From NCBI GenBank assembly GCA_947624975.1, contig CANQMP010000013.1, positions 1-54,554 on the forward strand: DNA of 54,554 nucleotides. The letters are read 5' to 3'. Below the pieces are notes generated by a model, which did no database searches, was not told the origin of the DNA, and was given only the letters and a program-made list of their open reading frames with translations. Shown here one piece after another: positions 1 through 54,554 of the stretch. Made by a program: the position numbers and the translations under genes. The stretch is from Candidatus Gastranaerophilales bacterium. GTDB lineage: Bacteria > Cyanobacteriota > Vampirovibrionia > Gastranaerophilales > Gastranaerophilaceae. Position 1 is the first letter of the stretch. Each line of letters begins with the position of its first letter.

Positions 1-61
1 TGTTAAAGATTTCTCTTGACCTTTTATTCTACAAAGACTTTATCCTTAATGCAATGAAAAG

Positions 62-640
62 TTGACAATCCCCTTTTCAAGGGAGGGATGGGGTGGGTTA
101 ATTCCCTCTCCCCATCGAATTGACCTTCGTGCGGAAGAGGGAGCAGTTGTGTGAGCGAAAGCGAGCTACAAATGCAGGTGAGGGGTAGACTGTCATTGCG
201 AGCGAGTGCGAAGCAATCCAGCCTTTTAATCTGCACGCAGTGCCGTTTAATTTAACCCCTCACCCGAATTTCTAAGTTCACTGCGTTCACTAAGAAATTC
301 TTCCCTCTCCCGCAGGGGGCGAGGGGATTTTTATGTAAGGGGCGAGGAAAAATCCCACGTTAACCCCCATATATTGCGTGCAGACTCAGTTTGCCACTTT
401 TCACCTCTCACCTTTTAAAAATTTGTTGGGGTAGAAACCCCCAACTTACATTTTATTTCTAACCCCTCACCCTAGCCCTCTCCCGCAGGGGGAGAGGGGA
501 CTAACCCACCCCTGCCCTCCCTTATAAAGGGAGGGAGCTATTTTCGCACGAACTGCCGAAATGAACCTCTCACCTTTCACTTCTCACTTCTCACTTCTCA
601 CTTAAACATTGCGTGCAGTCTGCCACCTTTCACTTTAAGA
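62..640. repeat. Intergenic repeat cluster A
   Basis: No credible gene. The stretch is a mosaic of short GC-rich elements that recur near 9.2, 10.6 and 46.3 kb: CCCTCACCC/CCCTCTCCC frames, a near-palindrome at about 266-300 ending in AAGAAATTC, a CATTGCGAGCG element near 195, AAAGGGAGGG hairpins, and a TCACTTCTCAC-type tract near 570-605 ending in ATTGCGTGCAGTCTGCCAC. The reading frames here only translate repeats, so I do not call them. The cluster ends directly at the stop codon of the neighbouring permease gene. Confidence 0.8.
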
Positions 641-647
641 ATCATCT

Positions 648-1505
648 TTACCCTTTTACCGCACCTTCGTTTTCGCCGGAGATGAAATACCTCTGCATCG
701 CTAAGAAAAATATCAGTATCGGAATGGTCGATAATATCGAACCCGCCGCTATAAATCGCCAGTTTGAACTGAACATGCCTTGCAAATTGTTTACGCCCAC
801 AGGCAAAGTATACATTGCCTCTTTCGTTAACACAATACTCGGCCACAAAAATTCACCCCAAGAACCGATAAACGTAAATATCGCCAAAACCGCAAGCGAT
901 GGTTTTACCATCGGTAACAAAACTCTCCAAAATAACTGAAACGTGTTACAGCCATCAACTATTGCCGCTTCTTCCATTTCTTTCGGTATAGTCAAAAACG
1001 CCTGACGCATTAAAAATATTCCGAATGCACTGACCGCAAACGGCATGATTAAACCCATAAATCCCGCAAAATTATTGACATTATCAGTTAAATGAAGTTT
1101 TAAGGTTATTAAATACACCGGTAACATTATTGCCTGAAACGGTATCATAATCGTTGCCAACACAGCAAAAAATGTTATCTTCTTACCCTTGAACTCCATT
1201 CTCGCAAGCGGATACCCCGCCATTGCCGATAGTATAAGGTTTAATAAAACCGTTCCGCCCGCAACTATCATGCTGTTTATAAAATATCCCAAAAAATTGA
1301 CCTTATCCCATACGCCCGTGTAATTCGCCCACGTAAAATCCTGAGGAATAATTCGCGGAGGATACGCAAAAATATTTTCACCGCTGCCTTTCAATGAGGT
1401 TGAAATTAGCCATATAAAAGGAAAAATCGAAAGCAACGATACTAAAATTAATGTTAAATGTGTAAAAAATCCGCTGTAAAATTTTCCGTAATTGATGTCT
1501 TTCAT
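648..1505 (-). CDS. Carbohydrate ABC transporter permease, MalG/UgpE type
   Basis: The 285-residue protein is an integral inner-membrane subunit of a sugar ABC importer. It has about six hydrophobic segments and a late cytoplasmic EAA loop (EEAAIVDGCNTFQLFWRVLL) that docks on the ATPase. The length and the WLISTSLK motif near the N-terminus fit the MalG/LacG/UgpE branch. It lies 14 nt behind the MalF-type gene, so the two form an operon and a heterodimeric channel. No ATPase or substrate-binding protein gene is adjacent; one encoded elsewhere must serve it, as happens with shared MsmK/UgpC-type ATPases. The substrate cannot be told from sequence. The stop codon abuts a repeat cluster. Confidence 0.93.
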   Translation of the reverse strand: MKDINYGKFYSGFFTHLTLILVSLLSIFPFIWLISTSLKGSGENIFAYPPRIIPQDFTWANYTGVWDKVNFLGYFINSMIVAGGTVLLNLILSAMAGYPLARMEFKGKKITFFAVLATIMIPFQAIMLPVYLITLKLHLTDNVNNFAGFMGLIMPFAVSAFGIFLMRQAFLTIPKEMEEAAIVDGCNTFQLFWRVLLPMVKPSLAVLAIFTFIGSWGEFLWPSIVLTKEAMYTLPVGVNNLQGMFSSNWRFIAAGSILSTIPILIFFLAMQRYFISGENEGAVKG

Positions 1506-1519
1506 TTTTTTTTCTCTTT

Positions 1520-2392
1520 CTATATTTGATATTTGTTTCTCTCAAAACAGAATATGTTTATCAGTGAAAATATCAGGACTATTACAAGTAAAACCACTGC
1601 CATTGCCGATGCAAAGCCTAAATCAAGGTTTTCAAAAGCTCTTTCATAAATATAATAGACTATCGTTTTACTGGAGTTTAACGGCCCGCCCTTTGTCATA
1701 ACATAAATTTCCGCAAACACTTTCATCGCCGATATGGCACTTATTGTTGTAACCAATGCTATTGTCGGCATTATGTGAGGAATCGTTACCGTTAAATGTT
1801 TTGTCCAAAAATTCGCACCGTCTATGTCGCATGCCTCGTAAAGTTCTGTCGGAACACTCATTAATGAGGCAAGATAAATTATCATATAATATCCGATACC
1901 TTTCCAAATTGTTACGATAATTACCGAATAAAGTGCAAATCTCGGGTCTGTAAGCCAGCCTATTGAGTTTAACCCCAAAATGTTTGCAGCATAATTTAAA
2001 ATCCCTTGATCCGCGTATAACCACTTAAACGCTATCGCAGCAACAACTATGGATACTATTACGGGTAAGTATATCAGTATTTTGTATAAGGTTATTCCCC
2101 GAATTTTTTGGTTTATCAATACCGCAAGAAAAAGCGGAAATATTGCAAGTATAGGCACGGCTATGAATAAATACAAAAATGTGTTCCATAAAACTTTATA
2201 AAAAACGGGATTATGAAACAATTCCGTGTAGTTGTTTAACCCTGTAAATGCAGGAGAATAAAGATTATTCGAGTAATCAAAAAAACTCAAAACAAATGTT
2301 TGAAAAAACGGTATGAAAAAAAACAGCACAAGAACTATCGCTGACGGCAATATAAACAAATACGGAGTATATTTTCCATAATACTTAAACAT
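1520..2392 (-). CDS. Carbohydrate ABC transporter permease, MalF/UgpA type
   Basis: This 290-residue polytopic membrane protein is the MalF/UgpA-like half of a sugar import channel. The first hydrophobic segment (YLFILPSAIVLVLFFFIPFF) is typical of the family, and the EAA loop reads YEACDIDGANFWTKHLTVTI near residue 190. It is the first gene of a two-gene minus-strand operon with the MalG-type permease and is transcribed divergently from ychF across an 86-nt AT-rich gap. Without the binding protein the sugar is unknown. The large GH13-like gene about 1.2 kb away is an attractive but unproven functional neighbour. Confidence 0.93.
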   Translation of the reverse strand: MFKYYGKYTPYLFILPSAIVLVLFFFIPFFQTFVLSFFDYSNNLYSPAFTGLNNYTELFHNPVFYKVLWNTFLYLFIAVPILAIFPLFLAVLINQKIRGITLYKILIYLPVIVSIVVAAIAFKWLYADQGILNYAANILGLNSIGWLTDPRFALYSVIIVTIWKGIGYYMIIYLASLMSVPTELYEACDIDGANFWTKHLTVTIPHIMPTIALVTTISAISAMKVFAEIYVMTKGGPLNSSKTIVYYIYERAFENLDLGFASAMAVVLLVIVLIFSLINIFCFERNKYQI

Positions 2393-2478
2393 AAAACGAT
2401 TATTACATTTTTTTATTTTAAGGTCAATATTTTATTTTTAGTTTATTTGAGTTATTATAAATTAGAGAGGAAAATATA

Positions 2479-3576
2479 ATGCTCAGAACAGGAATTGTAG
2501 GACTTCCGAATGTCGGAAAATCAACTTTATTTAATGCTTTAACAAGCTCTAAAAACGCTCAGAGTGCAAATTATCCGTTTTGCACAATAGAACCTAATGT
2601 CGGTGTGGTTAACGTACCGGATGAAAGACTTGAAATTCTTGCAAAACTTTGCAAAACGAACGTTATAATCCCGACGGCGATAGAGTTTGTCGATATTGCA
2701 GGACTCGTAAAAGGTGCAAGCAAAGGCGAAGGACTCGGAAACCAATTCCTGCATAATATAAGAGAAGTCGATGCAATAATTCAGGTTGTAAGATGTTTTG
2801 ATGACGAAAATACAATTCACGTTGCGGGAAAAGTTAATCCGCTTGATGATATTGAGGTTATAAATACTGAACTTGCACTTGCCGATTTGGCATCGGTTGA
2901 AAAAAGACAGGCAAGAATTTCAAAACAGGCAAAAGGCAAAGATAAAGATGCAATGCTTGAAAATGACGTGTTAACAAAACTTACGGATTTGCTTTCCGAA
3001 GGTACATTTATAAATCTCAAAGAACATTTTAATGAAGATGAAATTGCCGTTGTTAAGCAATTAAATTTGATGTCGGTTAAGCCCGTAATTTATGCGGCAA
3101 ATGTTTCCGAATACGATTTGAAAAACGGAAATGCTTACACTCAACAGGTAAAAGATTATGCCCAAAAACACCATGCCGAAGTGGTTTTGATATCCGCAAA
3201 AATAGAGGAAGAACTTGCGGAACTCGGCAAAGATGAGGCAAAAGAATATTTGTCGGAGCTTGGAGTTTCGGACAGCGGTATCGACAGAATGATAAAATCC
3301 GTTTATAAACTTTTGGATTTAAGAACTTTTATAACAGCCGGAGAAAAAGAAGTTCATGCCTGGACAATTCCTGCCGGTGCAAAAGCTCCGCAGGCTGCGG
3401 GTGTTATCCATACCGATTTTGAAAAAGGATTTATCAGAGCCGAAATTACACCTTATGATGAATTTGTAAAAAACGGTTCTTATACCGCTTGCAAGGATAA
3501 AGGCGTAACCCGTCTGGAAGGTAAAGATTACGTGGTGCAGGACGGAGATTTGGTTCATTTCAGATTTTCGGTTTAG
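2479..3576 (+). CDS. ychF: Redox-regulated ATPase YchF (Obg-type P-loop protein)
   Basis: The 365-residue length is normal for YchF. Seen in order: P-loop GLPNVGKST (residues 8-16), switch region DIAGLVKGASKGEGLGNQFL, NVSE replacing the NKxD guanine-specificity motif, and a C-terminal TGS domain. YchF prefers ATP and is associated with ribosomes and stress responses. The start ATG has a good Shine-Dalgarno sequence (AGAGAGG) about 9 nt upstream. The gene stands alone, divergent from the ABC permeases. Its stop codon overlaps the end of the convergent GH13-like gene by 4 nt, with no terminator between them. Confidence 0.97.
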   Translation: MLRTGIVGLPNVGKSTLFNALTSSKNAQSANYPFCTIEPNVGVVNVPDERLEILAKLCKTNVIIPTAIEFVDIAGLVKGASKGEGLGNQFLHNIREVDAIIQVVRCFDDENTIHVAGKVNPLDDIEVINTELALADLASVEKRQARISKQAKGKDKDAMLENDVLTKLTDLLSEGTFINLKEHFNEDEIAVVKQLNLMSVKPVIYAANVSEYDLKNGNAYTQQVKDYAQKHHAEVVLISAKIEEELAELGKDEAKEYLSELGVSDSGIDRMIKSVYKLLDLRTFITAGEKEVHAWTIPAGAKAPQAAGVIHTDFEKGFIRAEITPYDEFVKNGSYTACKDKGVTRLEGKDYVVQDGDLVHFRFSV

Positions 3577-6500
3577 TTTGCGTTAAGCGCGAGTTTTGAG
3601 CCTGTAACGACTTCTTTCTTAGCAATATAAGGATTAGAAACGATATTATATTGCGGATTATACATAACACGTCTGCCTGTGAATGAAGGATTACTGTACA
3701 ATATCAGAGTTGTATCTTTGAAAGTAATCGGTTCATCGTGTCCGTTTACGTGGCGTTTGAGTTTGTAATGACCGTTTTCTTCCCTCGTATAATATATATC
3801 GTTTTCATCAAACGCATTAACGAATTTTGTTCCTTCTTTTATTCCGCATTTTAACCCGTCTTGACCGTTAAAATTAAACGATACACTGTCCAGCGTAACT
3901 TGTGACGGAGTATAATATTGGTTATATTGGTGATTAATTCCTGCAGTGTTGAAAAGTGACAATGTCATGCTACCTTTCGGGTTTTGTCTTAAAAGGGCTG
4001 ACACTTTGATGTCTTCCATCTTGCCTTGTTCGTTAAGGAATGAAGCTTGTTGAGGTTCAAGGAGGTATGGAGTTCCGTCATTCAACGCTTCAAGCTCGGG
4101 GCGTTTACGCAGATTATATATGCCCATAAGATAATTCTTGAAAGTAGCAACAAATTGCATATAATCAGGATGTTTTTCGTCGTCTGCCCATTCTTCGTGG
4201 GTTATGTTACGGTTAGAAACCGTAATGTTTTTGGTCGTAAATTCAAAACCTGTTGAGCCGTATTCGTCACCGCCGTACAATGTCGGATTACCGACAAGCC
4301 CGACAAGGAATTTTGTATGTCCCAGAAGTTTTGACATTGCAGGGTCGATGATACATTTTAGCACCAGTTTTTTAAATTTTTTCTTTTTATCATCGGGAAG
4401 AAAGCTCTTTTCGTTATTATTGTAATCCATTTCATCAAATACTATATCCACGGCGGTGTTAAAGTCTTTGTATCCGAAACCTTCAGCCTCAAAAACTTTA
4501 CCTTTAAATTTTCCGTTAGAGATGTTTTTAAGCGCCTTTAGTATTAAATCATAAATAAGTTTGTTTTCATCTTGATTTATAATTTCACTATTGGTAATTT
4601 CTTTCAAAGCTTTTCCCAGCCCGCTGTTTATGGTTTCGCATTTAGCTATGGCAAGCGGGTTTACGCGTCTGTAGTCGTAATTGTTTACCTCAGAATCGTC
4701 GGGATTTTGGTCAAAAGGAGTTCCGTTAAGAATTCTATACGCTCTTTTGCGATATTGGTTCATATTTGCATTGTCTTTATCGGATAAGTCGGCATAAACC
4801 ATATCCATGTCTAACGCATAGCCTTCCAAAGCTCTGCATTTATCGTGGTTACCCGCAAATGTATATGAGTAAATTATTGATTCCAAAGAACCGCTGTCAA
4901 GAAAGCTTTTCATCTGTGAATAAACTTTTGTACCTTTATCAGTACCTTTATCCGGTGAATGTTCACCGTCAAAATCAAAAAGTTTTCCAAAAATTTCGTT
5001 AATTCCCGAGAATAAGTATCCGTAATTTGCTACGGTTGTAAATCCGGCCTCGTTAACCAATTTTTTAACAGCTTCGCACGAATTTGAATATTTGTTTGAT
5101 TTTTCGCCGTAACCTCTTTTGAAGAACGGATCTTCATCGGTAACTTCTGCTGCTATGTAAGCATCCGGATGATAACGTTTTACGCCTGCGGTAAATTTTG
5201 CCCAAAATTCAATAATGCTGTTCCACGTGGTTTCAAAATCCATTTTACCGTTTCTTAACGCTTCAGTATCGGCAATGTCTTTTGTCGCATCTATTCTCCA
5301 ATCAAGACCTGCTTCGGCACGGCTGACTATCATGTCGGATAACTTGAAACTTTCGAGGCTTGTGTCTTTGATTGATTTGAAAAGAGCATCGACAAATTTT
5401 TCTCTGTCATATTTTGCCGATTCGGAATTTGTGAGTTTTGATATACCGTTTCTGAGTTTTTTAATCAGTGATTCCGCTTCATCTTCGGGACTGTCGGCTA
5501 TAATACCCATTTGCAAAAGCGAGGTATTATTTTTCAAATCGTAATAGTTATAAGAAATTTCTCCGGTTGTATCGTCCACACTGAATTGTGCATTGGGACT
5601 TACCGACTTAATTACTGCAAATCTTGCGATTTCGGCTGTCAAAAACGGCAGAACATATTTTCCGTAAGGAGTTGTACGTCCTATGCTGTCATAGAATTTT
5701 TTATCTTCCGGAAGTTTATCCTGTACACGTTTAAGCATGAGCTTTGCAAAGTTTGACATCTCTTTTGTGTACATGTCGTCAGTCATTTCGTACACTTTAG
5801 CATATTGCTCATCTATGTGAATATTGTTTTCTTCCCAGAATTTATAACGGGAAACGCCTATATCCTTTTCGCGAATTGCCCTTTTTGAAATGTACGGAGT
5901 TCCGAGAGTTGATACGATGTCTTTTCCGACTTCTATTGAGTCAAGCGGTACGTCCATTAAACCTTCAAGAATATATTCATCATAAGGTTCGTAAGTTTTG
6001 CCTTCTCTGAGTTCGTAGCGGTTGTTAATAACGTTTGATATAATTTTTTCGTTAATGTCCAGGTCTTTCGGGAAAATTGAAGCATCTTTTTCGGATTGAA
6101 TTTTTTGTAAAATTTCGTTCGGTGTTTTTCTTTCAACATTTTTCAAGTGTTGTGCGACATGTAATCTCAATATTTGGTTTGTTTTTTTAGACCAGTACTG
6201 TGCCGAAGAAACCGCATAATCCTGAACTTCAAAATGCTTTTTCATAAATGTTTCTTTTTGAGCTTCTCTTTCTTTTTTATTCAGAATATTTTTAAGCATT
6301 ATTGTTTCGACATGCGAAGGCAGGTAGTTCAATTTCGCAATATCGGGGTTAGCATCCCATGTTTCAAATCCGCCTTCGTGCTTGCCGTCAAGTCCGAAGT
6401 ATTCAAAGTTTGTGAGAACTTTTGTGCCTAACGTTGAATTCATCATGATTTTATTGTCTGAATGTTTATTGTAATCATTGAGGAATTTAACATTTCTGTG

Positions 6501-7676
6501 GTATGTTTCAGGGTCAATTCTGAAACAATAAGGGATTACCGTATCATTGTGGTTATTAATTTCAAGCAGATTAGACGGAGCTTGAGTGTAAGCCTTTATT
6601 TTTCCCTGCTCGTCAAAACTGTTTGCGTTAACCTGTGTCGGGTCATAAATTTGTATATAAGTCGGTTTATGCGGGTCGTAATTCTTTTTGCAGAGTTTTG
6701 ACGTTATTATTCCGTTATCTTTTTGTTCATATTCGTATTTAGGGTTAATAAGTTTATGGACGACATTTCTTTTCGTATTTTTACCGAAAACGCTCATTTT
6801 TAAGGGGCTGTCTTTGAGGGTTTCCATTCTGAACCAGTAAAAATACGGTGATTTCTCGCCGAATTTCAATACGTGTTGAAAATGTGCACCTTGAAGTCCT
6901 TCGTTTACGAATGCACCGTCAGAAACAAGATTTATACCTTTTGCAAAGAGTTTTTTCTGTAAAGATATGTAATTGTTAATATTTCCCAAACTGTGTGCCA
7001 TTTGGAAGTTATTTTCATTCCAGTAAGCATGCGCGGAAACATTGTCATCCGTAAACAGCGGGGTTGTAACTAATCTTGTGAAATTATCATATTTTCCCGC
7101 CTCAAGGTCTTTTACTATTCCCGCAAGTGAACCTCCGATTTTATTTGCGACATTTTTAGGCATTTTCCTTGCACTGTCGAGGTTTTTGTTGGGAATAATA
7201 TTGTTTTTGTCATCATAAACCCATGCTACATTGTTAAAATCAGGCATGATAAGTTTCATTGCCCCGCCTTTAGTGTGTGTCGGGGAATTCGCGGATACTA
7301 TATTGTAAACTTCACCGTTTTCAACGATAGTGTTACCGGCATCGGCTGCGGTAATAGTTTTACCGCCGTTTTTGGGAACGAGCAGGTAGCGGTATGCAAA
7401 AGCTTCATCAGCGGCAATATTGTAGTCGCCAGCCATATTTATACGTGTTCCTCCCCTGCCGATATTTATTTTATCTTCATCCGTGTCATTATTTGTAAGT
7501 TTGCCGGCGGTAAAATAATTTCCGTACCTGTCTTGTTCTACGGCATAAATTTCCAAATAACAATCGTAATTATTCGGGTCGTATACATAATTGAATTCAT
7601 ATTCTTTGCGTCCCCGTTCGGATTTTACGGGTTTGTATCCTTCAAAATTTATTTTGGTTATGGGTGCTACCTTCAC
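3573..7676 (-). CDS. Very large GH13 (alpha-amylase superfamily)-like protein
   Basis: The 1,367-residue protein has a divergent GH13 barrel. Matching landmarks are GLDWRIDATKDI (beta-4; nucleophile D796), YIAAEVTDED (beta-5; acid/base E844) and FAGNHDKCRA (beta-7; D945). GNPTLYGGDEYG further on resembles the GIPxIYYGDE segment of amylases, and an earlier stretch, GINLVSDGAFVNEG, resembles the beta-3 region. The family acts on alpha-glucans, so an intracellular glycogen or maltooligosaccharide role is plausible because no signal peptide is visible. The start is GTG with a strong AAGGAG; the N-terminus MKVAPITKINFEGYKP is a short tag I associate with proteins of this lineage. At two to three times normal GH13 size, roughly 700 residues before the catalytic core are unassigned. 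Substrate and reaction are unproven. Confidence 0.75.
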   Translation of the reverse strand: MKVAPITKINFEGYKPVKSERGRKEYEFNYVYDPNNYDCYLEIYAVEQDRYGNYFTAGKLTNNDTDEDKINIGRGGTRINMAGDYNIAADEAFAYRYLLVPKNGGKTITAADAGNTIVENGEVYNIVSANSPTHTKGGAMKLIMPDFNNVAWVYDDKNNIIPNKNLDSARKMPKNVANKIGGSLAGIVKDLEAGKYDNFTRLVTTPLFTDDNVSAHAYWNENNFQMAHSLGNINNYISLQKKLFAKGINLVSDGAFVNEGLQGAHFQHVLKFGEKSPYFYWFRMETLKDSPLKMSVFGKNTKRNVVHKLINPKYEYEQKDNGIITSKLCKKNYDPHKPTYIQIYDPTQVNANSFDEQGKIKAYTQAPSNLLEINNHNDTVIPYCFRIDPETYHRNVKFLNDYNKHSDNKIMMNSTLGTKVLTNFEYFGLDGKHEGGFETWDANPDIAKLNYLPSHVETIMLKNILNKKEREAQKETFMKKHFEVQDYAVSSAQYWSKKTNQILRLHVAQHLKNVERKTPNEILQKIQSEKDASIFPKDLDINEKIISNVINNRYELREGKTYEPYDEYILEGLMDVPLDSIEVGKDIVSTLGTPYISKRAIREKDIGVSRYKFWEENNIHIDEQYAKVYEMTDDMYTKEMSNFAKLMLKRVQDKLPEDKKFYDSIGRTTPYGKYVLPFLTAEIARFAVIKSVSPNAQFSVDDTTGEISYNYYDLKNNTSLLQMGIIADSPEDEAESLIKKLRNGISKLTNSESAKYDREKFVDALFKSIKDTSLESFKLSDMIVSRAEAGLDWRIDATKDIADTEALRNGKMDFETTWNSIIEFWAKFTAGVKRYHPDAYIAAEVTDEDPFFKRGYGEKSNKYSNSCEAVKKLVNEAGFTTVANYGYLFSGINEIFGKLFDFDGEHSPDKGTDKGTKVYSQMKSFLDSGSLESIIYSYTFAGNHDKCRALEGYALDMDMVYADLSDKDNANMNQYRKRAYRILNGTPFDQNPDDSEVNNYDYRRVNPLAIAKCETINSGLGKALKEITNSEIINQDENKLIYDLILKALKNISNGKFKGKVFEAEGFGYKDFNTAVDIVFDEMDYNNNEKSFLPDDKKKKFKKLVLKCIIDPAMSKLLGHTKFLVGLVGNPTLYGGDEYGSTGFEFTTKNITVSNRNITHEEWADDEKHPDYMQFVATFKNYLMGIYNLRKRPELEALNDGTPYLLEPQQASFLNEQGKMEDIKVSALLRQNPKGSMTLSLFNTAGINHQYNQYYTPSQVTLDSVSFNFNGQDGLKCGIKEGTKFVNAFDENDIYYTREENGHYKLKRHVNGHDEPITFKDTTLILYSNPSFTGRRVMYNPQYNIVSNPYIAKKEVVTGSKLALNAN

Positions 7677-7764
7677 GTGAAACTCCTTCTAATTTATTTA
7701 TAACTCAACTGAACATTTTTTTTTGCTAATATCCGTTATAGTATTAAGAAAATTTTACATAAAT

Positions 7765-9081
<1,317 letters not shown>

Positions 9082-9115
9082 GGTTGAACAAATGGAAATG
9101 AGATAAAAAAGCAAT

Positions 9116-9145
9116 AGCGGGGTTAATCCCCCGCTTTTTATTTTT
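9116..9145 (+). terminator. Rho-independent terminator after ahcY
   Basis: The stem AGCGGGG pairs with CCCCGCT around a short loop and is followed by a T-rich run (TTTTTATTTTT). It lies about 35 nt after the ahcY stop codon. Confidence 0.85.
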
Positions 9146-9162
9146 CGATTTTTTTTCAATAA

Positions 9163-9520
9163 AAGGGGAGGGGCAGACCGTCATTGCGAGCGAATGCCTC
9201 AGCTAGTCCCCTCTCCCCCTGCGGGAGAGGGAAGAATTTCTTAGTGAACGCAGTGAACTTAGAAATTCGGGTGAGGGGTAGCTCCCTCCCTTTATAAGGG
9301 AGGGCAGGGGTGGGTTAATTCCCTCGCCCCCTGCGGGAGAGGGCTAGGGTGAGGGGTCATATTATATCATATTGTTGATGGGTGAAATGAAAATTGTTTC
9401 ACCCATCCTACTTTTTGGAAGGGAAAATTGTCTGTCATTGCGAGCGAATGCATCAGCTTATTAATCTGCACGCAGTGCCAAAATAAACCTCTCACCTCTC
9501 ACTTTTCACTATATTTTCAT
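9163..9520. repeat. Intergenic repeat cluster B
   Basis: No gene is visible between the ahcY terminator and the pilin-gene promoter. The stretch holds the same element families as cluster A, largely in the opposite orientation. These include the near-palindrome with the GAACGCAGTGAAC core at 9234-9268, a CTTTATAAGGGAGGG hairpin near 9290, two CATTGCGAGCGAATGC elements near 9181 and 9435, and a TCACCTCTCACTTTTCAC tract near 9490. Confidence 0.8.
9374..9412. repeat. Hairpin element, left of the pilin-like gene
   Basis: GATGGGTGAAA pairs with TTTCACCCATC around a 9-nt loop. An inverted, related copy lies at 10493-10530, on the far side of the pilin-like gene. One stem base pair differs between the copies and is compensated on both arms (GTGAA/TTCAC here, GTGGA/TCCAC there). 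Confidence 0.7.
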
Positions 9521-9562
9521 TAAGAATTTTTAAAATATTATAAAAAATTTTTATTTTCCCTC

Positions 9563-9590
9563 TTGCATTTTTTGAAAAATAGTTTATAAT
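9563..9590 (+). promoter_or_regulatory. Promoter of the pilin-like gene
   Basis: TTGCAT, a 16-nt spacer and a perfect TATAAT (9585-9590) stand 32 nt before the ATG at 9623, which has AAGGA 6-7 nt upstream. This supports 9623, not the GTG at 9642, as the natural start. Confidence 0.7.
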
Positions 9591-9641
9591 GAGAATGTAT
9601 AGAAAAATGAAAGGAAAAAACTATGAAGAAGATTATTATTA

Positions 9642-10451
9642 GTGCGTTTAACCCATCGGGGGGGGGGGGATTTTTCTCCTGGCAAAGGTTTTGAGGGGAA
9701 TCTAACCTCAAAAACCAAGAGTTACGCATTTACATTGGCAGAGGTCTTAATCACCCTTGCCGTCATCGGTGTCGTTGCGGCATTAACCATGCCCACACTT
9801 ATACAAAAATATCAGGAAAAAGCTACTATAGCCAAGCTTAGAAAAGTTAACACAACGTTAAATCAGGCCTATCAATTAGCGCAAATCGAGTATGGATCTG
9901 TTAATTCTTGGTTTACTAAGGTGTCAATCAATAATGATACAAGCGGTGTAAATTTAGAAAATCAAAAATTATTCTATGAAAAAATTGCAAAATATATGAA
10001 AACAACATCTGTTTGTTATGATGATGAAGAAGGATGTCCGAAATATAATACCGTTTTTACTTTAAGCGGAACTAAAAGGGATGTGAGTTGGCGAAAAAAT
10101 GTACAGTTAGCGGATGGTACATTCATTATGACATTTTGGGTTAGCCGTATAAACTGTAATGCCAATAGTAATTGTGGAGATTTTGCTGTTGATATAAATG
10201 GTGATAAAGGGCCTAATACAATGGGTAAAGATGTGTTTAATTTTATTGTATCCCAAACTGCTATCTATCCAAACGGTGCGCCTGCATTAGCAGATGCTGT
10301 GGAGGTAAAGTTTCCAAAACATTGTGACAGGAAAACAGATGCAGATTTCAGAAACGGTTATACTTGTGCTGCTTGGGTAGTTTACAATGAAAACATGGAC
10401 TACCTGCATTGTGATGGTTTATCTTGGAACGGTAAACATAAATGCGATTAG
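9642..10451 (+). CDS. Type IV pilin-like protein with a poly-G leader, probably phase variable
   Basis: The protein has a class III-type N-terminal prepilin signature, YA|FTLAEVLITLAVIGVV, with Glu at +5 and a hydrophobic helix. A Cys-containing globular region follows (pairs such as SVCYDDEEGC and CNANSNC), ending in KHKCD. It would be cleaved and methylated by a prepilin peptidase and assembled into type IV pili or pseudopili; pilT is in the window. The open frame begins at GTG 9642, which has no ribosome binding site. The ATG at 9623 has AAGGA and a promoter, but with 12 G at 9658-9669 it runs into TGA about 20 codons later. With 11 or 14 G that ATG would join the pilin frame, with a leader of about 35 residues. 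As sequenced it looks OFF, or weakly expressed from GTG. Confidence 0.85.
   Translation: MRLTHRGGGDFSPGKGFEGNLTSKTKSYAFTLAEVLITLAVIGVVAALTMPTLIQKYQEKATIAKLRKVNTTLNQAYQLAQIEYGSVNSWFTKVSINNDTSGVNLENQKLFYEKIAKYMKTTSVCYDDEEGCPKYNTVFTLSGTKRDVSWRKNVQLADGTFIMTFWVSRINCNANSNCGDFAVDINGDKGPNTMGKDVFNFIVSQTAIYPNGAPALADAVEVKFPKHCDRKTDADFRNGYTCAAWVVYNENMDYLHCDGLSWNGKHKCD
9658..9669 (+). repeat. Homopolymeric tract of 12 G in the pilin leader
   Basis: Twelve consecutive G lie between the ATG at 9623 and the prepilin cleavage site. The tract length decides whether the ribosome-bound ATG is in frame with the pilin: 11 or 14 would be ON, 12 is OFF. Runs this long in an AT-rich genome are rare and slip readily. 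Confidence 0.9.
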
Positions 10452-10492
10452 GCATTTGTGTTGCAGGGATAAAAGGTCTGATTTAAAGTAAA

Positions 10493-10530
10493 GTAGGATG
10501 GGTGGAACAATTGTCATTCCACCCATCAAC
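10493..10530. repeat. Hairpin element, right of the pilin-like gene
   Basis: ATGGGTGGAA pairs perfectly with TTCCACCCAT around a 9-nt loop about 40 nt after the pilin stop codon. It is the inverted relative of the element at 9374-9412. No T-run follows, so it is not a classical terminator. Confidence 0.7.
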
Positions 10531-10539
10531 CTAAAATAT

Positions 10540-11080
10540 AGTGAAAAGTGAGAAGTGGAAGGTGAGAGGTTCATTACGGCACTATGTGCGAAAAATATAA
10601 CCCCTCACCCTACCCCTCTCCCGCACGAAGGTCAATTCGACGGGGGAGAGGGGATTCACCGCACCCCACCCTAACCCTCCCCGTTAGGGGAGGGAAAACT
10701 ACCTGTCATTGCAGCGAATGCACCAGCTAATAAAACCCATCCTAACCTTCCCTTAAAAAGGGAAGGGACTTATTTTTCCCCCTCCCTTTTCAAGGGAGGG
10801 CAGGGGTGGGTTTAATTCTCAACATGAAACCTTAAAATCTGACGTCATTACGAGCGAATGCCTCAGCCTATTATTAGCACGAATTGCCTAATTATTAGAC
10901 CCCTCACCCGCATTTGTAGTTCGCTTACGCTCACACAACTGCTCCCTCTCCCGCACGAAGGTCAATTCGACGGGGAGAGGGGATTTTTATGCAAGGGGAG
11001 ATGAAAAATCTTACGTTAACATCATATATTGCGTGCAGACTCAGTCTGCCACTTTTCACTTTTCACCTTTCACTTTGATA
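10540..11080. repeat. Intergenic repeat cluster C
   Basis: No gene is seen between the pilin-like gene and nadK. The gap is filled with repeats. It holds AAAGTGAGAAGTGGAAGGTG at the left edge, two CCCTCTCCC frames carrying a GAAGGTCAATTCGACG insert (near 10627 and 10957), and an alternative palindromic module at 10911-10942. CATTGC/CATTACGAGCG elements lie near 10706 and 10846, and GCAGACTCAGTCTGCCAC near 11034. Confidence 0.8.
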
Positions 11081-11081
11081 T

Positions 11082-11110
11082 TTGTTTTATTAATAGAATT
11101 GTGCTATATT
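11082..11110 (+). promoter_or_regulatory. nadK promoter predicting a leaderless transcript
   Basis: TTGTTT, a 17-nt spacer and an extended -10 (TGC then TATATT at 11105-11110) end 6 nt before the nadK ATG. Initiation would fall at or next to the A of the start codon. No Shine-Dalgarno sequence is present. Confidence 0.6.
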
Positions 11111-11116
11111 TCTTCT

Positions 11117-11911
11117 ATGAAAAATTTTGCAGTATGTTTTAACAAAAATATTCCAAATTCCGTTGCGGTTAAAGACAAACTTCTGAAAATCCTTTCCGAT
11201 AAAGGCTTAAACGCTAAAGAATTAAATGTCGATAATCTTCAAGACGGGTTTGATTTTGTTTTTGTTATCGGCGGTGACGGCACAATTTTAAAATCCGCAA
11301 GGTTTTTCGCTAAGTTTGAAATTCCTATTTTCGGAATTAACCTCGGCAGATTAGGGTTTTTGTCACAGTCATCGAAAGAAAATCTCGAAAATTCACTGGA
11401 TTTAATTCTTCAAGGCAAATACGTTATTCAGGACAGAATAATGTTAAGCAGCGGAAAATTTACGGCACTCAATGATTTTGTTATTAAGGGTTGTGAAACA
11501 GGCAGGACAACAAAATTTTCCCTAAAAATAAACGGAAAACCCGCAGGGGATTACCTCGCTGACGGTATGATTATTGCGACACCGACAGGCTCTACCGCTT
11601 ACGGTTTGTCTGCAGGCGGCCCGGTTTTAGAACCTTCTTTAAAAGCTTTTGTTATTGTCCCGATTTGTCCGCATACGCTTAGCGCAAGACCTGTTGTTGT
11701 GCCTGATAGCGAAAATATTTCTATCTCAACAGACGGGAAATATGTGCTTTCCTGCGACGGACAAGAACTCTACGAACTTGACAAAGAAATTGTTATTAAA
11801 AAATCGGATTTCTGTGCAAAACTTGCTTTACTTGACGGGGCAGAATTTTATTCTATTCTCAGAGATAAACTTCATTGGGCTGTTCCGCCGGTTTATGTAA
11901 ATAAGTTCTAA
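11117..11911 (+). CDS. nadK: NAD kinase
   Basis: The enzyme phosphorylates NAD to NADP using ATP or polyphosphate. Diagnostic motifs are FVIGGDGTILKSA (GGDGT at residues 52-56), FGINLGRLGFLS, and DGMIIATPTGSTAYGLSAGG. Counting from ATG 11117 gives 264 residues, close to the shorter bacterial enzymes. Longer frames upstream only translate the repeat cluster. The start has no ribosome binding site but sits 6 nt behind a good extended -10 box, so translation of a leaderless mRNA is likely. ftsZ follows after 120 nt on the same strand. Confidence 0.95.
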   Translation: MKNFAVCFNKNIPNSVAVKDKLLKILSDKGLNAKELNVDNLQDGFDFVFVIGGDGTILKSARFFAKFEIPIFGINLGRLGFLSQSSKENLENSLDLILQGKYVIQDRIMLSSGKFTALNDFVIKGCETGRTTKFSLKINGKPAGDYLADGMIIATPTGSTAYGLSAGGPVLEPSLKAFVIVPICPHTLSARPVVVPDSENISISTDGKYVLSCDGQELYELDKEIVIKKSDFCAKLALLDGAEFYSILRDKLHWAVPPVYVNKF

Positions 11912-12031
11912 AAAAAAATATTAACTTTTGTTCATAATTTGACAGAAATTATTGTACATTTTTTTTATTTAAAATAGTATGTTATTATACTATTGTCGTT
12001 ATACAATTAACTATACAAAAGAGGTAACAAA

Positions 12032-13195
12032 GTGGAAAATTTCGTATCAGATATCTTTGCAAAAAAAGAAGACTCAAATGATTACAGATCTCCGGTAAAT
12101 CCGACAAAAATTAAAGTAGTCGGTGTCGGCGGAGGCGGCGGAAACGCTGTTAACAGAATGATTAAAGCAGGACTTTCAGGTGTTGAGTTCTGGTTGATGA
12201 ATACAGATTTGCAGGTTTTGGAATGCGGTCAAACAAGTAATAAAATCCAACTGGGTGCAAAATCAACAGCAGGTCTTGGTGCGGGCGGTGACCCGACAGT
12301 TGGCGAAAGAGCTGCCGAAGAAGCTCAACAGGAAATTACTCAAGCCCTTGACGGTGCCGATATGGTATTTATTACGGCAGGTATGGGCGGCGGCACAGGT
12401 ACGGGTGCAGCTCCGGTTGTGGCTAAAATTGCTAAAGAACTGGGAATTTTGACTATCGCAGTCGTTACAAAACCTTTCGTTTGGGAAGGACGTAAAAGAC
12501 AAAATCAGGCTGAACAAGGTTTGGAAAAACTCAGAGAAGCCGTTGATGCAGTTATCGTTATTCCTAACGACAAATTGTTAAAAGTCGTTGACAGACAAGT
12601 TACTTTGACCGAATCATTTATCATCGTTGATGAAGTTTTGATGAGAGGTGTTCAGGGTATCACTGATATAATCGTTGTCCCGGGACTTATCAACGTCGAC
12701 TTTGCTGATGTTAAATGTGTAATGCAGTCTTCAGGTTCCGCTTTAATGGGTATCGGACGCGGTCAGGGCGAAGGCAGAGCAGTTAAAGCAGCTGAAATCG
12801 CTATAAACTCACAGCTTTTGGAATCTTCTATCAACGGTGCTACAGGCGTTATCGTTAATATTACCGGTGGTTCGGATATGACACTTCACGAAATCTCCGA
12901 TGCCGCAAACATTATCCACGATGCAGTAAGTCCTGATGCTACGGTTATCGTTGGTACGGCTGTTAACGAAAATATTCAGGGCGAAATTCAAATTACGGTT
13001 GTCGCTACAGGTTTTGAGATGAAAAACGCTCAAATCCCCGATGTTAAAACCGATGTGAAACAGTTGAACGCTTCTGATTTCTTCGCAGGAACATTTAATT
13101 CTTCAGTCGCTGCTGCTCCGCAGCCTGTAAGAAGAAGTTCTTTCAGTGATGCAGGTTTTACAAATATCGAAATTCCTGATTTCTTAAAGAAATAA
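12032..13195 (+). CDS. ftsZ: Cell division GTPase FtsZ
   Basis: FtsZ polymerises into the cytokinetic ring. Visible features are the Rossmann-type N-terminus ([16 protein letters not shown]), the tubulin/FtsZ GTP signature [12 protein letters not shown] (GGGTGTG at residues 119-125), the T7 synergy loop region with [11 protein letters not shown], a short variable linker, and the C-terminal partner peptide (EIPDFLKK) that binds FtsA/SepF-type anchors. Length is 387 residues. The start is GTG with AGAGG 8 nt upstream. An AT-rich region of about 100 nt precedes it, including a TTGACA at 11939, but I cannot place a single -10. It is not in a dcw-type cluster: its neighbours are nadK and a convergent parvulin gene. 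Confidence 0.98.
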
Positions 13196-13231
13196 TTTTT
13201 TCACTGACAAAAAAGCTGGAAATAATGAAAA

Positions 13232-13266
13232 AACAAGAGAACGAATTTCGTTCTCTTGTTCTTTTT
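13232..13266. terminator. Bidirectional terminator between ftsZ and the parvulin gene
   Basis: AACAAGAGAACGAA pairs with TTCGTTCTCTTGTT in a near-perfect 12-14 bp hairpin, with A-rich sequence on the left and CTTTTT on the right. It can therefore end transcription from both convergent genes. Confidence 0.88.
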
Positions 13267-13278
13267 AAATGTTTGGTC

Positions 13279-14424
13279 TTATTTATTTTTCTGTTTTTCT
13301 TCTTTTAATTTTTTAGCTTCGGTTTCATTCTTTTTAAGTGCTTCTTGAATGGATTTTTTGTTGGCATCCGGCGAATATTGCGGATCAACGTATTCAATTT
13401 TAGCATTTTTCTTTAATGATTCCGTCAAATCATCAAGCATTTGGATTTGTTTTTGGTTTTCGAGATAAGCTTTGATATCATTTTGAACTTTTTCATAGGG
13501 AGTTTTACCTGCTGCAGCTCTGTCCGTAACCATTATGATATGGTATCCGTATTGAGTTCTGACGGGTTTATCCGATATGGTATTGGGTTTCATTGAAAAA
13601 GCTGCTTTTGAAAATTCGGGAACCATTTCTTTTGCCGCGAAAAATCCTAAATCTCCGCCTTTAACGGCTGATGCCGTATCATCAGAGTTTTCTTTCGCAA
13701 GTTTTGCAAATTGAGTTAGGTCTTTTTTAGCTTCGGCAAGGAGTTGATTTGCTTTTGCTTCCTTTGCTTTAATTTCCGCATCTACTTTAGCTTTCACCTC
13801 ATTATCGCTAAGGTTTTGGTTATTTGAGTCGGATTTAATAATTTCCGTGATTTCTTCGGGATTTACGGAAATCAGGATGTGAGATGCTCTGACTTTATCG
13901 GGATAATTGAATTTGTCAGGGTTATCGTTGTAGAATTTCTTCGCTTCGGCGTCGGAAACTTTTGTTGAACCGAGTTCTTGTGCAAGTTTCTTCATCTTGA
14001 CTTCTTCTTTCAAATCCTGTTTAAATTGTGCATTTGATATGCCGTTTTGTTTTAAAACTTCTGCTAATTGTTCTTTTGAACCGAGTTTGTCAATAATATC
14101 TTTTACGGCTTCATCGACATCTTTGTCGGTAACTTTAATTCCGCGTTTTGTCATTTCTTCGTCAAGAAGGGTTTTTACGATTAACTCGTTAACTACTCTT
14201 TCTTTAATCATAAGATAAATGAATGCATTTTTGTCGCTTTTAACATCGACTCCGAGTGCTTTGAACATTCCGCCGCTTGTTTCTTTGTCGAACAGTTTAT
14301 CGAATTGTCCTTGAGTAATTTTAGTGTCATTTACTTTGATAATTGCTTCGTTGGATTTTAATCCGCATCCGGCAAACAAAACCGCAGATAATGCGATAGC
14401 CGTTAATAATTTCTTAGCTCTCAT
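13279..14424 (-). CDS. Parvulin-type peptidyl-prolyl isomerase lipoprotein (PrsA/SurA-like)
   Basis: The 381-residue protein has a lipoprotein signal (lipobox LFAG before Cys20), so it is probably anchored in a periplasmic membrane leaflet. An N-terminal SurA/PrsA-like helical chaperone region (about residues 30-150) precedes a parvulin domain running from KVRASHILIS to TQYGYHIIMVTD, interrupted by a charged coiled insertion around residues 190-245. The C-terminus is a Lys/Glu-rich tail. The family catalyses prolyl isomerisation and helps fold exported proteins. It follows mfd by 15 nt, with a strong AAGGAG, so it is the last gene of the mfd transcript. The hairpin at 13232-13266 ends it. Confidence 0.92.
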   Translation of the reverse strand: MRAKKLLTAIALSAVLFAGCGLKSNEAIIKVNDTKITQGQFDKLFDKETSGGMFKALGVDVKSDKNAFIYLMIKERVVNELIVKTLLDEEMTKRGIKVTDKDVDEAVKDIIDKLGSKEQLAEVLKQNGISNAQFKQDLKEEVKMKKLAQELGSTKVSDAEAKKFYNDNPDKFNYPDKVRASHILISVNPEEITEIIKSDSNNQNLSDNEVKAKVDAEIKAKEAKANQLLAEAKKDLTQFAKLAKENSDDTASAVKGGDLGFFAAKEMVPEFSKAAFSMKPNTISDKPVRTQYGYHIIMVTDRAAAGKTPYEKVQNDIKAYLENQKQIQMLDDLTESLKKNAKIEYVDPQYSPDANKKSIQEALKKNETEAKKLKEEKQKNK

Positions 14425-14439
14425 TTTTTCTCCTTTTTT

Positions 14440-17400
14440 TTAAAATTGTGAGTTCGTAACTTTATGTATATAATAAAACAAATCTGTTAAAATGTTAAAT
14501 ATTTCATTAAAATTCATATATGAATTATTGAAAAGCAGTATTGAATTGCCATCAGGACAGGAATTCGGGGCAACTGTGAATTTTATCCTTTTTAACAATT
14601 CAGGGGGCAGTGTTTTTTGGATAATTTTCCATTCGGGTTGTGTAAATGGTGTATAAATCCTTATATTGTCGTCGGTTTCTCTTATGAGTGAAATTTTAAC
14701 ATCGGTTGCCGCAAGTCTGAGTTTTATAAGTTTAATCAAATTTTGAACGCTTTCGGGCGGTTTTGCAAAGCGGTCTTTCCATTCTTCGGTTATGTAATCA
14801 AGTTCAACATCGGATTTTACATCGGCAAGTCGCTTATATTCTATCATTTTTTGTTCGGCGGAACCGACCCATTCGTCGGGAATAAATGCGGTTACGTTAA
14901 TATCAATGATAGCCGGATTTGACCTGTCAACGGCTTGTCCCTGAAGTTCCTGAACGGTTTCCTCCAATAACTGACAGTACGTGTCAAATCCGACATTTAC
15001 CATGTGTCCGTGCTGTTTTGTGCCTAAGATGTTTCCTACACCGCGAATTTCAACATCCCGCATCGCTATTTGATAACCGCTTCCGAGTGTCGTAAATTCT
15101 TTTATGGCTTTAAGTCTTTGAATCGCGTCTTTGCTGATTTCTTTTGATTTTGTGTAAAGGCAATAGCAATAAGCCTGTCTTTGCGAGCGTCCGACACGTC
15201 CGCGAAGTTGGTACAACTGTGCAAGTCCGAATTTATCGGAGTTATGTATAATCATTGTGTTGGCATTTGGGATGTCTATTCCGTTTTCGATAATTGTTGT
15301 GGCAAGCAGAATGTCGTATTCACGGTTTGCGAAATCTATAATGACTTTTTCGAGAGTTTTTTCGTCCATTTGCCCGTGTCCGACCGCTATTCTTGCGTTT
15401 GGTACGAGTTTTTGGAGCTGAACTCTGAATTCTTCAATACTTTCAACACGGTTATAGAGGTAAAATACCTGTCCTTCCCTGTCAAGCTCGTGAACGATGG
15501 CGTTTCTGACCGTGTTTTCGTTCCATTCGCCGACATAAGTTCTGATCGGAAGTCTGTTTTTCGGCGGGGTGTTGATGACTGACATATCTTTTATCCCTGA
15601 AAGTGACATGTAAAGCGTTCTGGGAATAGGGGTTGCCGACATTGTAATTATATCAATGTTTTCACGCATAGATTTAAGTTTTTCCTTGTGGCGAACGCCA
15701 AATCGGTGTTCCTCGTCAATAACCAGAAGCCCCAAATCTTTGAACACAATTCCGTCCTGCAAAAGTCTGTGAGTGCCTATTACTACGTCGCATTCGCCTG
15801 TTGCAAGGCGCTTTATCGTTTCTTTTTGCTCTTTTGTACTGCGAAAACGTGAAAGAAGCTCTACATTTACTCCGAAAGGTTTAAAGCGTTCGCTGATTGT
15901 TTGAAAGTGCTGAAATGCAAGGATAGTCGTCGGAACGATTACCGCAGCCTGCTTGCCTGAGGTTACGGCTTTGAAAATTCCGCGCATGGCAACTTCTGTT
16001 TTGCCGAAACCCACATCCCCGCAAATTAATCTGTCCATCGGTTGTTCGCTTTCCATGTCGGCTTTTACGTCATTTATGGCTTTCATCTGATCAGGTGTTT
16101 CCGTGTATTCAAAGGCTTCTTCCATCTCGACCTGCCATGTCGTATCGGGTAAAAACGCAATTCCTTTCTGCATTTTACGCTTTGCATAAAGCCTTAGCAA
16201 GTCATAGGCAACCTGTTCGACCTCTTTTTTAACTCTTGTTTTGGTGTTTTCCCAGTCTTTTCCGCCCATCCTTGAAAGTTTCGGCTTAATCGTGCCTGAG
16301 CCTCTGTATCTGACAAGAAGGTTGATTTGTTCCGCCGGAATATGGAGTCTGTCTTTGTTTGCGTACTCGATAGTAAGATAATCTTTCAACTGTCCGTCAA
16401 TTTCCTGCTGGCTCAAACCTTTGTAAATCCCTACCCCGTGAATGCTGTGGACGACGTATTCGCCTTCTTTTATGTCGTTGATGTTTTCAATGTATTCGGG
16501 TTTTTCTTTGTAATACGAGCGTTTGGCGGATGTAACTTCTTTTGTGCGTTTGTTGAAAAGTTCTCTGTCCGTGAGAATTATTGTGTTAAAATCCTCTAAT
16601 ATTGCACCTGCGGATGAAATACTTTCGCTGAAATCAACGTCAAATATCTCACGTTCCGAAAGAATTTCTTTAACACGTTCCGGATAATCGGTTGCGATAA
16701 TTATTCGGTTTTGGCTTTGGGATGATATGTAACTTGCGATACTGTCAAGGTTTGCACCGAAATTTTGTACGGGAAGCGAGTTAAATTCAACGATTTCTCC
16801 CATCTCTCCGTCTAAAAAGTTATTCATGCCGACCTTAACAAATCCGGCACAGTTTTGTATAAATTCTTCAAAAGTCACATGATTACGACCTTTTATGTTA
16901 ATCCCGAGTTTCAAATTTTCCTGAAGCTGTTCTTCAAAATTTTTATCCGCAAACTCGTATTTTGAATAGATTTCTGCCGTTTCGTCAAAGACAATAATAT
17001 AATCCTTAAAATATTCCAAAATGCTTGTCATATCGGGATTAAAAGTGTTTTGAAAAACTTCAATACTTTCAAAATATCCTTCTTCATCTTGGGGTTTGAT
17101 GTCATCGGGGATGCCGTTTTCAAGCGTAAATTTGTACATCGGCATGATATTTGCCGTATTGACTTTTGAAACGGATTTTTGTGTTTCGTTGTTAAAATAT
17201 CTGATATCAACGATTTCATCTCCCCAAAGTTCAACACGAACAGGATGAACGTCAAGTGAATAAAAATCAATGATATCGCCTCTTATGCTGAATTCACCGA
17301 TATCAGAAACCATTGTCGAACGCTTGTAGCCTAAATCTATAAATTTTTGGATAAGTTCTTTGAGATTTATTTCGTCGCCTGTTTTGAGGGTTACGCAATT

Positions 17401-17790
17401 TTTTTTGTAAAAGTTTTCTTTCGGAAATTTTTCAAGCAGAACTTTAACGGGTGCGATAACGATATCGGGTTTTTCCCTCAAAATCCTTACCTGTTCGGCA
17501 TAATCATACAGGTTTGGCATAACGCCTTCATAAACAGATATGTTTTGAAACGGAATTAAGTCGGATTTTTCGCCGAACGCTTTTTCCAAATTGTTTTGAT
17601 ATTTTAGGGCGTTTTGTTCGGTTGATGTGATAAATAGGATTTTTTTATCGGTAATTTTTTTGATTTTACAAATTAAAAGCAGACGTAAAATCGTTGTAAG
17701 TCCTGTTATTGCAAAAGAAAACGATTTTGCCAAATATGTTTCAAACAGAGAATAATTTTGGTTATTTTCGGGAGCCTGAATGTTAAACAT
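14440..17790 (-). CDS. mfd: Transcription-repair coupling factor Mfd
   Basis: Mfd removes stalled RNA polymerase and recruits UvrA. The 1,116-residue protein shows a UvrB-like N-terminal module, a CarD-like RNA polymerase-interacting domain (GEYVVHSIHGVGIYKGL), and a RecG-type motor with Walker A CGDVGFGKTEVA. DEEH follows in LLVIDEEHRFGV, then motif VI QLRGRVGRSQRQAYCY and the TRCF C-terminal domain (FIPDEWV). The protein is slightly short, mainly at the N-terminus. The ATG lacks a Shine-Dalgarno sequence; a TAAAAT box preceded by TGA lies exactly 6 nt upstream, suggesting a leaderless transcript starting inside a larger operon. ppiC-type gene downstream is 15 nt away. Confidence 0.97.
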   Translation of the reverse strand: MFNIQAPENNQNYSLFETYLAKSFSFAITGLTTILRLLLICKIKKITDKKILFITSTEQNALKYQNNLEKAFGEKSDLIPFQNISVYEGVMPNLYDYAEQVRILREKPDIVIAPVKVLLEKFPKENFYKKNCVTLKTGDEINLKELIQKFIDLGYKRSTMVSDIGEFSIRGDIIDFYSLDVHPVRVELWGDEIVDIRYFNNETQKSVSKVNTANIMPMYKFTLENGIPDDIKPQDEEGYFESIEVFQNTFNPDMTSILEYFKDYIIVFDETAEIYSKYEFADKNFEEQLQENLKLGINIKGRNHVTFEEFIQNCAGFVKVGMNNFLDGEMGEIVEFNSLPVQNFGANLDSIASYISSQSQNRIIIATDYPERVKEILSEREIFDVDFSESISSAGAILEDFNTIILTDRELFNKRTKEVTSAKRSYYKEKPEYIENINDIKEGEYVVHSIHGVGIYKGLSQQEIDGQLKDYLTIEYANKDRLHIPAEQINLLVRYRGSGTIKPKLSRMGGKDWENTKTRVKKEVEQVAYDLLRLYAKRKMQKGIAFLPDTTWQVEMEEAFEYTETPDQMKAINDVKADMESEQPMDRLICGDVGFGKTEVAMRGIFKAVTSGKQAAVIVPTTILAFQHFQTISERFKPFGVNVELLSRFRSTKEQKETIKRLATGECDVVIGTHRLLQDGIVFKDLGLLVIDEEHRFGVRHKEKLKSMRENIDIITMSATPIPRTLYMSLSGIKDMSVINTPPKNRLPIRTYVGEWNENTVRNAIVHELDREGQVFYLYNRVESIEEFRVQLQKLVPNARIAVGHGQMDEKTLEKVIIDFANREYDILLATTIIENGIDIPNANTMIIHNSDKFGLAQLYQLRGRVGRSQRQAYCYCLYTKSKEISKDAIQRLKAIKEFTTLGSGYQIAMRDVEIRGVGNILGTKQHGHMVNVGFDTYCQLLEETVQELQGQAVDRSNPAIIDINVTAFIPDEWVGSAEQKMIEYKRLADVKSDVELDYITEEWKDRFAKPPESVQNLIKLIKLRLAATDVKISLIRETDDNIRIYTPFTQPEWKIIQKTLPPELLKRIKFTVAPNSCPDGNSILLFNNSYMNFNEIFNILTDLFYYIHKVTNSQF

Positions 17791-17796
17791 AAGTAT

Positions 17797-17825
17797 ATTT
17801 TATCACATAATTTAATATATTGAAA
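17797..17825 (-). promoter_or_regulatory. Candidate internal promoter for mfd, leaderless geometry
   Basis: On the minus strand TTTCAA, a 17-nt spacer and TGA-TAAAAT end 6 nt before the mfd ATG. The -35 match is weak, while the -10 position matches that seen at nadK, recF and others. Confidence 0.4.
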
Positions 17826-18675
17826 TCTCGTAACTGCCGTTATATATTTTAAAATTCATCGAAATCGGTTCGCCGTTGTAGATTTCGGGCGGGGTTGAAA
17901 ATTTCGGAACGCTCATCAGCATATAATAAACGGTATCGTTCAAGGCTTTGTTATCGGATTCGTGTGTAAACTTGCGGTTAACGAGTTTGCCTGACTTATC
18001 GACGGAGAACTGAACCGAGCATTCGCCCGAGCCTTGTATTGCACCTACCGCAAATTTAGAAAACATATAAGCTCTGAGATTTGCCTTGTAACGCAGCATT
18101 TGCGGGTCGTTCGGGTTGTAAGCCGGTTTTGTATTTGCTTTTGGCTGAACTTGTTCGTGTTGAATTTTCGCTTTTTGCTCTTTTGGTTCAGGTTGAGCTT
18201 TTGGCGGGTTTTGGCTTTTGGGCAAGTTTTGAGCTTTTGGTAAATTCTGATTTTTTTGTGAATTTGCTTTCGGCTCGGGTTTTGGTTTCTGTTGAGAAAT
18301 TATTGGTTTTTGTTCTGAAATTTTTGGCCGGGGTTCGTAGATTATAATTTCCACAGGCTCATCAACGGTATTTTGTTCGGAAATTTCTTGTTGAATTGGC
18401 GTGTCATCCCAAAATTTGTTTATATCGGGAATATTTTTTACTGCGGGAACTTTTTGTTCGGGAGCTTTTTGGGGTAACTCGTTTTTAATCGGAATTAGCA
18501 AAATTATTATTGAAAATATCATGCAAATAACGAAAAAAATCCATGAAACGATTTCCGATTTTGTTTCAAGCGAAAGCGGTTTTTTATCTTCAATATATTC
18601 AAATATATCGTTTCCGCAGTCGCAGTAGTCGACTTTATGTTTAAATTCTTTGTTACATTCACGGCATTTGTACAT
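17812..18675 (-). CDS. Zinc-ribbon, single-pass membrane protein with TonB/TolA-like C-terminus
   Basis: The 287-residue protein is not a named family to me. It begins with a small zinc ribbon (CRECN, then CDCGN, about residues 4-21). One membrane segment follows (about residues 42-62, WIFFVICMIFSIIILLIPI). Next comes a long Pro/Lys/Gln spacer with repeats such as NLPKAQ, and finally a globular end in which GSGECSVQFSVDKSGKLVNR resembles the TonB/TolA C-terminal fold. The architecture fits a cytoplasm-anchored protein reaching across the periplasm. It is the last dedicated gene of the vWA operon and ends 22 nt before the mfd ATG. Confidence 0.7.
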   Translation of the reverse strand: MYKCRECNKEFKHKVDYCDCGNDIFEYIEDKKPLSLETKSEIVSWIFFVICMIFSIIILLIPIKNELPQKAPEQKVPAVKNIPDINKFWDDTPIQQEISEQNTVDEPVEIIIYEPRPKISEQKPIISQQKPKPEPKANSQKNQNLPKAQNLPKSQNPPKAQPEPKEQKAKIQHEQVQPKANTKPAYNPNDPQMLRYKANLRAYMFSKFAVGAIQGSGECSVQFSVDKSGKLVNRKFTHESDNKALNDTVYYMLMSVPKFSTPPEIYNGEPISMNFKIYNGSYEISIY

Positions 18676-18696
18676 AATTATATGTTATCACAAAAG

Positions 18697-18831
18697 TTAT
18701 TTTACTTTTTTAAAAATTATAATTTCGGTTTGAAAAGATTTGTGCATTTGCGGTTTTACAAGTATGCAGGCAAAAGTTGTTATGATTAAAATAATCAAGG
18801 CTGTTATAAAAAATATTTTTTGTGATTTCAT
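18697..18831 (-). CDS. 44-residue single-TM protein, relative of its upstream neighbour's N-terminus
   Basis: The ATG at 18831 overlaps the stop of the upstream TonB-like gene as TGATG, a standard translational-coupling arrangement. The product is one hydrophobic helix (about residues 7-26) followed by VKPQMHKSFQTEIIIF. This matches the neighbour's N-terminal segment, IRPEMHNPVLIEDADFEI, in position and pattern, so the small gene looks like a duplicated membrane anchor without the periplasmic part. It could be a functional microprotein of the complex or a decayed paralogue. It fills the gap between the two TonB-like genes. Confidence 0.6.
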   Translation of the reverse strand: MKSQKIFFITALIILIITTFACILVKPQMHKSFQTEIIIFKKVK

Positions 18832-19643
18832 CAATACACCACCCTTTCGTAGTCTGCGTAATCGTTTGGAGTCGAATATCTTTCCTGAGTACCTATTACA
18901 AAAAGTCCCGTTACGACGGTTGAAGTTCTTTGCGTACCTCTCGGGAAATTCAGTATCGGTTGTCTTTGAAGGTTTGAAATTGCGGGTTTCACGTTATTTC
19001 TGGCAACGGTCATAAAGTTCGGATTTGAGCATTCGACTTTTATGTTAGAAACATTTCCAAATTTATCAACGACAAAAGTGAACGAAAACATTGTCCCGAG
19101 CGGTGCGAAATCAATATTTGAATCACGCATAATTCTGTTTTGGATACTGCTTCTCCACCTGTTCCATGCGATAATTTCTTCCTGTTCGGTCATATAGGGG
19201 TTTGTTGAATGAGAAGGTTTAACTTCCTCTTTGATAACTTCTGGAGCGGGTTTTTCTACGGTTTTTGGCTGTTCCTGTGCGTTTTCAAGAACTCTTTTTA
19301 TTAAATCGGGTTTAACTTGGGTTTGCGGTGCTTGTTTTACCTGTTTAACCTGTTTTGCCGTTGTTTTTTCTTTCGGGGTTTCAATTTTTGTAACCGTGTT
19401 ATCGGGAGTCTGTCGGATAATTTTAATTATCTGACGGCGGGGTTTATCTTGCTCAACTGTTGTTTGCTGTTGCCGTTTAACTGTTTTAACCGTATTTTTT
19501 ACGGCTTGTTGTGGTGTGACCTCGCTTATTTCAAAATCCGCATCCTCAATTAAAACAGGATTATGCATCTCGGGGCGAATAATTATCCCTGCCGCAGTGA
19601 GTAACAAAAACAGTATTATTAACGCAATTTTAAAAATATTCAT
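18831..19643 (-). CDS. Single-pass membrane protein with TonB/TolA-like C-terminal domain
   Basis: The 270-residue protein has an N-terminal membrane anchor (residues 5-22), then a long Lys/Gln/Thr/Pro-rich spacer (about 45-150). The C-terminal domain carries WNRWRSSIQNRIMRDSNIDF followed by FSFTFVVDKFGNVSNIKVEC, the usual TonB/TolA C-terminal pattern of a helix then strands with a D-x-x-G turn. Such proteins transmit force or contact outer-membrane partners. No ExbB/ExbD pair lies beside it, so a classical TonB role is doubtful. It starts 2 nt after the 531-residue membrane protein stops and is coupled to the small gene below. Confidence 0.75.
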   Translation of the reverse strand: MNIFKIALIILFLLLTAAGIIIRPEMHNPVLIEDADFEISEVTPQQAVKNTVKTVKRQQQTTVEQDKPRRQIIKIIRQTPDNTVTKIETPKEKTTAKQVKQVKQAPQTQVKPDLIKRVLENAQEQPKTVEKPAPEVIKEEVKPSHSTNPYMTEQEEIIAWNRWRSSIQNRIMRDSNIDFAPLGTMFSFTFVVDKFGNVSNIKVECSNPNFMTVARNNVKPAISNLQRQPILNFPRGTQRTSTVVTGLFVIGTQERYSTPNDYADYERVVY

Positions 19644-19645
19644 GA

Positions 19646-21241
19646 CTAATCTTTATCAACTTTGGAAATCAATTCATCACAAGCATATATATCGAATTTA
19701 GTTTGACTCAGCATAAGAGTTTCGGCAATTAAAAGTGCCGTCGGAACAAGTGCCGCAACCAAACTCAGGAATATTCCCTGCATATCGCCGCCGATTTCGC
19801 TCATAAAGTAGGAAATGTTCATTGAAAATTCGATAAATATTATTGAACATGCAATCCATAAAGCTCGTGATTTGTCGCTTTCGAGTCTTCTAACGCCTTC
19901 AAGTCCGTATATTGTGACTCCGTGGTGCTGATAGTCGCTGAAACCGTCCTGTTTAATAACTTGTGAGCCTTGAATTTTCTTTGTGCATAAAAACGCATTT
20001 ACAAACGTAAAGAATGCAAAAATTATCAAAAATGTCGCAAGAGTTAAAAACACGGGGCTTATTCTCAAACCCGAAATTCTTACCCAGCCTGCGGCTTCAG
20101 GGAAACACATCGCAAGAGTGTTTGAAACACCGTACGCAAGAAAAGGTGCTGTTAAAATCCCGACAACCGTTTCGCCCAAAGATTTTAGCTGTAAATTAAA
20201 CATTTTGTCTTTAATATTTTGTATTTTTGTGTTGCTCAGGCTGTTTATGTACCTTTCTATCCACTGTCTGTAAGCTTTTATAACGCCTTCAAAATCTTCT
20301 CTGTATTCATATTTGTTAAGATTTGAGGATAATTCGTAACCGCTGCCCTTGAAATATCCGCAGGCAATGGCAAGAACGGTCATTATCCCCGTGAAAAAGA
20401 ACGAAATAAATATCGCAAACGTGACAAAGTCGTTTAGATTTCTGAAATAAAAGAGGTTTACGGCATAAACTCCCAAACAGAAGATTAGCGGTAAAACTAT
20501 CATAAAGCCCTGACCGATTTTAGCCGATTTCGGAACATCTTTTTGAATACTGCTTTGCATGTAAAGGTAAATTCCCTGTTTCAAAAGCAGACAAATTCCG
20601 TAAATCATTAACGTATAGATAGCCCAAATTTTAATATTTGTCGGCAGATGAAGAAAATTTGCCGATTCTTTAATGGTTAGTCCCATGAGATAGTTTGAAA
20701 CACCGAACGCACAAAGCATTGAGCTGAAAAACATTGCAATATGGAGAAATATGTTCGTTTTGTTGTTTGAGGAAAGCTTCCCTTTTAAGTCGTTTATCTG
20801 AAAGGAAACTTGCTTTGTTATTGCGACACGGGCATTTTCCATATCTTCAAGCTGTTTTTCAAGCTTAACTTTTGTGACAGCATTGACATCTTTTCCGTAC
20901 AAACCTTTGATATCTTCTTCGGTCAAATCCTCTTTGCCTATTGATGTTACGGTTTTGACGGCTGCCGTGTCAACCTTTACGCTCAAAAATTCATCGCTGT
21001 CGGCGAACATAAGTTTGCAAACATTGCTTACCTCGACCCTTTTAACGGGTTTTCCTCTGAATAAAACCTTTTCACTCTGGAAATTGTTTGTTACGGAACA
21101 TTTGCCGTTTGAAAATTGTAACGTTAAAAGTATGTCGTAAGCTAAATTTAGGATAACGTCGCAATTTGCGTTTGTACCGACATTTATGACATCTTTGTCA
21201 AATACTTTTTCACCTTGTTTTGTAGAAATTGTTACAGCCAT
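19646..21241 (-). CDS. Polytopic membrane protein with possible FHA-like N-terminal domain
   Basis: I do not recognise the 531-residue protein as a named family. Residues 1 to about 105 are soluble beta-rich sequence: DKDVINVGTNANCDVILN at the start resembles the glycine turn of FHA/YscD-type domains, although the canonical FHA GR and SxxH residues are not clear. A charged helical stretch follows, then roughly eight hydrophobic segments between residues 160 and 520, interrupted by a cytoplasmic helical region (about 305-355, with YRQWIERYINSLSNTK). It lies between the vWA gene (12 nt upstream) and the first TonB-like gene (2 nt downstream) and is probably the membrane core of their complex. 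Confidence 0.65.
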   Translation of the reverse strand: MAVTISTKQGEKVFDKDVINVGTNANCDVILNLAYDILLTLQFSNGKCSVTNNFQSEKVLFRGKPVKRVEVSNVCKLMFADSDEFLSVKVDTAAVKTVTSIGKEDLTEEDIKGLYGKDVNAVTKVKLEKQLEDMENARVAITKQVSFQINDLKGKLSSNNKTNIFLHIAMFFSSMLCAFGVSNYLMGLTIKESANFLHLPTNIKIWAIYTLMIYGICLLLKQGIYLYMQSSIQKDVPKSAKIGQGFMIVLPLIFCLGVYAVNLFYFRNLNDFVTFAIFISFFFTGIMTVLAIACGYFKGSGYELSSNLNKYEYREDFEGVIKAYRQWIERYINSLSNTKIQNIKDKMFNLQLKSLGETVVGILTAPFLAYGVSNTLAMCFPEAAGWVRISGLRISPVFLTLATFLIIFAFFTFVNAFLCTKKIQGSQVIKQDGFSDYQHHGVTIYGLEGVRRLESDKSRALWIACSIIFIEFSMNISYFMSEIGGDMQGIFLSLVAALVPTALLIAETLMLSQTKFDIYACDELISKVDKD

Positions 21242-21253
21242 TTTTTTACCTCG

Positions 21254-21928
21254 TTATCTTCCGATTGCGTGAAGAAATTTTCTTATAGACTTATCAACGT
21301 TCTGTTCGGGTGAAACAATGAGCTTGTTTTCGCCAAGAACGGGAGTCAATTTTTCCTTAACCAAATCCAATTTTGCGGGATGTGCATCCAAAAACATCAT
21401 GGAAATATCAGGTGCGTACTCTTTTGTTTTTTCGACATTTTGGGGTAAAGTATCCCAGTTAATCTGCTTTTCAACCGAACCTTCGTTTTCCAAATCGCCG
21501 ATAACCACGACTGCGGGAACATAGCCCTCTTTTTTCATTGTCAGGGCGTGTGAGAAAGCTTTCTTTAATCCTTCGCCGTACGCCGTACCGTAATCATTTT
21601 CATCATACTGCGTGAAAGCGTCCATCGATTTTGTAATCGTACTGCCGTTCATCGGCGAACCCTCGTAAATCAAATAGGCATCTTCCGACACTCTGAGAAT
21701 TTTTATCTGATCTTCAGGGTCTAAAAGATTACATATCTGTCTTAACATCTTTTTTTGTTCGGGAAGTCTGTTCTGATTAGATGCTGAAGAATCCATCACA
21801 AATATAACCGCAGCGGGATGAAAATCATCAGGCTTCAAGTTTTTCAAAAATGTCCAAATAAATTTTAGTGCGATAGCAAGCACTAAAATCAATAATCCTA
21901 TAGTAATTAATCTTTTGTTTAATTTCAT
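21254..21928 (-). CDS. Membrane-anchored von Willebrand factor A domain protein
   Basis: The 224-residue protein has one N-terminal membrane segment (about residues 5-25) and a vWA domain. VIFVMDSSASNQN is the DxSxS part of the metal-ion-dependent adhesion site, GTAYGEGLKKAF carries the Thr position, and VVVIGDLENEG the Asp loop. vWA domains mediate metal-dependent protein contacts. I begin at the ATG at 21928 (MKLNKRLIT); the longer frame upstream lacks a ribosome binding site. It is the first gene of a minus-strand run through the membrane protein, two TonB-like genes and the small anchor gene, ending at mfd. The role is unknown. Confidence 0.8.
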   Translation of the reverse strand: MKLNKRLITIGLLILVLAIALKFIWTFLKNLKPDDFHPAAVIFVMDSSASNQNRLPEQKKMLRQICNLLDPEDQIKILRVSEDAYLIYEGSPMNGSTITKSMDAFTQYDENDYGTAYGEGLKKAFSHALTMKKEGYVPAVVVIGDLENEGSVEKQINWDTLPQNVEKTKEYAPDISMMFLDAHPAKLDLVKEKLTPVLGENKLIVSPEQNVDKSIRKFLHAIGR

Positions 21929-21979
21929 AATCTGCCCTAAAAATAATATACCACAATTTCTGCCCGTAAGCAAGCAAAA

Positions 21980-22001
21980 AAAAACGGCAGAGCCGTTTTT
22001 T
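21980..22001 (-). terminator. Terminator after the 243-residue hypothetical gene
   Basis: AAAACGGC pairs with GCCGTTTT around a 3-nt loop, flanked by A- and T-runs. It lies 20 nt past the stop of the minus-strand gene at 22022 and separates it from the vWA operon. Confidence 0.88.
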
Positions 22002-22021
22002 TTATTCGGATTTTCTATAAA

Positions 22022-22753
22022 CTATATCTCTTTTATAGCTTTATTAAATTTTTCCGGATTAAATTCTTCTTCCAATACACCGGGTTTAACTTCTTTATAA
22101 TATAACGGTGAGGACAATTTTTCAGCAGCAGTGTTAACTGTTTGTGATTTGCCGCTGAATGCTTGTCTTACATTTGTCATAAGCGAGCCAAGTTTTTGGT
22201 CTAAATTTTTGTTGAACTTTACATAATTTCTCAACAGTTCATTTTGATTAAATACCTTAGCCGTTTGAACAAGGCTGTCTTCATTTCCTTGTATGTGGTG
22301 TGCGGATACTTCTCCAAGTGAAAAATCAGCTTTAACGATTCCGTTCTTACGTGATAAACCAACCCCAATATTTTTTGTGTCAACGGGTTTTCCGCCGTCA
22401 ATAAAACTGTTTGCCCGTAATTGAGTTCCAATACCCTTGTCAGTCAGGCGATATTTAACTCCAGCTTGTGATGTTTTGGGATTGGTGATGGAAAGTGCAC
22501 CGGTTGCAATAGTTTTTCCTCCTTCTTTGAGTCTTAATGCCGCAATGTTGTAATTTGATTTAGCCTTGTATGCTATGTCCATACTTGCATTTTTTGATCT
22601 GTTCAGAAGTCTTTGTAAAATTTCGTCGTCTGCCATATTTCGTTTGCAAAATTCTTGAATTTGTTTAGCGTCAAAGTGTACTTTACCTGACATACCTTTC
22701 ATTTTCGGAAGTGTACACATAACTTTTGTAATAATACTTGAAATGTTTCCCAT
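22022..22753 (-). CDS. Hypothetical protein, 243 residues
   Basis: No family is recognised. The ATG at 22753 has a strong AAGGAG 8 nt upstream; the longer frame above it runs through the untranslated leader and should be ignored. The protein is basic, without signal peptide or membrane segment. N-terminal residues show MCTLPKMKGMSGKVHFDAKQ, and the middle is rich in Gly/Ser/Lys strands (KTIATGALSITNPKTSQAG, VKYRLTDKGIG). It has its own promoter and a strong terminator, so it is an independent, probably well-expressed gene. Confidence 0.75.
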   Translation of the reverse strand: MGNISSIITKVMCTLPKMKGMSGKVHFDAKQIQEFCKRNMADDEILQRLLNRSKNASMDIAYKAKSNYNIAALRLKEGGKTIATGALSITNPKTSQAGVKYRLTDKGIGTQLRANSFIDGGKPVDTKNIGVGLSRKNGIVKADFSLGEVSAHHIQGNEDSLVQTAKVFNQNELLRNYVKFNKNLDQKLGSLMTNVRQAFSGKSQTVNTAAEKLSSPLYYKEVKPGVLEEEFNPEKFNKAIKEI

Positions 22754-22839
22754 AATTTTTTCTCCTTTTTTTGCTTTTTCCCTAAATTTTTTCTTTCTTA
22801 ATTTCCTTTGTGTTTGAAAATCGATTTTCCCCTTACTTC

Positions 22840-22867
22840 TATATAAAAACACTACTGATGTTGACAA
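22840..22867 (-). promoter_or_regulatory. Promoter of the 243-residue hypothetical gene
   Basis: On the minus strand TTGTCA, a 16-nt spacer and TATATA are followed by a roughly 80-nt leader that ends in AAGGAG before the ATG at 22753. Confidence 0.6.
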
Positions 22868-22915
22868 ATTAGAGATTATCTACGGGGTTACAAAAAGTTT
22901 AATCGGAAGGTAAAC

Positions 22916-23725
22916 CTACATTTCATAAGGCGATGCGGTCAGAGTATCGATTAATTTAACCTGCATGGTTGTACCGTCGGGAATTTCGATTTCCTGACCT
23001 CTGTTCATACTGCCGTAAAGTCCGCCGCCTAACGCACCGACACCGCCGTATATAAGCATGTTTCTGCCCCAGTCGCCTCCGCCGCCCATAGCAGTGAATG
23101 CCGCACCCAAAAGCAGACTGCCCAATGCTCCCAAAACCACATCACGAGTCAATTTTTGTGCTCGTTCACTTTCGGATTTGAGATAAATGTTTTCCGTTGA
23201 AATTTCAAGCATTGTGCCGTCGGGGGTTAGAATTTCGTTAAAATTCAACTCTATCATCCCGCTTCCGTACGCATAGCCCGCATTTTTTGCATCATAAGCG
23301 GTTCCGTAAACCAAACTGCCTGCGGGAGCTATCATTACGCCCTGATATTTTAAATCGTTTGTTAATCTGACTGTCAGACGGTCGTTCTTTTCAAGACTTC
23401 CCGAGCTTATTCCTGAATCAAACGTTACCGCAAAACTTGTGCCTGCGGGAACTTTTACCACCGAACCGTAAAGCGGTCTTTGCTGAGGCTGCGGCGGAAC
23501 ATCTATCAGTAAATCCTGTTTGGGAGTGTCAATATCGGGAGTGTAATTTGTTCTGTCATCGTACAGCTCTTTTGCATTGCGTTTTCTTGTAAAGTCAGTC
23601 GGGCTGAACCGTAACTCTTTCTGTCTGTCAAATTCCGCCTGAGCTTCGTCTGAAAAGTCGTATTCGGCAAACGCAGGAACTATTAATAAATTTAAACTCA
23701 GAAAAATCGCTATAATCTTTTTCAT
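22916..23725 (-). CDS. Exported protein with glycine-rich hydrophobic hairpin
   Basis: The 269-residue protein has a clear signal peptide (cleavage likely after residue 20, VPAFA|E). A proline-rich segment near residue 75 leads to a beta-rich domain. There, VPAGTSFAVTFDSGISSGSL and IAPAGSLVYGTAYDAKNAGY resemble the hallmark repeats of VirB10/TrbI-like or conserved surface-associated proteins, without other secretion genes nearby. Residues about 195-245 form a Gly/Ala-rich hydrophobic hairpin (LGSLLLGAAFTAMGGGG, then YGGVGALGGGLYGSM) of glycine-zipper type. It ends with a strand containing EIPDGTTMQVKLIDTLTASP. A TATAAT lies 9 nt before the ATG. The function is not known. Confidence 0.7.
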   Translation of the reverse strand: MKKIIAIFLSLNLLIVPAFAEYDFSDEAQAEFDRQKELRFSPTDFTRKRNAKELYDDRTNYTPDIDTPKQDLLIDVPPQPQQRPLYGSVVKVPAGTSFAVTFDSGISSGSLEKNDRLTVRLTNDLKYQGVMIAPAGSLVYGTAYDAKNAGYAYGSGMIELNFNEILTPDGTMLEISTENIYLKSESERAQKLTRDVVLGALGSLLLGAAFTAMGGGGDWGRNMLIYGGVGALGGGLYGSMNRGQEIEIPDGTTMQVKLIDTLTASPYEM

Positions 23726-23830
23726 CTTAATATTATTATAATTAAATATTTAATTTATACAAGTTTAAATTTTTAATAATCTTTACCTGAAGTTTTGTTT
23801 CATGCTATAATCGTTAAAAAAGGAGAGTTT

Positions 23831-24436
23831 ATGGAAAAGATTTTGGAAATACTTGCGGTAGTTGTGAGTGCTTATATCATCGGTTCAATACCGACGGGAT
23901 ATATTATTGTAAAGGTGTTTACGGGACAGGATATAAGAACAATAGGTTCAGGTTCGACAGGTGCAACTAATGTTAAGCGTGTCATGGGTAAAAAATGGTT
24001 CTTTATAACCATGCTTTTGGATGCTTTTAAGGGGGCTTTGCCTGTTATATTGGCTGCAATGTTTGCAAAATCTTTTTCGGAATTGGGTTTGTTGCCTGTT
24101 TTGGCTGCCGTTGCGGTAATTTTAGGACACAGTAAATCAATTTTCCTAAAATTTACGGGCGGAAAATCCGTTGCATCGGGTATCGGAACGATCCTTGCCT
24201 TAAACTGGCAGGTCGGTTTGGTAATCGCTTTAATATGGGCGGTTGTAACTTTCTTTACAAGATATGTTTCAGTGGGTTCTATAGTTGCGGTTTCGCTTTC
24301 TCCCCTGTTGATGTTCGGATTCGGTGCACCTAACGCATATATTTGGTACTGTGCACTCGGAGCTTTGTACATAATTTGGCTGCACAGAGCTAATATCGAA
24401 AGATTATCCAAAGGCGAAGAAAACAAAGTCCGCTAA
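23831..24436 (+). CDS. plsY: Acyl-phosphate:glycerol-3-phosphate acyltransferase PlsY
   Basis: PlsY makes lysophosphatidic acid, the first step of phospholipid synthesis, from acyl-phosphate in the inner membrane. The 201-residue, multi-pass protein shows the signature GSIPTGYIIVKVFTGQDIR followed by GSGSTGATNVKRVMG, and a later LGHSKSIFLKFTGGKSVASG. The start at 23831 is set by AAGGAGAG; a TATAAT preceded by TGC lies just upstream. The gene is alone on the plus strand and its stop overlaps that of convergent pilT by 4 nt. Confidence 0.96.
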   Translation: MEKILEILAVVVSAYIIGSIPTGYIIVKVFTGQDIRTIGSGSTGATNVKRVMGKKWFFITMLLDAFKGALPVILAAMFAKSFSELGLLPVLAAVAVILGHSKSIFLKFTGGKSVASGIGTILALNWQVGLVIALIWAVVTFFTRYVSVGSIVAVSLSPLLMFGFGAPNAYIWYCALGALYIIWLHRANIERLSKGEENKVR

Positions 24437-25506
24437 GGATTAGGGCTTATAAGCCGTTTCAATTCTTCAGGTCTTGATGAACGCTGAAGTGCATCGTCTA
24501 TAGTAATTAAGCCGTTTTTATAAAGGTTTGCAAGTGATGCTTCAAGAGTTTGCATTCCCATTCCCGCATTCATTTGAATTGTCGAATAGATTTGAGCTGC
24601 TTTAGCCTCTCTTATAAGGTTAGAAATTGCAGGAGTTACAAGAAGAATTTCCTGTGCCATAATACGGCCTTTTTTCGTGCCGTCAGGCTGTAATTTTTGC
24701 AATAAAGTTTGAGCGAATACCGCAACCAGTGAGTTTGCAAGCTGAATACGAATTTGCTGTTGCTGTCCTTCGGGAAATACGTCAATGATACGGTCGATAG
24801 TCTGTGCGGCAGATGAGGTGTGCAATGTTCCGAAAACAAGGTGACCCGTTTCTGCTGCCGTTAGGGCAAGAGCTATGGTTTCATGATCTCTCATCTCACC
24901 TACAAGTATAATATCGGGGTCTTCACGAAGTGCGGATCTTAAAGCGTTTGCAAACGACCTTGTGTCCATGCCGAGTTCACGCTGGTGAATTATACTCTGT
25001 TTTGAGTGGTGAACATATTCGACAGGGTCTTCAATAGTCAGAATGTGTTCTGCTCGAGTCGTGTTAATGTAGTCGATCATAGCTGCAAGCGTTGTAGATT
25101 TACCCGAACCTGTCGGTCCTGTTACAAGAACTAATCCGCGAGGCTTTTCAGCGGTTTTCTTTACGACTTCAGGAAGTCCCAACTGCTCAAATGTCGGAAC
25201 TATATCGGTAATCGTTCTGAATGCTGCCGCATAATTACCTTTATCTTTATAGAAGTTAACCCTGAAACGGCTTACACCTTCAATACCGTACGAAAAATCC
25301 AGCTCCCAATTCTGTTCGAGAGTTCTTCTCTGTTCGTTTGAAAGCATGGGAAACAGCAGGTTTTCAACTTCATCTGATGTGAAAGGCGGCATGTTATATC
25401 TTAGCAAATTTCCGTCTATACGTGCAACCGGAGGCAGACCGCAAGATATGTGCAAGTCCGAACCGCCGTCTTTTACCATTTTTTCTAAAAGTTCTTCTAT
25501 AAGCAT
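24433..25506 (-). CDS. pilT: Type IV pilus retraction ATPase PilT
   Basis: PilT powers pilus retraction and twitching. Features are an N-terminal PAS-like region (GGSDLHISCGLPPVARIDG), Walker A GPTGSGKST (residues 130-138), the Asp box around EDPVEYVH, AIRNLIRE-type C-terminus replaced here by AISNLIREAKAAQIYS, and a His box with FGTLHTSSAAQTIDRIID. Length (357) is standard. It begins just after an 84-residue gene and should share its transcript. With the pilin-like gene at 9.6 kb it indicates functional type IV pili. Confidence 0.97.
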   Translation of the reverse strand: MLIEELLEKMVKDGGSDLHISCGLPPVARIDGNLLRYNMPPFTSDEVENLLFPMLSNEQRRTLEQNWELDFSYGIEGVSRFRVNFYKDKGNYAAAFRTITDIVPTFEQLGLPEVVKKTAEKPRGLVLVTGPTGSGKSTTLAAMIDYINTTRAEHILTIEDPVEYVHHSKQSIIHQRELGMDTRSFANALRSALREDPDIILVGEMRDHETIALALTAAETGHLVFGTLHTSSAAQTIDRIIDVFPEGQQQQIRIQLANSLVAVFAQTLLQKLQPDGTKKGRIMAQEILLVTPAISNLIREAKAAQIYSTIQMNAGMGMQTLEASLANLYKNGLITIDDALQRSSRPEELKRLISPNP

Positions 25507-25509
25507 TCT

Positions 25510-25764
25510 TTATCCTTCCGTATAATTCATTAATGCGTTATCTTCTTTCATCGCAAGTTCTATCAGAGTGTATGTCATATAAGCTCCGAGCGCAACAGCT
25601 TTCGGGTCAAGATTAGTTCTGTTTGCCGCTTCAATTATGGCTGTATTTACTTCGGGATTTTCATCCTTTATGTAATGAATCATTTTTTTTCGCCAACTCG
25701 GCATGTCTTTAAATATCTCTCCGAATACAGCAGCTGAATTTTCTTCCGAAATTATTGGCAACAT
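25510..25764 (-). CDS. Small conserved-looking protein upstream of pilT
   Basis: The 84-residue, acidic, helical protein has no recognised domain. The ATG has GGAAGGG 8 nt upstream, a strong ribosome binding site, and the stop lies 3 nt before the pilT start, so it is translated ahead of pilT. Residues 55-75 (VALGAYMTYTLIELAMKED) form an amphipathic helix. Its position suggests a pilus-motor accessory role, but this rests on context only. Confidence 0.7.
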   Translation of the reverse strand: MLPIISEENSAAVFGEIFKDMPSWRKKMIHYIKDENPEVNTAIIEAANRTNLDPKAVALGAYMTYTLIELAMKEDNALMNYTEG

Positions 25765-25854
25765 ATTTTTTCCCTTCCGTTTCTATTATATAAAATATTT
25801 TTAATTTAGTCTACACATAATTAAGAAATCATATATTTGAGGTATAATTCATTT

Positions 25855-26973
25855 ATGAGGTTAAGGGATTTAAGGCTTACAAATTACAGAAATTGTGAAG
25901 ATTTAAAACTTGATTTGGATTTTGAAAAAGTTCTTATCATCGGAAAAAACGCTCAAGGTAAAACAAATATTCTTGAAAGTATTTATTTTCTTTCCGCACT
26001 TAAATCGCCGAGAACCTCCAATAACTCGGAGCTTATAAAATTCAATTCCGACAAAGCTCAAATCAACTGCAATTTGCTCAAAGCCGATACCGATATTGAA
26101 TTGGATTTCTCTTACACAACTGAAAAGAAGCGCGAACTCGCCGTAAATAAGGTGAGAACAACTCCGAAAAATTTCAAATCGGTTCTTAAAACGGTACTGT
26201 TTTCAACCGCAGATTTAATGCTTCTTCGCGGAAACCCTTCCGACAGACGGGAATGGCTTGACAGAGCAATATCACAAATTTATCCCGCTTACGATGAAAG
26301 ACTTTCAAAATACGACAAAATCCGTATTCAAAAAAATAACTTGCTTAAAGAATACCTTAAAACAGGAAATCTTAATGAAACTCTTTTTGATGTCTATAAT
26401 GAACAGCTCGTGATAACGGGAAGCAACATAATATTCCTTCGTAAAAAGTTTTTGCGAGAAATTGAAAAAATCGCAAAAGAAAAACACCTTATAATAAGTG
26501 AAACCGAAAATCTCAAAATAGATTACGATTCTTCGTTTCTGAACGGAGAATTTGAACTTGAAGCTGTTGCAAATGCTTTCCAAGCTGCTTTGAAAGAAAG
26601 AAAATTAGAGGAAATGCGCAGGGGACAGGGTTGTGTCGGCCCGCACAGAGATGATGTGATTTTTTACATAAACGATAACGAAGCCGTTAAATACGCCTCT
26701 CAAGGTCAGCAAAGAACGATAGTGCTTGCATTAAAGCTTTCCGAACTCGATATAATTTCTCAAAAAACAGGCGAAAAACCCGTTTTGCTTCTGGATGATG
26801 TTTTGGCGGAACTCGACGATATAAGACAAAATTTCCTCCTTAAATCAATAGGTAAAAATACGCAGACAATTATAACTTCCGTTGATACCGTGCTTTTTGA
26901 AAATGAATTTTTAAAAGATGTTAAAATTTACAAAATAGAAAACGGAAACATTCTACCTGATAATCATGAATGA
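25855..26973 (+). CDS. recF: DNA replication and repair protein RecF
   Basis: RecF is an SMC-like ATPase that helps RecOR load RecA at gapped DNA. Motifs are LTNYRNCEDL at the start, Walker A GKNAQGKT (residues 30-37), the ABC signature equivalent ASQGQQRTIVLALK, and Walker B PVLLLDDVLAELD. The length is 372 residues from ATG 25855. There is no Shine-Dalgarno sequence; TATAAT at 25843-25848 ends 6 nt before the ATG, so a leaderless mRNA is predicted. The gene is not beside dnaA/dnaN/gyrB as in the classical arrangement. Its 3' end overlaps the convergent NAGPA-like gene by 21 nt. Confidence 0.96.
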   Translation: MRLRDLRLTNYRNCEDLKLDLDFEKVLIIGKNAQGKTNILESIYFLSALKSPRTSNNSELIKFNSDKAQINCNLLKADTDIELDFSYTTEKKRELAVNKVRTTPKNFKSVLKTVLFSTADLMLLRGNPSDRREWLDRAISQIYPAYDERLSKYDKIRIQKNNLLKEYLKTGNLNETLFDVYNEQLVITGSNIIFLRKKFLREIEKIAKEKHLIISETENLKIDYDSSFLNGEFELEAVANAFQAALKERKLEEMRRGQGCVGPHRDDVIFYINDNEAVKYASQGQQRTIVLALKLSELDIISQKTGEKPVLLLDDVLAELDDIRQNFLLKSIGKNTQTIITSVDTVLFENEFLKDVKIYKIENGNILPDNHE

Positions 26974-27750
26974 TTTAAGACTTCTTCCCGCACCGTCGCC
27001 TATTGAAGTTACGTTGTATTTCTTTTTGTAATTCATTGAAGTCGAACTTCCGCCGTCAAAAGCCATCGCTCTGTCCCAGCCGAGATTTTTAACGTAATCG
27101 TGAACTTCATACAAATCCATAGGATGTTCATCCGTAATTATCAATATATGAACTTCTTCGTCTTTTAAGCCTATAATTGTTCGTGCGGTTTTGTGAAGAA
27201 CAGAACAACTTTCCCTCACAACTTCACCGTCTTTTTTTACGACAAAAAATTCTTCTTCCAACCTTAACTGCGGGTATACAAGGGGCCCTGCCTGAGCGGA
27301 AGTTACAAGCATACAGCCGAAATCCAAAGAACTTTTATGCGGAACGATTTCATAACGATACTTTCCGCCATCGGAACACTCCACAACGCGAAATTCAGTG
27401 CGGTTTAAAATTTTATCAATATTACGCATCAAAACGGGATTTTCAAGCAATGCGCCGTTCACAAGCGGGTCTTCCGATGTTTGTCTGTCCGTTACAATGT
27501 AAGACATTGACTTTTCACTTTTCGGGTCAAAGTATCCGGCGTTAACGGTTAAAATCGACTTCGTACGCTGATGAGCCTCCTTGTTTGTTATTAAGCTCTC
27601 CGAACTCAAAAAACTTATACGTTTTTTTATCTTTTCACCCCTTAAAACAATGTGATAAATTCCGTCGTTAAACGAAATATCTATCTCACCCGCAAAAGCT
27701 ACTGTTTGCGTTAAAATTAAACAAAAAATTATAAAAAATATTTTTTTCAT
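26953..27750 (-). CDS. Secreted phosphodiester glycosidase (NAGPA) domain protein
   Basis: The 265-residue protein has a signal peptide (cleavage about residue 20, AFA|GE) and an NAGPA domain: TVNAGYFDPKSEKSM, HKTARTIIGLKDEEVHILII and the catalytic-site-like AMAFDGGSSTSMNYK. Family members cleave N-acetylglucosamine phosphodiesters or act on cell-wall polymers and exopolysaccharide in the envelope; the substrate here is unknown. It begins 1 nt after lptF ends, so it belongs to the lptB-lptF transcript and probably works in the periplasm. Confidence 0.88.
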   Translation of the reverse strand: MKKIFFIIFCLILTQTVAFAGEIDISFNDGIYHIVLRGEKIKKRISFLSSESLITNKEAHQRTKSILTVNAGYFDPKSEKSMSYIVTDRQTSEDPLVNGALLENPVLMRNIDKILNRTEFRVVECSDGGKYRYEIVPHKSSLDFGCMLVTSAQAGPLVYPQLRLEEEFFVVKKDGEVVRESCSVLHKTARTIIGLKDEEVHILIITDEHPMDLYEVHDYVKNLGWDRAMAFDGGSSTSMNYKKKYNVTSIGDGAGRSLKSFMIIR

Positions 27751-27751
27751 A

Positions 27752-28861
27752 TTATAAGTCCTTCGATTTGTAAAAAGCTATTATCGCACATAAAAACGCA
27801 ATCGGCGGGAAAATAGCCGTTATGAAAGGATGTAAAACGCCTTTTTCCGCAAGAAGATCGAAGAAAGGAAGGGTTATATAGTATAGAAATATGCAGCCGA
27901 TAGCTATTGTAAAACCTATTAACCTTTGTTCTCTCGGCTTACTGAAACCCAATAGAGTTCCCATAATCGCCAGAAGCACGCACACAAACGGATGGAAAAA
28001 TCTTTGCAGATATTTGTTGAGCATGTATCTGTATTCTTCATCCAGCCCTTCTTTTTTGAGAAGTTTGATATAATTTTTTAAATCCCGATTATTAATTTCA
28101 CGTTCTTTTTTTACGGAATAAGTCATTAAAGTATAGGCATTTTTAGCATCTTCGCCCTGCAAAATATCCATTTCAGGTTGTTTATTTATTTCCACAAATA
28201 TTCCGTCCGTTGAAATTTTATACTGCGTAATGTCGTAAAGCTTCCATTTGTCGGGGAAATTTTTACCCGTTTTTGCGTAATAAATATTGTTTAACTGATG
28301 TACATCATCGTATTGCTTTTTTTGAAAATCAAGCACAATGACATTATACATCGTGTCTTTTGAAAACCTTGATACGATAACCGAACTTGTCGGAACGTTA
28401 TTTTTATCTTTCTGCGTGTAAATGTATTGCGTTGAAATGTATCCACCCTTTAAAGCTCCCGCTTTATTAACGGCATAAGGTATAAGTTTGTCACCGGTTA
28501 AAAAACATAACCAGGTAACAAAAAGACTTAACACCAAAACCGGAGCTATAATTCTTTTGAACGATAAACCTACCGCACGAAAAATTGTAAGCTCGGAATC
28601 CTTGCTGAGTTTATCAAAAGTGAACAACGTACCGAGCAAAAGTCCCACGGGAAAAGCTTTTCCGAGAATTTTCGGTAACTCGTAAAATAATACCAGTATC
28701 GCTGTTTTTACGCCATAATCGCCCGCCAATGTCTTTTTTATTGTATTTAAAAGCATTTCGGGTGCTATCCAAACAACCGTAAACAAAAGGATAGCGACAA
28801 AAGTCGTCACAAGAACCTGATTAAAAATGTATTTGTCATAAATGGTTATTTTGGATTTCAT
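27752..28861 (-). CDS. Lipopolysaccharide export permease, LptF/LptG (YjgP/YjgQ) family
   Basis: The 369-residue inner-membrane protein has about six membrane segments arranged 3+3 around a large periplasmic jellyroll region (about residues 125-265). The N-terminal YDKYIFNQVLVTTFVAILLF and the central FDKLSKDSELTIFRAVGLSF coupling helix identify the family. Its start overlaps the lptB stop as TAATG. Only one such permease is in the window; a partner may be elsewhere or the protein may be a homodimer. It implies an outer membrane built with LPS-like lipid. Confidence 0.92.
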   Translation of the reverse strand: MKSKITIYDKYIFNQVLVTTFVAILLFTVVWIAPEMLLNTIKKTLAGDYGVKTAILVLFYELPKILGKAFPVGLLLGTLFTFDKLSKDSELTIFRAVGLSFKRIIAPVLVLSLFVTWLCFLTGDKLIPYAVNKAGALKGGYISTQYIYTQKDKNNVPTSSVIVSRFSKDTMYNVIVLDFQKKQYDDVHQLNNIYYAKTGKNFPDKWKLYDITQYKISTDGIFVEINKQPEMDILQGEDAKNAYTLMTYSVKKEREINNRDLKNYIKLLKKEGLDEEYRYMLNKYLQRFFHPFVCVLLAIMGTLLGFSKPREQRLIGFTIAIGCIFLYYITLPFFDLLAEKGVLHPFITAIFPPIAFLCAIIAFYKSKDL

Positions 28862-29586
28862 TACAGTGCAAAATCCTTTCCTAAATAGAATTCTTTTGCA
28901 ACAGGGTCAACGGCAACATCTTTACTTCTGCCTTGAATTTTAATTTTACCGTCAAAGATTACGTAAGCTCTGTCGGTTATGGAAAGCGTGGCTTTGGGGT
29001 TGTGGTCTGTGATGAGAATTCCTAACCCTTTATCCTCGGATATTTTACGGATATTTTCTTTAATATCTCCGATAGCTATCGGGTCGATACCCGCAAAAGG
29101 CTCGTCTAAAAGCATAAAATCGGGACTTGCGGCAAGTGCACGGGCTATTTCAACCCTCCTTCGCTCTCCGCCTGACAGCGATACGGCGGCATAAGAACGA
29201 AGCCTTATAATCCCGAATTCCGACAACAATTCTTCAAGTTTTTTCTTTTTTTCGCATTCGGTCAATTTGTCATTCATTTCCAGAACGAGTTTAATATTAT
29301 CTTCAACGGATAATTTCCTGAATATTGAAGCTTCCTGCGGCAAATAACCTATTCCTGCTTTTGCACGTTCATTCATAGGCCATGTTGAAATGTCCTCTCC
29401 GTCCAAAAATATATGTCCTTTGTTCGGTTTTATAAGTCCGACCACCATATAAAATGTGGTTGTTTTTCCGGCACCGTTAGGCCCTAAAAGACAAACAACT
29501 TCGCCTTTGTTAATGTCAAAACTCACATCATTAACAACACTTCTGTCACCGTATATTTTTATAAGATTTTTAGCCTCAATTCTCAT
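28861..29586 (-). CDS. lptB: LPS export ABC transporter ATPase LptB
   Basis: LptB is the motor that extracts lipopolysaccharide from the inner membrane. The 241-residue protein has Walker A GPNGAGKTT (residues 35-43), signature SLSGGERRRVEIARAL, Walker B DFMLLDEPFAGIDP and an H-loop in ILITDHNPKA. The start has AAAAGGGG upstream and a clear promoter (29607-29635). It is the first gene of lptB-lptF-NAGPA. Confidence 0.97.
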   Translation of the reverse strand: MRIEAKNLIKIYGDRSVVNDVSFDINKGEVVCLLGPNGAGKTTTFYMVVGLIKPNKGHIFLDGEDISTWPMNERAKAGIGYLPQEASIFRKLSVEDNIKLVLEMNDKLTECEKKKKLEELLSEFGIIRLRSYAAVSLSGGERRRVEIARALAASPDFMLLDEPFAGIDPIAIGDIKENIRKISEDKGLGILITDHNPKATLSITDRAYVIFDGKIKIQGRSKDVAVDPVAKEFYLGKDFAL

Positions 29587-29606
29587 TTTACATACCCCTT
29601 TTCCTT

Positions 29607-29635
29607 ATTGTAATTCAAAAATTCAATATGTTCAA
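29607..29635 (-). promoter_or_regulatory. Promoter of the lptB operon
   Basis: On the minus strand TTGAAC, a 17-nt spacer and TACAAT lie about 20 nt upstream of the lptB ATG. Confidence 0.6.
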
Positions 29636-29770
29636 CAAGATGAGTGTAAACAAATGTTACAATATATAAAGTATATATGTTATAGATATATTTAATTGTG
29701 GAATACATGAAATATAACCATTTTCTTTTTCTTTATTTTCTCCTACACACTTTTACCAAATATGAGATTG

Positions 29771-29793
29771 GCCGTTTGATAAAACGGCTTTTT
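29771..29793 (+). terminator. Terminator-like hairpin with no obvious plus-strand gene
   Basis: GCCGTTT pairs with AAACGGC around GATA, followed by five T on the plus strand. No plus-strand gene ends here, so it may serve a small RNA or be a relic of the element described at 29733-29864. Confidence 0.45.
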
Positions 29794-29818
29794 ATTCCGC
29801 AGTCATAGTCAGCGGGCG

Positions 29819-29853
29819 ACAGGTGCATTACTCCGTTTATTTGATGCACCTGT
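29819..29853. repeat. Inverted repeat between lptB and the XRE gene
   Basis: ACAGGTGCAT at 29819-29828 is exactly complementary to ATGCACCTGT at 29844-29853, leaving a 15-nt loop. It has no T-run and no related copy that I saw in the window. Confidence 0.6.
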
Positions 29854-29876
29854 TCGTATTGCATAAAAAAAGGAGC

Positions 29877-30209
29877 TTATGTTTGTTTACTTTTGTATAA
29901 AGCTTCAATAACATTTTCATACAATGTTAATTTATCATTGGGCAAATTAGCAATAAGGTTAATGAGTTTATCTTTAACGGGGTTGTTTGTTTTTTCTATA
30001 TTAAAACCAAATACTTTCAAATCAATATCTAATATACTTACGAATTTAAAAAAGGAATTTAGTGATGGAATATAGCATCCATTCTCAATTCTGGATATAT
30101 GCTGTACACTCAAATCTGCCATTTCAGCGAGTTGTTCCTGAGTGTAACCTTTTAATTTTCTGTGTAAGCGAATTTGTTCCGCTAAAAACTCTTTATCCTC
30201 AAATCTCAT
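29877..30209 (-). CDS. XRE-family helix-turn-helix regulator
   Basis: The 110-residue protein has an N-terminal XRE domain: KLKGYTQEQLAEMADLSVQH covers the HTH, followed by ISRIENGCYIPSLNSFFKF. The C-terminal 40 residues are helical and may dimerise. It is divergent from the DUF1792 glycosyltransferase gene across 151 nt that contain two near-identical TTG-ACACATAT boxes, so it probably represses its own gene and the transferase. This link is inferred from position. AAAGGT precedes the ATG. Confidence 0.9.
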   Translation of the reverse strand: MRFEDKEFLAEQIRLHRKLKGYTQEQLAEMADLSVQHISRIENGCYIPSLNSFFKFVSILDIDLKVFGFNIEKTNNPVKDKLINLIANLPNDKLTLYENVIEALYKSKQT

Positions 30210-30251
30210 ACATTACCTTTTTCAAATCTAAAATGAATTTTAAAAATTTAT

Positions 30252-30299
30252 AATGTTGTATACACATATTTTTAATTATAAAACAATGTTGACACATAT
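30252..30299. promoter_or_regulatory. Candidate operator repeats between XRE gene and glycosyltransferase
   Basis: AATGTTGTATACACATAT (30252-30269) and AATGTTGACACATAT (30285-30299) are the same box apart from a 3-nt difference in the middle. The second box contains the -35 hexamer of the transferase promoter, a natural place for a repressor to act. Confidence 0.45.
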
Positions 30300-30317
30300 A
30301 ATATTTTATGATTTAAT
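30289..30317 (+). promoter_or_regulatory. Promoter of the DUF1792 glycosyltransferase gene
   Basis: TTGACA, a 17-nt spacer and TTTAAT precede the gene by about 43 nt. The -35 overlaps the second candidate operator box. Confidence 0.55.
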
Positions 30318-30360
30318 GCATGTCCGTAGGTAGAATATTTAATTTTGGAATGGTGACGGA

Positions 30361-31350
30361 ATGAGAAAAAATAAGTTTATTGAATTTGTAAAATTTCAAT
30401 TTTGCAGGTTTATGTGCAACGTTACATGGGGTGAAACGCGGAAGTATTTTTTCAGAAATAAGAACATTATCAGAGATCCGTTAAATTATCATAAATTTAC
30501 GGAAGAAGATATAAATTTTTTAATAGAAAGTGAAAAATATTATCCTAAAAATATTCTTTCAAAAGATGAAACGATTGCAAAAATCATGAACAAAAATATG
30601 TCCGTCGCAAGAATAGGGGACGGTGAATACCGAGTTATGTATGGTCTTAATAATGTTTGGGATAATAATAATTCTCCATTTTTAAAAAATGAACTTTTAA
30701 AAATTTTGAAACAAGGGAGTACTTCAAAATGTCTTGTATGTATTAATCCTTTTTATCTTTATGAAAATACAAGCTTGTGGTTGTCTTCTTATTGGCTTTT
30801 ATACATCAAATCTTATTTGGAAAATTTTGAATTTAACAAGGAAGAATATTACGGGGATGCATATGTGTTTAGTCGTTTATTTGAAAATATTTACAAAAGA
30901 ATAAATTTGGCAGCACTTAATGCGTCAAAGAAATTCAGGGCAAATGATTTATATGTTTTTGATGAACAAAAATTACACTATTTAAAACAACTGTTTAATA
31001 ACAGAAGTATAGTGTTTGTTGTAAAAGAAAATTCCTTTACAATAGAAGATAAGTTGAATTTATTTGATGGTGTGGTTTCTAAACATTTTGTTTATGTACC
31101 GGCAAGAAACTGTATTGCTGAATATGACAGAATATTCAAAGAAATTCAAAGTTACGATAAGAAATGTCTGATTTATCTGGAATGCGGTGAAGTCGCAACC
31201 GTTCTTGCTTATAAGTTATCGGAATTAGGGTATCAGGCACTTGATATGGGAAATTTTTATATGAGATTTTTATCATATAATAAAGAGTGTAATGCTTATA
31301 TCAGGCTAAAAAACAAAGAACTTAAAGAAAAGACAATGGTAAAATTTTAA
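30361..31350 (+). CDS. GT-D fold (DUF1792) glycosyltransferase
   Basis: The 329-residue cytoplasmic protein carries MSVARIGDGEYRVMYGL near residue 82. This is the RxGDGE signature of DUF1792 enzymes, whose characterised streptococcal members transfer glucose onto O-linked glycans of adhesins. Further conserved-looking stretches are VCINPFYL, FVYVPARNCIAEYDRIF and IYLECGEVATVLAYKL. The start ATG at 30361 has only a weak upstream purine stretch. It looks AT-richer than neighbouring housekeeping genes (not computed) and lies beside a regulator and a possible transposase relic, which suggests acquisition by transfer. Acceptor and donor are unknown. Confidence 0.85.
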   Translation: MRKNKFIEFVKFQFCRFMCNVTWGETRKYFFRNKNIIRDPLNYHKFTEEDINFLIESEKYYPKNILSKDETIAKIMNKNMSVARIGDGEYRVMYGLNNVWDNNNSPFLKNELLKILKQGSTSKCLVCINPFYLYENTSLWLSSYWLLYIKSYLENFEFNKEEYYGDAYVFSRLFENIYKRINLAALNASKKFRANDLYVFDEQKLHYLKQLFNNRSIVFVVKENSFTIEDKLNLFDGVVSKHFVYVPARNCIAEYDRIFKEIQSYDKKCLIYLECGEVATVLAYKLSELGYQALDMGNFYMRFLSYNKECNAYIRLKNKELKEKTMVKF

Positions 31351-31441
31351 AAATTTCATGTTTTATTAATGTAAAATATGAGGGCGTTTGATAAGGAAAG
31401 TTAGTGGTTGCCCATTTGTTTAATGACAGCTTTTCTTGTAC

Positions 31442-31470
31442 AAAAAAAGCCCCTTAAAGAGGCTTTTTTT
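31442..31470. terminator. Bidirectional terminator between glycosyltransferase and TPR gene
   Basis: AAAAAAGCC pairs with GGCTTTTTT around an internal CCTTAAAGA loop. A-run and T-run flank the stem, so it can end both convergent genes. Confidence 0.85.
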
Positions 31471-31486
31471 ACAAGAATATTATTAT

Positions 31487-32101
31487 TTATTTTTCTTCTG
31501 CTTTAGCAGCTTCTTTTGCAGCTTTTTTCTCTGCTTTTTGTTTTTTCTTGTCTAATTTTTTGTAAGTTCTGTAGTCTTTGTAAGCTGCTCTGAATTTCAA
31601 ATCAGACAACTGTAATAAGCCTCTGAGCATGTAAGGACCGGGTTCGGGTCAACATCCATTGCGTTTTGAACATCGGCGTATGCTGCGATTTTGTCTTTGA
31701 GTTCATAGTTAACCATAGCACGTGCTTCGTATTTTTTCGCATCAGGTTCAATTCCGATAGCTTTGTCTAAATCAACTTTAGCTTTTGCAAATTCGCCTTT
31801 TGTAGCGTAAGCTGCACCTCTGCCGTAGTAGCCGTTAGCTTTTTCAGGTGCAAGTTTAATGACCTGCTCAAATGATTTAATAGCTTCATCGTACTGTGAA
31901 AGTCCCATTTGAGCTTCACCCAAAGCGTCGTAAGCTTCAACATATTTGGTGTTTTGTTTTACGGCTTTTTGAAGATATTCAACTGCCGATGTGTAGTTTT
32001 CTTCTTCAATAGCTTTTTTACCCGCAATCCGTTACTGCTGATGCGTAAACGGCTGTTGAAAATGCAGTGATAACAGCCAATGTCAATAAAATCTTTTTCA
32101 T
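31487..32101 (-). pseudogene. Exported tetratricopeptide-repeat protein, broken by two single-base shifts
   Basis: The reading frame starts at ATG 32101 with AAGGAG and a signal peptide (TLAVITAFSTAVYA). It hits a stop after ASAVTDCG because one base is extra near 32026-32027; removing it restores DAGKKAIEEENYTSAVEYLQ. The open middle part (31597-31923) holds TPR repeats such as EAQMGLSQYDEAIKSFEQVI and GYYGRGAAYATKGEFAKAKV. A second shift near 31637-31642, one base short, truncates it; the corrected frame reads DPNPGPYMLRGLLQLSDLKF and ends in a Lys/Ala-rich tail at 31487. The corrected protein would be about 204 residues. The coding sense is otherwise intact, so either sequence errors or very recent inactivation are possible. 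It lies 57 nt behind trpS. Confidence 0.8.
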
Positions 32102-32158
32102 TTTTAACTCCTTTTTTTCAACTGACACGTACAATATAAAATCAAGAATTTTTCAAGC

Positions 32159-33154
32159 TTAGTACATTCCGATAATATTTCTGATTTCGCGAATTGTTTT
32201 TTGAGCCTGAGAACGGGCTTTTTGTGAACCTTCCAGAATAATTTTTTCAACTTCATCTTTGTGTGCTTCGTAATATCTTCGTTTTTCTCTTACGTCTGCT
32301 AATTTTTCGTTTATCAAACTTCCTAGCATGCGTTTGCAGTCGGCGCAGCCTCTTGTGCCTTTTTCGCATTCACAACGCACATTTTGAACGGTTTCATCGT
32401 CTGCAAAAATTTTCCAATATTTGAAAGCAACTTCGCATTCATCCGGATGTCCCAAATCATCTTTTCTCATGCGGCTTCTGTCTGTGATGGCACTCATGAT
32501 TTTTTTTGCGGTAACTTCTTCACTGTCGGATATTTTTATATCGTTTTGGAAGGATTTACCCATTTTATTTCCGTCGAGTCCGCAAATTAATGAACATTCG
32601 TTTAAAATCGGTTTCGGTTCGTTAAAATATTCGGTTTTATAAATATTGTTAAACCTTCTTGCAATATCTCTTGTTATTTCGATATGTGCGACCTGATCTA
32701 TTCCGACGGGAACAGCTTCCGCATTAAACATCATAATATCGGCACTCATCAAAACAGGATATCCCATCAACCCGTAACTTATTTGAGAATTTGCCCCTTC
32801 TTTCGTTCGGAGAATTTTTGCCATGTCTTTTAGGGTCGGGTCACGTTCAACCCAATTTTGCGGAGTTACCATACTGAGATAAATATTTAACTCTGCGATT
32901 TCAGGCACAAGCGACTGCACGTAAATCGTTGATATGTTCGGGTCAATTCCGCAGGCAAGCCAGTCTGAAACTACATCAATGACATCATTTTTCAGGTTTT
33001 CCGTTTTATCGTATTTTGTGGTAAGTGCATGCCAGTCAGCGACAAAGAAATAACTTTCATATTCTCTTTGAAGTTTTTCCCAATTTTGTATTACACCGAG
33101 ATAATGTCCGAGGTGTAGTTTGCCGGTTGAACGCATTCCTGATACAATTTTCAT
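32159..33154 (-). CDS. trpS: Tryptophanyl-tRNA synthetase
   Basis: This class I synthetase charges tRNA-Trp. HLGH (residues 14-17) is the HIGH motif and GNKMGKSF the KMSKS loop; YIDQVAH-like binding is present as VGIDQVAHIEITRDIA. The 331-residue length is normal. AAAGGA precedes the ATG by about 6 nt. It follows the SIMPL gene by 12 nt and is probably co-transcribed with speB, ligA and the two intervening genes. A Cys cluster near residue 230-245 (CECEKGTRGCADCKR) matches a known subset with a zinc- or iron-binding-like insertion. Confidence 0.97.
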   Translation of the reverse strand: MKIVSGMRSTGKLHLGHYLGVIQNWEKLQREYESYFFVADWHALTTKYDKTENLKNDVIDVVSDWLACGIDPNISTIYVQSLVPEIAELNIYLSMVTPQNWVERDPTLKDMAKILRTKEGANSQISYGLMGYPVLMSADIMMFNAEAVPVGIDQVAHIEITRDIARRFNNIYKTEYFNEPKPILNECSLICGLDGNKMGKSFQNDIKISDSEEVTAKKIMSAITDRSRMRKDDLGHPDECEVAFKYWKIFADDETVQNVRCECEKGTRGCADCKRMLGSLINEKLADVREKRRYYEAHKDEVEKIILEGSQKARSQAQKTIREIRNIIGMY

Positions 33155-33166
33155 TGATGTCCTTTC

Positions 33167-33888
33167 CTATTTTACGAAATAACTTGCATTAAGGGTCGCA
33201 TATATTTTTATAACACCGCTTTCAATAGTTGTTGAAACGGCGGAAACGCTGTCAGCTTCTCCCGATGCCATCATTTTATTTGCCATAAGCATACGGGGTT
33301 GATAAGAATTGTTCGCACTGCAGTTTATATCCATGGAACGAACGCCGTCAACGGTTGTGCCTGCGGCTTTTGAAGCTGCAAGTACTCTTTTTTGAGCCTT
33401 ATCTACAGCCAAAGCCAATAATTCGTTACATTGTCTTTCGTAATTCGATACGGAAAAAGAAAGATTATTTACGTTTGTTGCCCCGAGAGAAATTGATTTA
33501 TCAATAATTTCACCGACTTTATCAATGGATTTTGTGTGAACAATTACGGAATTTGATACCTGATACTTGTCCAAAGTCCTTTTACTTCCCGAGTAGCTGT
33601 ATATGGGAGATGCGTGAAAATCCGAAGTTTTGATGTAATCTCCGTTATTCGTATTAATCATTGTTTTTAGAGCGTTTATAACGTTTTCCGATATCTCTTT
33701 GTTTGAAAGAGTGGCTTTTTGCATCGATTTAGCGTCATAAGTCACTACAGCTATTGAAATTTCCGCTACATCAGGTGCAACTTCGGTGTTTGCAGAAGTG
33801 TTTACGGAAATATAACCTCTTTCAATGACCGCATAAACCGACTGTGAAGCTATCAAAATCAGTGCGAACAGAATTAGTGCAAATTTTT

Positions 33889-33892
<4 letters not shown>
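33167..33892 (-). CDS. Exported SIMPL (DUF541) domain protein
   Basis: The 241-residue protein has a signal peptide (cleaved near residue 21, SVYA|VI) and the SIMPL pattern ISVNTSANTEVAPDVAEISI at the start of the mature part, then KYQVSNSVIVHTKSIDKVGE and the closing IKIYATLNASYFVK. Family members are periplasmic oligomers of unclear function, linked in some species to stress tolerance. It is coupled to the upstream 133-residue gene by a 4-nt overlap. Confidence 0.9.
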
Positions 33893-37108
<3,216 letters not shown>

Positions 37109-37178
37109 CAATTTTCCTCCTGATATGATTTTACAATAAACAATAAAAATTTCAAAAAAATTATGTTATAATAAATTT

Positions 37179-37598
37179 ATGAAAAAATCCGAATTGAGTT
37201 TAAAAAATTTAAAAGACAGTCTTTCGACATTGGAAGAATGCTACAATGACCTGATTAATGAAAAAAATGAGAAAATAAAAATTTATATTCAGGATTCTTG
37301 TATTCAAAGATTTGAATATACTTATGAAACGGCAAAAAAAATAATGAATAAATTCCTGAAAAAAGAATACGATAAATCCGAGCAAGAACTGAGTATAAAT
37401 AATATTTTTCGTTTGATGTACGGGCTGGGGCTAATAAATAATTTTGAAAATTGGGTTGACTATCGTGAAAAAAGGAACTTAACCTCTCATGAATATGACA
37501 GGTCGAATGTTTCTCCCATCATTTCGATAGTTCCTGATTTTATAAAGGATACGGCATATTTAACGGGAAGTTTAGAGAAAATATTGACTGATGATTAA
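37179..37598 (+). CDS. HEPN-family toxin (nucleotidyltransferase substrate-binding protein)
   Basis: The 139-residue all-helical protein is of the HI0074/HEPN type. YREKRNLTSHEY holds the R-x4-H motif (R99, H104) used by HEPN ribonuclease toxins. It overlaps the downstream MNT gene by 8 nt, the standard HEPN-MNT toxin-antitoxin layout, in which the transferase neutralises the toxin by adding nucleotides. No Shine-Dalgarno sequence is present; an extended -10 (TGT-TATAAT at 37167-37172) ends 6 nt before the ATG, predicting a leaderless transcript. Confidence 0.92.
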   Translation: MKKSELSLKNLKDSLSTLEECYNDLINEKNEKIKIYIQDSCIQRFEYTYETAKKIMNKFLKKEYDKSEQELSINNIFRLMYGLGLINNFENWVDYREKRNLTSHEYDRSNVSPIISIVPDFIKDTAYLTGSLEKILTDD

Positions 37599-37881
37599 AG
37601 GATTAAGTGAAAAGGAAGAAGATATAATCAAAAGTATTTTGCGAAAATACCCGTATGAATTTTATTATTACGGTTCTCGTGTTAAGGGGAATTTTTCAAA
37701 ATCTTCCGATTTGGACATACTTTTGAAAGCCGAAAACACGGATTACCATGAAATCTCAAAGTTAAAAGATGAATTTAACAACAGTAAAATTCCTTTTGTT
37801 GTCAATATTTCAATTTATTCCAATATGGACAAAGATTTTTACAAAATTATTGAACCTTCTTTGGTAAGAATAAATTTATAA
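37591..37881 (+). CDS. MNT-type minimal nucleotidyltransferase antitoxin
   Basis: The 96-residue protein has YYGSRVKGNFSKSSDLDILL: GS at residues 28-29 and the metal-binding D40-x-D42 of the polymerase-beta fold. In related systems it adds AMP units to a Tyr near the HEPN active site to inactivate the toxin. It starts inside the toxin gene and ends 37 nt before the next gene. Confidence 0.93.
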   Translation: MIKGLSEKEEDIIKSILRKYPYEFYYYGSRVKGNFSKSSDLDILLKAENTDYHEISKLKDEFNNSKIPFVVNISIYSNMDKDFYKIIEPSLVRINL

Positions 37882-37918
37882 ATCTTGCTTTTTTTTTACA
37901 AACCGTTAAAATAAGAGT

Positions 37919-38485
37919 ATGAGGAAAATATTATTTGTAACGTTAATACTTTTATTTGCCGGAAGTGTTTTCGCAAAGGAAAACACGGATTATGAGCAAA
38001 TTTACAGAGATTTAGAGCCTGTAGATTTTTCATACGTTCACAATATCGACCCCGGAGAAATGTTTGATACTCAAAACACTTCCTGGTCGCCTTATCCGTT
38101 ATTCAGACTTACGGCTCCGTTGTTTTTTAAAAACACCATGATTGAGCCGGGGTATTACCTCTTAACCCCCCGTGAGCATAAAGGTAACTGGTATATTTTG
38201 TTTAAAGAACAGGGAAAAGTAAAATATATTGTTCCCGCTTACAAACGTGAAATTGTTCCCATGGGATTTTACGACGAAAATCTTCCAAAGCCGAAACTCA
38301 CTCCTTCACAAAAATTCCATATAAAGTTTTTTGACTTTGTAGGAAAACACGTCGGTTCATCTCAGCGAAAACCTGCGCCTCAGACATTTTTAGAGGCAAC
38401 AGATTTGGAAAACAACTTCATTTCTCTGATAGTTTATTGGGGAAATTACAGATATTACATGATTTTACGCACAATTCAGCTATAG
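37919..38485 (+). CDS. Exported protein of unknown function
   Basis: The 188-residue protein has a signal peptide (LFVTLILLFAGSVFA, cleavage about residue 19). The mature part contains FRLTAPLFFKNTMIEPGYYL and LTPREHKGNWYILFKEQGKV, a beta-rich pattern. No family is recognised. There is no Shine-Dalgarno sequence; TTGCTT, 16 nt and TAAAAT end 6 nt before the ATG, another leaderless geometry. It converges on the first GT8 cassette with a 12-nt gap. Confidence 0.75.
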   Translation: MRKILFVTLILLFAGSVFAKENTDYEQIYRDLEPVDFSYVHNIDPGEMFDTQNTSWSPYPLFRLTAPLFFKNTMIEPGYYLLTPREHKGNWYILFKEQGKVKYIVPAYKREIVPMGFYDENLPKPKLTPSQKFHIKFFDFVGKHVGSSQRKPAPQTFLEATDLENNFISLIVYWGNYRYYMILRTIQL

Positions 38486-38497
38486 AGGCAATAAATC

Positions 38498-39508
38498 CTA
38501 ATCATTCCGTAATTCTTGTTCTTTATTGAAATCTGCCAAATATTTTTTTCTCGGTGGTCTGTAATATTTGAATTTAAAGCCCAAAAAGTTTATGATTCTT
38601 GTGTTTCCGAATTTTTGTTTGTAAATCAGTTTTTTAGCTCTTTTTAGTTTTTGATTTTTGAATGGTGTTTTCTTAAAATATTCATACCAAATATCCGCAT
38701 AATTTATTACTGCATTTTTCCAGGGTTTATTAACCGACGCGAAATGAATTATTACAGGATTAGACTTTTCGTCATAATCGTAGTAATTGTAATATATCGG
38801 GGCATCCGTAACTGATAAATAATTAAATTTGAACGGTAAATATTTGACTTTTTTATCTAAAACTCTGTTGAATGCGTCCTGATCTACAAATTCGTCATAG
38901 TGTTTTGTTTTACAATTAATTAGTTTTTCGGTTACTTTGTCTTTTCTCATTAAATCTAAATTCATAAGAATCATGCCGGAATTGAAATAGTTTTCCACGC
39001 CTAATTTTTCATTATAATTGTCATACAATATGGGAATATCTTTAACAACTCCTGCATAAACATCTTTTATATCAATGTTAAAAAGTTCTTTTATACCGCC
39101 TTCTTTATTAATTAAAGTATCGCAGTCTATGTATAAGACTTTATCTTTGTCATTTAGTATATTAGGTATATCAAATTTAACCAAAGCGGCAGGTGACACA
39201 TGACTTGAGATGTCACCGTATAAATCTCTGTATTTGTCCTTGTATTGTATGAATTTCAGATTAAGTTTATCGAGTTTAATGCTAAGGAGTTTATTAATGC
39301 TTTTTTCGGACAAATCAACACCTATAACATAAACATTATATTCTTCATTAGCAGTTCTGTTTTCCCATAACGACTGAATAGAAACACATGCAGGCATGAC
39401 ATAATTTTCATCGCAAATGTAAACTATATCGTAACAGTAGCACGGTTCTTTTTCATTAAAAGCCGATTCTCCTGTCAGTGAACGGGTTTTATGGGGGGGG
39501 GGGGGCAC
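38498..39508 (-). CDS. GT8 glycosyltransferase, cassette 1, poly-C leader (OFF as sequenced)
   Basis: The protein is a GT8-family transferase (LgtC/glycogenin type). DIVYICDENYVMPACVSIQS opens the fold, VLYIDCDTLINK holds the DxD motif that binds metal and UDP-sugar, and VDQDAFNRVLDKKVKYLPFK and PVIIHFASVNKPWKN are later family blocks. The open frame begins with GTG next to the C-tract, which has no ribosome binding site. The real start signal, AGGAGAG then ATG at 39531, encodes MKHKNIVQC and, with 13 C, ends at TGA within 20 codons. Fourteen C would fuse it to the transferase. About 170 nt upstream are shared with cassette 2. It probably decorates a surface glycan when ON. Confidence 0.88.
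   Translation of the reverse strand: MPPPPHKTRSLTGESAFNEKEPCYCYDIVYICDENYVMPACVSIQSLWENRTANEEYNVYVIGVDLSEKSINKLLSIKLDKLNLKFIQYKDKYRDLYGDISSHVSPAALVKFDIPNILNDKDKVLYIDCDTLINKEGGIKELFNIDIKDVYAGVVKDIPILYDNYNEKLGVENYFNSGMILMNLDLMRKDKVTEKLINCKTKHYDEFVDQDAFNRVLDKKVKYLPFKFNYLSVTDAPIYYNYYDYDEKSNPVIIHFASVNKPWKNAVINYADIWYEYFKKTPFKNQKLKRAKKLIYKQKFGNTRIINFLGFKFKYYRPPRKKYLADFNKEQELRND
39493..39505 (-). repeat. Homopolymeric tract, 13 C (coding strand), cassette 1
   Basis: Thirteen C between the ATG at 39531 and the GT8 frame. ON requires 11 or 14, so this copy is one base from ON. Confidence 0.92.
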
Positions 39509-39680
39509 TGGACAATGTTTTTATGTTTCATTATTTCTCTCCTATTTTTTACACGATAAGTACGTTAGATTCCTATTATGACATTTTTTTTGAATTTTGT
39601 CAAAAATTTACACAATATCATAACATTTCATACATCAATTTTATCGGTTATCAGAGATTCTGTATGCTCTGATTAATCCC
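39505..39680. repeat. Cassette spacer, copy 1 (direct repeat with 41462-41635)
   Basis: The stretch contains the leader start, promoter and the last codons of the next gene's FkbM domain (coding for TGLIRAYRIS). It matches the sequence at 41462-41635 almost base for base, for example TTTTTTACACGATAAGTACG in both. Homology this long would support recombination between cassettes. Confidence 0.85.
39575..39603 (-). promoter_or_regulatory. Promoter of cassette 1
   Basis: TTGACA, exactly 17 nt, then CATAAT on the minus strand. The same hexamers and spacing recur before cassette 2 and before the 119-residue gene. Confidence 0.75.
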
Positions 39681-41464
39681 GTTTCTTTACTGGTATTGTG
39701 AAAATATACAAATCCGTTTTTGGAGAGAATTTCAAAAATAGTTTCAGGAGATTTCTTGTGATACTCCATTACCAAAACATCAATTTTTTGTAACAGTCCT
39801 TTGTCGGATAACAATGGAAGAATTTCAAATTCTGCACCTTCAGCGTCGAGTTTTACAAAAACTTTTTCATTGTGTTTATCAATAATTTCTTTCAGTACAT
39901 TGTAAGCGTTTTTGATTTCCACATCAATAAGCGGAAGTTTTTTGTGCTTTGAAATTTCATTAGAGTAAACAGTACTCATCATACTTATGAAACTTTCATC
40001 ATACGGAATTTTAAATTTCTTGTCGCAGTCTCCGAGTCCGAAATTGTAAAAATCAATTTTTTTACTCAGTTCAGGATTTAGTTTAAGGTTGTTTTCCGCC
40101 ATTTCGTAAGTCAGCGGGAACGGTTCAAAGCCGTAAATATGTTTTATGTTATCATTTAATGCAAAATGTAATGATGTTACACCATAGTTTACGCCTATGT
40201 CTATCATAATAAACGGTTGGGTTATTGAAAAATCATAAACTTTTCCGCATAAGACTTCTTCTGAAATCCATATCATATTTTCAAGTTTACTTTGTAACAA
40301 TAACCCGTTACCGCTAATTTCAAAGGTATTTTTATCAGATTTTGTGACCTCATAACCAAAGGGTGCATATTTCTCATTTTTAAGATAATTAAATAATGCA
40401 TCCGACTTTTTTTTATTCAAGGTAAGCTTTAATTTTCCGACATGGTAAATTTCTTTACTAACGAGTTTTTCTCGGGTTACTATTTCTTTATAAAATAAGG
40501 GATTATTTTTTATCATTTTGAATTTCATTTTTAATCCAAAGATATTAAAAACCTTTGTATTACCGTATTTTTGCTTGTAAATAAACTTCCTTTTTCTTTT
40601 TAATTTACAATCTTTAAATACTGATTTTTTATAATATTTATCCCATTTATCGGTATAATTCACAGTATTGTTATTCCAAGGTTTTTTGGGTGAAACAAAG
40701 TGTATAATAACCGGATTTGATTTTTCATCGTAAATATATGAATTATAATAAACGGGTTTATCCGTAATAGTAAGATAATTGTATTTATAAGGTAAATATC
40801 GGACTTTTTCATTGAGAACTTTATTAAGAGTATCTTGATCGACAAATAAATCATTAGGATATTTTGCTTTATAGTCGATTAATTTTTCGGTTATTTTATC
40901 TTTTCGCATTAAATCTAAATTCATAAGCATAATGCCTGCATTAAAATAAGAACTTAAACCTAATTTTTCGTGATATTTTTCATGCATTTCAACAACATCT
41001 TTAACAACTCCCGCATAAACATCCGAAATGTCTGTATTATAAAGTTCATCTATTCCGTTTTTTGCGATTATAGTATCGCAGTCAATATATAGGATTTTGT
41101 TTAAATCTTTTAAAATATTAGGAATATCAAATTTAAAAAGTGTAGCTGTTGAAATATGTGAGTTTTTATTTTCATACAAACTTTTGTATTTATCTTTGAA
41201 TTGTAAAAGTTTAAGATTAAATTTATCAAGATTAATACTAAGAATTTTATTAATACTTATATCAGATAAATCAAGTCCGATAACAAAGACATTATATTCA
41301 TCATTTAGATTTTTATTTTCCCATAACGACTGAATAGAAACGCATGTAGGCATGACATAATTTTCATCGCAAATGTAAACTACATCGTAACAGTTGCACG
41401 GATCTTTTTCATTAAAAGCCGATTTGCCCGTCAGTGAGCGACTTTCATCGGGGGGGGGGGGCAC
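39641..41464 (-). CDS. GT8 glycosyltransferase fused to FkbM methyltransferase, cassette 2 (OFF as sequenced)
   Basis: The protein joins the two neighbours' domains. Residues 1 to about 320 match cassette 1 (YIDCDTIIAKNGIDELYNTD carries the DxD), and about 335-607 match cassette 3: a Rossmann-type FkbM methyltransferase with IMIDIGVNYGVTSLHFALND, GFEPFPLTYEMAENNLKLNP and VFVKLDAEGAEFEILPLLSD. FkbM enzymes O-methylate sugars, so it could add and cap a residue in one polypeptide. The C-tract has 12 C; the ATG at 41487 with AGGAG then reads into TGA, and 13 C would put it ON. The only open start, GTG, lacks a ribosome binding site. Confidence 0.88.
   Translation of the reverse strand: MPPPPDESRSLTGKSAFNEKDPCNCYDVVYICDENYVMPTCVSIQSLWENKNLNDEYNVFVIGLDLSDISINKILSINLDKFNLKLLQFKDKYKSLYENKNSHISTATLFKFDIPNILKDLNKILYIDCDTIIAKNGIDELYNTDISDVYAGVVKDVVEMHEKYHEKLGLSSYFNAGIMLMNLDLMRKDKITEKLIDYKAKYPNDLFVDQDTLNKVLNEKVRYLPYKYNYLTITDKPVYYNSYIYDEKSNPVIIHFVSPKKPWNNNTVNYTDKWDKYYKKSVFKDCKLKRKRKFIYKQKYGNTKVFNIFGLKMKFKMIKNNPLFYKEIVTREKLVSKEIYHVGKLKLTLNKKKSDALFNYLKNEKYAPFGYEVTKSDKNTFEISGNGLLLQSKLENMIWISEEVLCGKVYDFSITQPFIMIDIGVNYGVTSLHFALNDNIKHIYGFEPFPLTYEMAENNLKLNPELSKKIDFYNFGLGDCDKKFKIPYDESFISMMSTVYSNEISKHKKLPLIDVEIKNAYNVLKEIIDKHNEKVFVKLDAEGAEFEILPLLSDKGLLQKIDVLVMEYHKKSPETIFEILSKNGFVYFHNTSKETGLIRAYRISDNR
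41450..41461 (-). repeat. Homopolymeric tract, 12 C (coding strand), cassette 2
   Basis: Twelve C followed by GAT. ON requires 10 or 13 from the ATG at 41487. Confidence 0.92.
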
Positions 41465-41635
41465 TGGCTGATGTTTATATGTTTCATTATTTTTCTCCTA
41501 TTTTTTACACGATAAGTACGCTAGGTTCTTATTATGACATTTTTTTTGGTTTTTGTCAAAAATTTACACAATATCGTAACTTTTCATACATCAATTTTAT
41601 CGGTTTTCAGAAATTCTGTATGCTCTGATTAAGCC
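41462..41635. repeat. Cassette spacer, copy 2
   Basis: Near-identical partner of 39505-39680, covering the leader start, promoter and the 3' end of cassette 3. Confidence 0.85.
41531..41559 (-). promoter_or_regulatory. Promoter of cassette 2
   Basis: TTGACA, 17 nt, CATAAT on the minus strand, identical in layout to the cassette 1 promoter. Confidence 0.75.
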
Positions 41636-42496
41636 GGTTTCTGTGCCTATATTGTAAAAATATACAAACCCGTTTTTGGAAAGAATTTCAAAAATAGTTT
41701 CAGGAGATTTCTTGTGATACTCCATTACCAAAACATTAATTTTTTGTAACAGTCCTTTGTCGGATAACAAAGGAAGAATTTCAAATTCTGCACCTTCAGC
41801 ATCAAGTTTTAAAAAAATCTTTTCGTTATGTTTTGATAATATTTCAGAAAGGACATCAGATACATCTTTTATCTCAACTTTACTTACGGGTAGAGTTTTA
41901 TTTGATGATTCATTAGAATAAACCGTACTCATTGACCCCGGCAGATTTTCATCGTAAGCCGCTTCAATAGTTTTATTTGAATTTCCAAGTCCATAATTAA
42001 ACAATTCAATTTTTTGGGCTAATTTCGGATTATTTTGTAAATTATTAAGTGCTAAATTATACGTCGGAACAAAAGGTTCAAAACCGTATATGTGCTTGAT
42101 ATTGTCATTTAATGCAAAATGTAATGAGGTTATTCCGATATTGTAACCAATATCAATAAGTATAAAAGGTTCGTCTATATTAAAATCATATTCCGTGTTG
42201 CAAATAACTTCATATGCTGTAACTATTGAGGCAAATGACTTACTCTGAATAACGATATCACTATTTCGGACTTCAAAGAGATTGTTTTCTAATCTTTTCA
42301 CTCTGTAACCGAATTTTTCAAATTTATAATTTAAGTAGTCCGCGATGTCATATTTCTTATCAAAAGTTAATTTTAACTTTCCTATATGAATGATTTTTTT
42401 ACACTGAACTTTATTTTCCTTATACGTCGATTCGCTGTACAGTAAAGGGTTCTTATGGGGGGGGGGGGGGCACTGGCCAATGTTTACATGTTTCAT
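41597..42496 (-). CDS. FkbM-family methyltransferase, cassette 3 (ON as sequenced)
   Basis: The 299-residue protein starts at ATG 42496 (AGGAGG upstream) as MKHVNIGQCPPPPHKN, reads through 14 C in frame and continues into an FkbM domain: ILIDIGYNIGITSLHFALND (SAM-binding), GFEPFVPTYNLALNNLQNNP, and IFLKLDAEGAEFEILPLLSD. It has no GT8 part. Its last 60 residues are nearly identical to the end of cassette 2. It follows the 119-residue gene by 11 nt and is transcribed from that gene's promoter. It probably methylates a sugar of a surface glycan. Confidence 0.9.
   Translation of the reverse strand: MKHVNIGQCPPPPHKNPLLYSESTYKENKVQCKKIIHIGKLKLTFDKKYDIADYLNYKFEKFGYRVKRLENNLFEVRNSDIVIQSKSFASIVTAYEVICNTEYDFNIDEPFILIDIGYNIGITSLHFALNDNIKHIYGFEPFVPTYNLALNNLQNNPKLAQKIELFNYGLGNSNKTIEAAYDENLPGSMSTVYSNESSNKTLPVSKVEIKDVSDVLSEILSKHNEKIFLKLDAEGAEFEILPLLSDKGLLQKINVLVMEYHKKSPETIFEILSKNGFVYFYNIGTETGLIRAYRISENR
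42457..42470 (-). repeat. Homopolymeric tract, 14 C (coding strand), cassette 3
   Basis: Fourteen C encode four prolines plus parts of Cys and His codons and keep the frame open from ATG 42496. Loss or gain of one base would end translation early. Confidence 0.92.
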
Positions 42497-42507
42497 TATT
42501 TTTCCTC

Positions 42508-42867
42508 CTATTCTTCTTCTTTTTTTATTGTGTCGACGACCATTTTTGCCATTTCTTTTGCAATAATATGCTGTGTTGCAGCAGGACAATTTTGGAGCAT
42601 GTTCATTGCGGTTCTCAGAGTTGTGTCAATATCGTACCAACGACCTTTGCGATTGTCGTCAAGACCTGAACCTACCGCATTTATTATATCTTCAACAGCC
42701 TCAAACTTCTCATCTTCAATATTATGCTCAATAATTATTTTTATAAGATTTAAAGCAATTCTTATTTGCGTTTCGTCGTCCGATTGTTCAAGTGTCGCAA
42801 CCGCTTGCGATAACACCGGATCTTTATCGTACCATCTTCTATGCTGATTTGTGTATTCTTCTTTCAT
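42508..42867 (-). CDS. Small protein with two RWYD-type tandem repeats
   Basis: The 119-residue, acidic, helical protein consists of two copies of one module: RRWYDKDPVLSQAVATLEQ (about residues 10-51) and GRWYDIDTTLRTAMNMLQN (about 74-115), each followed by a helix with IA-x-x-x-x-K. I do not assign a family. AAGGAG precedes the ATG, and TTGACA-17-CATAAT lies just upstream. The same promoter layout is used by the phase-variable cassettes, and cassette 3 follows after 11 nt, so it leads their transcript. A role in controlling or assembling the glycan is a guess. Confidence 0.75.
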   Translation of the reverse strand: MKEEYTNQHRRWYDKDPVLSQAVATLEQSDDETQIRIALNLIKIIIEHNIEDEKFEAVEDIINAVGSGLDDNRKGRWYDIDTTLRTAMNMLQNCPAATQHIIAKEMAKMVVDTIKKEEE

Positions 42868-42891
42868 ATCCTGCTCCTTATGATAATTCTT

Positions 42892-42920
42892 ATTATGATG
42901 TTTTTTTTAATTCGTGTCAA
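42892..42920 (-). promoter_or_regulatory. Promoter of the RWYD gene and cassette 3
   Basis: TTGACA, 17 nt, CATAAT on the minus strand, with the A-rich spacer also seen at cassettes 1 and 2. Confidence 0.75.
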
Positions 42921-43189
42921 CCCTGTTTAAATGTTACGCCCTTTGTGCCTTTCGGGTATTCCCACCCGAGAGAACACTTTTCGCATGAAATTCGGCATGC
43001 TCCGCACTCCAAACAGTTTTCAAAATTTACAAGAAGTTTTGTCCCGTCCCATTCGTAAACTCCGGCGGGACAAATTACGGTGCATATCTTCGATTTACAC
43101 AAACGACACTGCTCCTGCACGGGATAAAGATGTGAAACCGTGTCAGGTGTGTATTTTACGGTGTATAATTTGTCCTCTAACTTGCTCAT
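42917..43189 (-). CDS. fixX: Ferredoxin-like protein FixX
   Basis: The 90-residue protein has two iron-sulfur clusters' worth of cysteines: QCRLCKSKICTVICPAGVY and NCLECGACRISCEKCSLGW. FixX accompanies FixC and passes electrons to or from quinone. I start at ATG 43189, which overlaps the fixC stop by 4 nt (ATGA); longer starts lie inside fixC. No fixAB (electron-transfer flavoprotein) genes are adjacent. Confidence 0.9.
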   Translation of the reverse strand: MSKLEDKLYTVKYTPDTVSHLYPVQEQCRLCKSKICTVICPAGVYEWDGTKLLVNFENCLECGACRISCEKCSLGWEYPKGTKGVTFKQG

Positions 43190-44487
43190 AAAACTAAAAT
43201 ACTCCATAATAACCTGATAAACGCACAAAAATCTTTTATTATTTCAATGAAATTTCTGTCCGTAAACAAACTTTTTATAAAATCGCGGTATTTTTTTCGT
43301 TTCGGAATACCGTCAACCGATGTGAACATCTCGAAAAATGAATTAATTTTTTTAGGATAATATCCGAGAAAATGCTCGGCTCTTCCGCTCATAACCTGCA
43401 TTAGATTTCTGTATGTCTTTAAATCCTTTAAGATAAACGATTTTTCAAGCTTTTTTCTGTATAAGGAAAGCGTTTTCGCGGAAAAATCACCTTTACCTAA
43501 TGCAATAATTGCGGTTTCGCCCGCTAATTTGCCCGAAATCATTGCGAGATTAGTACCTTCCCAGTGCAAATTGTTTACAAACATCGCCGCATCACCGCAA
43601 ATCATTACACCGTTTGAACAAATTTCAGGCATTTTTTTGTAACCGCCTTCGGGAATGAGATGCGCATTGTATTCCAAAAGTTCCCCATCCTTTATCAGAG
43701 GTGCGATTTGCGGATGATTTTTTAATTCGTCAAGCATTTCATAAGGACGTAAACTGTTTTTTACAAGTTCGCTTAAAGTCACGCCAAGTCCTAATGTTAC
43801 GGAATTTTTGTTCGTATACATAAAGCCTAAGCCGAGCATGCCAAGCATTGAACCGCCAAAAATCTCATAAACAGAGCCTTCGTCATTTTTTAGATTAAAT
43901 CTTTCATTAATTACTTCCGTCGGTAATTTATAAACCTCTTTAACGCTCAAAGCAACATCTTCGGGGTTTAATTTGGCTCTTAATCCTGCCTGCATGGCAA
44001 GCAGAGAATTTACACCGTCTGCAAGCACTACTATATCGGCAAAATATTCTTCCAATTCCGTTTTAACTCCGATAACACATTCGTTTTCAATGATAAGTTC
44101 TTTTACAACAGTTTCTTCAACGAGAATTACTCCTTCTTTTTTGGCTTCATCAGCCATCCAGCGGTCGAATTTCGCTCTGACTACGCTGTAACTTACTGGT
44201 GTTTCGGGCTTATGCCTGTACGAAACCGTAGTTCCATCGTCTTTGCCGAGGATTAAATATTTATGCTCGACATTTTGTCTTTCCAACGGTGCTTCCTGCT
44301 CAAAGTTCGGAAAAACTTCTTTTGTCGGCTGTGCGTAAATCGCTCCGCCAAAAACATTCTTACTTCCAGCAAATTTGCCGCGTTCGATTAAAATAACCTC
44401 TTTTCCCGCACGAGCAACGGTTATCGCACATGAAATACCTGCCGGCCCCGCTCCTACAACTATAACTTGAGTTTTGTTTCTCTCCAT
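43186..44487 (-). CDS. fixC: FAD-dependent oxidoreductase FixC (ETF-quinone oxidoreductase family)
   Basis: The 433-residue flavoprotein begins with the FAD-binding VIVVGAGPAGISCAITVARA, has ESxxxGG-like NVFGGAIYAQP, and a second nucleotide motif NGVMICGDAAMFVNNLHWEG. It transfers electrons between electron-transfer flavoprotein and quinone, as in fix/etf systems of anaerobes. The ATG at 44487 has AGAGG 6 nt upstream. It is followed immediately by fixX. The missing fixA/fixB must be elsewhere. Confidence 0.92.
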   Translation of the reverse strand: MERNKTQVIVVGAGPAGISCAITVARAGKEVILIERGKFAGSKNVFGGAIYAQPTKEVFPNFEQEAPLERQNVEHKYLILGKDDGTTVSYRHKPETPVSYSVVRAKFDRWMADEAKKEGVILVEETVVKELIIENECVIGVKTELEEYFADIVVLADGVNSLLAMQAGLRAKLNPEDVALSVKEVYKLPTEVINERFNLKNDEGSVYEIFGGSMLGMLGLGFMYTNKNSVTLGLGVTLSELVKNSLRPYEMLDELKNHPQIAPLIKDGELLEYNAHLIPEGGYKKMPEICSNGVMICGDAAMFVNNLHWEGTNLAMISGKLAGETAIIALGKGDFSAKTLSLYRKKLEKSFILKDLKTYRNLMQVMSGRAEHFLGYYPKKINSFFEMFTSVDGIPKRKKYRDFIKSLFTDRNFIEIIKDFCAFIRLLWSILVL

Positions 44488-44543
44488 AATAAACCTCTTG
44501 TATAAACTATACATCAAATTTTATTCATTGTAAAATAGTAAAT

Positions 44544-45056
44544 ATGATAATTACCGCAGGCAAGTATAAAGGCGTAAAAATTACCGCACCCGATGAAAAT
44601 ATTACCCGTCCGACGCTTTCAAAGGTTAGAATGGCGGTATTTAATACATTACAGTCGTTTATGGATTTTGAAGGGGCTTCTTTTCTTGATATGTATGCAG
44701 GTTCGGGAATTATGGGATTGGAAGCCTTATCAAGAGGCTTTACTTCCGTAACTGCTATTGAAAAAAATCCGAAAGTCCTTCGCATTCTGAAAGAAAATTA
44801 CAAAAAAGTCAAAGCTGAGGCGTCAATTTTATCGGGCGACAGCTTGAAAACGGTTTTAAAATTGAATAAAAAATTCAATGTTATTTATATTGATCCGCCA
44901 TACAATGCGGGGATAAACGAAAAAAGTCTGCAAGCCGTTAAAGGAATTGCAGACGGAATAATTATAATTGAACACACATCCGATGTTGATTTTGACGGAT
45001 TAAGAGTGATTAAACAAAAAAATTACGGTGATAAGATTTTAACTTTTTTTAACTAA
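44544..45056 (+). CDS. rsmD: 16S rRNA (guanine(966)-N2)-methyltransferase RsmD
   Basis: RsmD methylates G966 of 16S rRNA on the assembled 30S subunit. The 170-residue protein has the N-terminal IITAGKYKGVKITAP, SAM-binding FLDMYAGSGIMGLEALSRG (residues 47-65) and the catalytic DPPY (117-120). No Shine-Dalgarno sequence; TAAAAT at 44531-44536 ends 7 nt before the ATG. It overlaps convergent prs by 8 nt. Confidence 0.95.
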   Translation: MIITAGKYKGVKITAPDENITRPTLSKVRMAVFNTLQSFMDFEGASFLDMYAGSGIMGLEALSRGFTSVTAIEKNPKVLRILKENYKKVKAEASILSGDSLKTVLKLNKKFNVIYIDPPYNAGINEKSLQAVKGIADGIIIIEHTSDVDFDGLRVIKQKNYGDKILTFFN

Positions 45057-46062
45057 CCTGCATTTCTTTTTCAAATCCGAACAGTGAACTTACGGATTCA
45101 TCATCGTGAATTCTTGCAATAGCCGTACCTAGCAAAGGTGCAACGGATAACTGCTTAATATTCGGAGGCATTTTGTCCATATCAAGCGGAATTGTATTTG
45201 TAACAATACATTCTTTTATCGGAGCATTTGCAAGTCTTTCGATAGCAGGGCCCGAGAAAACAGGATGTGCGGCACACACATAAACTTCTTTAGCACCTTC
45301 TTTTTTAAGAAGTTTTGCGGCTTCACAGATAGTTCCCGCCGTATCAATTATGTCATCGAACATAACGCAGACTTTGTCTTTAACTTCGCCGATAACGTGT
45401 GATGCAATGGCTTCATTGTGCTTATCTCTGCGTTTATCAATAATCGCAAGCGAACATCCTATTGCTTTTGCGAAATGTCTTGTGCGTTGAACTCCGCCCG
45501 TATCGGGGCTTACCGCGACCATATCATCGGGATTAATATTAAGACTTTTTATATAACTTGTTAAAATCGGGGTTGCGAAAATGTGGTCAACAAGGATATT
45601 AAAGAAACCTTGAATTTGTCCTGTGTGCAAATCCATTGCGAGAACTCTGTCAGCGCCTGCCGTAGTGAGCAAATCGGCGACGAGCTTAGCCGTGATGGCT
45701 TCTCTGCCGGAGGTTTTCCTGTCCTGTCTTGCGTAACCGTAGTACGGAATAACGGCGGTAATGGTTTTGGCACTTGCACGTTTAAAGGCGTCGATGATAA
45801 TAAGAAGTTCCATGAGGTTTTCATTGACGGGATTACAGAGCGGTTGAATAATGAAAACGTCGTCACCTCTGACGCTTTCTTTAACCTGAACATAAATTTC
45901 GCCGTCAGCGAAGTTTTTAACAACCATCGGGCCTACTGAAGTTCCCAAATAGTCGGCAATTTCCTGCGCAAGTTTTGTATTAGAACGTCCCGCAAACAAT
46001 TTAATATCGTGTGTCGGGTTAATAGAGCGTTCCAACTGCTTATAAGTCATTTCTGCAACCAT
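45049..46062 (-). CDS. prs: Ribose-phosphate pyrophosphokinase
   Basis: The enzyme makes PRPP from ribose-5-phosphate and ATP for nucleotide, His and Trp synthesis. From ATG 46062 (AAAGGA upstream) the protein has 337 residues. Motifs are LFAGRSNTKLAQEIADYLG, YYGYARQDRKTSGREAITAK (flexible loop), MDLHTGQIQGFF, and the PRPP loop VMFDDIIDTAGTICEAA. The last few residues overlap rsmD on the other strand. Confidence 0.97.
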   Translation of the reverse strand: MVAEMTYKQLERSINPTHDIKLFAGRSNTKLAQEIADYLGTSVGPMVVKNFADGEIYVQVKESVRGDDVFIIQPLCNPVNENLMELLIIIDAFKRASAKTITAVIPYYGYARQDRKTSGREAITAKLVADLLTTAGADRVLAMDLHTGQIQGFFNILVDHIFATPILTSYIKSLNINPDDMVAVSPDTGGVQRTRHFAKAIGCSLAIIDKRRDKHNEAIASHVIGEVKDKVCVMFDDIIDTAGTICEAAKLLKKEGAKEVYVCAAHPVFSGPAIERLANAPIKECIVTNTIPLDMDKMPPNIKQLSVAPLLGTAIARIHDDESVSSLFGFEKEMQVS

Positions 46063-46089
46063 TTTAAATCCTTTCACATTCTACCATTG

Positions 46090-46118
46090 ATTATAATATT
46101 ATTAATGTTTAAGCTCAA
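46090..46118 (-). promoter_or_regulatory. Promoter of prs
   Basis: On the minus strand TTGAGC, a 17-nt spacer and TATAAT lie 27 nt before the prs ATG. Confidence 0.7.
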
Positions 46119-46195
46119 TAATATTTTAAGTAATATTAAAAAAACATGAACAAAAATTTTTTTGTTCTTTTCTTCTCACTTTTTGCAAGAGATAC

Positions 46196-46675
46196 ATGTG
46201 TGGGGTGCAGTCCGTCATTGCGAGCGAATGCCTCAGCTTATTTATACGAAATGCCTAATTATTTGACCCTTCACCCGAATTTCTAAGTTCACTGCGTTCA
46301 CTAAGAAATTCTTCCCTCTCCCGCACGGGGCGAGGGGTTGCCCTTTTTCCCTCCCATTATGGGGAGGGTTAGGGTGGGGTGCGGTTTCCCCCTTCCTTTT
46401 CCAAGGGAGGGGTCAGGGGTGGGCTAGTTCCCTCTCCACGTGCAAGAGAGGGTTAGGGTGAGGGGTTAAATAAATCGGAACTATGTGCAAATTTAAAAAG
46501 CTGGATTGCTTCGCATTCGCTCGCAATGACAGTCTTACTCCCTCCCCAAACGGGGAGGGGGTAGGGGTGGGTGCAATTATTTCGGTGCTTTAGCACCCGA
46601 TTTGAACCTCTCACTTTTCACTTCTCACTTTTCACCCAAACATTGCGTGCAGACTCAGTCTGCCACTTTTCACCC
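46196..46675. repeat. Intergenic repeat cluster D
   Basis: No gene is visible between prs and mscL beyond the prs promoter. The gap has the same families as clusters A-C: a CATTGCGAGCGAATGCCTCAGC element near 46214 and its inverse near 46505, the near-palindrome at about 46277-46311, AAGGGAGGG hairpins near 46360-46420, and TCACTTCTCACTTTTCACCC with GCAGACTCAGTCTGCCAC near 46647-46665. Confidence 0.8.
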
Positions 46676-46678
46676 GGT

Positions 46679-47140
46679 TTATATATCTGCCGTACAGCAA
46701 GGGCATTTGGTCGCTTTGATATCTATCGTCGAAAAACACCTCGGACAAGTTTTCGTCGTAACTTCACATTCCTCTTTCTTGTCCGCTCTTAATTTGTTTA
46801 TACATTTTATCAGTAAAAACACCGCAAATGCCACAAGCACAAAGCTTATAAGTGTGTTTATAAATATTCCGTAATTTATCGTTACCGCACCCGCTGCCTG
46901 TGCCGCTTCCAGTGACGGATAATCAACCTTATCACCGACAGGAAGTGTCCAATACATATTTGAAAAATCTACTTTGCCCATTAACCAGCCCAATGGCGGC
47001 ATTATTATGTCTTTTACCATCGAATCAACAATTTTTCCAAACGCTGCTCCGATAATTATACCGACTGCCATGTCCACGACGTTGCCTCGCATAGCAAATG
47101 TTTTAAATTCGTTCAAATTTCTTTTAAAAAAATCTAACAT
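46679..47140 (-). CDS. mscL: Large-conductance mechanosensitive channel MscL with C-terminal zinc ribbon
   Basis: The pentameric inner-membrane channel opens under osmotic downshock. The 153-residue protein has the amphipathic N-terminus ([20 protein letters not shown]), TM1 ([19 protein letters not shown]), a periplasmic loop and TM2 ([19 protein letters not shown]). A Lys/Glu cytoplasmic bundle leads to two CxxC pairs (CPRC, CPCC), a zinc ribbon known from other anaerobe MscL proteins. The stop codon directly borders repeat cluster D. It follows ugd by 9 nt. Confidence 0.95.
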
Positions 47141-47149
47141 AAATTCTCC

Positions 47150-48451
47150 TTATCTTTTGCCTACACAGTAGTATTCAAACCCTCTTTGTTTAAGGCGTTC
47201 TCCGTCATACTGGTTTCTTCCGTCAAATATAACGGCTGATTTCATAAGTTCCTTTACCTTGTCAAAGTCAGGACGTCTGAATTCGTTCCATTCGGTCAGT
47301 AAAAGCAGGCAGTCCGCATTGTTCAGGGCATCGTATGAATTTTTTGAATATATAATTTTATCGCCCCAAATTTTTTCAGCCTGTTCAAAGCCTTTCGGGT
47401 CATACGCCTGAACTTTCGCACCCATTTCTAAAAGTGCGTTAATTATCGTAATAGCAGGCGACATTCTCATGTCATTGGTTTTAGGTTTGAACGTCAACCC
47501 CCATACGGCAAATGTTTTACCCGTCAAATCCATTCCGAAACGGTTTAAAATCTTTGTGATAAATCTTACACGCTGTTCTTTGTTAACTTCATCTGCAGCT
47601 TCAATGAGGCGGTATCCGCATTCGTGGTCTTTTGCGGTTTTCAATAACGCTTTGACGTCTTTCGGAAAACAGCTTCCGCCGTAACCCAGTCCGGGGAAAA
47701 GAAACTGCGAACCGATACGTTTGTCCGAACACATACCTATACGAACCATCTCTGCATCAGCTCCGACAGCTTCACAGATGTTTGCAATTTCGTTTGCATA
47801 AGAAATTTTTACGGCTAAAAATGAATTTGCGGCATATTTGGTCATTTCCGCTGATTTAACGTCCATTATAACAAATCTGCTCGCCGTTCTGAAAAACGGA
47901 GCGTAAACTTCCTGCATAATAGCCGTTGCTTTCGGTGAATTTGAGCCGATAACTACTCTGTCGGGTTTAAGAAAATCGTCAACCGCAGCACCCTGTTTTA
48001 AAAATTCGGGGTTTGATACAACGTCAAATTCTCCGTTATAATATTTTGAAATAGTTTGTGTAACTTTTTCGGCTGTTCCGACCGGAACGGTTGATTTATC
48101 AACGATAACTTTGTATCCGTTCATAGCTTTTCCGATACTTTCGGCAACCTGCATTACGTATTTCATATCAGCCGAACCGTCCTCGCTCTGCGGTGTTCCA
48201 ACTGCAATAAAACATACGGCAGATTTTTTAACCGCATCGTCTAAGTCGGATGAAAACGTCAGTCTGTCCTCAAGTACGTTCGCTTTAATAAGTTCTTCAA
48301 GCCCCGGTTCATAAATCGGGACGATACCTTCTTTTAATTTTTTGAGTTTTTCAAGGTCGTTATCGACGCATATAACGTCGTTTCCCATATCCGCAAGACA
48401 TGTTCCCGCAACTAAACCTACATAACCCGTTCCAATTACACAAATTTTCAT
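47150..48451 (-). CDS. ugd: UDP-glucose 6-dehydrogenase
   Basis: The enzyme oxidises UDP-glucose to UDP-glucuronate with NAD, supplying acidic sugars for capsule or LPS. The 433-residue protein has the NAD-binding ICVIGTGYVGLVAGTCLADM, VDKSTVPVGTAEKV, the catalytic Cys in GYGGSCFPKDVKAL, and a C-terminal domain with VWGLTFKPKTNDMRMSPAI. AAGGAG precedes the ATG. It supports the idea of a glucuronate-containing surface glycan in this organism. mscL follows closely. Confidence 0.97.
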   Translation of the reverse strand: MKICVIGTGYVGLVAGTCLADMGNDVICVDNDLEKLKKLKEGIVPIYEPGLEELIKANVLEDRLTFSSDLDDAVKKSAVCFIAVGTPQSEDGSADMKYVMQVAESIGKAMNGYKVIVDKSTVPVGTAEKVTQTISKYYNGEFDVVSNPEFLKQGAAVDDFLKPDRVVIGSNSPKATAIMQEVYAPFFRTASRFVIMDVKSAEMTKYAANSFLAVKISYANEIANICEAVGADAEMVRIGMCSDKRIGSQFLFPGLGYGGSCFPKDVKALLKTAKDHECGYRLIEAADEVNKEQRVRFITKILNRFGMDLTGKTFAVWGLTFKPKTNDMRMSPAITIINALLEMGAKVQAYDPKGFEQAEKIWGDKIIYSKNSYDALNNADCLLLLTEWNEFRRPDFDKVKELMKSAVIFDGRNQYDGERLKQRGFEYYCVGKR

Positions 48452-48508
48452 ATTTTCTCCTTTTTTCTAAAAATAGCATAAAAATAAATTTTATGCGATA
48501 ATCAAAGC

Positions 48509-48832
48509 ATGAATAAAATCCTTGTTACAAAAAAAATTCAGCCGTATAATCTTCTTGAAACTTTGAAAGAACATTGTCAGATGCGTGATTTGACTTTCAA
48601 CGGCTCAAATAAAATTGAATTAAGAAAAGAGTTTTTGGCGGAACTTTCAAGCGAAAATACGTTCGGGCTATATATGAAAAACGTCAATAAATTCTATATT
48701 TTCAACGGCGAAATAAATTTGGATGAAGTATTGCCGCTTGTTGACGGCGATTATTATGAAGGCGATACGCAAGAAGCTTTTTGGGCTGTGGATATGGGGA
48801 AAGCAGAAGCTTCTTTTTTGTCATTAAAATAA
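48509..48832 (+). CDS. Hypothetical protein, 107 residues
   Basis: No family is recognised. The small acidic protein has alternating strands and helices (ELRKEFLAELSSENTFGLYM, NKFYIFNGEINLDEVLPLVD) and no membrane segment or signal. It is divergent from ugd. There is no Shine-Dalgarno sequence; an extended -10 (TGC-GATAAT at 48497-48502) ends 6 nt before the ATG, again predicting a leaderless mRNA. Confidence 0.7.
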   Translation: MNKILVTKKIQPYNLLETLKEHCQMRDLTFNGSNKIELRKEFLAELSSENTFGLYMKNVNKFYIFNGEINLDEVLPLVDGDYYEGDTQEAFWAVDMGKAEASFLSLK

Positions 48833-48916
48833 TTTGTAAAATTTCTTAACATTCAGGCAATTTTTCCGTTCAAAAATACTTTATATATACATAGAGGAAA
48901 TTAAGGGGAAAATTAA

Positions 48917-49885
48917 ATGTCATTTCTGAATGCAGCATTTAACAGCATAACTGCGGAAAGGGTTTATCCCGCCTTATCGGCGGGCTTAGGCGGACAATCT
49001 GCTGATACATCAGCGGGACGTTCATCTGACACTGTGATAAGATTTCCAAGCTCTAAAACGGAAGTTCCAAAAAGTTCAGTTTCCAATGTCAGCGCAGGTA
49101 CATCTGCAAAACCTTCGACATCAACACAAAATTCTTCTCAACAGACAAAAGTCAAAACTTCAACTCAAAGTTCAAATAAAACGACGACTTGCGCAAGTTC
49201 GGGAAAAACCGAATCTCAGACGGCTGCCGTGCGTGTGTCAGTGAGCGAAAAACCGATAAAACCCGAAATAAAAATAACAACAACTGCTCCGACAACGATT
49301 AAAAACCCGATAAAAACTGAAACCAAAATGACAACAACACGTCGGACAGTGAGTGAAAGTACAATAAAACCCGAATCAAAAACTGCGTCAGGGAAAACAT
49401 ATTTCCCGTATACCGATTATCTCACGAGAAATTTAGGCAGCAATATTGTATCGACCGCAAATAAATATATCGGCTACAATGAATACGATAATTCTTATAA
49501 ACTCTTTACCAACGGAAGAAACGAGGCATGGTGTGCCGATTTCGTTACTTATACGGTAAAAGAAGCTTACGGAAAATCGGGTAAAAAAGTCCCGTTCTGG
49601 TTCGGTTCTCCAAGCGTTCAAACTCTTATGGATAATGCAAAATCAAACGGAGCTTTCTTAAATACCCGACTTTCATCAAATAAATCGAGTTTGATTTGTG
49701 GTAACGTTAAACCCGGTGATATCGTAATCTTTAAAAATAACCGTTCTCACACAGGTATCGTAAAAGAAGTTTATCCGGACGGCTCGTTTAAGACTATCGA
49801 GGGTAACACAAAAGGCAACGATGTTGCGTACAGAACATATAGTGCAAACGAATCTACGCTTTCGGGATTTATTCAATTAGCTTAA
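48917..49885 (+). CDS. CHAP-domain peptidoglycan hydrolase-like protein
   Basis: The 322-residue protein has a long Ser/Thr/Lys-rich low-complexity region (about 25-165, with loose repeats such as TKMTTTRRTVSE) and a C-terminal CHAP amidase/peptidase domain. Catalytic Cys206 sits in NEAWCADFVTYTV and His278 in NNRSHTGIVKEV; KTIEGNT holds the third polar residue. CHAP enzymes cut peptidoglycan crosslinks or stems. No classical signal peptide is visible, so secretion route is unclear. AAGGGG precedes the ATG. Its 3' end overlaps coaE by 17 nt. Confidence 0.88.
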   Translation: MSFLNAAFNSITAERVYPALSAGLGGQSADTSAGRSSDTVIRFPSSKTEVPKSSVSNVSAGTSAKPSTSTQNSSQQTKVKTSTQSSNKTTTCASSGKTESQTAAVRVSVSEKPIKPEIKITTTAPTTIKNPIKTETKMTTTRRTVSESTIKPESKTASGKTYFPYTDYLTRNLGSNIVSTANKYIGYNEYDNSYKLFTNGRNEAWCADFVTYTVKEAYGKSGKKVPFWFGSPSVQTLMDNAKSNGAFLNTRLSSNKSSLICGNVKPGDIVIFKNNRSHTGIVKEVYPDGSFKTIEGNTKGNDVAYRTYSANESTLSGFIQLA

Positions 49886-50435
49886 ACACCTGTTTTTCAA
49901 GTTCTTCAAAGTTGTCGTTGTTGTATATGACGTAATCGCAGAGTTTAACTTTTTCATCCTGCGGAAGCTGGGAATTCATGCGTGCCAATGCGTGTTCTTT
50001 TGTGTAATTGTTCCGTTTAATTAAGCGTTCAAGTCGTATATCGTCGTTTGTGTAAATAAAGATTATTTCATCAAACAAGTTTTCCATTTTCGATTCAAAT
50101 AACAACGGAACAGCGACAAAAACTCTATCTTCATTCTTGTGTCTATCGAAAAAGAGTTCTATTTCCTTTCTGATTTGCGGATGCATAATTGAGGCGATTA
50201 ACTTTCGGGCTTTTTCATCGGAAAATATCAATTTTCCCGTTTTGTAACGTGAAAATTCTCCGTTTTCAAACACATCATAGTTTTTGAAAGCCTCATAAAG
50301 TTCTTTGTTTTTGACGGTCAGAAGTTTTCGGGAAACGTCATCCGTGTCAAGAACTTTAAAGCCTTTATTTTCAAGAATTTTTTGGACGCTTGACTTTCCG
50401 CTTGCTATGTTTCCGCATATTGCTGTCTTTTTCAT
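49869..50435 (-). CDS. coaE: Dephospho-CoA kinase
   Basis: CoaE phosphorylates dephospho-CoA, the last step of coenzyme A synthesis. The 188-residue protein has the P-loop AICGNIASGKSSVQ, VLDTDDVSRKLL, and the lid region RLIKRNNYTKEHALARMNSQ. The start overlaps the pseudouridine synthase stop as ATGA, so the two are translationally coupled. Confidence 0.95.
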   Translation of the reverse strand: MKKTAICGNIASGKSSVQKILENKGFKVLDTDDVSRKLLTVKNKELYEAFKNYDVFENGEFSRYKTGKLIFSDEKARKLIASIMHPQIRKEIELFFDRHKNEDRVFVAVPLLFESKMENLFDEIIFIYTNDDIRLERLIKRNNYTKEHALARMNSQLPQDEKVKLCDYVIYNNDNFEELEKQVFKLIE

Positions 50436-51163
50436 TCCGATTGTATCCTGTTTAAAAAGTTTTTAAGCTCACGAATTTGCAAAGGTTTAATCGGTTTAAA
50501 CTCGCCCCTCTTTAACCCGTCAAGGTTTAAAGTCGCATGTTGAATGCGTTTTAAGGTTTTAACTTCATGACCGATATACTCAAACATACGTCTAATCTGT
50601 CTGTTCATACCCTGATAGAGAGTAATTTCCATTTCCGTATGCTTATTATCCATGCTGAGAACCTGAATATCCGCATAAGCTGTCTTTTGCGGTTCAATTT
50701 CAATTCCGTTTGCGAGTTTTTCAAGTTCCGCTTTTGTAAGTTTGTTATCGACCGTTACGTGGTATATTTTCGGAACTTTAACTGACGGATGGGTTAAGGC
50801 GTTAATCAAATCGCCGTCATTGGTTAATATCAGTAATCCCGTTGAATCTTTATCGAGTCTGCCTACGGGTTTCAGGTGTGAAAAATTTTCGGGAAGCAGG
50901 TCGTAAATAGTTTTTCTGCCCTTTTCATCATCCGAAGTTGTTATATAGCCTGCGGGTTTGTAAAACCTGTAGTATTCGAGTTTTACGGGACGGACAAGTT
51001 TTTTATCAATAAAAACCTTATCTTTCGGCTGAACTATAAATCCGAGTTCCTTGACAACTCTGCCGTTAACGGTTACGACACCCTGTTCGATAAGCTCATC
51101 GGCTTTTCTTCGGGAACAAAGTCCCGATGAGGCTATAAATTTATTCAAACGAGTGCCGGGCAT
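50432..51163 (-). CDS. RsuA/RluB-family rRNA pseudouridine synthase
   Basis: The 243-residue protein has an N-terminal S4 RNA-binding domain (RLNKFIASSGLCSRRKADEL) and the RsuA/RluB/E/F catalytic domain: KPVGRLDKDSTGLLILTNDG with the catalytic Asp, then YHVTVDNKLT and QGMNRQIRRMFEYIGHEV. It isomerises a uridine in rRNA; RluB (23S U2605) is the closest guess. It overlaps the thioesterase gene by 19 nt and coaE by 4 nt. Confidence 0.92.
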   Translation of the reverse strand: MPGTRLNKFIASSGLCSRRKADELIEQGVVTVNGRVVKELGFIVQPKDKVFIDKKLVRPVKLEYYRFYKPAGYITTSDDEKGRKTIYDLLPENFSHLKPVGRLDKDSTGLLILTNDGDLINALTHPSVKVPKIYHVTVDNKLTKAELEKLANGIEIEPQKTAYADIQVLSMDNKHTEMEITLYQGMNRQIRRMFEYIGHEVKTLKRIQHATLNLDGLKRGEFKPIKPLQIRELKNFLNRIQSE

Positions 51164-51567
51164 GCTACCCCTTTTTCAAATTTTCTGAGAAGTTCTTCGG
51201 GCATTTTTCGGTATAATTTTCCTGCATTTGTCACCGCAACGCAGTCAAACGAGGCTTCCGCAAAGACTTTGCCCGTTTCTTTTGATTTAACTGTCTGCCT
51301 GAACGTAACCGACAGGGTATTGAATTTTTCAACCCATGAGTCGATAATAATTCTGTCATCAAGCTTTGCCGAAGCTTTGTAACGGATGTTCATATTGGTT
51401 ACGGGGATGAGTATGTCGGATTTTTTCATTGAAACCAAATCAAGTCCGAGCATATCGCAAAGCTCAACACGTCCTGTTTCAAGCCATCTGAGGTATGCAC
51501 CGTGCCAAACCACTCCGTAAGCGTCCGTATCGGCATAATATACACGTGTTTCGTAGGTATGTTTCAT
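51145..51567 (-). CDS. Acyl-CoA thioesterase, 4HBT/YbgC family
   Basis: The 140-residue hotdog-fold protein has the YbgC-type signature YYADTDAYGVVWHGAYLRWL with catalytic Asp. Family members hydrolyse short acyl-CoA or acyl-ACP thioesters; the true substrate is unknown. A TATAAT on the minus strand ends 9 nt before the ATG and no ribosome binding site is clear, so the leader is at most a few bases. It heads a run with the pseudouridine synthase and coaE. Confidence 0.92.
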   Translation of the reverse strand: MKHTYETRVYYADTDAYGVVWHGAYLRWLETGRVELCDMLGLDLVSMKKSDILIPVTNMNIRYKASAKLDDRIIIDSWVEKFNTLSVTFRQTVKSKETGKVFAEASFDCVAVTNAGKLYRKMPEELLRKFEKGVACPALV

Positions 51568-51602
51568 AGTAAGTTAATTATAACACAAAAAGGAGAAAAA
51601 TA

Positions 51603-51737
51603 ATGAGATATAAATGTAACGTTTGTGAATGGATTTATGATGAGGAGAAAGAGGGTAAAAAGTTTGCGGATTTACCTGAAACTTACACCTGTCCCGTCTG
51701 CGGAGCATCAAAAGATGATTTTAGTGAGGCTGATTAA
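51603..51737 (+). CDS. Rubredoxin
   Basis: The 44-residue protein is a compact rubredoxin. CNVCEWIYD and CPVCGASKDDF supply the four iron ligands (C5, C8, C30, C33). It is shorter than the usual 52-54 residues because of a reduced loop between the knuckles (KEGKKFADLPETYT). Rubredoxins pass single electrons in anaerobes, often to oxygen- or peroxide-reducing enzymes. AAGGAG lies 8 nt before the ATG. It is divergent from the thioesterase gene and overlaps the end of the convergent kinase gene by 17 nt. Confidence 0.93.
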   Translation: MRYKCNVCEWIYDEEKEGKKFADLPETYTCPVCGASKDDFSEAD

Positions 51738-52359
51738 CGGGAATTGTTATCTCAAATTCCGTAAAACCCGCAACCGATTTGTTGAGTTTCAATTCGGCAT
51801 TTTGGGCTTTTAAGTTTTCAAAACAAATATGCAGCCCCAGTCCGCTTCCTGTTTTTTTAGTCGTAAACCCTTTTTCAAAAATGTGGTTTTGGATTTCTGC
51901 GGGAATTTCTTTTCCGTTGTTGGAAATCTTTATCAAAGCCTGATTATTTGAGGTTCCAAGCGACAATTCTATTTTTCCGTTTTTTTCTATGGATTCGGAG
52001 GCGTTTTTAATTATGTTTATTATACAGCCTAAAAATTTATCTTTATCAATTTCTGCGTAAACACTTTCGGCTTTCAGCGTGATTTTTGTGTTCTTTTCTT
52101 CGCAGTAGACCCCTGCCAATTCAACGGCTTGTTCAAGAATTGATTTAATGTCAAACAATTCCGTGTTAAGACCGCCTTCGGATTTTAAATCAATAAGCGA
52201 ATTATTCATAAGCTTTAGGGATTTATTAATACATTTTATTGCATTTTCCAGAGATTTATTTTTTACCCCTTCATTTTCAAGATTTTTTTTAATAACCTGT
52301 GTATAAAGTTCGCAAATGGAAATCTGGTTTTTAATTTCGTGTACTATACAGCGATTCAT
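51721..52359 (-). CDS. Soluble histidine kinase without sensor domain
   Basis: The protein of about 212 residues has a short dimerisation helix with the phospho-acceptor His in CIVHEIKNQIS, then a HATPase domain: N box NIIKNASESIEKN, G1-like ISNNGKEIP, and FEKGFTTKKTGSGLGLHICF. No membrane or sensor domain is present, so it must receive its signal from a partner protein. I prefer ATG 52359 (GAGG 6 nt upstream) to GTG 52371. It lies 64 nt behind the response regulator gene, separated by an 11-bp hairpin. Confidence 0.88.
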   Translation of the reverse strand: MNRCIVHEIKNQISICELYTQVIKKNLENEGVKNKSLENAIKCINKSLKLMNNSLIDLKSEGGLNTELFDIKSILEQAVELAGVYCEEKNTKITLKAESVYAEIDKDKFLGCIINIIKNASESIEKNGKIELSLGTSNNQALIKISNNGKEIPAEIQNHIFEKGFTTKKTGSGLGLHICFENLKAQNAELKLNKSVAGFTEFEITIPVNQPH

Positions 52360-52374
52360 TCCTTGCCTCACGTA

Positions 52375-52404
52375 AAGGTTCAGCCTATTTGAAGGCTGAA
52401 CCTT
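52375..52404. other. Intercistronic hairpin between response regulator and kinase genes
   Basis: AAGGTTCAGCC pairs perfectly with GGCTGAACCTT around an 8-nt loop. On the minus strand, the direction of both genes, only TTTACG follows, so it is a poor terminator for them. On the plus strand six T follow the stem. It may attenuate or process the bicistronic mRNA. Confidence 0.65.
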
Positions 52405-52423
52405 TTTTCAAAATTATTACTTT

Positions 52424-53113
52424 TTATACAGCCAGTCTTTGTTTTTTAAAGCCGTTGTTTATAGCGTAAAGAACTGCCTGTGTTTTCTCGTTAACCTGAA
52501 GTTTTTGGAAAATGTTATTCACATGAGTTTTAACGGTTGTATCCGAGATAAACAGTTTTTTCGCAATATCTTTGTAATTGCTGCCTTGTGTAAGCAATTC
52601 CAAAACTTCTTCTTCTCTTGGCGTGAGGTAAGAAAGCAAATTTTCTTCCGATGAAACTTTTTCTTCTTCCTTGAAAGATTTCTGGAAAAATTCGAAAAAT
52701 CTTGATGTAAGTGCTGTCGGAAGATAAATTTTTCCTGCGGCAACTTCATCCATCGCATAGATTAACTGAGCCGATGCCATAGTTTTAAGAACATAGCCCT
52801 TTGCACCTATTTTCATCGCTCTGAAAATTAAATCCGCATCATCATAAGCACTTAATGCAATGATTTTAATGCCGAGTTCAAGTTTTTCGATTTCCTGAAT
52901 AGCTTGAAGTCCGTCTTTTTCAGGCATATTGATATCCATTAAAATGATATCGGGACGGTATTTTTTTGCGAGGTTAATTCCCATATTCGCACTTGTTGTA
53001 GCACTAACTACATCATAACTGCTTTCAAGCGTGATTAATTCCTTTACCCCTCTTAAATGATCGCTGTTGTCATCAATAAGCAATACTCTTAATTTTCTTT
53101 TAAACTCTCTCAT
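52424..53113 (-). CDS. NarL/FixJ-type response regulator
   Basis: The 229-residue protein has a receiver domain (VLLIDDNSDHLRG, phospho-acceptor Asp in DIILMDINMPEKDG, IALSAYDD, and the Lys in GYVLKTMAS). A LuxR-type HTH follows: LTPREEEVLELLTQGSNYKD with ISDTTVKTHVNNIFQKLQVN. It binds DNA when phosphorylated by a kinase, presumably the downstream one. GGGAGAG precedes the ATG. Targets are not visible. Confidence 0.95.
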   Translation of the reverse strand: MREFKRKLRVLLIDDNSDHLRGVKELITLESSYDVVSATTSANMGINLAKKYRPDIILMDINMPEKDGLQAIQEIEKLELGIKIIALSAYDDADLIFRAMKIGAKGYVLKTMASAQLIYAMDEVAAGKIYLPTALTSRFFEFFQKSFKEEEKVSSEENLLSYLTPREEEVLELLTQGSNYKDIAKKLFISDTTVKTHVNNIFQKLQVNEKTQAVLYAINNGFKKQRLAV

Positions 53114-53340
53114 TTTTTCTCTCCCTTTGTTGTTTCCTTACTCCATTAATACTACAACTTTCAGAGGGGTGTTTTCATCCATGACTTGGTTGATATTGAC
53201 GGGTTGTGAGTTTGAGAATTTGTCCTACATCTTTGGATTGATAATTTGCCTCAACCATGCTTTAGACCATGCTTTTCGTTTTTTCCTGCCGCATGGTTTA
53301 TTTTTTTGAATTTAATATTTTTGTACTAAACTTCTTGTGG

Positions 53341-53346
53341 TATAAT
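53341..53346 (+). promoter_or_regulatory. Extended -10 box before rmuC
   Basis: TGG followed by TATAAT lies 34 nt before the rmuC ATG. The -35 region is T-rich and not distinctive. The remaining 53114-53340 stretch holds no gene that I can support, only two CATGCTTT repeats near 53258 and 53269. Confidence 0.55.
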
Positions 53347-53379
53347 TTAGAAAAATTTAGTAAAAAAGAGGATTAGTCA

Positions 53380-54450
53380 ATGGAAATTTTAATATTTTTA
53401 GTCGGTTTTTTATTCGGCGGATTATGCGTATTCATTTCGTTCAAGCTCATTAACGGTAATAGCACGAAGTCAAGTGAAGTAATGCTTGAGCAGATGAAGC
53501 TTTATTTTGAAAACACGGCTAATAAAATATTTAAAGAGAATTCCGCGGAATTTTCGGAGCAAAGTCGTGAAAAGCTTGATGAATTTTTTAAACGCTTCAA
53601 AGACAGGATAGAAGATTTTGAGAAACGTGCGAAAGAAAATCTCGATGCTGAAAACGAACATTTTTCCAAATTTGATACGAATATAAAAAGTTTTCTTGAA
53701 ACGGGTGTAAGGATTTCCCGTGATGCAAATTCTCTTGTAAACGTTATGAAATCCGATAACAAAACATCAGGAAAATGGGGCGAAATCGTACTTGAAAAAG
53801 TGCTTGAAAATTCTGGTTTAAGAAAAGATGAGGAGTACAAAATTCAACACGGAACTTCAGAAGGCAGACCCGATGCGACTGTTTTCCTGCCTGACGGAAG
53901 ATGTATTTATATTGACAGTAAAACTTCTTTTATGTCATGGGAAGGTTACGTAAATGCCGAGGATGAAGAAGAAAAAGAAATTCACCGCAAACAGTTTATA
54001 GATTCAACAAAGGCACATATTACGGGGCTTTCAAAACGTGATTATTCTGCGGATACTGCATCTCCCGATTATGTTTTAATGTTCATACCGATTGAAAGCT
54101 GCTATTCAATGATGTTTTGTGACGACTGCCTGCTTTGGGATTTTGCATGGAAAAACGGAGTTATGCCCGTGTCCCCGTCAACCATGTTGGCTGCGTTGAA
54201 AATTATTAATTCTTTTTATATTGCAGACAGACAAAACAAAAATATTCAGGAAATGTCAAGGCTTTGTACAAGTGTTCACGATAAATTCGCGGCGTTGCTT
54301 TCCGAGTTGCTGAAAATTCAGGGAAATCTGGACGATTCGCTTAAAAAACTCAACGGAAACGGTAATATTTTATCGCAAATAAAGAAACTTGAAAAATTGG
54401 GTTGTTCTTATACAAAAGAAATTCCCGAATTACCTCAAGTTAACGAATGA
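53380..54450 (+). CDS. rmuC: RmuC-family DNA recombination protein
   Basis: The 356-residue protein has an N-terminal membrane helix (residues 3-24), a coiled-coil region (about 30-110), and the RmuC nuclease-like core: GKWGEIVLEKVLENSGL, then GRPDATVFLPDGRCIYIDSK with the PD-(D/E)xK-type Asp and DSK, and YVLMFIPIESCYSMMF. RmuC limits rearrangements at inverted repeats in E. coli. That is of interest beside the abundant palindromic repeats here, although no functional link is shown. AGAGG lies 9 nt before the ATG. Confidence 0.95.
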   Translation: MEILIFLVGFLFGGLCVFISFKLINGNSTKSSEVMLEQMKLYFENTANKIFKENSAEFSEQSREKLDEFFKRFKDRIEDFEKRAKENLDAENEHFSKFDTNIKSFLETGVRISRDANSLVNVMKSDNKTSGKWGEIVLEKVLENSGLRKDEEYKIQHGTSEGRPDATVFLPDGRCIYIDSKTSFMSWEGYVNAEDEEEKEIHRKQFIDSTKAHITGLSKRDYSADTASPDYVLMFIPIESCYSMMFCDDCLLWDFAWKNGVMPVSPSTMLAALKIINSFYIADRQNKNIQEMSRLCTSVHDKFAALLSELLKIQGNLDDSLKKLNGNGNILSQIKKLEKLGCSYTKEIPELPQVNE

Positions 54451-54495
54451 AATCGACCCCTTGCAAAAAATTAAGGGTTGGTTTACAATTTACTC

Positions 54496-54554
54496 ATGGC
54501 AAATATCTGTATGAAAAAGGTTAAAACACTGATATTACCGCTTTACACCCTCAT
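54496..54554 (+). CDS. Start of a gene cut by the window end
   Basis: A frame starts at ATG 54496 (MANICMKKVKTLILPLYT) and stays open to the window edge. A basic stretch then a hydrophobic one could be the start of a signal peptide or membrane segment. There is no clear ribosome binding site. The fragment is too short to identify. Confidence 0.35.
   Translation, partial: MANICMKKVKTLILPLYTL

Follow-up and report, generated by a model that had tools for sequence, protein, structure and literature searches.

The three neighbouring genes described here raise a simple question: does the long run of C residues that each carries between its leader and its enzyme body act as a switch? The genes are located on a contig of Candidatus Gastranaerophilales bacterium (GenBank assembly GCA_947624975.1, contig CANQMP010000013.1), of which the whole stretch of 54,554 nucleotides was analysed and is referred to as the window. 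The LigA protein encoded in the window was 55-72% identical to those of family members, 52% to that of a MAG titled Gastranaerophilales, 46% to that of another family of the class, and 43% to that of a Gemmiger-labelled MAG, which makes a place in Gastranaerophilales likely. As assembled, only one of the three genes is in frame with its start codon.

Three sugar-modifying genes with a common leader and a C tract

The features of the array and of the gene upstream of it are as follows.

38498-39531, (-): cassette 1 (c1) gene, GT8, the first of three neighbouring sugar-modifying genes
38498..39492, (-): c1 body, GT8 glycosyltransferase (LgtC-like); PF01501 E=9e-37; DXD motif LYIDCDT and HFASVNKPW retained
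39493..39505, (-): c1 C13 tract, in frame with the ATG at length 11 or 14
39506..39531, (-): c1 leader, ATG...CCAGTG, MKHKNIVQC
39575..39603, (-): promoter-like TTGACA-17-CATAAT of c1, exact match
39641-41487, (-): cassette 2 (c2) gene, GT8 plus FkbM
39641..41449, (-): c2 body, GT8 fused to an FkbM methyltransferase, with a double linker; PF01501 E=1.6e-39, PF05050 E=1e-12
41450..41461, (-): c2 C12 tract, in frame with the ATG at length 10 or 13
41462..41487, (-): c2 leader, MKHINISQC
41531..41559, (-): promoter-like TTGACA-17-CATAAT of c2, exact match
41597-42496, (-): cassette 3 (c3) gene, FkbM
41597..42456, (-): c3 body, FkbM methyltransferase; PF05050 E=6e-14; IDIGYNIG and KLDAEG retained
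42457..42470, (-): c3 C14 tract, in frame as assembled
42471..42496, (-): c3 leader, MKHVNIGQC
42508..42867, (-): conserved 119-aa gene upstream of c3, one edge of a variable slot, matched in 33 of 33 genus genomes
42892..42920, (-): promoter-like TTGACA-17-CATAAT before the 119-aa gene and c3, exact match

The leader ATGAAACATNNAAACATNNNCCAGTG was common to c1, c2, and c3. Its ATG was preceded by AGGAG in all three genes, and the distance from the ATG to the tract was 26 nt in each. Translation from this ATG reached TGA at codon 19 in both c1 and c2 (18 codons before the stop), and c3 stayed open. The bodies themselves are open for 330, 602, and 285 codons in c1, c2, and c3, respectively; as assembled, the C13 of c1 and the C12 of c2 each leave the gene one base short of an open frame, and a length change of one unit toggles the frame of otherwise intact bodies. 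The first-pass annotation had proposed three adjacent genes with a common MKHxNIxQC leader, poly-C tracts of 13, 12, and 14, a cassette 3 in frame beside cassettes 1 and 2 stopped within about 20 codons, and bodies of GT8, GT8 plus FkbM, and FkbM; all of this was borne out, the last by Pfam profile matches, and the C tracts lie on the coding (-) strand.

Such tracts are far beyond chance length for homopolymers in or near genes. Four runs of at least 12 C or G were present in the window, compared with 0.0005 expected under a first-order model of the window, and the longest other C/G run, leaving out these four, was 6. The lengths also differed among the three paralogues of this one genome.

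If the GTG directly before the tract were the real start, c1 and c2 would be constitutive and the leader non-coding, and this GTG does share a frame with the bodies of c1 and c2 across their C13 and C12 tracts. However, no ribosome binding site was found before the GTG, whereas a good one precedes the ATG in all three genes; from the GTG, c3 is out of frame with its body and reaches TAA right after the tract. The GTG also precedes the tract, hence slippage would still shift the frame. We consider a GTG start extremely improbable.

TTGACA-17-CATAAT occurred exactly three times in the window, always on the (-) strand. The proposal of a shared promoter was valid for c1 and c2 and failed for c3, which starts 11 nt after the 119-aa gene and for which an exact search of the window gave no box of its own. 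Because the third box precedes the 119-aa gene, whose product had no Pfam match, the proposal is right only if that gene is counted in cassette 3.

The GT8 parts of c1 and c2 combined the PF01501 profile with the DXD motif LYIDCDT and retained HFxSxxKPW; the FkbM parts of c2 and c3 combined PF05050 with the SAM-binding motif IDIGxNxG and retained KLDAEG. The solved structure nearest to the GT8 part was LgtC (1g9r, E=1.7e-19). Comparison of the paralogues gave pN values far lower than pS for both domains (0.19/0.65 and 0.23/0.71). The bodies are under purifying selection, so all three are kept as proteins even though the assembly has two of them out of frame. A scan of named genomes gave only two distant GT8 relatives (36%), and a comparison of the leader, the pilin leader described below, and the c2 protein with viral contigs gave no further copy of the locus.

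Junction repeats and the history of the array

Alignment of the cassettes gave a block of approximately 550 nt at each junction.

41300..41850, (-): junction repeat copy A, approximately 550 nt
39340..39895, (-): junction repeat copy B, approximately 90% identical to copy A

Each copy contains the FkbM 3' end, the spacer, the promoter, the leader, the tract, and the GT8 5' end, and the identity of copy A (41850-41300) with copy B (39895-39340) was mostly 84-98% per 50 nt. Spacer repeats of about 170 nt, as originally annotated, were not found; the spacer proper measures approximately 110 nt. In the junction blocks dS was approximately 0.25 (0.24-0.27), and the flanking bodies were saturated. 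This low dS marks recent exchange between the cassettes, by which the junction blocks were homogenised through recombination. Near-identical ends are confined to these blocks and do not extend to the bodies, where protein identity was 69% for GT8 and 64% for FkbM.

The stretch from the c3 FkbM across the spacer to the c2 GT8 aligned over 1653 nt, at 76%, with the stretch from the c2 FkbM across the spacer to the c1 GT8. The array is thus built of an FkbM-spacer-leader-GT8 unit that occurs twice in tandem. The seam falls in c2, where a whole c1-type tail is followed by a whole c3-type start, and this gene carries a double linker: the spacing from KPW to the SAM motif was 159 residues in c2 and 121 in a single-linker fusion of a relative (G019). 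In addition, c3 (FkbM) and c1 (GT8) share approximately 100 nt of leader (82.5%), including approximately 43 nt behind the tract. This supported the proposed leader-swap architecture: one leader has indeed become attached to two enzyme domains that are unrelated.

Recombination between cassettes might itself be the main source of variation, with the tract as a by-product. The junction blocks with their dS of about 0.25 between saturated bodies are in favour of this idea, as is the joining of GT8 to different C-terminal domains in relatives. Nevertheless, the bodies differ at 31-36% of residues, which confines exchange to the junctions, and tracts recur in single, non-repeated glycan genes. Moreover, a crossover between the 550-nt direct repeats would delete or duplicate a whole FkbM-spacer-leader-GT8 unit, altering copy number only, and would not build new fusions. 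Spacer repeats as the source of new fusions were rejected since the repeats flank whole units; of the recombination proposed in the first-pass annotation, homogenisation of the junction blocks remains and the making of new domain fusions does not. We judge recombination unlikely to be the main source of variation.

The array occupies a syntenic slot in the genus. One edge is the 119-aa gene, which was 86-97% identical in 31 of 32 relatives, with a weak partial match in the other (G025), and the second edge is the following gene.

37919..38485, (+): 188-aa gene, the other slot edge, 73-87% identical and in the same place in most genus genomes

In most genus genomes, this gene was found within 8 kb of the 119-aa gene, on its other side. 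The slot was empty in some species (e.g. G031, G004, and G026) and held a set of ORFs of glycosyltransferase size in others. Four relatives carried a GT8 fusion in it, with the partner being FkbM in G019 and, as named from reading the sequences, apparently GT4-like in G024 and methyltransferase-like in G009 and G017. These fusions resemble the array in their syntenic place, their homologous GT8, and their kind of linker (FIYKEKxGNKRxxHIG), but lack a leader tract. Leader tracts in the slot were found only in the window's species; G009 and G017 have G11 and G10, respectively, within the gene, between GT8 and linker and in frame. Joining of GT8 to other domains thus does happen across the genus, at a linker without long repeats. 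A search of the 33 genus genomes for an MKHxNIxQC-type leader with up to 3 mismatches found it only in the window's own genome.

Tracts across the genome, the genus, and the family

In the genome of the window (G000), 79 poly-G/C tracts of at least 9 were present, compared with 1.9 expected. Their lengths ranged from 9 to 26 and fell in all three frames, and 47 of them were at least 12 long. A pilin-like motif was located in the downstream frame of 35 of the 79, mostly with a common leader MKK...NPS (N_methyl matches in this genome numbered 104 in all). Pfam matches of the other coding tracts were to GT2, GT6, GT8, GT10, GT61, GT-D, polysialyltransferase-like, FkbM, epimerase, deacetylase, TupA, pyruvyl transferase, and similar families. 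Nearly all coding tracts of this genome therefore lie in pilin-like or glycan genes. The window itself holds one of the pilin-like genes.

9623..10451, (+): pilin-like gene, leader MKKIIISAFNPS, N_methyl match 9717-9788
9658-9669: G12 tract of this gene, out of frame as assembled, the fourth long tract of the window

This G12 tract had been missed in the first-pass annotation. Tracts of at least 9 were present in 32 of 33 genus genomes, with up to 176 per genome, and in 99 of 117 genomes and 37 of 41 genera of the family. By raw count, larger cyanobacterial genomes of the phylum also have some tracts.

The tract lengths could be assembly or library artefacts, the genes being of the ordinary in-frame kind with a tract of constant length. 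The assembly is a draft in 59 contigs, sequencing has difficulty with long G runs, and contig ends cluster at tracts (15 breaks, compared with 0.6 expected). This clustering is also counted in favour of switching, although breaks at tracts may stem from the repeated leaders as well. On the other hand, tracts were equally common in low-contig assemblies (77 tracts in the 8 contigs of G015 and 51 in the 5 contigs of G013), other reading frames of the window are intact, and a length error would leave the placement of tracts in surface-gene leaders unexplained. An artefact is thus very unlikely in our view.

The frames of the tracts bear on how they work. The 15 internal tracts of G000 were distributed 5/4/6 over the in-frame, +1, and +2 classes, a spread expected if tract length drifts. 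Pilin leaders were in frame in 5 of 26 cases in G000, 0 of 22 in G015, 2 of 23 in G001, and 5 of 25 in G053. The pooled count of 12/96, where a third is expected, gave p=4e-6, a value that overstates the evidence because related paralogues are not independent, frame classes were assigned automatically (from an ATG with a nearby ribosome-binding-like site), and the relatives were sampled, not read whole. The usual pilin tract length in G015, G001, and G053 was 10, in a register where 11 is in frame, and this combination of length and register applied to 19/22, 15/23, and 19/25 pilin tracts, respectively. Free drift should leave more scatter than this uniform out-of-frame register in three relatives, a point against the switch. 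The out-of-frame bias fits two readings: a repertoire that is off by default, or slippage at transcription or translation. Another start codon behind the bias in G000 was also considered and rejected, as no in-frame start was found across the leaders.

Slippage of the latter kind would make the tract a programmed site at which RNA polymerase or the ribosome slips, yielding a fraction of full-length product in every cell regardless of tract length in the DNA, so that the tract would set a level and not act as a switch. Most pilin tracts of the three relatives being one base short of open is consistent with this, and the low in-frame fraction amounts to a conserved out-of-frame state that is odd for kept genes. 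However, the lengths in the window genome run from 9 to 26 in all frames, with c3 open as assembled, and the uniform register would be explained equally well by copied leaders and an equilibrium length of 10. We regard programmed slippage as improbable.

The G-rich strand tended to be the one that carries the G run (Mann-Whitney p=4e-6 in G015, 4e-5 in G053, 0.004 in G001, 0.005 in G000, and 0.03 in G106), where replication direction was approximated by the local skew of a few kb. A tie between run orientation and replication direction is a lead. The genes themselves lean to the G-rich strand, yet the pilin-like genes of G015 include 8 with poly-C and 22 with poly-G.

Proposed switching and its relation to known systems

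By far the best explanation of the locus, and one in which we have high confidence, is slipped-strand phase variation of a three-gene contingency array. The anatomy, the chance statistics, the intact bodies, and the genome-wide pattern all lend good support to the idea of tract slippage as an on/off switch. We infer that tract length varies between cells, that expression follows the frame, and that the target is a glycan. In the proposed mechanism, gain or loss of one C in the tract during replication would shift the frame between the short leader, with its ribosome binding site and ATG, and the enzyme body; switching would thus act at translation, each gene independently of the others. As assembled, c3 (FkbM) would be on, and c2 (GT8-FkbM) and c1 (GT8) would be off. 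The LgtC-like GT8 probably adds a hexose to a surface glycan and the FkbM probably O-methylates a sugar, and on/off combinations of the three genes would give several glycoforms. The array arose in the syntenic glycan slot, where an FkbM-spacer-leader-GT8 unit was duplicated in tandem, and recombination homogenised the junctions afterwards.

More tentatively, it is conceivable, although we would not count it as probable, that the start-codon leader and the G/C run form a portable N-terminal switch module placed on unrelated surface genes (dozens of pilin-like genes, GT8, and FkbM), with the usual length meaning off, few variants shown per cell, and the orientation of the run following replication and not the gene.

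The array is best read as a case of simple-sequence phase variation, a mechanism known from Campylobacter and Neisseria; it differs from those systems in lineage, in how many and how long the tracts are, and in the sharing of one leader by unrelated domains. Campylobacter jejuni has intragenic poly-G/C tracts in flagellin-glycan, LOS, and capsule genes (cj1295, maf, and cj0617 families) (PMC3068675, PMC6321876), and the median number of putative loci in its draft genomes is 20 when the cut-off is 7, the commonest lengths in Campylobacter being 9 and 10 (PMC6321876). The likeness lies in poly-G/C in surface-glycan genes, paralogous neighbours, and an AT-rich host-associated bacterium. In contrast to C. 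jejuni, the present organism belongs to another phylum, its tracts are longer (the majority at least 12, instead of 9 and 10 dominating) and more numerous even at a stricter cut-off, and its shared leader is joined to unrelated enzyme domains. Poly-G switching is also known for lgtC of Neisseria, whose product is a GT8 and the nearest solved structure to c1 and c2, but lgtC and other phase-variable LOS glycosyltransferases lack the FkbM fusion, the common leader, and the cassette array. The maf genes of Campylobacter are likewise adjacent paralogues with homopolymeric tracts, and recombination occurs between them; they represent one domain family, whereas the array here mixes two enzyme types. 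In a maf mutant, a frameshift at the tract was reported to restore motility, according to a study cited in PMC3068675.

A literature search outside subscription journals and preprints found no report of phase variation in Gastranaerophilales or Melainabacteria, and switching of this sort seems to be undescribed for the lineage so far. A 2025 review raised the question of why genomes with many phase-variable loci appear to be limited to pathogens (PMC11868660). Here, an uncultured gut family that is related to cyanobacteria and not known as pathogens has up to tens or more than 100 candidate loci in a genome. Most of these are pilin-like and glycan genes, among them fucosyl-, GT6-, and polysialyl-transferase-like ones, and the array offers a clean case of one switch module for two enzyme types. 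With so many candidate loci in such a family, the question becomes testable on existing metagenome reads.

Leader tracts in pilin-like genes

The window contains the following pilin-like gene:

9623-10451, plus strand, pilin-like gene with the common leader MKK...NPS and a poly-G tract

A poly-G tract, mostly with the same leader, was also observed in 34 more pilin-like genes of the window's own genome (G000), which encodes 104 N_methyl proteins in 1.9 Mb. Pilin tracts were sampled in stretches of three related genomes, G015 (L183-L202), G001 (L203-L222), and G053 (L223-L242), and were mostly of length 10, in one out-of-frame register. When the leaders of these four genomes were pooled, 12 of the 96 were in frame.

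Strand of the G run and other window features

In stretches of G000 and the related genomes G001, G015, G053, and G106, the G-rich strand tended to carry the G run, irrespective of gene strand. All four tracts of the window had C on the minus strand, yet one of the genes is on the plus strand.

Short tandem arrays and unmatched ORFs were located as follows:

568-603, short tandem array, TCTCACT-type units
46609-46635, short tandem array, TCTCACT-type units
3573-7676, minus strand, ORF of 1367 aa, no Pfam match at E 1e-10
19646-21241, minus strand, ORF of 531 aa, no Pfam match at E 1e-10

Strings similar to these arrays, 'CTCTCACTTTTCAC', also occur near the pilin gene, at 9490.

Tracts in other glycan genes

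Tract-bearing genes for host-like sugars were clustered in G000 (contig C4, 49-77 kb; L042, L043, L044):

G000:C4 49-77 kb, fucosyltransferase (GT10), GT6, and three polysialyltransferase-like genes

Elsewhere in this genome, another FkbM-like gene (L054 2533) has an ATG 26 nt ahead of a G11 tract, and its leader sequence differs from that of the array. A GT8 relative (36%) was also found in a MAG labelled Gemmiger (L034). Two related genomes, G009 and G017 (L101, L102), have fusions of GT8 to a methyltransferase-like domain that carry an internal in-frame G11/G10 precisely where the two domains join; slippage there would toggle between a one-domain and a two-domain product.
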